The position numbers and the translations under genes are program-made. Below are positions 1 through 35,697 of a DNA stretch of 35,697 bases, piece after piece. The notes beneath the pieces were generated by a model, which ran no database searches, was not told the DNA's origin, and worked only from the letters and a program-made list of their open reading frames with translations. The DNA lies in assembly GCA_014695255.1 (NCBI GenBank), contig JACJNX010000097.1:1-35697 (forward strand). The letters are read 5' to 3'. Position 1 is the first letter of the stretch; each line of letters starts with the position of its first letter. Source of the DNA: Cyanobacteria bacterium FACHB-63. GTDB taxonomy: Bacteria > Cyanobacteriota > Cyanobacteriia > Leptolyngbyales > Leptolyngbyaceae.

Positions 1-156
1 GCTGCGCCGCTTTGTGCGGGTCACGCCCCTGAAAACTTCGCCATCATTAGGACCATTGCCATCAATCTGTTTCGTCAGCACGGCTTTGCTTCGATGACTC
101 AAGCATTAAGACAACTTGCTCATGATGTGCATCGCCTCTTTTCCTTCTTTCAATAA
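1..156 (+). mobile_element. C-terminal end of an ISAs1-like transposase
   Basis: Frame 1 is open from the first base of the window to a TAA at 154-156 and gives about 51 residues, including HAPENFAIIRTIAINLFRQ. Asn-Leu-type helices of this kind close DDE transposases of the ISAs1 (H-repeat) family. Ten bases after the stop the sequence CAGCCCTG (159-166) is the reverse complement of CAGGGCTG, the sort of terminus ISAs1 elements carry, so the element probably ends at 166. The rest of the element lies to the left, outside the window. Family assignment is from memory of motifs and could be another DDE family. Confidence 0.6.
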
Positions 157-511
157 ATCAGCCCTGCCCTATAAGGGGGGGCACTCAGGAACAGATTTCG
201 CGACACCCAGTGGAACGCCTGTCTACGCAATGGGGAACGGTGTTGTGTCTCATGCGGCTTATGCTGGTGGCTATGGGTATAGAGTCGATGTCAAGCATGA
301 GGGAGGCATCCTCTCCCGATACGCTCACCTTTCAGAAATGGCGGTAAGGGTAGGTCAACAGGTGCAACGAGGGCAAGAAATCGCTAAGACTGGGGAGTCT
401 GGAATAGGGACGGGACCACACCTGCACTTAGATCTGTTCAAGGGAAGTAGAAACATGCAACCGGGAGATTTAGGCTTACTCGATTGCTCCAAACTAGGTG
501 TGTTTACTTGA
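116..511 (+). CDS. M23-family peptidase, 5' end probably cut off by an insertion sequence
   Basis: The protein is a zinc metallopeptidase of the LytM/M23 type, which cuts peptide cross-links in peptidoglycan. The metal and catalytic set is visible: His23 and Asp27 in GHSGTDFA, then SRYAHLS, then the HLHLD motif near residue 100, with the usual glycine-rich beta strands between. The nominal start (TTG at 116, or ATG at 122/125) overlaps the transposase reading frame, and the M23 homology begins only after the inferred IS end at 166. A normal M23 protein would carry a signal peptide and linker upstream, so the first ~17 residues are probably IS-derived and the gene a 5'-truncated remnant with an intact catalytic core. 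A terminator follows at 553-585. Domain call is firm; functionality is doubtful. Confidence 0.8.
   Translation: MLMMCIASFPSFNKSALPYKGGHSGTDFATPSGTPVYAMGNGVVSHAAYAGGYGYRVDVKHEGGILSRYAHLSEMAVRVGQQVQRGQEIAKTGESGIGTGPHLHLDLFKGSRNMQPGDLGLLDCSKLGVFT
159..166 (-). repeat. Probable terminal inverted-repeat tip of the insertion sequence
   Basis: Read from outside inwards the bases are CAGGGCTG, the expected tip of ISAs1-type elements. It sits exactly between the transposase stop and the first residue with M23 homology. The other end is outside the window, so neither the repeat nor a target duplication can be confirmed. Confidence 0.45.
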
Positions 512-552
512 CCTAACGCTTAGACCGTTGTTCAGGAGAAAGACTTGGGGAT

Positions 553-585
553 ATGCTGAGAATATCAACATCTCAGCATCTTTTT
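553..585 (+). terminator. Rho-independent terminator after the M23 gene
   Basis: A 9-bp perfect stem, ATGCTGAGA (553-561) with TCTCAGCAT (571-579), has a 9-base loop and is followed by a run of five T residues at 581-585. Confidence 0.8.
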
Positions 586-756
586 ATGGCAGGCAGCAAT
601 CGCAGAGTTAACCCGACCTGCAAACACTCTAGCCAGTCGATAGATTCCTTGTGATTTAGTTTGAGGTTGTTGCGATCAACGCATCGAGCGCGGGAACACT
701 AAACGCTAGGATCGTCCGCGCCTTAGACGGAATGCCTAAAGAATTCTTTCCATAAA

Positions 757-951
757 ATGAAAAATTGCAAAAGACTTGGGATTGCTGTCCTACTCGCAAT
801 CACCGTTTCTCTTGCTTTCGGGATCTGCGCTTTGATTGGTGAGTACATTTTCAATCCAAACGCTGACAAGGCGACGATCGGGAAAATGATTCTTGCTCTT
901 GCAGAGGTTTTAACGCCCCTTCTGCAACTGCTGATCTCATTCCTCGGTTAG
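757..951 (+). CDS. Small two-helix membrane protein, unknown function
   Basis: 64 residues beginning MKNCKRLGIAVLLAITVSL. A first hydrophobic segment spans about residues 8-29 and a second about 42-63, joined by a short polar loop (NPNADKAT), so a two-pass membrane protein of holin-like size is the simplest reading. I do not recognise a family. No clear ribosome-binding site precedes the ATG. A strong terminator hairpin begins 52 bases after the stop, which supports this being a transcribed gene. It stands alone on the plus strand within the island. Confidence 0.5.
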   Translation: MKNCKRLGIAVLLAITVSLAFGICALIGEYIFNPNADKATIGKMILALAEVLTPLLQLLISFLG

Positions 952-1003
952 CGTCTCCAGATCCAACCAGAGATCGCCTCTAGCGCTTAGTTTGCCCTAG
1001 AAC

Positions 1004-1039
1004 AATCCCAAGTAAGGTCTAACAATCTTACTTGGGATT
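1004..1039. terminator. Perfect 13-bp hairpin, probable terminator
   Basis: AATCCCAAGTAAG (1004-1016) pairs perfectly with CTTACTTGGGATT (1027-1039) around a 10-base loop. TTGTCTT follows on the plus strand. The loop itself contains GTCTAAC, the motif that recurs further right. Confidence 0.7.
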
Positions 1040-1246
1040 TGTCTTGAGACGATCCATAAGGTTGTGTCTAAAAAACGAGCGTTTTTTGGAACACCCAAAT
1101 GAGCCAAATTGAAGCCGCACCCCTGTCCTTCGGATGCTGCTTGTTGTGGAACAGAATGAAGCAGCGAATCTGCCGCGCATAAGCTTTTTGGGCGGTGGTG
1201 TCATCTCTCGATCCTGCTCATCAATCAAATCGGGTTGAACGGGATC

Positions 1247-1519
1247 TTAGACAGAATAGTACAAACCTTTTTTGAGAAGAAATACGGAAATTTTCGGTCT
1301 AATTCCCCTGCGGAGGGGTAATATGCGGAACATGAGCCGGTCTAACATTCCAAATCCCGGTATTAGACAGAAAGAGTCAGTCTAATGTCTCAGTTTTGGG
1401 TGTTATAGCGACTCTCAGCAGCCTAAATCGCCCTGACAGGAGTTATGCCGACCATTTTCGGTCTAACGTCCAGATGTGGATGATTAGGCAGAAAGAGTCC
1501 GTCTAAACAATTGTTAGAC
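1247..1519. repeat. Gene-free array of GTCTAA/TTAGAC motifs
   Basis: Nine copies of a six-base motif occur in both orientations: TTAGAC at 1247, 1363 and 1514 (TTAGGC variant at 1484), and GTCTAA at 1297, 1340, 1380, 1461 and 1501. Two 47-bp modules at 1339-1385 and 1460-1506 share one layout: GGTCTAAC, 16 variable bases, TTAGRCAGAAAGAGTC, then GTCTAA. No gene is visible in 952-1555 apart from this array and the 1004-1039 hairpin. Clustered short sites in both orientations resemble transposase-binding ends of Tn7/Tn5053-like elements, or a multi-site operator. The function is inferred only. Confidence 0.6.
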
Positions 1520-1717
1520 AGACATAACTGATACATACATAGTTAGAGCGCCGCGATGATTCCACATAGAGAAATTCTCTTACAAGCACGTAAATTCTAT
1601 TCACAGTGTGCAAACAAAGTAGAGAATAATATTCAAACTCAAGGGCTTACCCCATTGCTTTCAACTTAAATTATTGGAATAGGTATCGCCACTGAGTGGG
1701 TAAGGCGTGCGGCAGAG

Positions 1718-2284
1718 ATGGACAATATTTATTACATGGGTAAAAACTTAAATAAATCGAAGAGTAGCGACTTGTTTGTTGAACTTTTACGATTTAACTT
1801 CTCGTGGTTTGCTCTCAACGCAGTATTTACCCGAAATGAATTGCTGTCTTTATTTGGAACACCCTCTGATAAAAGTGAGTACTCAGCATTTCATCTTCTA
1901 TACACAAATGCTATGCCAACAAATGCAGCAGTACGTTTACAGAAACTCCATCTGCTGCTGAACGCACCAATTTCAACACGGATGCCGACTGCCACTGGTA
2001 ATTCTTCCGTTTCTACCCTACAAGCTATCTATCTAAAATATTTGCCAAGCAATATTCGTGGGCGTACTGCCAGAGCTATGCAGCAGGCAGTGCAGGCAGG
2101 AAATGCCAACTCCCTTGACATGCCTACCCTTTTATACGGGTTTCGGAACTGGTCTGTTCATGGCAATGCACTCCACGGCTGCTTTGGGAGCCACCCTGGA
2201 TTCTACGAATATACATGTCTCCTTCAAGAGACATTAGCAGACGTGCATTATGACATATCTAACAAACTTAGCAGTTTACTTTAG
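1718..2284 (+). CDS. HEPN-like protein, probably the C-terminal part of a nonsense-interrupted gene
   Basis: 188 residues, mostly helical. The motif FRNWSVHGNAL near residue 145 contains Arg-x4-His, the signature of HEPN-fold proteins, many of which are RNases in toxin-antitoxin or defence systems. Upstream the same frame is open back to an ATG at 1556 (MIPHREILLQARKFYSQ...) except for one TAA at 1667-1669. The bases between that TAA and ATG 1718 also read as protein (ATEWVRRAAEMDN). The likely ancestral gene is 1556-2284 with a single nonsense codon. A shortened product from 1718 keeps the HEPN motif. An integron attC site follows at 2553, so this may itself be a cassette gene. HEPN call is moderate; target and function unknown. 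Confidence 0.6.
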   Translation: MDNIYYMGKNLNKSKSSDLFVELLRFNFSWFALNAVFTRNELLSLFGTPSDKSEYSAFHLLYTNAMPTNAAVRLQKLHLLLNAPISTRMPTATGNSSVSTLQAIYLKYLPSNIRGRTARAMQQAVQAGNANSLDMPTLLYGFRNWSVHGNALHGCFGSHPGFYEYTCLLQETLADVHYDISNKLSSLL

Positions 2285-2300
2285 AGCTTCAAAACCCTAA

Positions 2301-2330
2301 GACCTGACAACCCTTTCGGACTATCAGGTC
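2301..2330. terminator. Hairpin after the HEPN-like gene
   Basis: GACCTGA (2301-2307) pairs with TCAGGTC (2324-2330), 17 bases after the stop codon. There is no T tract, so termination is only a possibility. Confidence 0.4.
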
Positions 2331-2552
2331 GACACCTCGACCCGCCCAAGAAGTCACTTGTGTCGTGTGGTGGGCGGCTAGGGAGTTGCGCTGTGTCCTG
2401 CAAAACAGCAGGCTAAGCTTGAGATTTAATTGCTTAAACTAAGTTATCACTTAGTATCGTACGTATTATAGACCAAGGTAGCAGAATTTAGGAAATTGTA
2501 GAAGTATAAACCCCAATACCCTTTAAATACAGGAATGTTCAACCTCAGTCAT

Positions 2553-2636
2553 GTCTAACAATTCGCTTGGAGCGGACTATTAGAAGTTGCTCTGAGTTCA
2601 AGGCCACTTGCAGCCGCTCAAGCGAACCGTTATGCC
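2553..2636 (+). repeat. Integron attC recombination site
   Basis: The left core GTCTAAC (2553-2559) and right core GTTATGC (2629-2635) bracket a stem: TTCGCTTGGAGCGG in the left arm pairs with CCGCTCAAGCGAA in the right arm, perfect except for one extra G in the left arm. The two-base spacers (AA and CC) do not pair. This combination of R/L boxes, an extrahelical base and unpaired spacer is the attC design recognised by integron integrases. The next gene starts 33 bases downstream, the usual cassette spacing. No integron integrase is in the window. The outer R boxes are only partly complementary, as expected at a junction between two cassettes. Confidence 0.8.
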
Positions 2637-2667
2637 ACAAACTAATTGGTAGCACAGATAACCTTGA

Positions 2668-3690
2668 ATGCATCAGTATGAATCTATAAGTTTTGCTATG
2701 ACAATTACGGAAAATTTGGCTATGCTCACTCTAAGTATTATCGCAATCTCATTACTTACAGGCATTTTCTATCAAGCAGTGAGTGAAGCCTTAGATCGAC
2801 GCCGATATCCTCCACAGGGTGAACTTGTGGATATTGGCGGATTTCGTCTACATCTCAACTGTATTGGGCAGGGCACACCAACGGTTGTTCTGGATGCTGG
2901 TGGTGGTGCTCCCTCAATTACATGGGGCTTGGTTCCATCTGAAATTGCTAAATTTACCCGTGTTTGCACTTATGATCGAGCGGGATTTGGTTGGAGTGAT
3001 CCCAATCCCAGAATCTCCCGCACCAGTCAGCAGAGCGTTGATGAATTACATTTACTTTTGACTAAGGCTGGAATTAATCCTCCCTACATTTTAGTTGGAC
3101 ACTCATTGGGCGGAGTGAATATGCGGCTGTATGCAAGTCAATATTCAGAAGATGTGGTCGGATTAGTGTTAGTCGATTCTTCCCATGAAAATCAGATGAC
3201 ATCCGAAATGTGGAGGCGCATAAAAATGCAGTCTTGGCTTTATCAGGTTTTGAGGGTTGTCAGTCAGGTTGGGGTGCTGCGATTAATTGGGGAGATGAAT
3301 CTGTTACCAATTCTTGAGGACATTAAGCGAGAAATTAAAAAATATCCGCTGGCAGTACAAACTTTATTTGATACCTATAAATCCTTCTGTTACCGTCCCG
3401 ACTATTGGGCAACTGCATCTAGTGAATTTGCCAATATAAAAAAGAGCTTTGAGGAACTTCAATCAGTTACATCACTGGGTAGCCTGCCTTTGATTGTGTT
3501 GAGCCAAGGTTCTAAAGATTCAAAGATGAGTGATGAAAGATTCCAGAAATGGGCATCGCTTCAGTTAGACTTGACCAAACTATCGTCAAATAGCCAACGT
3601 ATCATTGCACAAAATAGTGGACATCTTGTGCAACTAGATCAACCTGAGTTGGTTATTAGTGCAGTCCAACGGTTGATTGAGAGCGTCTAA
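2668..3690 (+). CDS. Alpha/beta-hydrolase on an integron gene cassette
   Basis: 340 residues. A hydrophobic segment at about residues 18-36 suggests an N-terminal membrane anchor. The hydrolase domain then shows the oxyanion/strand region VVLDAGGGAPS, the CTYDRAGFGWSDPNP segment, the nucleophile elbow GHSLGG (Ser146) and a C-terminal catalytic His in NSGHLVQLDQPE. These are hallmarks of the AB_hydrolase_1 group; the substrate cannot be predicted. The gene lies between an attC site (33 bases upstream) and the box GCATAAC 24 bases after the stop. That box is the exact reverse complement of the right core preceding the gene (GTTATGC), as expected for one cassette. The start could also be the ATG at 2698. 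No good ribosome-binding site is seen for either. Confidence 0.85.
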   Translation: MHQYESISFAMTITENLAMLTLSIIAISLLTGIFYQAVSEALDRRRYPPQGELVDIGGFRLHLNCIGQGTPTVVLDAGGGAPSITWGLVPSEIAKFTRVCTYDRAGFGWSDPNPRISRTSQQSVDELHLLLTKAGINPPYILVGHSLGGVNMRLYASQYSEDVVGLVLVDSSHENQMTSEMWRRIKMQSWLYQVLRVVSQVGVLRLIGEMNLLPILEDIKREIKKYPLAVQTLFDTYKSFCYRPDYWATASSEFANIKKSFEELQSVTSLGSLPLIVLSQGSKDSKMSDERFQKWASLQLDLTKLSSNSQRIIAQNSGHLVQLDQPELVISAVQRLIESV

Positions 3691-3715
3691 AGTTATGAGC
3701 CTTAAATTAAGGCAC

Positions 3716-3722
3716 GGCATAA
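3716..3722 (+). repeat. Left core box of a second, degenerate attC site
   Basis: GCATAAC fits the RYYYAAC core and complements GTTATGC at 2629-2635 exactly, as the two ends of one integron cassette should. It is followed by AAACCTGGTACAGCG. I could not find the matching right arm (CCAGGT then GTTRRRY) downstream, so the site seems truncated or rearranged. Confidence 0.45.
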
Positions 3723-3853
3723 CAAACCTGGTACAGCGAACGGTATTAAGCCTTCCTTGGGTTAATGCTGGTGAAGTCACTCTAATTGCAGGGGGGACGC
3801 AGGCTAACAAGCCAGGTGAAGCGGGCTGACAAAGTTGATCTATAAATAGCGAT

Positions 3854-3900
3854 ACGCAGTTAAAGCAGCTAACGATCTGAGTTAGCTGCTTTAACTGCGT
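3854..3900. repeat. Perfect 20-bp inverted repeat
   Basis: ACGCAGTTAAAGCAGCTAAC (3854-3873) and its exact reverse complement (3881-3900) flank a 7-base loop. There is no T tract on either side, so it is not a classical terminator. It lies in the gene-free stretch 3691-4153, which otherwise holds only the attC remnant, the 3914-3965 hairpin and the 4104-4139 terminator. Confidence 0.85.
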
Positions 3901-3913
3901 GGCAAACTAGGGT

Positions 3914-3965
3914 GCTGCTAACAACCGCAATGCACCGGAACGACTCGATAGGGTCGGTTAGCAGC
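3914..3965. repeat. Imperfect inverted repeat with CTAAC/GTTAG tips
   Basis: GCTGCTAAC (3914-3922) pairs with GTTAGCAGC (3957-3965). Further short complementarity (CGAC/GTCG) lies inside. Together with 3854-3900 it forms a pair of palindromes both containing GCTAAC/GTTAGC. Confidence 0.6.
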
Positions 3966-4103
3966 AAAGAGTATCGTGCCGATCAAAGATATTTGTAAAG
4001 TCGTGGGAATCTCACGAGCATCTTTCTACACAACCGTTGCACCTCAGCTTAAGACTGCCACTGTAAGCACCTAATGAAGCAATAGGCAGGCGACCATAAG
4101 AAC

Positions 4104-4139
4104 AATCCCCCGGTAAGCAGTTTTGTCTATTAGGGGATT
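4104..4139. terminator. Terminator hairpin of the AATCCCC type, copy 1
   Basis: AATCCCC (4104-4110) pairs with GGGGATT (4133-4139), followed by TGCTTT. It lies just downstream of the minus-strand gene ending at 4154. A close relative with a perfect 10-bp stem occurs at 5891-5926. Confidence 0.6.
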
Positions 4140-4153
4140 TGCTTTGTGGAGTG

Positions 4154-4543
4154 TTAGTCTCCCCCGCCGATTACAGATCGGTGCATCCAGCAGACCTGGT
4201 TAACTCCCGGTGAAACTGCAAGCCAAAAATCATTAGGATTTCTAGGATTAATTCTTTCAGTGTACCAGGGCAGCAAGGTATAGGTTTTAGGGACGACATA
4301 GGCGACCGGAGCGCGTAACGATGGGTGAGTTCGACAATTAACGTTAGGACGCGCAGAGTAGAAGCCAGCGTACTTATTCTCACTGGTATTAATCCGCTCG
4401 ATCCATCCCTGAGTGTCTGAGCCGTATAGCTTCCACCCCTCCTGATAACGCCTAATCTTGGCTTCCATTGGGTTCTCAGCCCTTGCCGGAGAAACTGAGA
4501 TCACAGCAGCGAGGCTCATCAAGAGTAATAAGAAATGCTTCAT
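4154..4543 (-). CDS. Secreted small protein with an SH3-like fold
   Basis: 129 residues from ATG at 4543. Residues 1-22 form a classical signal peptide (MKHFLLLLMS...) ending at ARA before ENPMEAK. In the mature part the stretch NCRTHPSLRAPVAYVVPK resembles the opening strands of bacterial SH3 domains, and WYTERINPRNPNDFW and VCWMHRSV fit the later strands. Such domains usually bind cell-wall peptides or accompany hydrolases. I chose the internal ATG because it gives the signal peptide and begins 4 bases after the stop of the small gene upstream (4548-4703), suggesting translational coupling. Function is otherwise unknown. Confidence 0.6.
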   Translation of the reverse strand: MKHFLLLLMSLAAVISVSPARAENPMEAKIRRYQEGWKLYGSDTQGWIERINTSENKYAGFYSARPNVNCRTHPSLRAPVAYVVPKTYTLLPWYTERINPRNPNDFWLAVSPGVNQVCWMHRSVIGGGD

Positions 4544-4547
4544 CGCT

Positions 4548-4703
4548 CTAGTACCCTTTCCGTGTGGCTCCGAGGGCATAACACCCAACGGAGAACCCAA
4601 AGACCGACCCTAAGAATTTATTGCCGATCTGACGACCTACAAGGCTACCCGCCCAAGTCGAGCCAATCAGTACGGCTACGATAAACAATGTTCTGCCGCT
4701 CAT
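4548..4703 (-). CDS. 51-residue membrane protein with glycine-rich helices
   Basis: The reading frame from ATG 4703 to TAG 4548 gives MSGRTLFIVAVLIGSTWAGS, then a short basic loop (VGRQIGNKF), a second hydrophobic stretch (LGSVFGFSVGCYALGAT) and the tail RKGY. Gly-rich two-helix proteins of this size occur in holin-like and membrane-toxin families, but I recognise no specific family. It is followed after 4 bases by the SH3-like secreted protein, so the two are probably co-translated. A purine-rich GGGGGAAAA lies just before the ATG. Confidence 0.5.
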   Translation of the reverse strand: MSGRTLFIVAVLIGSTWAGSLVGRQIGNKFLGSVFGFSVGCYALGATRKGY

Positions 4704-4805
4704 GTGTTTTCCCCCACGTCTAACGCATCCATGATTCGGGTCTGTCGCAAGTTATCGGGGAAACGATCGCTGGCTTCATCAAATCAAAATGATCCGGCTG
4801 GCTGT

Positions 4806-5084
4806 CTATTGGTCTTCGTCGGTGGAAGACTCGAAGGTATTCGGTATTCCATGTTCAACTTGGAGATTGTGTACCTCGGCTAAGCTTGAGGCTTGACGAA
4901 GGACTAACGCTAACTGTTTAAGTCGAGACTTCACATTTCTGTTTTCACTTTTCAGCCTATTGATCTCCTCAGTCAACACCCACTCCAATGTTTGCCGAAC
5001 ACCCTCATCATTCGATAAGAGAGAGGACAGGGCTAATTCTCGATGATCAAATTCAGGGGAATCCAGATCGAGAAACTCTTTCAC
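4806..5084 (-). CDS. Small coiled-coil protein, unknown function
   Basis: 92 residues starting at a GTG at 5084; no ATG exists in frame before the upstream stop. GGTAGG immediately precedes the GTG. Residues about 35-65 (LTEEINRLKSENRNVKSRLK and onward) show heptad spacing of leucines typical of a coiled coil. The ends are acidic. It lies 45 bases downstream of the gene at 5130-5471 on the same strand, so the two may form an operon. I do not recognise a family. Confidence 0.5.
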   Translation of the reverse strand: MKEFLDLDSPEFDHRELALSSLLSNDEGVRQTLEWVLTEEINRLKSENRNVKSRLKQLALVLRQASSLAEVHNLQVEHGIPNTFESSTDEDQ

Positions 5085-5129
5085 CCTACCTAAGATCGCT
5101 TCGGTCGATTTTTCCCGTTGTTTGCATAT

Positions 5130-5471
5130 TTAAGCTTCCGTGTAGTTGCCATCGGGATCTGGCAGTCTTTCGAGTTGTTCTGGAGTCGGCACTGAAATGA
5201 AGGTTCTACTATCAGTGGCAACACGCCATCCACTCCCAACGTTCACCATCTCTTTCCCGCTCGAAGTCGAGAAACGTCTGTTCTCGACCGTGAGTGAGTT
5301 GGCAAGTTTGAGAGTGATCCTTGCAGTTCTTTCTACAGCAGGGCTGTTGAGTGACGCAAGCTTTGACTGATCTGTATGGAACTCAGGATCAAGCGTTAGT
5401 ACAACGATATCGCCTTCCTCTAGATTTGAAAGTTGTCTTGCTGATTCAGCTTTAGGATCGCCGCTTTCCAT
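5130..5471 (-). CDS. Hypothetical protein, unknown function
   Basis: 113 residues from ATG 5471 (MESGDPKAESARQLSNLEEG), with a GGAG-type ribosome-binding site upstream. The composition is soluble and beta-rich (DIVVLTLDPEF, ARITLKLANSLTVENRRFS, GWRVATDSRTF). There is no signal peptide, membrane segment or recognisable motif. It is followed by the coiled-coil protein gene. Small unrecognised genes of this kind are common in mobile islands. Confidence 0.5.
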   Translation of the reverse strand: MESGDPKAESARQLSNLEEGDIVVLTLDPEFHTDQSKLASLNSPAVERTARITLKLANSLTVENRRFSTSSGKEMVNVGSGWRVATDSRTFISVPTPEQLERLPDPDGNYTEA

Positions 5472-5578
5472 TTGTCACCGCTCCATCAGTGCGACCCAAA
5501 GATAACGCGATCATTCGTTCTTCTGCCACTGTTAGGTTTGGTCTTCAGTCGAAACTTCTGCCCGACCACAAGATCTAT

Positions 5579-5743
5579 CTAGCCCTCCTCCAACTCAAAA
5601 TCCTCTTTTGATGCACCACAAACCGGGCAGACCCAATCCTCAGCAATATCCTCAAAAGCCGTACCCGGTGCAATGCCACTATCCGGATCTCCTACAGTGG
5701 GATCGTAAGTGTAGCCACAGACGCTACAAATGTATTTCTTCAT
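5579..5743 (-). CDS. Rubredoxin
   Basis: 54 residues from ATG 5743, preceded by the strong ribosome-binding site AGGAGA. The two iron-binding knuckles are intact: [10 protein letters not shown] (Cys6, Cys9) and CPVCGASK (Cys39, Cys42), with the conserved GxAFEDI and DWVCP segments between. Rubredoxins carry one Fe(Cys)4 centre and pass single electrons to partners such as reductases, peroxide-scavenging enzymes or diiron proteins. It lacks the membrane anchor of the photosystem-II rubredoxin RubA of cyanobacteria, so it is a soluble accessory type. No partner enzyme is adjacent, and the genes around it are small unknowns of the island. Confidence 0.93.
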
Positions 5744-5890
5744 AAGCTGCTCTCCTAATTATCTAGAGCCTTTATTTGTACCGACGTCGTGTTCGCAGAC
5801 ACACCACTTTGAGAGGGAGGGAAGCCCTGCCCTAGGTCAAGTTATCCTACAAAGAATAACTTACAAGCCTCTTAATTTACTCCACAAATT

Positions 5891-5926
5891 AATCCCCCGA
5901 TAAGTACTTTCGCCTGTCGGGGGATT
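5891..5926. terminator. Terminator hairpin of the AATCCCC type, copy 2
   Basis: AATCCCCCGA (5891-5900) pairs perfectly with TCGGGGGATT (5917-5926), followed by TGCTTT. It shares stem and tail with the hairpin at 4104-4139. Confidence 0.75.
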
Positions 5927-5963
5927 TGCTTTATATGAGAGGTCAATGGGGATTCCCTTAGAC

Positions 5964-6095
5964 CTACTTTTTTCTCTGACTTGCGTACTCTTGGATCATT
6001 TCTTCGCTCAACTCGTCGATCGTGCATCGGTTGGCTTGGGAAGCGATCGCGAGATCAACGATGAAACTTTAGGCAGTGCTTAGGGTCTTGCTCAT
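5964..6095 (-). pseudogene. Small ORF interrupted by one in-frame TAA
   Basis: From ATG 6095 the frame reads MSKTLSTA, then TAA, then continues open as SFIVDLAIASQANRC and DELSEEMIQEYASQRKK to TAG at 5964. The second part is protein-like and acidic/basic at its C-terminus. The ATG overlaps the stop of the fragment upstream in an ATGA arrangement, as in an operon. It is either a nonsense-inactivated 43-residue gene or two unrelated short frames. Family unknown. Confidence 0.35.
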
Positions 6096-6271
6096 GCTTC
6101 GGTATCCTCCTGACTCTGATTGGACTTGCGATCTCCTCCATGCTGAAGCGTTGGTTCAATCTCTAAGCCTTGCTGATCCTCTAAATACTTAGCCGCCAGA
6201 AAGTTAAGCAGAGATCCAATAGATCGCCGCTCCTTCTTTGCCTGCGCCCGTAACGGTTCGTATAAGTCAGT
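6092..6271 (-). pseudogene. Ribbon-helix-helix-like protein fragment without a start codon
   Basis: The frame from 6271 to TGA 6092 reads TDLYEPLRAQAKKERRSIGS then LLNFLAAKYLEDQQG and a polar tail. DLYEPLRAQAKKERRSIGSLL matches the helix-turn-helix part of CopG/Arc-type ribbon-helix-helix repressors. The preceding beta strand and start codon are missing: a TGA stands two codons upstream, and the frame overlaps the end of the recombinase remnant. The junction looks like a deletion that fused two genes out of frame. Confidence 0.5.
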
Positions 6272-6608
6272 TCAGATACTCTGTCTTGAAATTTTGCACT
6301 AGATGGGAGACTGGGATTTCATGTGGCTGCAAAGCGCGATCGCGCTCCCAGTTCACCCATAAGAATGTATCAGTGGCGATTTCCTTTCCAAGTTGATGTG
6401 CTTTCGCTTCAACTTCCCTCAGCCCGTCCGCAGTCGCCGGAATCCCCAAGCGGACATCCTGCTGTTTTCTGCCGATGCCTGACTTGATCGGCAGTGTCGC
6501 CCTAAGCCCTAGCACCTTGCCATTGATCCGGACTCTGACCGGGATATTTGCTTGTTTTAAGTGATCGTTGATCCTCTGTACTTGAGTCTCCAACGGGAGT
6601 TTAGCCAT
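6267..6608 (-). pseudogene. Tyrosine recombinase (phage-type integrase) N-terminal remnant
   Basis: 113 residues from ATG 6608. The stretch LGLRATLPIKSGIGRKQQDVRLGIPATADGL followed by REVEAKAHQLGKEIATDTFLWVNW corresponds to the arm-binding N-terminal domain of cyanobacterial integrases. The protein stops right where the core-binding domain would begin (SHLVQNFKTEYLN); the catalytic R-H-R-Y part is absent. A complete enzyme would be about 350-400 residues. The gene reads away from the tRNA-Val 3' fragment at 6743-6788, the normal position of an integrase beside its att site. It is almost certainly inactive. Confidence 0.7.
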
Positions 6609-6742
6609 AGCCCTACATCAGCCCTAAAAATCTGACAGATTCCGGTCATTTTAAGCTGATTCTGGATGATTATAAACTCCACAGAAAGCGCTTAAAGCCA
6701 TAAATACCAATCATTACGCTACATCTAGCGCTTAATGCTTCA

Positions 6743-6788
6743 ATCCTTCACACGGATGGGGTCACTGGTTCAAATCCAGTATCGCCCA
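6743..6788 (+). other. 3' part of tRNA-Val(CAC): probable att site at the island edge
   Basis: The sequence contains an anticodon loop TTCACAC (anticodon CAC) flanked by partial stems, the variable region, the T arm ACTGGTTCAAATCCAGT and the acceptor strand ATCGCCCA. The expected 5' half starting GGGCGAT is not present upstream; that part is unrelated sequence. A duplicated tRNA 3' end next to an integrase is the classical mark of site-specific integration into a tRNA gene. Because the fragment lies on the plus strand, the element should extend leftwards to an intact tRNA-Val outside the window. Confidence 0.75.
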
Positions 6789-6898
6789 TAGGTTTCATGT
6801 GAATTTCTTCTCAAAACAAATCGGACGCAAGGATCATCTTGCGTCCGCCGATCTTCTAAGGAGACATACCCCTACAAACCCTTTCGAGATTGATCAAT

Positions 6899-9067
6899 CT
6901 ATTTGACAAACAGCATCTCCTGATAAGTCGGAAGGGGCCACAAGTCATCTGCTATTTCACCCTCAAGTGCATCCACATGCTCCCGCACCTTGTCCATCAA
7001 CGGACGAATCGTTTGGGCACAGTATTGCATATGAGCCTCAGCACTCTCGAAGTCATGCAGGCTCAGAGCAGAACTTAACTTACTGACGTTCTCCATCAGC
7101 GATTGTGACAACGATGCCACTTTCTCAACCGTTTCCTTATCGATCGTAATGCCAATCCCGCTGAGATTCGCGATCGTGCTAGCCAAATCCGACAAGTAGC
7201 GCATCGCCGCCGGATAAATAATGGTTTTTGCCATACTGATCACTAGCTTCGCTTCGACCCCGATCATTTGGACATACTGCTCTGCATAGACATCAAAGCG
7301 GCTTTCGAGTTCAACCGGAGTTAGCACACCCGTCCGCTCAAACAACTCCTCGATCGCGGCATCCTTCAGCACAGGGAGTGCATCTGCGGTAGTGCGAAGA
7401 TTGGGGAGACCCCGCTCTTCAGCGAGTTTGTGCCATTCTTCCGAATAACCATCCCCACCAAAAATGACTGCCCGATGCTCGTTCATCACCTCTTTGAGAA
7501 TGGTGAAAACCGCAGCGCTCAATTCGATGCCTTGGTTCAGTTGTGCTTCAAGCTTATCAGCAGTCCAAGTGAGCGAATCCGCCAAAATCGTATTCATTGC
7601 CACTAAAGGACCCGACACCGACTGTCCAGAACCCACTGCTCGGAACTCAAAGCGGTTTCCAGTGAAGGCAAACGGAGAAGTCCGATTGCGATCGCCCGGA
7701 TCTTTGATAAATATGGGCAATGTATCGACACCGAGATCCATAAATCCGCCGTGGGCTGAATCTTTGACTTCTCCTGCCGCAATCTGCTCGAACACTTCTT
7801 CGAGTTGAGTGCCAAGATACACCGAAATAATCGCAGGGGGCGCTTCGTTTGCGCCCAATCGGTGATCGTTACTTGCCGTTGCCACCACTGCTCGCAACAG
7901 TGAACCATAGCGATGAACGCCTCGAATCACAGCACCGCAGAACAGCAAAAACTGCAAATTCTTATGCGGCGTATCACCGGGATCAAGCAGATTGCCTTGA
8001 GTCGGATTGCCCACCGACCAATTCACGTGCTTTCCTGAACCATTCACTCCGGCAAATGGTTTTTCGTGCAGTAAGCAAACAAAGCCATGTTTCTTTGCGG
8101 TTGCTTTCAAAATCGTCATGATCAACTGTTGGTGATCACTCGCCACGTTTGCCGCTTCAAAGAAGGGCGCAATTTCAAACTGTCCGGGTGCGACTTCGTT
8201 GTGTCGCGTTTTTGCTGGAATTCCGAGCCGATATAGCTTTTCTTCTACATCTTGCATAAACACCTGAACGCGCTCTGGAATTGCTCCAAAATAATGGTCA
8301 TCAAATTGTTGACCTTTTGCGGGAGATTTTCCAAACAGCGTCCGCCCCGTCAACAGCAAATCTGGGCGATTGTGAGCAAAATGGGCATCGACTAAGAAGT
8401 ATTCTTGTTCAGCACCACAGCTTGAGTTGACCGTAGCAATATCGGTGTAGCCCAAGAGTTTGAGAACGCGGGTTGCGGCTTTGTTCATCGCAGCGTTCGA
8501 TCGTAAAAGCGGCGTTTTCTTATCCAGCGCTTCACCCGTCCAAGATACGAAAACGGTAGGAATGCAGAGCGTCACTCCGTTATCGGTTTCCATCACATAC
8601 GCCGGACTGGTAACATCCCAAGCAGTGTAGCCTCGCGCCGCATTGGTCGCCCGCAAACCGCCATTCGGAAACGAAGAGCCATCGGGTTCGCCCTGTACTA
8701 ATACTTTGCCAGTGAATTCTGAAATCACAGAGCCATCACTTTGCACTGAGATAAAGCCGTCGTGCTTTTCTGCTGTTGCATTCGTGAGCGGGTAAAATAT
8801 GTGCGCGTAATACAAGGCACCTTTAGAGATTGCCCAATCTTTCATCGCTGCTGCCACAACTCCAGCCACAGATATATCTAGTTTTCCACTCGTCTTGATT
8901 GTGTTTTGCAGCGATTTGAACACATCTTTGGGAAGACACGCCTGCATTTTGCTCAAGGTAAAGACATCAGTTGCCCAAATTGCTTCTAAGCGAGCAGGAA
9001 CCTTGGGCGGTAAGGGGGTGCGATCGGTGACTTGAGAAATTGCTTTGACGCGCAATTCATGACTCAT
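6899..9067 (-). CDS. glnN: Glutamine synthetase type III
   Basis: 722 residues, the normal size of the GSIII family (GSI is about 470). It makes glutamine from glutamate, ammonia and ATP in the cytoplasm. Recognisable GSIII segments include [32 protein letters not shown] with the metal-binding glutamates, [16 protein letters not shown] (ATP/active-site loop), [14 protein letters not shown] and [20 protein letters not shown]. In cyanobacteria GlnN commonly works under nitrogen starvation beside or instead of GlnA. ATG 9067 is preceded by AGGA. I looked for the NtcA consensus GTA-N8-TAC in 9068-9420 and did not find it, so regulation is not shown here. It is the first core gene right of the island boundary. 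Confidence 0.95.
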
Positions 9068-10146
9068 AGTGATTTTCCTGAGATCAACTTAGTGGTTTAT
9101 GGAACAAAGATCTGTTCATTCTGAGAGAGACAAACAGGGTCGGGAGAGATGCGCCGTGGCGGTCATTCCGTCGCTTCGGCAGTCATATCGGTAGGGAATG
9201 AAGATGTAGCGGATACCGTTGAGATGGGCACATTTTTTGTCGTTGGCCACAACGGTAAATCAAGGAGCTTTGGCGATCTTGACGTGAGCAAGCATCGTGT
9301 CTTTAGCGTTTATCAGACAACTACACTTGATAGTTTTTGTGTTTGCTTGTGTGCTTAGGCAGATTGTCGTGTTCCTAGGTATTTGGTAAACCATTCAGCA
9401 ATTGTCGTTGTATACACAAGATCCCTGATCAACCAGGACGCAGCAGGGAGGAAAAAAGGACAATACTTCTTCTTGAGTCCTCCCGTTGCGATCTCTTTCC
9501 GCTTAGGAAAGGTCTGAGAAGTATCTGCTCACTATCACGTTGAGAGTTATTAGCGCAACAAGAGAACCCCGGCAACCCCGCAGGGAGAAGCCCTCTCGTC
9601 TTCTATGAAATTAGGCATCGCGCCCATTGCACAACGCTTTCAACTTGTCAGAAAGCACTTCCCAGACATAACTGGATGCTTCAGCTTATGACAGGTGCAC
9701 TTTGCTCAATCCCGTCACACTCAACAACACTTCAAGGTCTTGAAATGACTCGACAAATGCAACAAACACTGCTTCAAAGTAATAACTTCTAGCGGTTCGC
9801 TACTGCTGAGGGTCTTTGTACTCAGTTATAGTAGGGAGAGAATATTAATTGTTTTGTATCAGATATGACTAAGAAGAAAAAAATCTCGAAACTTTGTATA
9901 AGTTAATGAACTAGAAACACAATGTAGCCAAGAATGCTAAGAGAATCTTTAGCTAAAACGCTTGGTGTCAAAAATACTGTATGTCAAAGCAGATGTTCTA
10001 GATAAACAATAGAAATCGCTATGTTAGCAACGAGTAATTGTTATTGGATTGCTCAAAGCATTCATTTGATTAGTTTTCAAGATAAAAGTGAATTGCCGAA
10101 ATTCCCCACGATTGCGGCACTGAGGTGCAGTTAGAGCCTATTGCGT
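9068..10146. other. Long gap with no confident gene
   Basis: An open frame of 69 residues exists at 9149-9358 on the plus strand, with an almost open frame antisense to it; neither is convincing. Bases 9420-9605 hold several short stems (TCCCTG/CAGGGA, GGAGG/CCTCC with GGAC/GTCC, CTTTCC/GGAAAG) that might be a structured RNA. On the minus strand 9611-9805 is open except for one stop and reads protein-like (SYVWEVLSDKLKALCNGRDA), possibly a decayed gene end. The stretch 9830-10130 is AT-rich with nothing recognisable. Confidence 0.5.
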
Positions 10147-10537
10147 CTACGAGGCTTTAGAGTCGCCGACTTCTGCTCTATTGCGGCCGGTAAAACTGGC
10201 AACTTGAATCGATGCCTTGCCACTGTCTTGACGGGTTGCAGCGATCGCATCTTTGCAAAACCGTCTATGAACCTCGTTAAGATTCCCGCCATCGATAAAT
10301 ACTGCGTATCAAGTTGCACTTGCGTCTGGGGGATCTCCACAGGTTTCCTTTGCGGTTTCATCAGAACTGGAGCCAGAGCTAGAACCACTGGTTTGAGTTG
10401 TAGAGGTAGGTGAAGGTGAGGCTACTGAGGCAGTTGGAAGAAATGTTTCCATTTTTATGGACTACCAGCGCTGCAATCCCCCAAACACCCGCACACACAA
10501 CTCCCAAGCCAGTCAGGACGATCACACCGATTTTCAT
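10147..10537 (-). pseudogene. Decayed secreted/membrane-anchored protein gene
   Basis: From ATG 10537 the frame gives a membrane anchor (MKIGVIVLTGLGVVCAGVWG...). It then loses phase at an AAAAA run near 10450. In the next frame it continues with a Ser/Thr/Pro-rich linker (ASPSPTSTTQTSGSSSGSSS) and a conserved-looking domain, CGDPPDASAT, a TGA where Trp would fit, then YAVFIDGGNLNEVHRRFCKD and IQVASFTGRNRAEV. It ends abruptly at TAG 10147. One frameshift, one nonsense codon and a lost C-terminus mark a pseudogene. The domain resembles small secreted cyanobacterial proteins with a C-terminal SPOR-like strand pattern; the family is not certain. Confidence 0.7.
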
Positions 10538-10590
10538 GAACCAAACCGCAATTCCAGTACCCTCAAATAGTGGCGGTTTAAGGTTGATGT

Positions 10591-10633
10591 GATCGTGAAG
10601 TGACCATAAAACTACGTGAAATTTCGGTGTTAG
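10591..10633. repeat. 43-bp direct repeat, copy 1 (flanks the J-domain/HNH pair)
   Basis: Begins GATCGTGAAGTGACC and ends TTTCGGTGTTAG. It matches 12525-12567 at 37 of 43 positions in the same orientation. Its core, TGAAATTTC, becomes a perfect palindrome TGAAATTTCA in the other copy. Confidence 0.85.
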
Positions 10634-10730
10634 TCCGTATCGATTTATTTTCGATGGAAGAGCACTCCAAGTCCTGGCTCTTTCAGGGTTCTAACCAATG
10701 CCTTCAAATAATTTGCAAATCTAGCTTGAC

Positions 10731-11774
10731 TTAGTTCTGTGTTAAGTGAGGGCGGCTTTCAAAATCTCGCTGCAACTTTTCAAGGCGATTGATTAAAGTG
10801 TGCAAATGGTCAGACATCTTCTTATTTTCAAAACGCCAAGATTCTACACTGGTCAAGTATTCAGCAAAATGTTTTGGTTCACAGCTATCACTTCCATGCC
10901 AATTATGAAAACCACAGTGCAGATCTTTGTGCATCACTAATAAATTGTCGTGAAATGCAGCTAAATCCGGTCGTGTCGCCTTGTCAAATAGGTGATGCGC
11001 GTGTAAATCAAAAGGATTCGCTGGAGTTTGCTTTATCAAGCTTACCTGGCATTTACGATTGGCAGCGGCTTTCACTTGATCCATTGCTCTTCTCACACGA
11101 GCATCAAACGAATCCAGGTATTTTCTCTGCTGGTTAACGGCATCCTCAACAATTTCATTAACGGCCTCGGTCCAAGCTCTACGAGATTTTTGCCCCAAGT
11201 TCTCAGACATATTCTGTGCAATACGCGCCAACCCCCGCTGGCTCCAATACTCAACATCCTCTACTCGGTCAAAGTGGACTCCTGGCTCCATCGGCTCTCG
11301 TCCTTTCAAGCTGTAATTATTCTGTTCTCGCTTTGCTGCTGCGTTTAATCCCTTTCCGTTCGTGTCTAGAATGCGGATGACACGAGGACGATCGATAAAG
11401 ACTAGATCGCCCTTAACAATCACTCTACTTAGATCCTGAAACTCCTGAATCACCCGACGACGAACCAGCATTTGGCGAGTCCGTTTACGACGCTGCGTGA
11501 ATCGCTCTACTACTGCATCAATAAAGCTGGCGAAGAAGCCTGACGTATCTGTTTCTTCCAAGTATTTGGCAATTGCCATTGCCCCTTCTTCATAGAAGCG
11601 GCGAGTGCCAATGTTCTTGCTGAGCCACTCAAAATGCTCGCCCCCAGTTAAGTCCCATTCGTCATCCTTACGGTGATCAAAAGCGGCGCAGACGTTGTAC
11701 AGCCTTGCTTTTTTAATGCCAAGAATTTGAGCAGTCTCATCGTCAGACAGCAGATCGTATTTACGGGAGTTCAT
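10731..11774 (-). CDS. HNH endonuclease domain protein
   Basis: 347 residues from ATG 11774. The N-terminal part (residues 1-75, SDDETAQILGIKKARLYNV... GTRRFYEEGAMAIAKYL) looks like a winged or phage-antirepressor-type DNA-binding region, by resemblance only. The middle is basic and helical (QRRKRTRQMLVRRRVIQ). Residues 242-293 carry an HNH nuclease core: Cys242, DLHAHHLFD (His258/260/261), FHDNLLV (Asn277) and MHKDLHCGFHNWHG (His286/His290). A degraded zinc-binding Cys pair is possible with Cys287 and Cys298. A DNA-cutting metal nuclease is expected. The gene starts 31 bases after the J-domain gene, so the two form an operon, and the pair is flanked by direct repeats. The substrate is unknown. 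Confidence 0.75.
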   Translation of the reverse strand: MNSRKYDLLSDDETAQILGIKKARLYNVCAAFDHRKDDEWDLTGGEHFEWLSKNIGTRRFYEEGAMAIAKYLEETDTSGFFASFIDAVVERFTQRRKRTRQMLVRRRVIQEFQDLSRVIVKGDLVFIDRPRVIRILDTNGKGLNAAAKREQNNYSLKGREPMEPGVHFDRVEDVEYWSQRGLARIAQNMSENLGQKSRRAWTEAVNEIVEDAVNQQRKYLDSFDARVRRAMDQVKAAANRKCQVSLIKQTPANPFDLHAHHLFDKATRPDLAAFHDNLLVMHKDLHCGFHNWHGSDSCEPKHFAEYLTSVESWRFENKKMSDHLHTLINRLEKLQRDFESRPHLTQN

Positions 11775-11805
11775 GTCGCTTGTGCCTGCGTCAGGTTAAT
11801 TGTCG

Positions 11806-12375
11806 TTAACGAAACGCCAGGAGCGAATCGCGCATTTTTTGTAGCCGTTCAAACACTTCCCGTTGCCCCCCAGCATCCGGGTGATGTTGCTTGGCTAGAC
11901 GACGAAATGCTGCGTTGATGTCCTCTGAAGTTGCACTTTGAGGATCAAGGTTAAATACGTGCCAAGGGCGAAAGTTTTTGAGCACGTCAATCCCGTTAAT
12001 GCAGCTTGGACCTTCTTCATGCTGTTCGTTCTCAGGGACTCCGACCCACTCGCGGTATAGAGCAAGCCAAGAATCTTTTGTACGAAGATTAAGATCTCGA
12101 CCTGCGATCGCTAATTTGAAGGCATCATGTTTCTTCAGTGCTTTGATATCACTGCACTCAAAGGCGGCAGCGACAGCATCCTGTAGCTCTTTTAGGTTGA
12201 GTGCTTTTGGCTTAGGAGTTGCTGTGGCTTTTGGTTTACGAGTTGATGTGTCAGTTTTCTTCTTACGCGGTTTCGGTTGAGATTGAACAAATCCCGCAAA
12301 ATCACTTAATACTTCAGCATCATAACCGTACTTATTTACAAGCTCTTGGATTCTAGACTCAATTGCATTAGTCAC
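11806..12375 (-). CDS. Protein with a C-terminal J-domain
   Basis: 189 residues from GTG 12375, which has AGAAGG seven bases upstream. Residues 1-30 are helical, 32-58 are a basic Lys/Pro/Thr-rich linker (KPRKKKTDTSTRKPKATATP), 60-112 a helical domain (LKELQDAVAAAF... SWLALYREWVG) and 136-188 a J-domain (PWHVFNLDPQSATSEDINAA, then RRLAKQHHPDAGG). The HPD tripeptide needed to stimulate Hsp70 ATPase is intact at 165-167. J-domains normally sit at the N-terminus of DnaJ; at the C-terminus they usually recruit DnaK to a special client. There is no Gly/Phe or zinc-finger region. The neighbour downstream is the HNH nuclease, a possible client or partner. Confidence 0.75.
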   Translation of the reverse strand: MTNAIESRIQELVNKYGYDAEVLSDFAGFVQSQPKPRKKKTDTSTRKPKATATPKPKALNLKELQDAVAAAFECSDIKALKKHDAFKLAIAGRDLNLRTKDSWLALYREWVGVPENEQHEEGPSCINGIDVLKNFRPWHVFNLDPQSATSEDINAAFRRLAKQHHPDAGGQREVFERLQKMRDSLLAFR

Positions 12376-12691
12376 TGTCTGACCTTCTGTAACGCAGGGT
12401 TAAAGGCTTTTTAGCGGAAGCTAAAAGCTGAGGGAGATCACTTCATACTGAGATAAGTATGGGCAAGAAAACACATCTTGTTTACAGGATGCGACACTCT
12501 ATCTTGCCGCCCTTACTTGTGCGCGATCGTGAAGTGACCGTAAAATGTCATGAAATTTCAGTGTTAGGCAAGATTAGAACCGTTCAACCCTGCCTCCAGC
12601 ATCGGAATCAATAACGGAGTTATTTCCTCAAAAGAAGATAGAATGAGCCACTGATAATGTAAGTGCATAACCTCGTTACGCAAACAATCTG
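12376..12691. other. Divergent intergenic region
   Basis: It separates the minus-strand J-domain gene from the plus-strand wall hydrolase. It holds an imperfect hairpin GCTTTTTAGC/GCTAAAAGC near 12406-12428, an interrupted GGCAAGA/TCTTGCC pair, and the second 43-bp repeat. No gene is visible. Confidence 0.5.
12525..12567. repeat. 43-bp direct repeat, copy 2
   Basis: Begins GATCGTGAAGTGACC and ends TTTCAGTGTTAG; contains the palindrome TGAAATTTCA. See copy 1 at 10591-10633. It lies 125 bases upstream of the wall-hydrolase start. Confidence 0.85.
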
Positions 12692-14035
12692 ATGGGACGT
12701 ATCTTTATTTCTGCCGGACATGGCAATCGTGTTAATGGTGTCACCGATCCGGGGGCAGTCGTCGCAGGCACAACCGAAGCGAGAGAAATGATTCTAACGC
12801 GCGATCTAGTCGTGACAGAACTACGATCGCGGGGGGTAGAAGTCCTCTCGGTGCCCGATGCGCTGAGTGCAGCTCAAGCGATCGACTGGATTAACGCTCG
12901 TGATCGTCCGGATGATGTGGCGCTTGAAATCCGCGCTGATGCGTTTAGTAATCCAGCCGTGCGAGGAGCAACCGTTTACTACATTGCCAATAACGATCAG
13001 CGTCGTCGCAATGCGGAGCAGCTATTATTGGCGCTGATTCGGCGCGTTCCCCAACTGCCCAGCCGAGGAGCCAGACCCGATACCGATACAGGGCTTGGAA
13101 GCCTGCCATTTACTCGTCAGATCACCTGTGGATCGCTGTTGATGACGGTTGGATTTCTCACCAATCCAGACGATCGCTTTATTATTCAGAATCAGCGGCG
13201 CGATCTGGCAAGTGGGATTGCAGATGGTTTGGTGGCTTGGGCGCGAGGCACTGCTTTACCGCCCGATTCCACGGTATATCCTGAAATTCGCATTAGCATT
13301 AACGGGCAAGTTTACGGCGAGAAGGGAATTTTGGTTAATGGCAATGCCTACATTCCGATCGATTTAACCGATCGTCTAGGGGTCGATTTAACTCAAGATC
13401 CGAACATTCGTCGCTTGAATTATCGTCAAGTCGTTTTTGTGAAAGCCGTAGACCTGCGAAACTATACGATCTCTGTGGGTTGGGATGCTCAAGCGCGAAC
13501 CGTGCTGTTGCGATCGATTCTAAAAATCTGTCCGGGAACGCTCGATCGCATCATGAGCAACGGCAACACCACTTCGGCACAGCTAATTGCATTTCTCCGC
13601 AGCAATAATGATGCCGCACCCACGCAGTATCCTCAGCTTGCAGATCTTTATCGCAGTGAGGCTGAGATCGAAGGGGTCAGTTACGATATTGCCTTCAGTC
13701 AAATGCTGCTCGAAACAAACTACTTGCGATTCGGAGGAGAGATTAAACCCTCGCAAAACAACTTTGCTGGACTGGGAGATGTGGGTGGCGGGCCAGAGGG
13801 CGCAAGCTTTCCGAATGCTCAAATTGGTGTGAGAGCGCATATTCAGCTACTCAAAGCCTATGCCAGTACAGAGCCATTGGTGCAAGAAGTCGTCGCACCT
13901 CGGTTTCGGTTTGTTACACGCGGCATTGCACCTTTGGTGGATCAACTGAGTGGGCGCTGGTCAGCCGATCCCCAATATGGGACAAAGATTACGGCAATTT
14001 TGAGGCGGCTGTATGAAGCGGCACAGATTTTGTAA
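12692..14035 (+). CDS. Cell-wall hydrolase: Amidase_3-like domain plus glucosaminidase domain
   Basis: 447 residues. Residues 1-190 have the Amidase_3 (N-acetylmuramoyl-L-alanine amidase) fold: AGHGN with His10, TTEAREM with Glu29, then ALEIRADAFSNP and LLMTVGFLTNPDD. In active amidases the last two motifs read IHADAF and MEVGFLT, so a zinc-binding His is Arg81 here and the catalytic Glu is Thr152. The amidase half is probably inactive. Residues about 200-285 resemble a copper-amine-oxidase-N-like stalk domain (RISINGQVYGEKGILVNGNA). Residues about 295-440 are a glucosaminidase (GH73/FlgJ-like) domain with GVSYDIAFSQMLLETNYLRF. No signal peptide is visible. It is the only plus-strand gene between 9068 and 17053. 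Confidence 0.85.
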   Translation: MGRIFISAGHGNRVNGVTDPGAVVAGTTEAREMILTRDLVVTELRSRGVEVLSVPDALSAAQAIDWINARDRPDDVALEIRADAFSNPAVRGATVYYIANNDQRRRNAEQLLLALIRRVPQLPSRGARPDTDTGLGSLPFTRQITCGSLLMTVGFLTNPDDRFIIQNQRRDLASGIADGLVAWARGTALPPDSTVYPEIRISINGQVYGEKGILVNGNAYIPIDLTDRLGVDLTQDPNIRRLNYRQVVFVKAVDLRNYTISVGWDAQARTVLLRSILKICPGTLDRIMSNGNTTSAQLIAFLRSNNDAAPTQYPQLADLYRSEAEIEGVSYDIAFSQMLLETNYLRFGGEIKPSQNNFAGLGDVGGGPEGASFPNAQIGVRAHIQLLKAYASTEPLVQEVVAPRFRFVTRGIAPLVDQLSGRWSADPQYGTKITAILRRLYEAAQIL

Positions 14036-14142
14036 TGCAGCGTGAGGCGGGTGGGTTTGTGCGGATTGCGATGATTCATCATGGACAACATTCACAAATC
14101 GAATTGGTATTAGAATTCGATGAAATATTCCAAGTAGCAAAA

Positions 14143-14172
14143 AGCGATAAGCAGTGTGATCCGCTTATCGCT
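14143..14172. terminator. Hairpin between convergent genes
   Basis: AGCGATAAGC (14143-14152) pairs perfectly with GCTTATCGCT (14163-14172) around a 10-base loop. It sits between the wall-hydrolase stop and the M50 protease stop and could terminate both. There is no long T tract. Confidence 0.6.
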
Positions 14173-14211
14173 TGAACATTCTATCTTTGTCCCAAAGGTA
14201 CGATTCGCTGT

Positions 14212-15333
14212 CTAAGCAGCACTGGGTTGAGCCTGACGCTGAAGAAACGCTAGGATCGAGGGCTTTTCCAACCGTCCCACCAAACTGCCATTCTCACGAA
14301 TGACGGTTAGGGCTGAGAGATGCTTCTCTTCCAACAGTTTCACGACATCGAGCAAGGACGCTTGATCTGAAACGGTTTGCTCAACCGCGATCGCACTCAT
14401 TACATCTCGTACCTGCCGACTTGACCAATCCTCAGCCGGAACACTTCTGAGCGAATCGATCGAAATTTCTCCAACTAACTGCTCCTCTGCATCCGTCACT
14501 AAAAACTTCTGGCTTGGGTTACGATTCAAAATTTGCTGATCCGCGAACGCTCTCAGCGATAATTCTGCATCGACGATCGAGCGATTCACTACCACTGCAT
14601 CTTCCGCCGTAAATCGAGCCAGTTGCTCTTGGATTCGTGCTGATTGAGCCGATTGCGTTGCATTCTGAAGCAGGAACCCGCCAATCAGTAAGTTCCAAAT
14701 ATTTGCAAAACTGCCGTATAGAACCAGTGGAATTAAACCCGATGCGATCGCAATCCAGCTTAAAACTTGTCCGGCTCGACTTGCAAACACAGTGCCGCGA
14801 TAAGGATTGCCAGTGACTTTCCAAACCAAAGCTTTGAGAACATTTCCCCCGTCCAGCGGTAGACCGGGAATCAGATTAAATAAAGCAAGCGCAAGGTTAA
14901 CCGAAGCAATCACGCCCAAGATTTCTGCCCCAATTCCGCCACTAATAGCAGCACCGGATAAGCTTAACAATCCGAATAGAATCAAGCTGACAACGGGACC
15001 CGCGATCGCAACCCAAAATGCTTCTGCTGGGGTTTTAGATTCTTTTTCTAGGCTGGCAAGTCCACCGAATAAGAAAAGCGTAATCGATCGTACGGGAATG
15101 CCCTGGCGCATCGCAACGAGGCTATGTCCCAACTCATGTGCAAGAACTGAGGCAAACAACAAAAGTGCCGTCACCAGTCCGAGTATCCAAGGCAATCCCA
15201 TAGCAGACCCTGGAAATTGCGCCGCGATCCCTGTGCCATAGCTCCAAGTGACCAGTCCTAGCACCAGGAACCACGAGGGATGTACGTAAAAGGGAATGCC
15301 AAATAGCTTGCCGATGTGGATGTTACCGTTCAT
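14212..15333 (-). CDS. Site-2-protease-type M50 zinc protease with CBS domains
   Basis: 373 residues. The membrane part has about six hydrophobic segments (residues 15-215). It carries the zinc motif HELGH in the second or third helix (LLLFASVLAHELGHSLVAM) and the second ligand motif NLIPGLPLDGGNVLKAL, both intact. This is the short FtsH-like M50 subfamily that cuts substrates inside the membrane. Residues about 240-365 form a tandem CBS pair (QKFLVTDAEEQLVGEISIDSL... HLSALTVIRENGSLVGRLEK), which usually binds adenine nucleotides and tunes activity. It is a single gene converging on the wall hydrolase. The substrate is unknown; cyanobacterial relatives are often linked to release of anchored regulators. 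Confidence 0.93.
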   Translation of the reverse strand: MNGNIHIGKLFGIPFYVHPSWFLVLGLVTWSYGTGIAAQFPGSAMGLPWILGLVTALLLFASVLAHELGHSLVAMRQGIPVRSITLFLFGGLASLEKESKTPAEAFWVAIAGPVVSLILFGLLSLSGAAISGGIGAEILGVIASVNLALALFNLIPGLPLDGGNVLKALVWKVTGNPYRGTVFASRAGQVLSWIAIASGLIPLVLYGSFANIWNLLIGGFLLQNATQSAQSARIQEQLARFTAEDAVVVNRSIVDAELSLRAFADQQILNRNPSQKFLVTDAEEQLVGEISIDSLRSVPAEDWSSRQVRDVMSAIAVEQTVSDQASLLDVVKLLEEKHLSALTVIRENGSLVGRLEKPSILAFLQRQAQPSAA

Positions 15334-15487
15334 AAATCAATCCCTGAATTTCAGTGGATGTTCTTAATGTAACGGAATATAAAGCGAATCTTCAGAATCG
15401 CGAGGTCGTGAAGACCGGGCTGTTTATGACGGTTGACACGCTTGGCGGAATCATTCTTTCGCAACGATTTCAGGCTATGTAAACAGT

Positions 15488-16840
15488 CTATTGCGTCAAA
15501 CTGTGATGAAGCATCTCCCGAAAATATCGCTGATATAGCTGACAACTTACGATCGCTTCATTGCCCGATTGCTGAATCAACCCCATGCTGGTCAACTTGT
15601 GAGCGAGAGTTGATTCTGTGTGAATCGGTTCAGTTGCACTTAAAAGTCTCTCGAACGCCTGGGCTAAGGCAGGCTGTTCCTGAAGCGTGACCCAGTGGCG
15701 CTGTAAATGGTGTTGATAAATGCCCGCCGAAGTGGGCGCAACTTCAAGCAATCGCTCAAGCGTGAACTCTCCTCGGCTGAGGTAGTAGAGAGCAACGTGG
15801 ATCAGGGCAGGATGTCCACCGACCAGTTTCATGAGTTGATTGGCTGCATCACGATTGTCCCAGTCGAGATCATAGCGTTGCGCGAGTTGTTGAACTTGCT
15901 CCAAACTGAAGCTAGGTAACTGGACAGCAAGCCCGACGTTAAAGGGAGACTGATTTAGTTGCAGCGGCACATACACCTCGGTTGAATGCGCCATGATCAG
16001 ACGGAAATTCTGCCAGACGGGAAGCCGTTTGGCTTCTTCATACCAAGAGCGCAACAAAGGTAAAACATCTTGGGCAACCGTTGGATGTTCAAAAATACGG
16101 TTCACTTCATCCAAGGCTAAAACAAGAGGGGCATTCAGTTGTGACAATAGATAATTGCGAAAATAGAGTGTGCAGCTTACTTTGCTGCCAATGTCATCAT
16201 CCCAATACTCATCGAGTTTCGGTTCTACCTGTAATTGTCGGGACACACTAACACAGAGCCAACGCAAAAAACGATTCAGGTCATTGCAGATGGCGTAATC
16301 GATCTGCCCTAAACAAAGGTAAACCGTGTGATATTCCAATTGATCAAGCTGGTGCAACGTCTGTAAGAGCAAAGAAGTCTTTCCCATGTCTTTGGGGGCT
16401 TTCACTCGTACAAGTGCTCCGGGTTTTTGAAGTTCTTCAAAGACTTGGGTTTCGATCGGCGGACGAGCGATGTAAAAGGGAGAATTGACCGCGATCGAGC
16501 CACTGGGAAAGGAGGGCAACGCTGAGGAGACCGCCGGAAGCGGGTATGATTCGGACGAACTTGGTTCTGAGGTGGACTGAGCCGCAAAGGGTTCTAGAAT
16601 AGTGCGACAGTTTTTCTTCGTGAGACGTTGACCTGCCACTTGAGAGAGCCGGTGTAGCAATTCTGGCGCAACTACATTGGTCAAATACCCAGGACTATAC
16701 CCAATTTCATCGGCAATTTGGCTATAGGTTTGATACTGCCAAATTCCTTGTAAAAGCAGCGTTTCTGTAGAATTTAATGGACGATTGTTACGAGAAACTA
16801 GTTCACGATTAAGAATCTCAAAAAGATTATCTAGCTTCAT
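15488..16840 (-). CDS. AAA-like ATPase with N-terminal HTH (vWA-MoxR-associated type)
   Basis: 450 residues from ATG 16840 (MKLDNLFEILNRELVSRNNR). Residues about 1-90 are a helix-turn-helix found in cyanobacterial vWA/MoxR-associated proteins (QYQTYSQIADEIGYSPGYLT). Residues about 145-430 are the AAA_35-type STAND-like ATPase: a nucleotide loop VKAPKDMGKTSLLLQTL, Walker B LVLALDEVNRIF, and the family patterns SPFNVGLAVQLPSFSLEQV and LVGGHPALIHVALYYLSRG. These proteins are thought to be signalling or conflict-system switches. It diverges from the AAA/CHASE2 gene over 213 bases. I moved the start 18 codons in from the longest frame because the shorter form begins at the conserved domain. Confidence 0.85.
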   Translation of the reverse strand: MKLDNLFEILNRELVSRNNRPLNSTETLLLQGIWQYQTYSQIADEIGYSPGYLTNVVAPELLHRLSQVAGQRLTKKNCRTILEPFAAQSTSEPSSSESYPLPAVSSALPSFPSGSIAVNSPFYIARPPIETQVFEELQKPGALVRVKAPKDMGKTSLLLQTLHQLDQLEYHTVYLCLGQIDYAICNDLNRFLRWLCVSVSRQLQVEPKLDEYWDDDIGSKVSCTLYFRNYLLSQLNAPLVLALDEVNRIFEHPTVAQDVLPLLRSWYEEAKRLPVWQNFRLIMAHSTEVYVPLQLNQSPFNVGLAVQLPSFSLEQVQQLAQRYDLDWDNRDAANQLMKLVGGHPALIHVALYYLSRGEFTLERLLEVAPTSAGIYQHHLQRHWVTLQEQPALAQAFERLLSATEPIHTESTLAHKLTSMGLIQQSGNEAIVSCQLYQRYFREMLHHSLTQ

Positions 16841-16952
16841 AGAACACCGTCCCTGTTTAGTAGATGAATGGGTTTGAACCAGCGATGACCACAACTTATC
16901 TCGCCTAAACTTCGCAATTCCATGACAATGAAAAGCAATCTATGGATTTTTC

Positions 16953-16972
16953 ATGAGATTTTTTATGAGATT
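16953..16972. promoter_or_regulatory. Tandem ATGAGATT operator-like repeat, copy 1
   Basis: ATGAGATT occurs at 16953-16960 and again at 16965-16972, spaced 12 bases start to start. It lies 82 bases upstream of the AAA/CHASE2 start and in the shared divergent promoter region. The same double motif occurs before the DUF928 gene at 19737-19756. One-helical-turn spacing suits a dimeric response regulator. The role is inferred. Confidence 0.5.
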
Positions 16973-17053
16973 CCTAGATTCAATTATCAAGCATAAAGGA
17001 TTAAATGAGAAAAGGGTTCCTAACAGCGTGAAGAACAAAGATATCTATGGAAT

Positions 17054-19729
17054 ATGAATCACTATCAAGTCGGGGGTAGCCTCCGTTGCGATGATCCGAA
17101 CTATGTGCAACGACAGGCAGATATGGACCTCTATCACGCTTTGAGTACGGGTCGGTTTTGCTACATCTTCAATGCTCGACAAATGGGCAAATCTAGCTTG
17201 ATGGTGCGTGTCTTTCATCAACTTCAGGATCTAGGAGTTGCGTGTGCTGCGATCGATCTCTCACGCATTGGGAGTCAGAACGTCACGATAGAGCAGTGGT
17301 ACAAGGGATTGGCGGTTGAACTTTGGCAAGCGTTTGATTTGGTGCAGTCGGTCAATTTGAAAACCTGGTGGCAGGAGCGGCAGGATCTTTCTCCGGTGCA
17401 ACGATTAGCACAATGGATTGAAACCCTCCTCGTTGAAGTTAAGACTCCGGATCGATCGCGTCCCAATCTAGTGATTTTTCTCGATGAGGTTGATAGTGTG
17501 TGTAGTTTAGAATTTCCCATTCAAGATTTCTTTGCCCTGATTCGTGCTTGCCATAACCGCCGCAGTCTTCAACCGGAGTATCAGCGGCTCACGTTCGCTT
17601 TGTTGGGGGTGGCAAGACCTTCAGATTTAATGACAGATCCCCAGCGAACGCCGTTTAATGTTGGTCAAGCGATCGCGCTCGATGGCTTTCAGTTGTCCGA
17701 AGCTCAACCGTTAGCGCGGGGCTTAACCGATGCGGTCAACGATCCTCAACTGGCGCTTCAAGAAATTCTCAAGTGGACAGGTGGACAGCCTTTTCTAACA
17801 CAAAGATTGTGTCGGTTTGTCGTAGAATCGCGCTCCACTTCAGAAGCGGACGATCGCAAGCATATCGCTGAAGTTGTGCAGCAGTGCATCCTTGAATCTT
17901 GGGAATTCCAAGACGAGCCAGAGCATTTGAGAACTATTCGCGATCGCGTGTTGAGCAACCCGGAGCGATCGATTCGGCTACTCGGACTGTATCAGCAAGT
18001 GCTAGCTTCAGCAGTCCCCTTTGATGGCAGCGACGAGCAAATTGAACTCTTGTTATCTGGGCTAGTGTCAAATCAGCGCGGGCAACTCGTTGTCAAAAAT
18101 CCGATTTATCGAGCCATTTTTCATCCAGACTGGGTGCGTCAACAGCTTGCCCAGCTTCGTCCTTATGCAACGCTCTGTGCCGCCTGGTTTGCGAGTGGAA
18201 AGCAAGATACCGCTTGTTTATTACGGGGGCAATCGTTGCAAGATGCGCTCGCGTGGGCATTGGGAAAAAGTCTTGCGGATCAGGACTATCAGTTTTTAGG
18301 AGCCAGTCAGGAGCTTGCCAAATGGGAAGCCCAACTTGCATTAGAAGCCGTTGAACAGGCAAATCACATTCTGGCAGAAGCAAGACAGCAAGCGAATCAG
18401 GAGATTCCTCATCGGCGGATTCGCTTTCGCTGGATTCCTAAAGTCGCGATCGCCGTGACAGCGCCTGTTCTGCTGCTCCGAGTCCTGGGATTTCTGCAAG
18501 GCTGGGAATTGAATCTGTTCGATCAGTTTATTCGGTGGCGACCTGTAGAACCACGCGATCAACGAATTGCGATCGTCACAATCGAAGAGTCCGATCTAAA
18601 GCAATTTGGCTATCCGATTCCTGATCGTGTTCTAGCCCAGACCATTAACGCGATTAAAGCACAGAAACCCCGAGCGATCGGATTAGATAACTATCGAGAT
18701 TTACCTGTAGAGCCAGGACATCCAGATCTCGTGCAAGTCTTTCAATCCACACCGAATCTATTTGGAATTGAGAAGGTTGTAGGCAGTCGAGTCGCAGCGC
18801 CTTCTACGTTGCGCCAATTGCAGCAGGTTGGTTTTTCCGATCAGGTTGAGGATAGTGATGCAACGGTACGCCGAGCCTTGTTGTCGATTTTTTCAGAGAA
18901 TAAGGTTCAGTACAGTTTAGCGACCCAACTCGCACTCCGCTATCTGGCATCTGACCATATTAAGCCTGAGTCATTAGATTCAGAAGGACAACGCTTACGA
19001 CTGGGTAAAGTGACCTTCGATCGACTAGAACACAACGCTGGCGGCTATGTCGGCGCGGAAACTGGGGGGTATCAAATTCTTCTAAACTATCGCGGAACAC
19101 AAGCAAATTTTGATACGTTCTCTTTGCAACAAGTTCTAAAGCGTCAAATTCCATCAGACAGTTTGCGCGACCGCGCCGTCCTAATTGGAACGACCGCAGA
19201 AAGCGTTAGAGATGTCTTTCAAACGCCCTACAGCGATCGTTGGTTCGGTGCCTCTCAGCCAATGCCCGGAATTGTTTTACATGCCAACATTGTTAGCCAG
19301 CTTTTAAGTGCTGCTCTAGAGGGACGACCCCTGATTCGTCCTTGGTCTAAACCCCTAGAAGGCTTGTGGATTCTAGTTTGGACAGGAATTGGAGCTTTGA
19401 TTAGCTGGCAGTTCAAATCTCCGACCCGTCTGATTAGTGGTGCAGTATTAGCAAGTAGTGGACTTGTGGGAGGAGGCTATGGGGCGTTTTTGTTGGGATG
19501 GTGGCTGCCTGTTGCGCCTGCGCTGCTGGGACTATGGGGAGGTGCGATCGCGCTATGGCTTGTCACGAATAAACAACTGGATCACCTACGATTTCAGCAG
19601 ACTTTGACATTACTTCTGCGAGCCAGACAGGACTACCCAACGGCTGGACGCATTGCGATCGAGTATTTAAAGCAATCGGAAACGAAGGAAAATCAGGCAG
19701 CGATCGACCAACAATTAAAAGAGCAATAG
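17054..19729 (+). CDS. AAA-like domain/CHASE2 membrane sensor protein
   Basis: 891 residues. Residues 5-350 form the AAA_35-type ATPase: YVQRQADMDLYHALSTGRFC, nucleotide loop NARQMGKSSLM (42-50), Walker B NLVIFLDEVDSV, then TPFNVGQAIALDGF and WTGGQPFLTQRLC. After a helical linker a membrane segment (IAVTAPVLLLRVLGF, about 450-470) leads to an extracytoplasmic CHASE2 sensor domain (about 480-740, starting ELNLFDQFIRWRP). It ends with two or three more membrane helices (GLWILVWTGIGALISW; APALLGLWGGAIALWLV) and a short cytoplasmic tail. CHASE2 binds an unknown periplasmic signal; here it is wired to a cytoplasmic ATPase rather than a kinase. Its neighbours are the HTH-AAA protein (divergent) and DUF928. 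Confidence 0.9.
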   Translation: MNHYQVGGSLRCDDPNYVQRQADMDLYHALSTGRFCYIFNARQMGKSSLMVRVFHQLQDLGVACAAIDLSRIGSQNVTIEQWYKGLAVELWQAFDLVQSVNLKTWWQERQDLSPVQRLAQWIETLLVEVKTPDRSRPNLVIFLDEVDSVCSLEFPIQDFFALIRACHNRRSLQPEYQRLTFALLGVARPSDLMTDPQRTPFNVGQAIALDGFQLSEAQPLARGLTDAVNDPQLALQEILKWTGGQPFLTQRLCRFVVESRSTSEADDRKHIAEVVQQCILESWEFQDEPEHLRTIRDRVLSNPERSIRLLGLYQQVLASAVPFDGSDEQIELLLSGLVSNQRGQLVVKNPIYRAIFHPDWVRQQLAQLRPYATLCAAWFASGKQDTACLLRGQSLQDALAWALGKSLADQDYQFLGASQELAKWEAQLALEAVEQANHILAEARQQANQEIPHRRIRFRWIPKVAIAVTAPVLLLRVLGFLQGWELNLFDQFIRWRPVEPRDQRIAIVTIEESDLKQFGYPIPDRVLAQTINAIKAQKPRAIGLDNYRDLPVEPGHPDLVQVFQSTPNLFGIEKVVGSRVAAPSTLRQLQQVGFSDQVEDSDATVRRALLSIFSENKVQYSLATQLALRYLASDHIKPESLDSEGQRLRLGKVTFDRLEHNAGGYVGAETGGYQILLNYRGTQANFDTFSLQQVLKRQIPSDSLRDRAVLIGTTAESVRDVFQTPYSDRWFGASQPMPGIVLHANIVSQLLSAALEGRPLIRPWSKPLEGLWILVWTGIGALISWQFKSPTRLISGAVLASSGLVGGGYGAFLLGWWLPVAPALLGLWGGAIALWLVTNKQLDHLRFQQTLTLLLRARQDYPTAGRIAIEYLKQSETKENQAAIDQQLKEQ

Positions 19730-19736
19730 TTCTTAT

Positions 19737-19756
19737 ATGAGATTTTGTATGAGGTT
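19737..19756. promoter_or_regulatory. Tandem ATGAGATT operator-like repeat, copy 2
   Basis: ATGAGATT at 19737-19744 and ATGAGGTT at 19749-19756, again 12 bases apart. It lies just after the CHASE2 gene stop and about 170 bases before the DUF928 start. It matches copy 1 at 16953-16972. Confidence 0.5.
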
Positions 19757-19924
19757 TACGGATTTTAGTCTTGCCAACTTAATTTTAGGATTGTTGGTAT
19801 AGCAATTCCAGTTCAATTGTAAGAGTGGGAGAGGCTAGAAGCCTCTTCGGGCAGGATGCCCAATCCACAAATTAATTCAGATTGCTATATCTTGAGAAGT
19901 AGCTTACCGATTAGGAGAAGCGCA

Positions 19925-20701
19925 ATGAGTTTCCAAGCATTGTTAACCCTCATAGTTACATGGCTCTTATTAACAGGAATTGAATCTGGATCAGCGCGAC
20001 CTGCGGTTCAGGAAATTGCTCAATCTTCAAATCAGCCGTTAGAGCGTTCCAACAGTCTGAATGCCCCAATTCTCTTTAGCCCACCGCCACAGGATGGAGC
20101 ACCTAGCACGACCAGAGGAGCAGGTTCACGGGACGATCGACGGTGCTCCCAAGATAGTTCACTCTCTACAAGCCAAACGGCTGAACAGTCATCCCTCACT
20201 GCCCTTGTTCCCAGTGATCATTACGGCTTAACCTGGTCAGCGCGTCCCACGTTTTGGGTGTATGTGCCACAAACTTCTGCTCGTCAAATTGTTCTTAGCG
20301 TTAAGCAGGGCAATCAACACCATTCTCAACGCTTTATTCCGATTACCGGACAACCCGGCGTAATCGGCATCCAAGCGGCTGAGAATTCGTCACCTCTAGA
20401 AGTTGGGAAAACCTATCAGTGGGCGATCGTGCTGGTGTGTGGCGATCGACCTAGCCCCAATGATCCGGTCGTATCTGCTTGGGTGCGTCGGGCGCAACCC
20501 ACTGAACCACTCAGTTCACAAACTACTTTGCAGCAAGCGGCGCGCTATGGCAAACAAGGAATTTGGTATGATGCCCTAACAACTCTTGCGGAAGCTAAAC
20601 GATCGCAACCAAACAATGCAGATCTAGACAAAACTTGGACAAGGTTTCTGACGCAACCTTCTGTAGGATTGGGAGCGATCGCCACAGAGCCGTTACGGTA
20701 G
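19925..20701 (+). CDS. DUF928 protein, secreted
   Basis: 258 residues from ATG 19925, chosen because AGGAGAAG lies just upstream and a signal peptide follows (MSFQALLTLIVTWLLLTGIE). A Ser/Thr/Pro-rich low-complexity stretch runs to about residue 95. The DUF928 core then reads PSDHYGLTWSARPTFWVYVP, LSVKQGNQ, GVIGIQ, PLEVGKTYQWAIVLVCG and PVVSAWVRR. A C-terminal helical region with TPR-like spacing (AARYGKQGIWYDALTTLAEA) ends the protein. DUF928 is almost confined to cyanobacteria and habitually neighbours CHASE2 and haemagglutinin-type proteins, as here; its molecular role is not known to me. Confidence 0.88.
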   Translation: MSFQALLTLIVTWLLLTGIESGSARPAVQEIAQSSNQPLERSNSLNAPILFSPPPQDGAPSTTRGAGSRDDRRCSQDSSLSTSQTAEQSSLTALVPSDHYGLTWSARPTFWVYVPQTSARQIVLSVKQGNQHHSQRFIPITGQPGVIGIQAAENSSPLEVGKTYQWAIVLVCGDRPSPNDPVVSAWVRRAQPTEPLSSQTTLQQAARYGKQGIWYDALTTLAEAKRSQPNNADLDKTWTRFLTQPSVGLGAIATEPLR

Positions 20702-20875
20702 CCTTGAGGAAAATCATTGCATCACTCTCATGGAGTAGATTGGTTCTCAGTTCTCGTAGGCAACTCCTGCGCCACGTTCTGCTGCTATCGCCAAAATCGT
20801 GCAGTTGAAACTACACTGAGTGAACTTGCTGTACCATAACATACGAACCGCACCAATCATCATTGAAGCGATTGA

Positions 20876-21700
20876 ATGACTATTGTAACCTCATCTAAAT
20901 CTTCCCTTAACTGGATTGTTCTTCTTTATGTGCTAGCCATTCATATTGGCGCACTCTTTGTTCTGCTTCCCGGCAATTTTCGCTGGAGTGCAGTCGGTTT
21001 GATGCTGTTTCTATACTGGATTACGGGTGGATTAGGCATCACGCTAGGCTGGCATCGTCTAGTGACGCACCGCAGCTTTCAAACTCCCAAATGGCTCGAA
21101 TATTTCTTTGTGTTTTGCGGTACCTTGTCCCTCCAAGGTAGCCCGATCGAATGGATTGGGCTGCATCGCAATCACCATGCTCATTCGGATCAAGAGCCTG
21201 ATCAGCACGATTCAGGTAAAGGCTTTTGGTGGAGCCATATGCTATGGATGTTCTACGATATTCCTGCTAAAGCTGAAGTTTCTCGCCTGACCAAAGACAT
21301 CTCTAACGATCGCGTTTATCAATTTTTCGATAAATACTTTTTTCACATCCAAGTTGCGTTTGCCGTCTTGCTTTATCTGATGGGTGGATGGTCGTTTGTC
21401 GTCTGGGGCGTGTTTTTTCGTCTCGTATTTGTCTATCACTGCACCTGGTTTGTCAACAGTGCTACGCACAAGTTTGGCTACCGCACTTATGACACCGACG
21501 ATCGATCAACCAACTGCTGGTGGGTTGCGCTTTTAACCTACGGAGAAGGTTGGCACAATAATCATCATGCCTATCAATATTCCGCCCGCCACGGCATGAA
21601 ATGGTGGGAGTTTGATATGACTTGGATGACGATTCGATTCTTGCAAGCGATCAGACTAGCGCGAAAAGTCAAGCTCGTCAGCAACACCGCAGGCGAATAA
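20876..21700 (+). CDS. desC: Acyl-lipid/acyl-CoA delta-9-type fatty acid desaturase
   Basis: 274 residues. It is a membrane diiron desaturase that introduces the first double bond into fatty acyl chains, using ferredoxin-derived electrons in cyanobacteria. The three histidine boxes are intact: HRLVTH, HRNHHAHSD and HNNHHAY. Two pairs of hydrophobic segments (about residues 12-55 and 155-185) enclose the first and second halves in the usual layout. Length and box sequences match the cyanobacterial DesC/Ole1-like group; another delta-9 regiotype cannot be excluded. No strong ribosome-binding site is seen before ATG 20876. It converges on the haemagglutinin gene with only 23 bases between stops. 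Confidence 0.9.
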   Translation: MTIVTSSKSSLNWIVLLYVLAIHIGALFVLLPGNFRWSAVGLMLFLYWITGGLGITLGWHRLVTHRSFQTPKWLEYFFVFCGTLSLQGSPIEWIGLHRNHHAHSDQEPDQHDSGKGFWWSHMLWMFYDIPAKAEVSRLTKDISNDRVYQFFDKYFFHIQVAFAVLLYLMGGWSFVVWGVFFRLVFVYHCTWFVNSATHKFGYRTYDTDDRSTNCWWVALLTYGEGWHNNHHAYQYSARHGMKWWEFDMTWMTIRFLQAIRLARKVKLVSNTAGE

Positions 21701-21723
21701 ACCATTCCGCCTTTTGAATTCAC

Positions 21724-24012
21724 TCATTTTGATGGCGCTGAACAGAGAACAGGGCGGAAAGCTTGAGTCATGCTGCTTGGATAGGTAGCAACCAGACTAA
21801 TGCTCCCGTCCTGATTTCTGATCCATCCTTGCGCCTCGATGATTTCTTTGGAAGCTTGGGGAGCGATCGCAGGAACCGATTGAGGGTTCAGCGCTGAGGA
21901 TTGTCCTCGATCGTCCAACCAAACTCTCTCACCCATCAACGGTTGTCGCGGATCGTCAGGTAATCCGCCGCGCCCCGTGATTGCAAACGAATTGCCTTCA
22001 TCTGCTGGACAAGTGCTGGCAATTAAGCTGCTGGTGTCTTGTAGGTCGGTTGGCAAAGTTACTAACCCTCGACTTGGATCAACATCAGGAGTGTTCAGGG
22101 TAATCGTGCCGCTGATGCCAAACTCAGAACTCGCAGTAATGTCACTCAACGGGGTTTCTTGAAAGCGCGGCTCAATGCCAAAAATGCCTTGAGTCGTAAT
22201 GCGAACGTTGCCCCCGCGTCCTAAGAATGCATTGGCGGTAATATTACTGTTCTCTCTAGGAACAGCAACAATAAGCTTTCCATCAATGGTAATGTTGCCG
22301 CCATTCCCCCCTGCCTGAGCCGTTCCAGCCGTAGTGGAAATCGAGCTACCCCGCCGCAACAGCAACACATCCTGGACTCGCAATGTGACGTTGCCCCCCT
22401 GACTTGTTGTAGTTGTAGCATTGAGTATTGATTGATTGTTCAAAACAGTTGATTGTGCCCGTACTGTAATATTGCCTGCATTTCCTACTCCTATACTTCT
22501 TGTATTGATTTCACTACTATCCTGAACCAACAGCTTATTCGTATTAATCGTTAGATTCCCTGCGTTTCCTGAACCTTGAGTGATTGTGTATAGGAATCCT
22601 CGGTTGCTTAATTCTACAGATCCAGAAGCATTAATGGTCAGATTCCCCCCTTGTCCTGATGCTGGAATAAACTGCTGTCCATTTTCATCACTGATGCTCA
22701 AGGATTCTGTCGATAAAGTAGCATTCCGAACGATCAGGCTTGTCGTGTTGATGGTTAGCTTTCCCGCATCCCCACCACCAGCCGTAAAACTGCCCAAGCC
22801 AGTGATAATTAGGAAATCAAGACTAGGCAAACCCTTTAATTCTACAGACTCAGAAGCATTGACGGTCAACTGCCCTGCTGAACCGTTGTCCAGTGTTGAA
22901 GATAAAACTTGCGCTCCATCTCGAACGATCAGTTTCCGAGTGTCGATCGTTAAGTCTCCAGCCTTTCCATCCCCGGAAGTCAGAGTTGACAAATTACCAG
23001 GCGGTGAAAATCCGATTAGCTCCACGGACTCAGAAGCGTTGACGATTAAGTCGCCTCCGGGTTTAGCTCCCTGAGTAAAAGCTGCGATTTTAGACCCGTC
23101 ATTGACTAACACTCGCTTGCCCCAAATCTGGATCGAGCCACCTCCCTCACCGCTTGTATCAACTGTTGCACCGTTGGTTAAAATAATATCAGCGCGATCG
23201 AGTATCGCAGGAAATTCCAAGCGCAAATCATTGTTATCCAAGCTCAGACCGACTTTGCCTGTACCTGCGACTGCTCCTAACTCTACCCGACCTCCAGCCG
23301 TATTTACACCGCCTCCTACTAAGTTTACCTCGCCGCCCAACACGAGCAAGCTTTCACCATCTGGTACTTGAAGCCCTTGTCTATTTGGATCTAATGAGGA
23401 GTTATTTGAATCTAATGGGGCAGTTGAGCGATTAACGATCGGTGCAGGAGCAATTTGATTAAACAAAAAAGCAGACGGATTCACTGTTAGTAAAGGCGGA
23501 GCACCAGGAGTAGAGCTACTAAAGAAGCCTTGAGTTCCAAACTGAATTGCATTCGCGGTAGTTGCGACAAATGAGCCTCTTACATCTAAGCGAGCATTGG
23601 CTCCAAAAATAATGCCATTTGGATTGAGCAGAAATAGGTTAGCACTACCGCCCGATACTCCCAATGTTCCTTCGAGATTGGAGGGATTTCTGCCTGTTAC
23701 TCGACTGATAATGTTCTGAATGCCGATCGGGCTTTGAAAATAGAGGCTTTGTCCTTCAGCAATGTTGAAGTCTCGAAAGCTATGAAACAAATTAATCCCG
23801 CGAATTGCTCCACCCTCCACTTGCTGTCGAAGAGAACCATTATTTGTGCTTGAGTTCACGATCGACTGCTCAATTTCTAATGTACCGTCAGGGGTTACTT
23901 GAGCAAGGATGGGATTGCCAAAGACAGAAGTCGCACCGTAGAGCGCTACAGAACTTAGTAGCCTTAGAGACCAGGGTTCTAAATGCCATTTGCTGACATT
24001 TTTTCGATACAT
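21724..24012 (-). CDS. Two-partner-secretion exoprotein (filamentous haemagglutinin N-terminal domain)
   Basis: 762 residues from ATG 24012 (MYRKNVSKWHLEPWSLRLLS), with a signal peptide ending near PILAQ. Residues about 25-280 are the TPS secretion domain: GTLEIEQSIVN, GAIRGINLFHSFRDFNIAEG, ISRVTGRNPSNLEGTLGVSG and LFLLNPNGIIFGANARLDV. The remainder is a right-handed beta-helix of repeats such as AGNLTINTNKLLVQDSSEIN and AGQLTVNASESVELKG. Such proteins cross the outer membrane through a TpsB/FhaC porin, which is not in this window. The C-terminus (CPADEGNSFAITGRGGLPDD) is the usual cyanobacterial cap. A role in adhesion or surface structure is inferred from the family. Confidence 0.9.
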   Translation of the reverse strand: MYRKNVSKWHLEPWSLRLLSSVALYGATSVFGNPILAQVTPDGTLEIEQSIVNSSTNNGSLRQQVEGGAIRGINLFHSFRDFNIAEGQSLYFQSPIGIQNIISRVTGRNPSNLEGTLGVSGGSANLFLLNPNGIIFGANARLDVRGSFVATTANAIQFGTQGFFSSSTPGAPPLLTVNPSAFLFNQIAPAPIVNRSTAPLDSNNSSLDPNRQGLQVPDGESLLVLGGEVNLVGGGVNTAGGRVELGAVAGTGKVGLSLDNNDLRLEFPAILDRADIILTNGATVDTSGEGGGSIQIWGKRVLVNDGSKIAAFTQGAKPGGDLIVNASESVELIGFSPPGNLSTLTSGDGKAGDLTIDTRKLIVRDGAQVLSSTLDNGSAGQLTVNASESVELKGLPSLDFLIITGLGSFTAGGGDAGKLTINTTSLIVRNATLSTESLSISDENGQQFIPASGQGGNLTINASGSVELSNRGFLYTITQGSGNAGNLTINTNKLLVQDSSEINTRSIGVGNAGNITVRAQSTVLNNQSILNATTTTSQGGNVTLRVQDVLLLRRGSSISTTAGTAQAGGNGGNITIDGKLIVAVPRENSNITANAFLGRGGNVRITTQGIFGIEPRFQETPLSDITASSEFGISGTITLNTPDVDPSRGLVTLPTDLQDTSSLIASTCPADEGNSFAITGRGGLPDDPRQPLMGERVWLDDRGQSSALNPQSVPAIAPQASKEIIEAQGWIRNQDGSISLVATYPSSMTQAFRPVLCSAPSK

Positions 24013-24102
24013 AGGACAAACCCACTCAAGATAGCATTCCAACCAGGATCCTTAGAATAGGAATTAAGTAAATTGTGATCAAAGCAGCGACAACCTTTCG
24101 CG

Positions 24103-24606
24103 TTATGGATTAGAACACTGAAGAATATTTTCTTGAGATGTATCGCTGCTCCATTCGCAAACCACGGGTTGTTGAGAAATCACGGTATCGGGGTCAAGGA
24201 GGAAGTGAACTTCATAGCTCTCATCGGATGGTGGAATGGATTGACCTAAAGGTGGCATAATCAGGTTTAGTTTTGATGCAACATCTTCGCAGAACTGCTG
24301 TGTTTTCTCAGGATCTAGTCCCAGTCCTAGAGGGTCATCGCTACCGATTGTAGATTGGTTACAGATTCTGGGTCTCCAACAGGGGCACGTCCGATCCCAA
24401 TAAGTACACAAGATGGAATTTTCGCTCGGACAAGTCACAGAGGGCATTTGGCTTATGTCCGTTAGCAACTGATCCATATTCACTAGACGAAGTTCTAAAC
24501 CTTCTGTTATCTGGTAATGCTGAAGGATATTCAACAAATCAGGTAGGATCTCACTCAGTGCTGACCTGATCGCACTGCTCAACTGTTGTGCTTGGTCAGA
24601 ATTCAT
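24103..24606 (-). CDS. Hypothetical Cys-containing protein
   Basis: 167 residues from ATG 24606, preceded by AGGAGAAG-type purines. The N-terminal half is helical (QLSSAIRSALSEILPDLLNI). A central cluster contains six cysteines within about 30 residues (VTCPSENSILCTYWDRTCPCWRPRIC, written in parts: CPSENSILC, DRTCPCWRPRIC), which could bind a metal. The C-terminal part is mixed. No signal peptide. I do not recognise a family. About 295 bases upstream lies a diverged copy of the promoter/leader element that also precedes the caspase-like and PfpI-type genes, so it may share their regulation. Confidence 0.55.
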   Translation of the reverse strand: MNSDQAQQLSSAIRSALSEILPDLLNILQHYQITEGLELRLVNMDQLLTDISQMPSVTCPSENSILCTYWDRTCPCWRPRICNQSTIGSDDPLGLGLDPEKTQQFCEDVASKLNLIMPPLGQSIPPSDESYEVHFLLDPDTVISQQPVVCEWSSDTSQENILQCSNP

Positions 24607-24901
24607 ACTCTTCTCCTGTGATGTAGATGCCTGTGATGATAAAGTTGCATTCAGAGAGCTTTTACAGGGCTGACTTTGGAGGGGGAAGCGATGAGAAGCC
24701 TCGCTAGCAGAATATCACTATACTCCTGCGATCGCAACACTACTCTCTTGAGCGAATCGACTCCTACGTCAATGCCATTGAACTTCCCTATGTGCAAGTG
24801 ATAAGAAAATCAATTGCGTAGTTAACGAGGTGATGCTCAGAGTGTTCATCACCGTGTTTCAATCTGAACTATCTTTATCATAGGGATTTAATGCAAAAGG
24901 T

Positions 24902-24989
24902 ACATCTACAGAACGTCTCGACCTATCCTAAACAAAGGTTAACCATTTCAACTGACATTTGGCACTTGTTGAGTATATCAACTTAAGAC
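24902..24989 (-). promoter_or_regulatory. Shared promoter/leader element, diverged copy C (inverted)
   Basis: Read on the minus strand: CTTAAGT, then ATACTCA, about 47 bases, then GTCGAGACGTTCT and AGATGT. The same blocks with nearly the same spacing occur at 32018-32103 and 35332-35416. ATACTCA overlaps a -10-like TATACT. It points towards the gene starting at 24606. The rest of 24607-25052 shows no gene. Confidence 0.6.
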
Positions 24990-25052
24990 GATCGTTTTAA
25001 GTACCTGGTCATAGCTGCTCGCGATCGAGGTCTGATGCAAACGATCGCTCAT

Positions 25053-26231
25053 CTATCTACTGCCCTCATTGTGACAGATTCCCGTCGTGTCACCATCCAA
25101 TCCATCGCAAATCTGTTCTTTCGTCAAATATCCATCTGCAATCACGGTCTGCTGAATATTCGATTTATCCACCGCGATTGGCTCTAACAACACTGATGCC
25201 ACCTGTCCTTCCGTCTTCAACGCCGTCTGCCCATTCACCAGCGCTCCCGGATTAGTTCCATTGCTCAATGCTGCGACTAACTGCGCCGTCACTTGCGCCT
25301 CCTTTGCGATCGGCTTATAAACCGTCATCGCCTGATCACCCGTGAGAATGTTCTGAATTCCTATAACAGTCGCATCTTGTCCCGTCACCAACACCTTGCC
25401 ATCTAGATTCTGCGCCCTCAACGCCACAATCACCGCATTTGCCAACCCATCATTTGCAGCATAAGCGATCTGAACATTATTCTTCTGCTGTGCCAGAATC
25501 TCTTCCATATTCGATTGCGCCCGCGCACTATCCCAGTTCGGCGTATATTGATCAAAAACTAGATTGATCTTCTTGCTATCAGTCAACGTCTGCAATGCTG
25601 TCAGCGCGCCTTTTCTGAACTGCAATGCATTGTTATCCGTTTGCGCTCCATTAATCATCGCAAGATTCGCACCTGGCTTCAGACCAAATGCACCTTTGCG
25701 AAACTGATCAACAATGTATTGTCCCTGTAGTTCGCCTACACGATCGTTGTTAAACGAAACATAGAAGGCAGTGTCCGGATCTTGAATCAAGCGATCGTAG
25801 GCAATCACCGGAACCTGACTTGCTTTCGCTCGTTGCACAATCACCGAAGCTTTATCACTATCCTGCGGACCCACCACAAGAATACAAGCACCCTTCGTCA
25901 GTGCAGCTTCTGCTTGGATCTGTTGAGTGTCCGCATTGTTGTTTGCATTGGCGTATTGAACCATGACACCCGGAATCGCTTGCTTAATTTCTTTTTCTAG
26001 CAAGGGACGATCGTATGCCTCATATCTTGCTGAAGAATCTGATTCCGGCAGCAAAACCCCAACATTCTTACAGCCTTTCGCACCAGCAAATTTCGTAGTA
26101 TTCGTCTCCGTAAATAGAGGACTTGCAGTGTTTGCGCCCGTATTGTTTCCAGCATTATTTTGACAAGCAGCAAACATTAAAACACTGATTAAAGAGAAAA
26201 AACGACGAGCAAATCTAACGATCGTATTCAT
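25053..26231 (-). CDS. Xylose-type sugar-binding lipoprotein
   Basis: 392 residues from ATG 26231 (a GTG lies two codons earlier). A lipoprotein signal (FFSLISVLMFAACQ) puts the acylated Cys at about residue 24. The mature part is a periplasmic-binding protein of the XylF/ChvE group: VGVLLPESDSSARYEAYDRP, IQAEAALTKGACILVVGPQD, PVIAYDRLIQ, YVSFNNDRVGELQG, YTPNWDSARAQSNMEEIL, YAANDGLANAVIVALR and VTGQDATVIGIQNILTGDQ. No ABC permease or ATPase is adjacent. The gene follows the hybrid kinase tail by about 18 bases in one operon, so it probably serves as the extracytoplasmic ligand sensor for that kinase. The ligand is uncertain. Confidence 0.9.
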   Translation of the reverse strand: MNTIVRFARRFFSLISVLMFAACQNNAGNNTGANTASPLFTETNTTKFAGAKGCKNVGVLLPESDSSARYEAYDRPLLEKEIKQAIPGVMVQYANANNNADTQQIQAEAALTKGACILVVGPQDSDKASVIVQRAKASQVPVIAYDRLIQDPDTAFYVSFNNDRVGELQGQYIVDQFRKGAFGLKPGANLAMINGAQTDNNALQFRKGALTALQTLTDSKKINLVFDQYTPNWDSARAQSNMEEILAQQKNNVQIAYAANDGLANAVIVALRAQNLDGKVLVTGQDATVIGIQNILTGDQAMTVYKPIAKEAQVTAQLVAALSNGTNPGALVNGQTALKTEGQVASVLLEPIAVDKSNIQQTVIADGYLTKEQICDGLDGDTTGICHNEGSR

Positions 26232-26249
26232 CTTCACTCTGTCCTAAAG

Positions 26250-26453
26250 CTAGATTTGGAAATGCTCTTCGTTGGCATGTTCACTACTCATAGACTCTGC
26301 CAATTTGAGCTTAGTTCTTGCAACAATTTCTTCAAACTGAAATTGATCAACGAGGTAGGTTAAAGCCTTTGCTAAATCTGCTTGCGACTCTGGAATCTGT
26401 TCGATTAGTTGCTCAATTGCCTCTGCATCTACGCGAATTGCTGCTTGATGCAA
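26250..26453 (-). pseudogene. Detached C-terminal tail of the hybrid kinase (frameshift)
   Basis: The frame beginning at TTG 26453 reads LHQAAIRVDAEAIEQLIEQI then PESQADLAKALTYLVDQFQF. This is the helical segment that normally follows the receiver domain and a LNxMPPALLGEL linker in cyanobacterial hybrid kinases. In the main frame the linker MPPALLGE is followed by PNCIKQQFA and a stop. Adding one base near 26455-26462 (run CCCAATTG) would join the two. No ribosome-binding site supports independent translation. Confidence 0.7.
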
Positions 26454-29011
26454 TTGGGTTCGCCAAGCAAAGCAGGTGGCATCTGATTCAGTTGGTCTAC
26501 GTCAATCATTTCGGAGGGTTTGAGAACTGAAGTTGCACTCATGAACAGCGCTCCAGGTTCTGCTGCATAGCGGTAGCGGACTCCTAAATGCTGTGCGATC
26601 GTTTCAAAAATAATTTCTGCTCGAAACGGCTTTCGCACGAAATCGTCACATCCCGCTGCTAACGCCTGATGTCGTTCTTCTTCAAAGGCGCTGCCTGTGA
26701 TGGCAACGATGATAGTCGGAGCTTCCGTGTTTTGCTGCTGAGCACGAATCTGTTGTACTGCTTGATAGCCATCTAACACAGGCATCCGCAGATCTAGGTA
26801 GATTAAGTGCGGCGACCAAGATGCCCACTGCTCGATCGCTTCTTGTCCATTGACTGCCTCCTGCACCTCAAACCCGATCGGACGCAATAACTCTACTAAG
26901 AGTTGGCGATTTTCGAGTTTGTCTTCCACAATCAAAATGCGATAAGTGGGTTGCCCTGGTTCTAGCCCGGTGACTTGGCGTTGGCTCGACCGAATCAAGA
27001 TACCATCGCTCTCGGCTAACTGTGCCTGAATCGTGAAGTGAAATGTCGAACCAACTCCGACTTGACTTTCAACCCAAATTTCTCCACCCAACAGTTGCAC
27101 AAACCGACGACTGATCGCTAAGCCGAGTCCGGTGCCGTCCTGGAGGGGTGTGACACCCTGATAGAATGGCTGCGTCGCTTCAGTTTGGACAAACGGAGCA
27201 AAAATGCGATCGCGTTCCTCCGGTACAATGCCAACGCCAGTATCAGACACTGCGAAGTGAAAGATGGCTGTGTCCGGTTGCCATTGTACGCGCAGAACGA
27301 TCGCGCCAGTTTGGGTAAATTTAACCGCGTTGCCCAATAGATTGACCAGTATTTGACGCAGTTTGCTTTCATCCGTGCGAATATACTGCGGTAAATCGGA
27401 GGATTGTTCCACTATCAGGTGCAATCCTTTGAACTCTGCCTTAAATTGGAACATCTGTTGTAAAGTGTGGAGCACGGCATAAAGATCAACGCCAGTTTCA
27501 GTTAAAGTGACGCGACCCGCTTCAATTTTCGACATTTCTAAAACGTCATTGATTAACATCAACAGATGTTCTCCACTGCGGCTAATAGCACCTAAATATT
27601 GTTGTTGGTGAGCGGTAAGCGAATCACTATAGCTCAGAAGTTGGGCAAATCCGAGAATGACATTCAACGGCGTTCGGAGTTCGTGACTCATATTCGAGAG
27701 AAAAATGCTCTTCGCTTTGTTCGCGGATTCAGCCGCTTCTTTGGCGCATTGCAGTTCTTCTTGAGCTTTTTTCTGCTTAGTGATATCTCTCGTAATGACT
27801 AGCACTTCATTTTTTCCGCTAACAACGACTCGATTTTCTAAGTGCTGAACTTCCTGATCGTTGATTAACTGATGATCATAAACTTGTAGTTCACCCGTTC
27901 GGAGTGCTCGCTGAATGCAAGCCATTCGTTGTCGTGCCAGTTTCGCAGGCAGGATGTCAAATACAGTCTTACCCACCACATCGCGCTCTGTATGATTTGA
28001 ATAAGCTTTGAAATTCTTAGCTGGAATAAAGTCTAAATAAGTACCATCGCCTGTTAGTCGCATCATCAGGTCTGGAATAGCACTGAGTAGTGTGCGAAAT
28101 TTTTTTTCGCTTTGTCGCATTGCCTGTTTTGAACGCCTCAGTTTGAGAATAATCGATGCGGCGATCGCAATCACTCCAACCGTACACAAGACAAAAAACC
28201 AGAATCGATAAAAGTCAACGCTGATGAGCGCCCGCTGATAGGACTGATAGTAAGTTTGCGCGATCGCTTCGCTGGTGTCTCTCGTGGGAATGACCAGAAT
28301 GCTGTGGATTAATGCTTGTCGGCGGGGTTGTTTTTGCAGAATCAGGCGGACGTGTGCGAGCATGATGCCCCACTCTGGCTCATTCGATTGAATCGTTTCT
28401 AATTGTTCAATCTGCTGCATCAGTTGAGCCGAGATGTCCTTAGCGTCGGGTGACACGTCCAACAATAGGATGTTCTGAGAAATCTTGTTGAGCTGCTCAG
28501 ATTCGGATGTAGAGAGCGACGGTTTTGAGACTAGAGCGCGAACTAAAACCGGAAAATAAGAGAGCGAATTCTGCAACACCGCATTTTGAGAATTGAACTG
28601 ATTGGTCAATGCTTCTTTGGCTTGCAACAGTTCCTGCTGACGGCGTAGCAGTTGATCTAACGCTGTGTATTCTATAGAAGTCACAAAACTGGGAATCTGT
28701 TGCAAGTCGGTTTGAAGCTGCTTCAGTTGAGCAATCTGGTTCACAATGGGATCATAGGAAGCAAGCCGTCCCAATCGTGCTTCCAAAATGTTCTGATTTA
28801 AACGCGCATCGATTTCTTGCGATCGACGTAAGAGGGTGAGATAGCGGCTATGTTGATGAATATCGAGAGTGTGAGCTTGGCTCCACAAGACTATCAATAC
28901 AACCGCGAATCCAATCCACGCAAATCGCTTCCAATACATTCGTTGGAAAAATCGCCTGATTCGGTTTGATAGTGCTGAGTGATAGTTTTGAGGAACATCA
29001 ACACGACTCAT
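26429..29011 (-). CDS. Hybrid sensor histidine kinase (PAS-HisKA-HATPase-REC)
   Basis: 860 residues. A first membrane helix (about 30-46), a helical extracytoplasmic domain (about 47-270) and a second helix (FWFFVLCTVGVIAIAASIIL) form the sensor. A PAS domain follows (about 300-415), then HisKA with FLSNMSHELRTPLNVILGFA (phospho-His in SHELRTP). The ATPase has NLLGNAVKF, SDTGVGI and GTGLGLAISRRF, and a receiver domain has RILIVEDKLENRQ, phospho-Asp in LIYLDLRMP and Lys in FVRKPF. All catalytic motifs are intact. The ATG overlaps the stop of the cytochrome c peroxidase gene (ATGA), so they are co-translated; the sugar-binding lipoprotein follows. The C-terminal tail is frameshifted (see 26250-26453), which may not harm kinase activity. 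Confidence 0.92.
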   Translation of the reverse strand: MSRVDVPQNYHSALSNRIRRFFQRMYWKRFAWIGFAVVLIVLWSQAHTLDIHQHSRYLTLLRRSQEIDARLNQNILEARLGRLASYDPIVNQIAQLKQLQTDLQQIPSFVTSIEYTALDQLLRRQQELLQAKEALTNQFNSQNAVLQNSLSYFPVLVRALVSKPSLSTSESEQLNKISQNILLLDVSPDAKDISAQLMQQIEQLETIQSNEPEWGIMLAHVRLILQKQPRRQALIHSILVIPTRDTSEAIAQTYYQSYQRALISVDFYRFWFFVLCTVGVIAIAASIILKLRRSKQAMRQSEKKFRTLLSAIPDLMMRLTGDGTYLDFIPAKNFKAYSNHTERDVVGKTVFDILPAKLARQRMACIQRALRTGELQVYDHQLINDQEVQHLENRVVVSGKNEVLVITRDITKQKKAQEELQCAKEAAESANKAKSIFLSNMSHELRTPLNVILGFAQLLSYSDSLTAHQQQYLGAISRSGEHLLMLINDVLEMSKIEAGRVTLTETGVDLYAVLHTLQQMFQFKAEFKGLHLIVEQSSDLPQYIRTDESKLRQILVNLLGNAVKFTQTGAIVLRVQWQPDTAIFHFAVSDTGVGIVPEERDRIFAPFVQTEATQPFYQGVTPLQDGTGLGLAISRRFVQLLGGEIWVESQVGVGSTFHFTIQAQLAESDGILIRSSQRQVTGLEPGQPTYRILIVEDKLENRQLLVELLRPIGFEVQEAVNGQEAIEQWASWSPHLIYLDLRMPVLDGYQAVQQIRAQQQNTEAPTIIVAITGSAFEEERHQALAAGCDDFVRKPFRAEIIFETIAQHLGVRYRYAAEPGALFMSATSVLKPSEMIDVDQLNQMPPALLGEPNCIKQQFA

Positions 29012-30051
29012 AGTTCATCCTTTGGAGCTTCTCCGGTAAGCGTGTCTAGAAACTGAGCAATTCGCCGAACGTGTTCTGGAGGAAGGGGACGACCGAGTTG
29101 ATACTTCGCCATCACGTCGATCGCTTGTTCGAGCGTTTGAACCGAGCCATCGTGAAAATAAGGGGCTGTGATCTCCACATTTCTAAGGCTCGGAACTCGG
29201 AACACAAATCGATCGTTTTCGCTGCCCGTCATGTTGTAGCGTCCATAGTCGGCAGGGGTGATGTTGCCGCGATCGGTAAAATAATTACCGACCACTCCAA
29301 ACTTCTGAAACAAATTGCCGCCCACATTCATACCTTGGTGACAACTCCCGCAGCCGTAACTTTTAAACAATCGATAGCCCTCTTGTTCTTCAGCCGTTAA
29401 CACCGTGTAATTGCCGCGCAGAAATTGATCAAAGCGAGAATCCGGCGTAATCAGCGATCGCTCGTAAACCGCGATCGCATCAATCACATTGCCCAATGTG
29501 ATCCCATCGGCATAAATCGCTTTAAACAGTTGAACGTAGTCGGGTGCTTGCTGAAGTCTCCTGATGGCCTGCTCCCAAGAAATTCCCATCACGTTCTGAA
29601 CTAACCCTTCAATCTGAGCCTCTAGCGTCTCAAACCGTCCATTCCAATTAAACCGGAAATTGTAGGCGACATTAAAAACCGTCGGGGTGTTCACCTGCGT
29701 TTGCACCCCAGTTGCTCCAAAGGATCGAGCTTGTCGATCCGCTCCTCCTAGATCAAGCCGATGGCAACTGAGGCAAGAGACTTGCTGATCGATCGACAGG
29801 CGAGTATCTGCAAAGAGTTTCTCCCCTAATTTCACTTTATTGTTATCTAGGGTGACTTGCAGGGGAATGGGTTGAATTGGCTCATTTTGCCAACTGGTAG
29901 GTGTGGGATCTGGCAGAATTGGCATCGCCATCTGAGGCGACTGTAGCTGTTGCCACCACAGCGCAATTAGAATAGCAGTTCCAATTAGTCCAAGCAAAGC
30001 GATCCAGCGTCGAAGTCGCTGAAACAGTCGATCGAGACGGTCAAATCGCAT
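29008..30051 (-). CDS. Di-haem cytochrome c peroxidase/MauG-family protein
   Basis: 347 residues. An N-terminal anchor (WIALLGLIGTAILIALWW, about 16-33) places the domain outside the cytoplasmic membrane. Two c-type haem sites are present: CLSCH (Cys93-His97) and CGSCH (Cys234-His238). The family blocks GEKLFADTRLSIDQQVSC, TPTVFNVAYNFRFNWNGR, FRVPSLRNVEITAPYFHDGS and LEQAIDVMAKYQLGRPL surround them. Such proteins reduce hydrogen peroxide or carry out related oxidations. It is the first gene of the operon with the hybrid kinase and diverges from a second two-component pair over 83 bases. A link between periplasmic redox state and kinase signalling is inferred. Confidence 0.9.
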   Translation of the reverse strand: MRFDRLDRLFQRLRRWIALLGLIGTAILIALWWQQLQSPQMAMPILPDPTPTSWQNEPIQPIPLQVTLDNNKVKLGEKLFADTRLSIDQQVSCLSCHRLDLGGADRQARSFGATGVQTQVNTPTVFNVAYNFRFNWNGRFETLEAQIEGLVQNVMGISWEQAIRRLQQAPDYVQLFKAIYADGITLGNVIDAIAVYERSLITPDSRFDQFLRGNYTVLTAEEQEGYRLFKSYGCGSCHQGMNVGGNLFQKFGVVGNYFTDRGNITPADYGRYNMTGSENDRFVFRVPSLRNVEITAPYFHDGSVQTLEQAIDVMAKYQLGRPLPPEHVRRIAQFLDTLTGEAPKDEL

Positions 30052-30134
30052 AGCACACCTTTTGGAGTTTTGTGGAAACGAGGATGCCGTGTCGAAAGGG
30101 TTATAATCATCAAAATAACATCTCAGACTGAGTT

Positions 30135-31205
30135 ATGAGCCGTGAATCCTCACCCAAGGGAGACATCCTCATCATGGATGACAGCCCAGATAATTTACGG
30201 TTGTTATCATCGATACTGAATGAACGAGGCTACAAAGTCCGGAGTGTTCTCAATGGGTCGGCAGCGATGATGGGCGCACAAGCACAACCGCCGCATTTGA
30301 TCTTGCTTGATGTGAATATGCCGGGTATGAATGGCTACGAAGTTTGTCGTCTACTTAAGGACAGTTCGCAGACGATCGATATTCCGGTGATTTTCATTAG
30401 TGCTTCCCACGAAGTGATTGATAAAGTCAAAGCCTTTTCAGTCGGGGGTGTGGATTATATTTGTAAACCGTTCCAGGTTGAAGAAGTCCTAGTTCGGATT
30501 GAAACCCAACTGTCGATCCGCCGCCTTCAAGCAAAATTACAGCAGGCCTTAGCCCAAGAACGATCGCTCAATCAACAGATTGAAGCAATGGCAGCGATTG
30601 AGGAGCGCAATCGTATTGCCCGCGAGATTCACGACTCGCTGGGACATTCCCTGACGGCACTAACGGTGCAGCTACAAGCTGCCGCCAGTATGATACAGAC
30701 CGATCCCGCTCAAGCCCAGGTTTTTCTAGCCCAGGCATACCAGTTAAGTAAAACTGCAATGCAAGAAGTCCGCCAATCAGTCAAGGCACTGCGGGTCGAT
30801 CAACCCGCTCAACAATCCTTAGAAGCGACAATCTTGGATTTGGCGGAAGGGTTTCGACAGATTACCGGGATTACCCCGATCGTTGAGATTGATCTAAAGA
30901 AATGCGTTGCTTTATCCGTATCGAGAACGATTCATCGTATTGTGCAAGAAGCCCTGACAAATATTTCTAAATACGCACAGGCAACGCAGGTACAGATTGA
31001 CTTGGTAACGATTCGCCAAGCCAGCGGGGATTGCCTGTGCCTAACGCTCAAAGATAACGGCAAAGGATTTGATTGCCGTCAGCATACCGCCGGATTTGGA
31101 CTGCAAGGGATGCAAGAACGAGTGGCTGCCTTATTGGGAGAATTCCACTTAACGACAGCACCCGGAGCCGGTTGCCAAATTGAGGTCAGATTTCCGTTAT
31201 CTTGA
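30135..31205 (+). CDS. Receiver-domain histidine kinase of the HisKA_3 type
   Basis: 356 residues, soluble. Residues 10-128 form a receiver domain (ILIMDDSPDNLRLL, Asp59 in LILLDVNMP, Lys111 in YICKPF). A coiled coil about 130-150 leads to HisKA_3 with NRIAREIHDSLGHSLTAL (phospho-His166), and an ATPase domain with NISKYAQATQ, LKDNGKGFD and GFGLQGMQERVAALLG. NarL-family kinases of this form usually phosphorylate the LuxR-type regulator encoded next door, here 8 bases downstream. The receiver at its N-terminus suggests it is itself the target of another kinase, plausibly the divergent hybrid kinase. Confidence 0.92.
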   Translation: MSRESSPKGDILIMDDSPDNLRLLSSILNERGYKVRSVLNGSAAMMGAQAQPPHLILLDVNMPGMNGYEVCRLLKDSSQTIDIPVIFISASHEVIDKVKAFSVGGVDYICKPFQVEEVLVRIETQLSIRRLQAKLQQALAQERSLNQQIEAMAAIEERNRIAREIHDSLGHSLTALTVQLQAAASMIQTDPAQAQVFLAQAYQLSKTAMQEVRQSVKALRVDQPAQQSLEATILDLAEGFRQITGITPIVEIDLKKCVALSVSRTIHRIVQEALTNISKYAQATQVQIDLVTIRQASGDCLCLTLKDNGKGFDCRQHTAGFGLQGMQERVAALLGEFHLTTAPGAGCQIEVRFPLS

Positions 31206-31213
31206 GGTGCTCT

Positions 31214-31885
31214 ATGATTCGATTGCTACTTGTCGATGATCAAAGTTTGATTTGCCAAGGGCTACAAGCAGTTCTGAATCAGGAACCCGATTTGCAAGTG
31301 GTGGGTTCTGCGGAGAATGGAGAGGCTGCGATCGCGCAAGTTGCCGCGTTGCAACCGGATGTTGTGCTGATGGATATCCGAATGCCTGTAATGACTGGGA
31401 TCGAAGCAACGCGATTGATTGTTGAGCAGTTTCCTAACATTAAGGTATTAGTGTTGAGTACCTTTGATGACGATCGCGATATTGCTCAGGCGATGCGAGC
31501 TGGCGCAAAAGGCTATTTGCTCAAAGATATGCCTGCTCCAGAACTGATCGAAGCCATTCGTTTTGTTCATCGGGGCTATTGTCAAATGGCTCCAGGATTA
31601 ATGGAAAAGTTGTTAACTAATGCTCCAGACAGCGATCCGGATCAACAGAACATAGTAGAAAAGATTAAACAGCTACCATCTAGAGAACGAGATGTATTGC
31701 GCTTACTGGGGCAAGGATGTACAAACCGCGAAATTGCATCTCAGTTAAATTTGGCAGAAGGTACAGTTAAAACATATGTGACACATCTACTGAATCGTCT
31801 AACGCTGCGGAATCGATCGCAGCTTGCCATCTATGCGAACTCAATTAGCGCTAGCGTAGCTTTGAAGGAACCGCCTCGATGCTGA
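31214..31885 (+). CDS. NarL/LuxR-family response regulator
   Basis: 223 residues from ATG 31214; a TTG four codons earlier overlaps the kinase stop but adds no domain. The receiver domain has IRLLLVDDQ, Asp54 in VVLMDIRMP, LVLSTFDDD and Lys in GYLLKDMP. Residues about 155-215 are a LuxR-type helix-turn-helix (LPSRERDVLRLLGQGCTNRE, then IASQLNLAEGTVKTYVTHLL). Its cognate kinase is the gene immediately upstream. It probably controls the divergent peroxidase/kinase operon or targets elsewhere. A strong terminator follows at 31948-31979. Confidence 0.93.
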   Translation: MIRLLLVDDQSLICQGLQAVLNQEPDLQVVGSAENGEAAIAQVAALQPDVVLMDIRMPVMTGIEATRLIVEQFPNIKVLVLSTFDDDRDIAQAMRAGAKGYLLKDMPAPELIEAIRFVHRGYCQMAPGLMEKLLTNAPDSDPDQQNIVEKIKQLPSRERDVLRLLGQGCTNREIASQLNLAEGTVKTYVTHLLNRLTLRNRSQLAIYANSISASVALKEPPRC

Positions 31886-31932
31886 ACGGTTAGAGGGCGC
31901 GATCAACATTCACGAAACCATTGAGGCAAAAA

Positions 31933-32105
31933 GAAAAACACTGGCTTCCGACCAAAGCAGTTGCTTTGGTCGGTTTTTTGACTGTCAAGCCACGGGTGTT
32001 GCCAATCGACAAAAGGCTTAAGTAATCATACTCAGTCAATCAACGAATGTTAACCGAATTGACTTTACTTCGTTGACCGGGGGTCGAGACGTTCTTCAGA
32101 TGTTT
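31933..32105 (+). repeat. ~170-bp promoter/leader repeat, copy A
   Basis: This segment matches 35251-35419 along its whole length with scattered substitutions. Order of blocks: GAAAAACACTGGCTTCCGA, terminator hairpin, GACTGTCAAGC, CTTAAGTAATCATACTCA, GTTAACCGAATTGAC and GTCGAGACGTTCTTCAGATG. Copy B supports a promoter reading (TTGACA, 15 bases, TATACT), so the later blocks would lie in the untranslated leader of the caspase-like gene, which starts 125 bases on. Confidence 0.85.
31948..31979 (+). terminator. Rho-independent terminator
   Basis: CCGACCAAAGCA (31948-31959) pairs perfectly with TGCTTTGGTCGG (31962-31973) and is followed by six T residues. It ends the kinase/regulator operon. In repeat copy B the right arm and T tract remain but the left arm has decayed. 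Confidence 0.9.
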
Positions 32106-32229
32106 TTCTTGAGGTAAATCTCTACGATAAGGACAGTTAAGCAAAGCGCTTAGCTGCAACCAAACCCTGATGAGAACTGGATTACATCATCAGATACTGA
32201 AAAAATGCAAACTCCAAAAAGAGGTAACT

Positions 32230-34050
32230 ATGGCAACTCGCAGTAAATCTGCGGCTTCCAAAGCCGAAACTCCGCCGATCAATCGTAAAGCCTTAGTAGT
32301 TGCGATCGATGACTATCCAGAGACTAGAAACGATCTGACTAGTTGTGTGGCAGATGCCAAAGCAATGGCAGCACTGTTGCAGGCTACTCCCTACAAGTTT
32401 GAGGAAATTCAGACCTACACAAATGAACAAGCCACCGTTGCCAATGTTAAGGCAGGGATGGAATGGCTCTTTAGCAATGCAGCATCGGATCGCGATCGCC
32501 TCGTCCTCTTCTTCAGTGGTCACGGCTTCCGCACTGAGAGGGGCGGTGTACTGCGTGAGTGCCTGTGCTTGCACGACGGCTTGCTGTTTGACGACGAACT
32601 GGTGCAACTCACGCAGATGCTACCGCCCGGCATTCTTAGCATCCTTCTAGACTGCTGTCACTCTGGAGGAATGGCAAAGAACTTTGTGCTGGAAGATGGC
32701 AGAATTAAAACCTTTTTCCCAACTGATCAACAGGAGCTTAACAAGGCGTTTGCCCCTAGACTCACGCCCCTTCCTGTGAAACCCTTTGGCTGTGCAACCC
32801 TTCCCAATCCTGGCGAATTTGCAACCAAGGCATTCATGGCAGCCGAGCCACAAGTCAATGGACTCATCATTACCGCTTGCCAAGCCGATCAAGTTGCATT
32901 GGCAGGTTCCGCTAAAACGGAAGGCAAATCTGCTTTTACCTATGGCTTGCTAGAAGCGATCAGAGCATTTGGAGCGACTGCGGAAGTCTCGAATCGCCAA
33001 CTCTTCGATCAGACCTCTGCTATCCTCAAATCACTTCAGTTTAAGCAAATCCCGGTGTTACACGAGCCTACAAATGCACTAGGTCTGCAAGACAAGTCAT
33101 TCATCACCCTCCAATCTACATCGGTACTAGAGTGTGGCAAAACCCCCGCATCTTCTGCATCCCCAATTGAATCCAGCAAAATTAACCCCAAAGGAGCACC
33201 GATCATGCCTGCTGTACAACCCCCTGCATTGAATTTGAATCGTTCCCTCACCGAGGCAGATGCTCAGTTTTGTACTGAAGTCATCAAGTGCAGTCTACAA
33301 GTCGCGCCAATGATGCTACAAGCAGTCAACCCACAGAACTTAAAGTCGAATGGGCAAAACTCGAACGGAAATAGTAAGTTTTGGGGAGCGCTGATTCCCG
33401 GCGTGATTGGTGTTATTCCGACGATCGTGGATGCAATCCGGGGTAAAAATTGGCAGACTGAGAGCGATGCGCCGATCTCTGAGGAGAAATTTTGGACTCA
33501 GGTGATTTCGGCAGCCCTTGGTGTGATTCCTAGCATTATTGATGTTGCTACAAAAGGTGCGACGGACTCCAAAGACTTGAGTCTTCCCCTTACCGAAGCA
33601 GATGCTCAGTTTTGTACTGAAGTCATCAAATGCAGCCTTCAAATCATGCCAACTATGCTAGAACCGGACAACTTGCAGAACTTATCAAATGGGCAACCCA
33701 CGAGCGGAAATAGCAAGTTTTGGGGAGTGCTAATTCCCAGCGTGCTCAGTGTTATTCCATCGATCGTGGATGCAATCAGCGGCAAAGATTGGCAGACCGA
33801 CAGCGATGCACCGATCGCTGAAGAGAAATTTTGGACTCAGGTGATTTCGGCAGCCCTTGGTGTAATTCCTAGCATCATTGATGCTGCTACCAAAGGCGCA
33901 GCAGACTCCAAAGACTTTGCTCCTAGAGAATCGAGTGCAGTTTCGCCACCTGCCCCTACGTCGAATGGTGGTGTTTCGACCGATGTGGCTGACGAACTCG
34001 TGGATGCAGTGATGACTAGATTAGCATCTACGCTCTTGGCGGCTCGTTAA
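32230..34050 (+). CDS. Caspase-like protease (orthocaspase) with two C-terminal repeats
   Basis: 606 residues from ATG 32230, chosen over an ATG 20 codons earlier because AGAGGT lies 5 bases upstream. Residues 18-290 are a p20-type C14 caspase domain: KALVVAIDDYPE, VADAKAMAALL, LVLFFSGHG with His98, and LLDCCHSGG with the catalytic Cys143. Prokaryotic relatives cut after basic residues and are linked to stress death. Residues about 340-567 hold two 114-residue repeats (DNA period 342 bp, 33247-33588 and 33589-33930), each starting LTEADAQFCTEVIKCSLQ and ending VISAALGVIPSIID. The repeats are amphipathic/hydrophobic and may oligomerise or touch membranes (inference). A GH19-type lysozyme gene follows on the same strand. 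Confidence 0.9.
   Translation: MATRSKSAASKAETPPINRKALVVAIDDYPETRNDLTSCVADAKAMAALLQATPYKFEEIQTYTNEQATVANVKAGMEWLFSNAASDRDRLVLFFSGHGFRTERGGVLRECLCLHDGLLFDDELVQLTQMLPPGILSILLDCCHSGGMAKNFVLEDGRIKTFFPTDQQELNKAFAPRLTPLPVKPFGCATLPNPGEFATKAFMAAEPQVNGLIITACQADQVALAGSAKTEGKSAFTYGLLEAIRAFGATAEVSNRQLFDQTSAILKSLQFKQIPVLHEPTNALGLQDKSFITLQSTSVLECGKTPASSASPIESSKINPKGAPIMPAVQPPALNLNRSLTEADAQFCTEVIKCSLQVAPMMLQAVNPQNLKSNGQNSNGNSKFWGALIPGVIGVIPTIVDAIRGKNWQTESDAPISEEKFWTQVISAALGVIPSIIDVATKGATDSKDLSLPLTEADAQFCTEVIKCSLQIMPTMLEPDNLQNLSNGQPTSGNSKFWGVLIPSVLSVIPSIVDAISGKDWQTDSDAPIAEEKFWTQVISAALGVIPSIIDAATKGAADSKDFAPRESSAVSPPAPTSNGGVSTDVADELVDAVMTRLASTLLAAR
33247..33930 (+). repeat. Two tandem 342-bp in-frame repeats in the caspase-like gene
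   Basis: Units at 33247-33588 and 33589-33930 are highly similar. For example, GCAGATGCTCAGTTTTGTAC appears in both, and the block encoding EEKFWTQVISAALGVIP is nearly identical. Differences gather in the Asn/Ser/Gly-rich middle of each unit, where the lengths also balance. Confidence 0.9.
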
Positions 34051-34126
34051 CTTTCCCTTGAGCATCCCTGGTGCGTACCAGGAATGCCTGACTCAATCAA
34101 GTAATGCAAAGCAAGTACTATTATTC

Positions 34127-34205
34127 CGGCAATGATTGAGAGTGCATTTTCGAGGCTGGAACCCTTGAAAATCCTAGATCTCCTTTTATAACTTTCATTG
34201 CCGGT
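34127..34205. repeat. Long-loop inverted repeat in the leader of the GH19 gene
   Basis: CCGGCAATGA (34127-34136) is the exact reverse complement of TCATTGCCGG (34196-34205), with 59 bases between. It lies between the caspase-like gene stop and the lysozyme start. It could be a leader RNA structure or the ends of a tiny element. Confidence 0.5.
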
Positions 34206-34266
34206 TTAATAGACCCTTTCCCAATCGGAAAATCGTTCGGCACAATTATCAATTGGAGTAACATTC

Positions 34267-34929
34267 ATGGATAGAGCTAAGTTTTACAACAGTGTCAGAA
34301 GTAACCTATTCAATGGCAGACTCAGCCAAAAGCAAGTCGAGGGCATTGAAGCCATTCTTAACTTTTGGCAAGCGCCCCCGATTGAACCCGCTGGCGAATT
34401 CAAAGCGAATTGGGATATCCGAAGTTTGGGTTGGTTAGCCTACATGCTAGCGACAGCCTATCACGAGACGGCGTTCACAATGCAGCCAATCACTGAGTTT
34501 GGCGGTGTTGACTACTTTACTCGGCTCTATGAAGGTCGCGACGAACTGGGTAACACCCAAAAAGGCGATGGTGCTAAATTCTGCGGTCGAGGCTATGTTC
34601 AACTAACTGGGCGCAGAAACTATACGATGATGACTCCCATTGTCCGTAGCTTCTACCCCAATAGCCCGGATTTTACAGTTGATCCAGAGGCTGTAACCGA
34701 ACCCAAATATTCTGCCGTGATCATGTTCTATGGCATGTTCTTAGGGTCTTTCACAGGTCACGCATTAAAGCACCATATCGGTGATCCTGAGAAAGGTCAA
34801 AAGGTTGATTTCTACAATGCCAGGAAAATTATCAATGGACTTGATAAAGCTAGCTTAATTGAAGACTACGCCGTCACATTCAATCAGGCGCTAGAGAAAG
34901 CTGATGCCAAAAGCTATCAACTTCAGTAG
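34267..34929 (+). CDS. GH19-type lysozyme/chitinase
   Basis: 220 residues, no signal peptide. The fold and motifs are those of family-19 glycoside hydrolases used as phage and bacterial lysozymes: [20 protein letters not shown] with catalytic Glu67 and probable second Glu77, then [34 protein letters not shown] and [20 protein letters not shown]. It hydrolyses beta-1,4 bonds in peptidoglycan or chitin. GGAG precedes ATG 34267. It follows the caspase-like gene by 216 bases on the same strand and ends in a strong terminator. Without a visible export signal it may act on lysis or through another route. Confidence 0.88.
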
Positions 34930-34939
34930 TTGACGCTTT

Positions 34940-34970
34940 CCTGTTAGACGATGCGCTGTCGTCTAACAGG
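34940..34970 (+). terminator. Hairpin terminator after the GH19 gene
   Basis: CCTGTTAGACGA (34940-34951) pairs perfectly with TCGTCTAACAGG (34959-34970) over a 7-base loop, 10 bases after the stop. Only TTA follows, so the T tract is weak. Confidence 0.7.
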
Positions 34971-35250
34971 TTACTGCCAGTCGCCAACTAAAACGAAGGG
35001 TGCTCACTGGAACGGCTGTCGATAGTTTTAAGATTGCTGATGCTTGCTAACCGGTAGTTCAAAACTCGAATATGAATACTCAATTAAACTTGACTGTCCC
35101 ACTCAAACCCATACCCAATGACCATATCACACCTGATCGCTCGCTATATTACTCCAAGTTACTGCACTCTTCATGATGCTGTGCAGCGGTTATCGATCAA
35201 TAGCCCAGAGGATGAACTTTGGATTGTCTGACTCTTTGAAGATGTAAATA

Positions 35251-35419
35251 GAAAAACCACTTGCTTCCGAGAAATTGCTATGGTCGGTTTTTTGACTGTC
35301 AAGCAAGAGGCATTACTCATTGACAAAAGTCTTAAGTAATTATACTCAATCAATCAACGAAAGTTAACCGGATTGACTTTACTTCTTTGAGTGGGAGTCG
35401 AGACGTTCTTCAGATGTTT
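35251..35419 (+). repeat. ~170-bp promoter/leader repeat, copy B
   Basis: Homologous to 31933-32105 in the same orientation. It contains TTGACA, 15 bases, TATACT (a sigma-70-like promoter), then GTTAACCGGATTGAC and GTCGAGACGTTCTTCAGATG. It precedes the PfpI-type gene start by 182 bases. The remaining parts of 34971-35601 show no gene. Confidence 0.85.
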
Positions 35420-35601
35420 CTCAGCAGCGATCGCCCTAATCTAGAAACATAGAAGCAAACCAGCTAAACCTTCTCGTCACAAGGAAACGACGCTTAATAG
35501 TTCAATGTCAATGTGAGTCAGTCAGAAAACACACTTTCCCAAAGGACAGTAGCTTGTCGCTGTTGTTAGTTGTTCGCTACATTTCATCGAAGAGGTCAAC
35601 A

Positions 35602-35697
35602 ATGTTTCAGAGACAAACTCCTTCCATTAAAATTGGCATGATGCTGTTTCCAAGTCTCAGCGAGATAGAGTTCATGGCTCCCTACGGAATCTTTTCG
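35602..35697 (+). CDS. DJ-1/PfpI-family protein, 5' end only
   Basis: The first 32 codons are present (MFQRQTPSIKIGMMLFPSLS, then EIEFMAPYGIFS); the gene runs off the window. The pattern I-G-hydrophobic-L-F-P ... E/D-hydrophobic-x-x-P-Y-x-hydrophobic-F is the opening of GlxA/ThiJ/PfpI-type domains. AGAGGT lies 6 bases before the ATG, as in the caspase-like gene. It shares the duplicated promoter/leader with that gene. The short length seen limits the call. Confidence 0.65.
   Translation, partial: MFQRQTPSIKIGMMLFPSLSEIEFMAPYGIFS

What the first reader, a model, noticed from the sequence alone, without database searches (positions are those of the whole stretch)
10591..12567. Two-gene J-domain + HNH nuclease module bracketed by direct repeats
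A protein with a C-terminal J-domain (intact HPD) and an HNH nuclease with an N-terminal DNA-binding-like region are encoded 31 bases apart. The pair sits between two 43-bp direct repeats (37/43 identical). A nuclease paired with a chaperone-recruiting protein is not a layout I know as a named system. The compact, repeat-bracketed form suggests a movable unit such as a defence or regulatory module. The Hsp70 partner would be a host DnaK. System function is inference.
Basis: partly seen in the sequence, partly recalled or inferred. Interest (0 to 1): 0.8.

Follow-up and report, generated by a model that had tools for sequence, protein, structure and literature searches.

The report
Mobile cyanobacterial J-protein–HNH nuclease pair
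Many cyanobacteria carry a small travelling pair of genes, a likely DNA-cutting enzyme and a dedicated chaperone helper that is nearly always next to it, which looks like an unnamed and untested defence or toxin-type module.

Summary
In detail: J gene (11806-12375, -) and HNH gene (10731-11774, -), 31 nt apart, between two 43-bp repeats matching at 37/43.
The pair is a conserved module. In 290 genomes of the class, 67 of 72 HNH loci and 67 of 70 J loci are adjacent, J first, 3-81 nt apart. All 51 named loci, cyanobacterial by title bar one, have the J gene directly upstream. The proteins co-diverge (r 0.93). HPD is kept in 64/64, the HNH motif in 59/60.
It moves: the block is 95.8% identical to a same-genus genome in unrelated surroundings, where two other genes are 80% and 83% identical. 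There, homology ends at the right repeat's outer end.
In another same-genus genome, diverged copies of the repeats enclose a PADLOC candidate defence gene, PDC-S49, beside the same flanking gene. That is one instance.
Against: a coarse test showed no defence enrichment among neighbours (49 against 50 PADLOC families).
Best explanation: a mobile nuclease effector controlled by its own DnaK-recruiting partner, probably anti-phage. Function is inferred throughout.

The parts
11806..12375 (-). J-protein gene, 189 aa, first gene of the pair
   Evidence: 22 of 22 aligned members match Pfam DnaJ at E<=0.01; HPD in 64 of 64 J ORFs above 100 bits
11809..11967 (-). J domain (about residues 137-189), HPD at residues 165-167; model helices 150-164 and 172-188
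   Evidence: Foldseek top hits are solved J domains, probability about 1 but E no better than 0.09
10731..11774 (-). HNH nuclease gene, 347 aa, second gene of the pair
10905..11051 (-). HNH motif region, residues 242-290 (C242, H260-H261, N277, H290 invariant)
   Evidence: motif in 59 of 60 full-length ORFs
11550..11753 (-). first winged-helix-like unit of the HNH protein (about residues 8-75)
   Evidence: AlphaFold secondary structure; reading is mine, with only weak MerR/Bro-N-like fold hits
11199..11423 (-). second winged-helix-like unit of the HNH protein (about residues 118-192)
   Evidence: inferred repeat of the first unit
12525..12567 (+). 43-bp repeat, right copy; its outer end is where the block shared with G001 ends
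10591..10633 (+). 43-bp repeat, left copy, upstream of the broken SPOR/TPR-like gene copy
12491..12559 (.). 69-bp stretch shared (77%) with the region upstream of PDC-S49 in G002
10692..12567 (-). block shared with G001 at 95.8% DNA identity in non-homologous surroundings
10162..10537 (-). broken 5' part of a SPOR/TPR-like gene; paralogue on contig C32 of the same genome
   Evidence: 90.7% identical to C32 over window 10170-10628

Best explanation
A mobile two-gene anti-phage (or anti-element) module. The HNH protein is the effector: tandem winged-helix-like units bind DNA and the C-terminal HNH domain cuts it. The J protein, encoded just before it, binds the nuclease through its N-terminal region and recruits the host DnaK through its HPD J domain, holding the nuclease inactive (or keeping it in a triggerable form) in healthy cells. 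When a phage or other invader loads or hijacks the DnaK/DnaJ machinery, the nuclease is released and cuts DNA. Shown: fixed pairing, conserved motifs, purifying selection, horizontal transfer as a block, and one case of a candidate defence gene in the equivalent place. Inferred: binding between the two proteins, DnaK recruitment, nuclease activity, triggering and the anti-phage outcome.
For: Fixed J-then-HNH order: 67 of 72 HNH and 67 of 70 J loci paired, 51 of 51 named loci. Co-divergence r 0.93 over 60 loci, 0 of 2000 permutations as high. Catalytic and HPD residues kept. dN/dS 0.05-0.13 where computable. Recent transfer: block 95.8% against 80% and 83% for the two other genes compared. Patchy: 64 of 290 genomes. 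PDC-S49 (E 3.9e-246) lies between diverged copies of the same repeats beside the same gene in G002. No full-length HNH of the family was seen without a J gene, whereas J with a broken or lost HNH was (G126, G020, G024, probably G173). A diverged pair with unrelated N-termini repeats the J + HNH layout (G237). Precedents: bNACHT25 needs DnaJ, and DnaJ-DnaK cooperation, to protect against phage (PMC12169576, passages); DnaK restrains Cas1-Cas2 until released (PMC10359635, abstract).
Against: Neighbour ORFs were not enriched in PADLOC families over control ORFs (49 against 50 families at 1e-10). No PADLOC model fits either window protein; across relatives the best is a weak type II restriction-enzyme hit in 9 of 20 HNH members (3.5e-6), and NCBIfam gives weak MobB-relaxase hits in 6 of 20 (3.2e-4). 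The PDC-S49 case is one instance. G002 also has a 219-aa ORF matching only the HNH half, with no J gene in the 19.9 kb around it. Four broken or lost HNH and no broken J is about a 0.18 chance given gene lengths (my estimate), and some of these are draft contigs. No result decides whether the J protein restrains or activates.
Confidence: 0.5

Rival explanations
1. Toxin-antitoxin-like stabilisation module: the HNH protein is a toxin for its own cell and the J protein, with DnaK, is its chaperone-type antitoxin; the pair persists by addiction, not by defence.
For: Small two-gene operon, control gene first, short gaps (3-81 nt); no full-length HNH of the family without J; J genes left beside broken or lost HNH genes.
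Against: No plasmid record holds either protein at E<=1e-5, where addiction modules usually abound (recalled); a 347-aa nuclease with two DNA-binding-like units is large for a toxin; the asymmetry of losses is only 4 to 0.
Confidence: 0.2
2. Selfish homing-type unit: a DNA-binding HNH endonuclease that spreads its own block by cutting uninvaded sites, with the J protein as an aid to the enzyme.
For: HNH with DNA-binding-like N-terminus; block moves between genomes and one end is sharp.
Against: Flanks in G000 and G001 are not homologous, whereas homing by break repair inserts at the same site; no HNH hit in phage records or IMG/VR candidates; a homing enzyme needs no J protein.
Confidence: 0.12
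3. Host DNA-processing or regulatory pair (repair, replication restart, transformation) that has been moved about but serves an ordinary cellular role; the 43-bp repeats are promoter-type elements.
For: Strong purifying selection; the repeat lies upstream of the SPOR/TPR-like gene in the three copies found there and upstream of the cargo in the other three; no defence enrichment among neighbours.
Against: Present in only 64 of 290 genomes and 39 of 131 genera; the repeat family was found in one genus only, so it cannot be a general promoter of the pair.
Confidence: 0.18

Closest known systems
bNACHT25 with host DnaJ (anti-phage NLR-like protein; PMC12169576)
   Same: An anti-phage effector whose action depends on a J protein and on its cooperation with DnaK (passages)
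   Different: There the J protein is the host's own DnaJ, not encoded with the effector; the effector is a NACHT protein, not an HNH protein
DnaK restraint of Cas1-Cas2 (PMC10359635)
   Same: Hsp70 holds back a DNA-acting enzyme from self DNA, reversed by expression of a phage protein (abstract)
   Different: CRISPR adaptation complex; no dedicated J gene is mentioned in the abstract
Toxin-antitoxin-chaperone (TAC) modules (recalled)
   Same: A chaperone-type partner encoded with a toxic enzyme
   Different: TAC uses a SecB-like chaperone and a separate antitoxin (recalled); here a J protein and no third gene
PDC-S49 (PADLOC phage-defence candidate, KAP P-loop NTPase)
   Same: Occupies the equivalent repeat-bracketed place in a same-genus genome
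   Different: Single gene, unrelated protein
GAP1-N2 conflict systems with HSP70, GrpE and DnaJ fusions (PMC7159879, passage)
   Same: Predicted conflict loci that carry their own Hsp70-machine parts
   Different: GTPase-centred, mostly actinobacteria and firmicutes, DnaJ fused to FNIII-repeat proteins; the passage names no HNH partner

Membership tests
J-domain proteins | J domain with HPD between helices II and III | tested here: met
   Pfam DnaJ in 22 of 22 at E<=0.01; HPD in 64 of 64; Foldseek hits to solved J domains, E no better than 0.09
J-domain proteins | Stimulates DnaK ATPase | not testable with these tools
   needs biochemistry
HNH superfamily nucleases | conserved H-H-N-H motif in a beta-beta-alpha unit | tested here: met
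   59 of 60 full-length ORFs (L112 differs at one position of my pattern); PHROG HNH family 144 in 15 of 20 at E<=0.1; strands 257-261, 278-282 and helix 283-293 in the model. The window protein alone matches no HNH library model
HNH superfamily nucleases | DNA cleavage | not testable with these tools
   no assay
Named defence system in PADLOC 2.0.0 | strong match to a system's protein models | tested here: not met
   no match for the window pair; only weak matches across the alignments
Defence-island gene | neighbours enriched in defence genes | tested here: not met
   49 families in 143 neighbour ORFs, 50 in 142 control ORFs at E<=1e-10; one coarse test that counts families, with Cas10, Cas6 and Csx3 hits among the controls
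Toxin-antitoxin module | toxin not tolerated without partner | tested here: inconclusive
   no full-length HNH of the family without J, but few breakage events
Homing endonuclease unit | insertion into the same homologous site in different genomes | tested here: not met
   flanks of the 95.8% block in G000 and G001 are unrelated; one pair of genomes
Integrase-driven island with att repeats | own integrase and near-identical att repeats | tested here: not met
   no further sizeable gene between the repeats; repeats 86% alike; the single repeat at C32 looks like an empty place but is more diverged

The most novel reading that the evidence does not exclude
A hitherto unnamed class of bacterial immune module in which a nuclease carries its own Hsp70 adaptor: the J protein acts as tether and sensor, so that phage capture of the DnaK machine itself fires the nuclease; in this genus it is traded as exchangeable cargo at a repeat-bracketed defence slot.
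Probability: 0.3. Interest if true: 0.9.

Novelty: new variant of a known kind. Interest (0 to 1): 0.66.

Why it matters
About one in five surveyed genomes of this class (64 of 290), and named picocyanobacteria such as Synechococcus WH7803 and RCC307, carry a probable nuclease bound in evolution to a private J protein. If it is an immune module, it would turn the idea of guarding the chaperone machine, proposed for bNACHT25 (PMC12169576), into a built-in operon design that can be tested directly in a laboratory cyanobacterium. Even if it is not, a nuclease that nearly always travels with its own Hsp70 adaptor is an unusual and testable form of enzyme control.

Tried and rejected
Defence-island enrichment: tested with 143 of 234 eligible neighbour ORFs (random sample, then the longest dropped to fit the residue cap) from 64 loci, against 142 of 176 control ORFs from 20 regions that I picked by hand on large contigs of 13 carrier genomes; no difference in family count. 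Only 25 families are listed per scan and families, not ORFs, were counted, so the comparison is coarse. Named loci gave neighbours but no controls.

Phage or plasmid home: HNH has no hit in phage or plasmid records, and none of 138 candidate stretches in IMG/VR was confirmed. J has no plasmid hit; J was not searched in phage records. The diverged HNH of G237 has no phage or plasmid hit.

Homing insertion and a simple integrase island: rejected as above. Known RNA element in 10100-12800: none at gathering score. A clean empty site at the window's own position: not found. All seven same-genus relatives have a match to the amidase gene; in the five whose stretches were fetched, homology upstream of it ends at 12618 (G006), 12637 (G001) or 12686 (G003, G004, G007). 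The glutamine synthetase and amidase genes are not neighbours in G001, G002, G004, G005 or G007.

PDC-S49 relatives in G005 and G007 lack the repeats, so the repeats are not a general companion of that gene. Fold searches of the HNH model gave no hit at E<=0.001, and its profile found no convincing solved structure.

Stops that searches reported inside some matches: of those flagged loci I checked HNH and J in five unexamined ones (G293, G279, G071, G091, G181) and four others (G058, G104, G145, G264); all nine have uninterrupted, near full-length HNH and J ORFs. G045, G049 and the G024 C375 copy were already known to be whole.

Full report
What is there. On the minus strand, a 189-aa protein gene (11806-12375) precedes a 347-aa protein gene (10731-11774) with 31 nt between them. 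The first ends in a J domain (Pfam DnaJ, E 2.5e-6). The second shows C242, H260-H261, N277 and H290, invariant in 20 of 20 aligned rows (broken or short HNH ORFs of L046, L062 and L064 were left out). Its relatives match HNH families, though the window's own protein matches none by itself. The AlphaFold model (mean pLDDT 86.5) shows two similar helix-helix-strand-strand-helix units, each followed by a long helix, then a strand-strand-helix HNH unit. The winged-helix reading is mine and rests on weak fold hits. The J model (mean pLDDT 85.0) finds solved J domains (E no better than 0.09). The two 43-bp repeats match at 37/43, far above simulation (best of 500 was 29/43).

The pair is a module. 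In a first set of 58 genomes, the window's own among them, 20 had an HNH match, and in 19 of these the J gene lies directly upstream; the exception is G002, whose 219-aa ORF matches only the HNH half. A scan of one genome per species for 84,980 species returned 51 loci, cyanobacterial by title except one MAG titled Bifidobacterium breve. That scan used a single peptide pattern, so absence elsewhere is not proven. All 51 have the J ORF directly upstream on the same strand; in two (L069, L115) the HNH gene is cut at or near a contig end. At least nine of the 51 are the same genomes as in the first set. In 290 genomes of the window's class, HNH is in 64 and J in 63 at E<=1e-15. After merging pieces there are 72 HNH and 70 J loci, of which 67 are pairs, 3-81 nt apart by profile ends. 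The five unpaired HNH are: fragments in G107 and G192; a piece in G173 that continues a gene split over two contig ends; a contig-end piece in G269; and the G237 variant, which has its own J-domain ORF upstream. The three unpaired J are two near contig ends (G030, G210) and G126, where a match to the first 20 HNH codons follows the J gene. Nine loci checked afterwards, five of them flagged with stops by the profile searches, have whole HNH and J ORFs. The two proteins' distances correlate at r 0.93 over 60 loci, with 0 of 2000 permutations as high; shared ancestry contributes to this. After removal of nine duplicate loci, HPD is in 64 of 64 J ORFs above 100 bits and the HNH motif in 59 of 60 full-length HNH ORFs, the exception (L112) differing at one position of my pattern. 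dN/dS is 0.05-0.13 where it could be computed; the comparisons with L045 were saturated.

A diverged second form. In G237 (L264) a 222-aa ORF with a C-terminal J domain and HPD directly precedes a 348-aa HNH ORF; both N-terminal parts are unlike the main family. In 386 genomes of the phylum, the other listed matches to this HNH lie in its HNH end only. So the J + HNH layout exists in at least two forms.

It moves. Only two other genes were compared: glutamine synthetase and the amidase gene are 80% and 83% identical between the two genomes. The amidase gene is 92% identical to that of G006, which has only a distant pair (27% protein identity). The shared block ends at the outer end of the right repeat. 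There is no left repeat in G001. Genomic surroundings otherwise differ from locus to locus, except that a group of picocyanobacteria (L092-L100) shares upstream genes, so the pair is stable there.

What the repeats are. Six copies were found, all in this genus: two in the window, one in G001, two in G002 and a diverged one on contig C32 of the window's own genome. A pattern made from four of the copies was absent from the other 39 of 42 genomes of the family. Three copies lie upstream of a gene for a SPOR/TPR-like protein (Pfam matches at or just below cut-off): in the window, G002 and C32. Three lie upstream of a cargo: J-HNH in the window and G001, PDC-S49 in G002. In G002 the two copies, 2.76 kb apart, enclose a 644-aa KAP NTPase that matches PADLOC PDC-S49 at E 3.9e-246, followed by the SPOR/TPR-like gene. 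The window shows the same order with J-HNH as cargo and a broken copy of that gene. A 69-bp stretch with the right-hand repeat is shared between the two cargoes. C32 has a copy of the gene without stops over the part compared, with one repeat and no cargo. PDC-S49 relatives in G005 and G007 have no such repeats. I read this as one place with exchangeable cargo that was later copied or moved to the window's site. How exchange happens is unknown; a promoter role for the repeat is not excluded.

Function. Four HNH genes are broken or lost beside a whole J gene: an insertion with transposase-like ORFs (my recognition) in G020; a frameshift, or draft error, in G024 C26; a near-complete loss in G126; and a split at contig ends in G173, where the following ORF start looks to me like an IS256-type transposase (recalled; sequence). 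No J gene was seen broken beside a whole HNH gene in the loci examined. This fits a harmful effector and its keeper but is too few events to prove it. Defence enrichment among neighbours was looked for and not seen. Neighbours did include strong PADLOC matches (for example AriA, AriAB, SIR2), but so did the controls (Cas10, Csx3, PDC-S41). Integrase-like and excisionase-like ORFs lie near the pair in Synechococcus RCC307 and two Prochlorococcus loci (names are my recognition; Pfam found Phage_integrase in 2 of 143 neighbour ORFs, members not named).

Literature. Searches of an open-access library for J-domain or DnaJ with HNH, cyanobacteria, operon, antiphage or island terms gave no paper that, by its listing or the passages opened, describes this pair. 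Only five papers were opened, none read whole: passages of PMC7159879, PMC3710099 and PMC5490813, outline, abstract and passages of PMC12169576, outline and abstract of PMC10359635. Most subscription papers are not held, so this is weak evidence of novelty.

Verdict. A real, widespread, mobile, unnamed module. An immune role is the most likely single reading at 0.5. The novelty grade is held at new variant of a known kind, because two-gene nuclease modules are known in general and the function is untested.

Noticed in passing
window 10162-10537: Broken 5' part of a SPOR/TPR-like gene, with a paralogue on contig C32 of the same genome.
   Followed up: yes
L205:4986-7785: In G002 diverged copies of the 43-bp repeat enclose a PDC-S49 KAP NTPase, a candidate defence gene.
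   Followed up: yes
L264:3360-5085: Second, diverged J + HNH pair with unrelated N-terminal parts.
   Followed up: partly
L062:10397-12973: HNH gene of G020 interrupted by an insertion of about 2.6 kb with transposase-like ORFs; J gene whole.
   Followed up: partly
L064:9119-9778: G002 has a 219-aa ORF that matches only the HNH half of the family, without a J gene nearby.
   Followed up: partly
L077: Contig titled Bifidobacterium breve MAG carries the cyanobacterial-type pair; possibly mislabelled or misbinned.
   Followed up: no
L267:3338-4099: J protein of G087 (253 aa) gives two overlapping profile matches, as if part of its N-terminal region were repeated.
   Followed up: no
L082, L085, L087: Pair close to integrase-like and excisionase-like ORFs in RCC307 and two Prochlorococcus loci, as in mobile islands.
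   Followed up: partly
window 12400-12435: Short hairpin-like inverted repeat upstream of the J gene, identical in G001.
   Followed up: no
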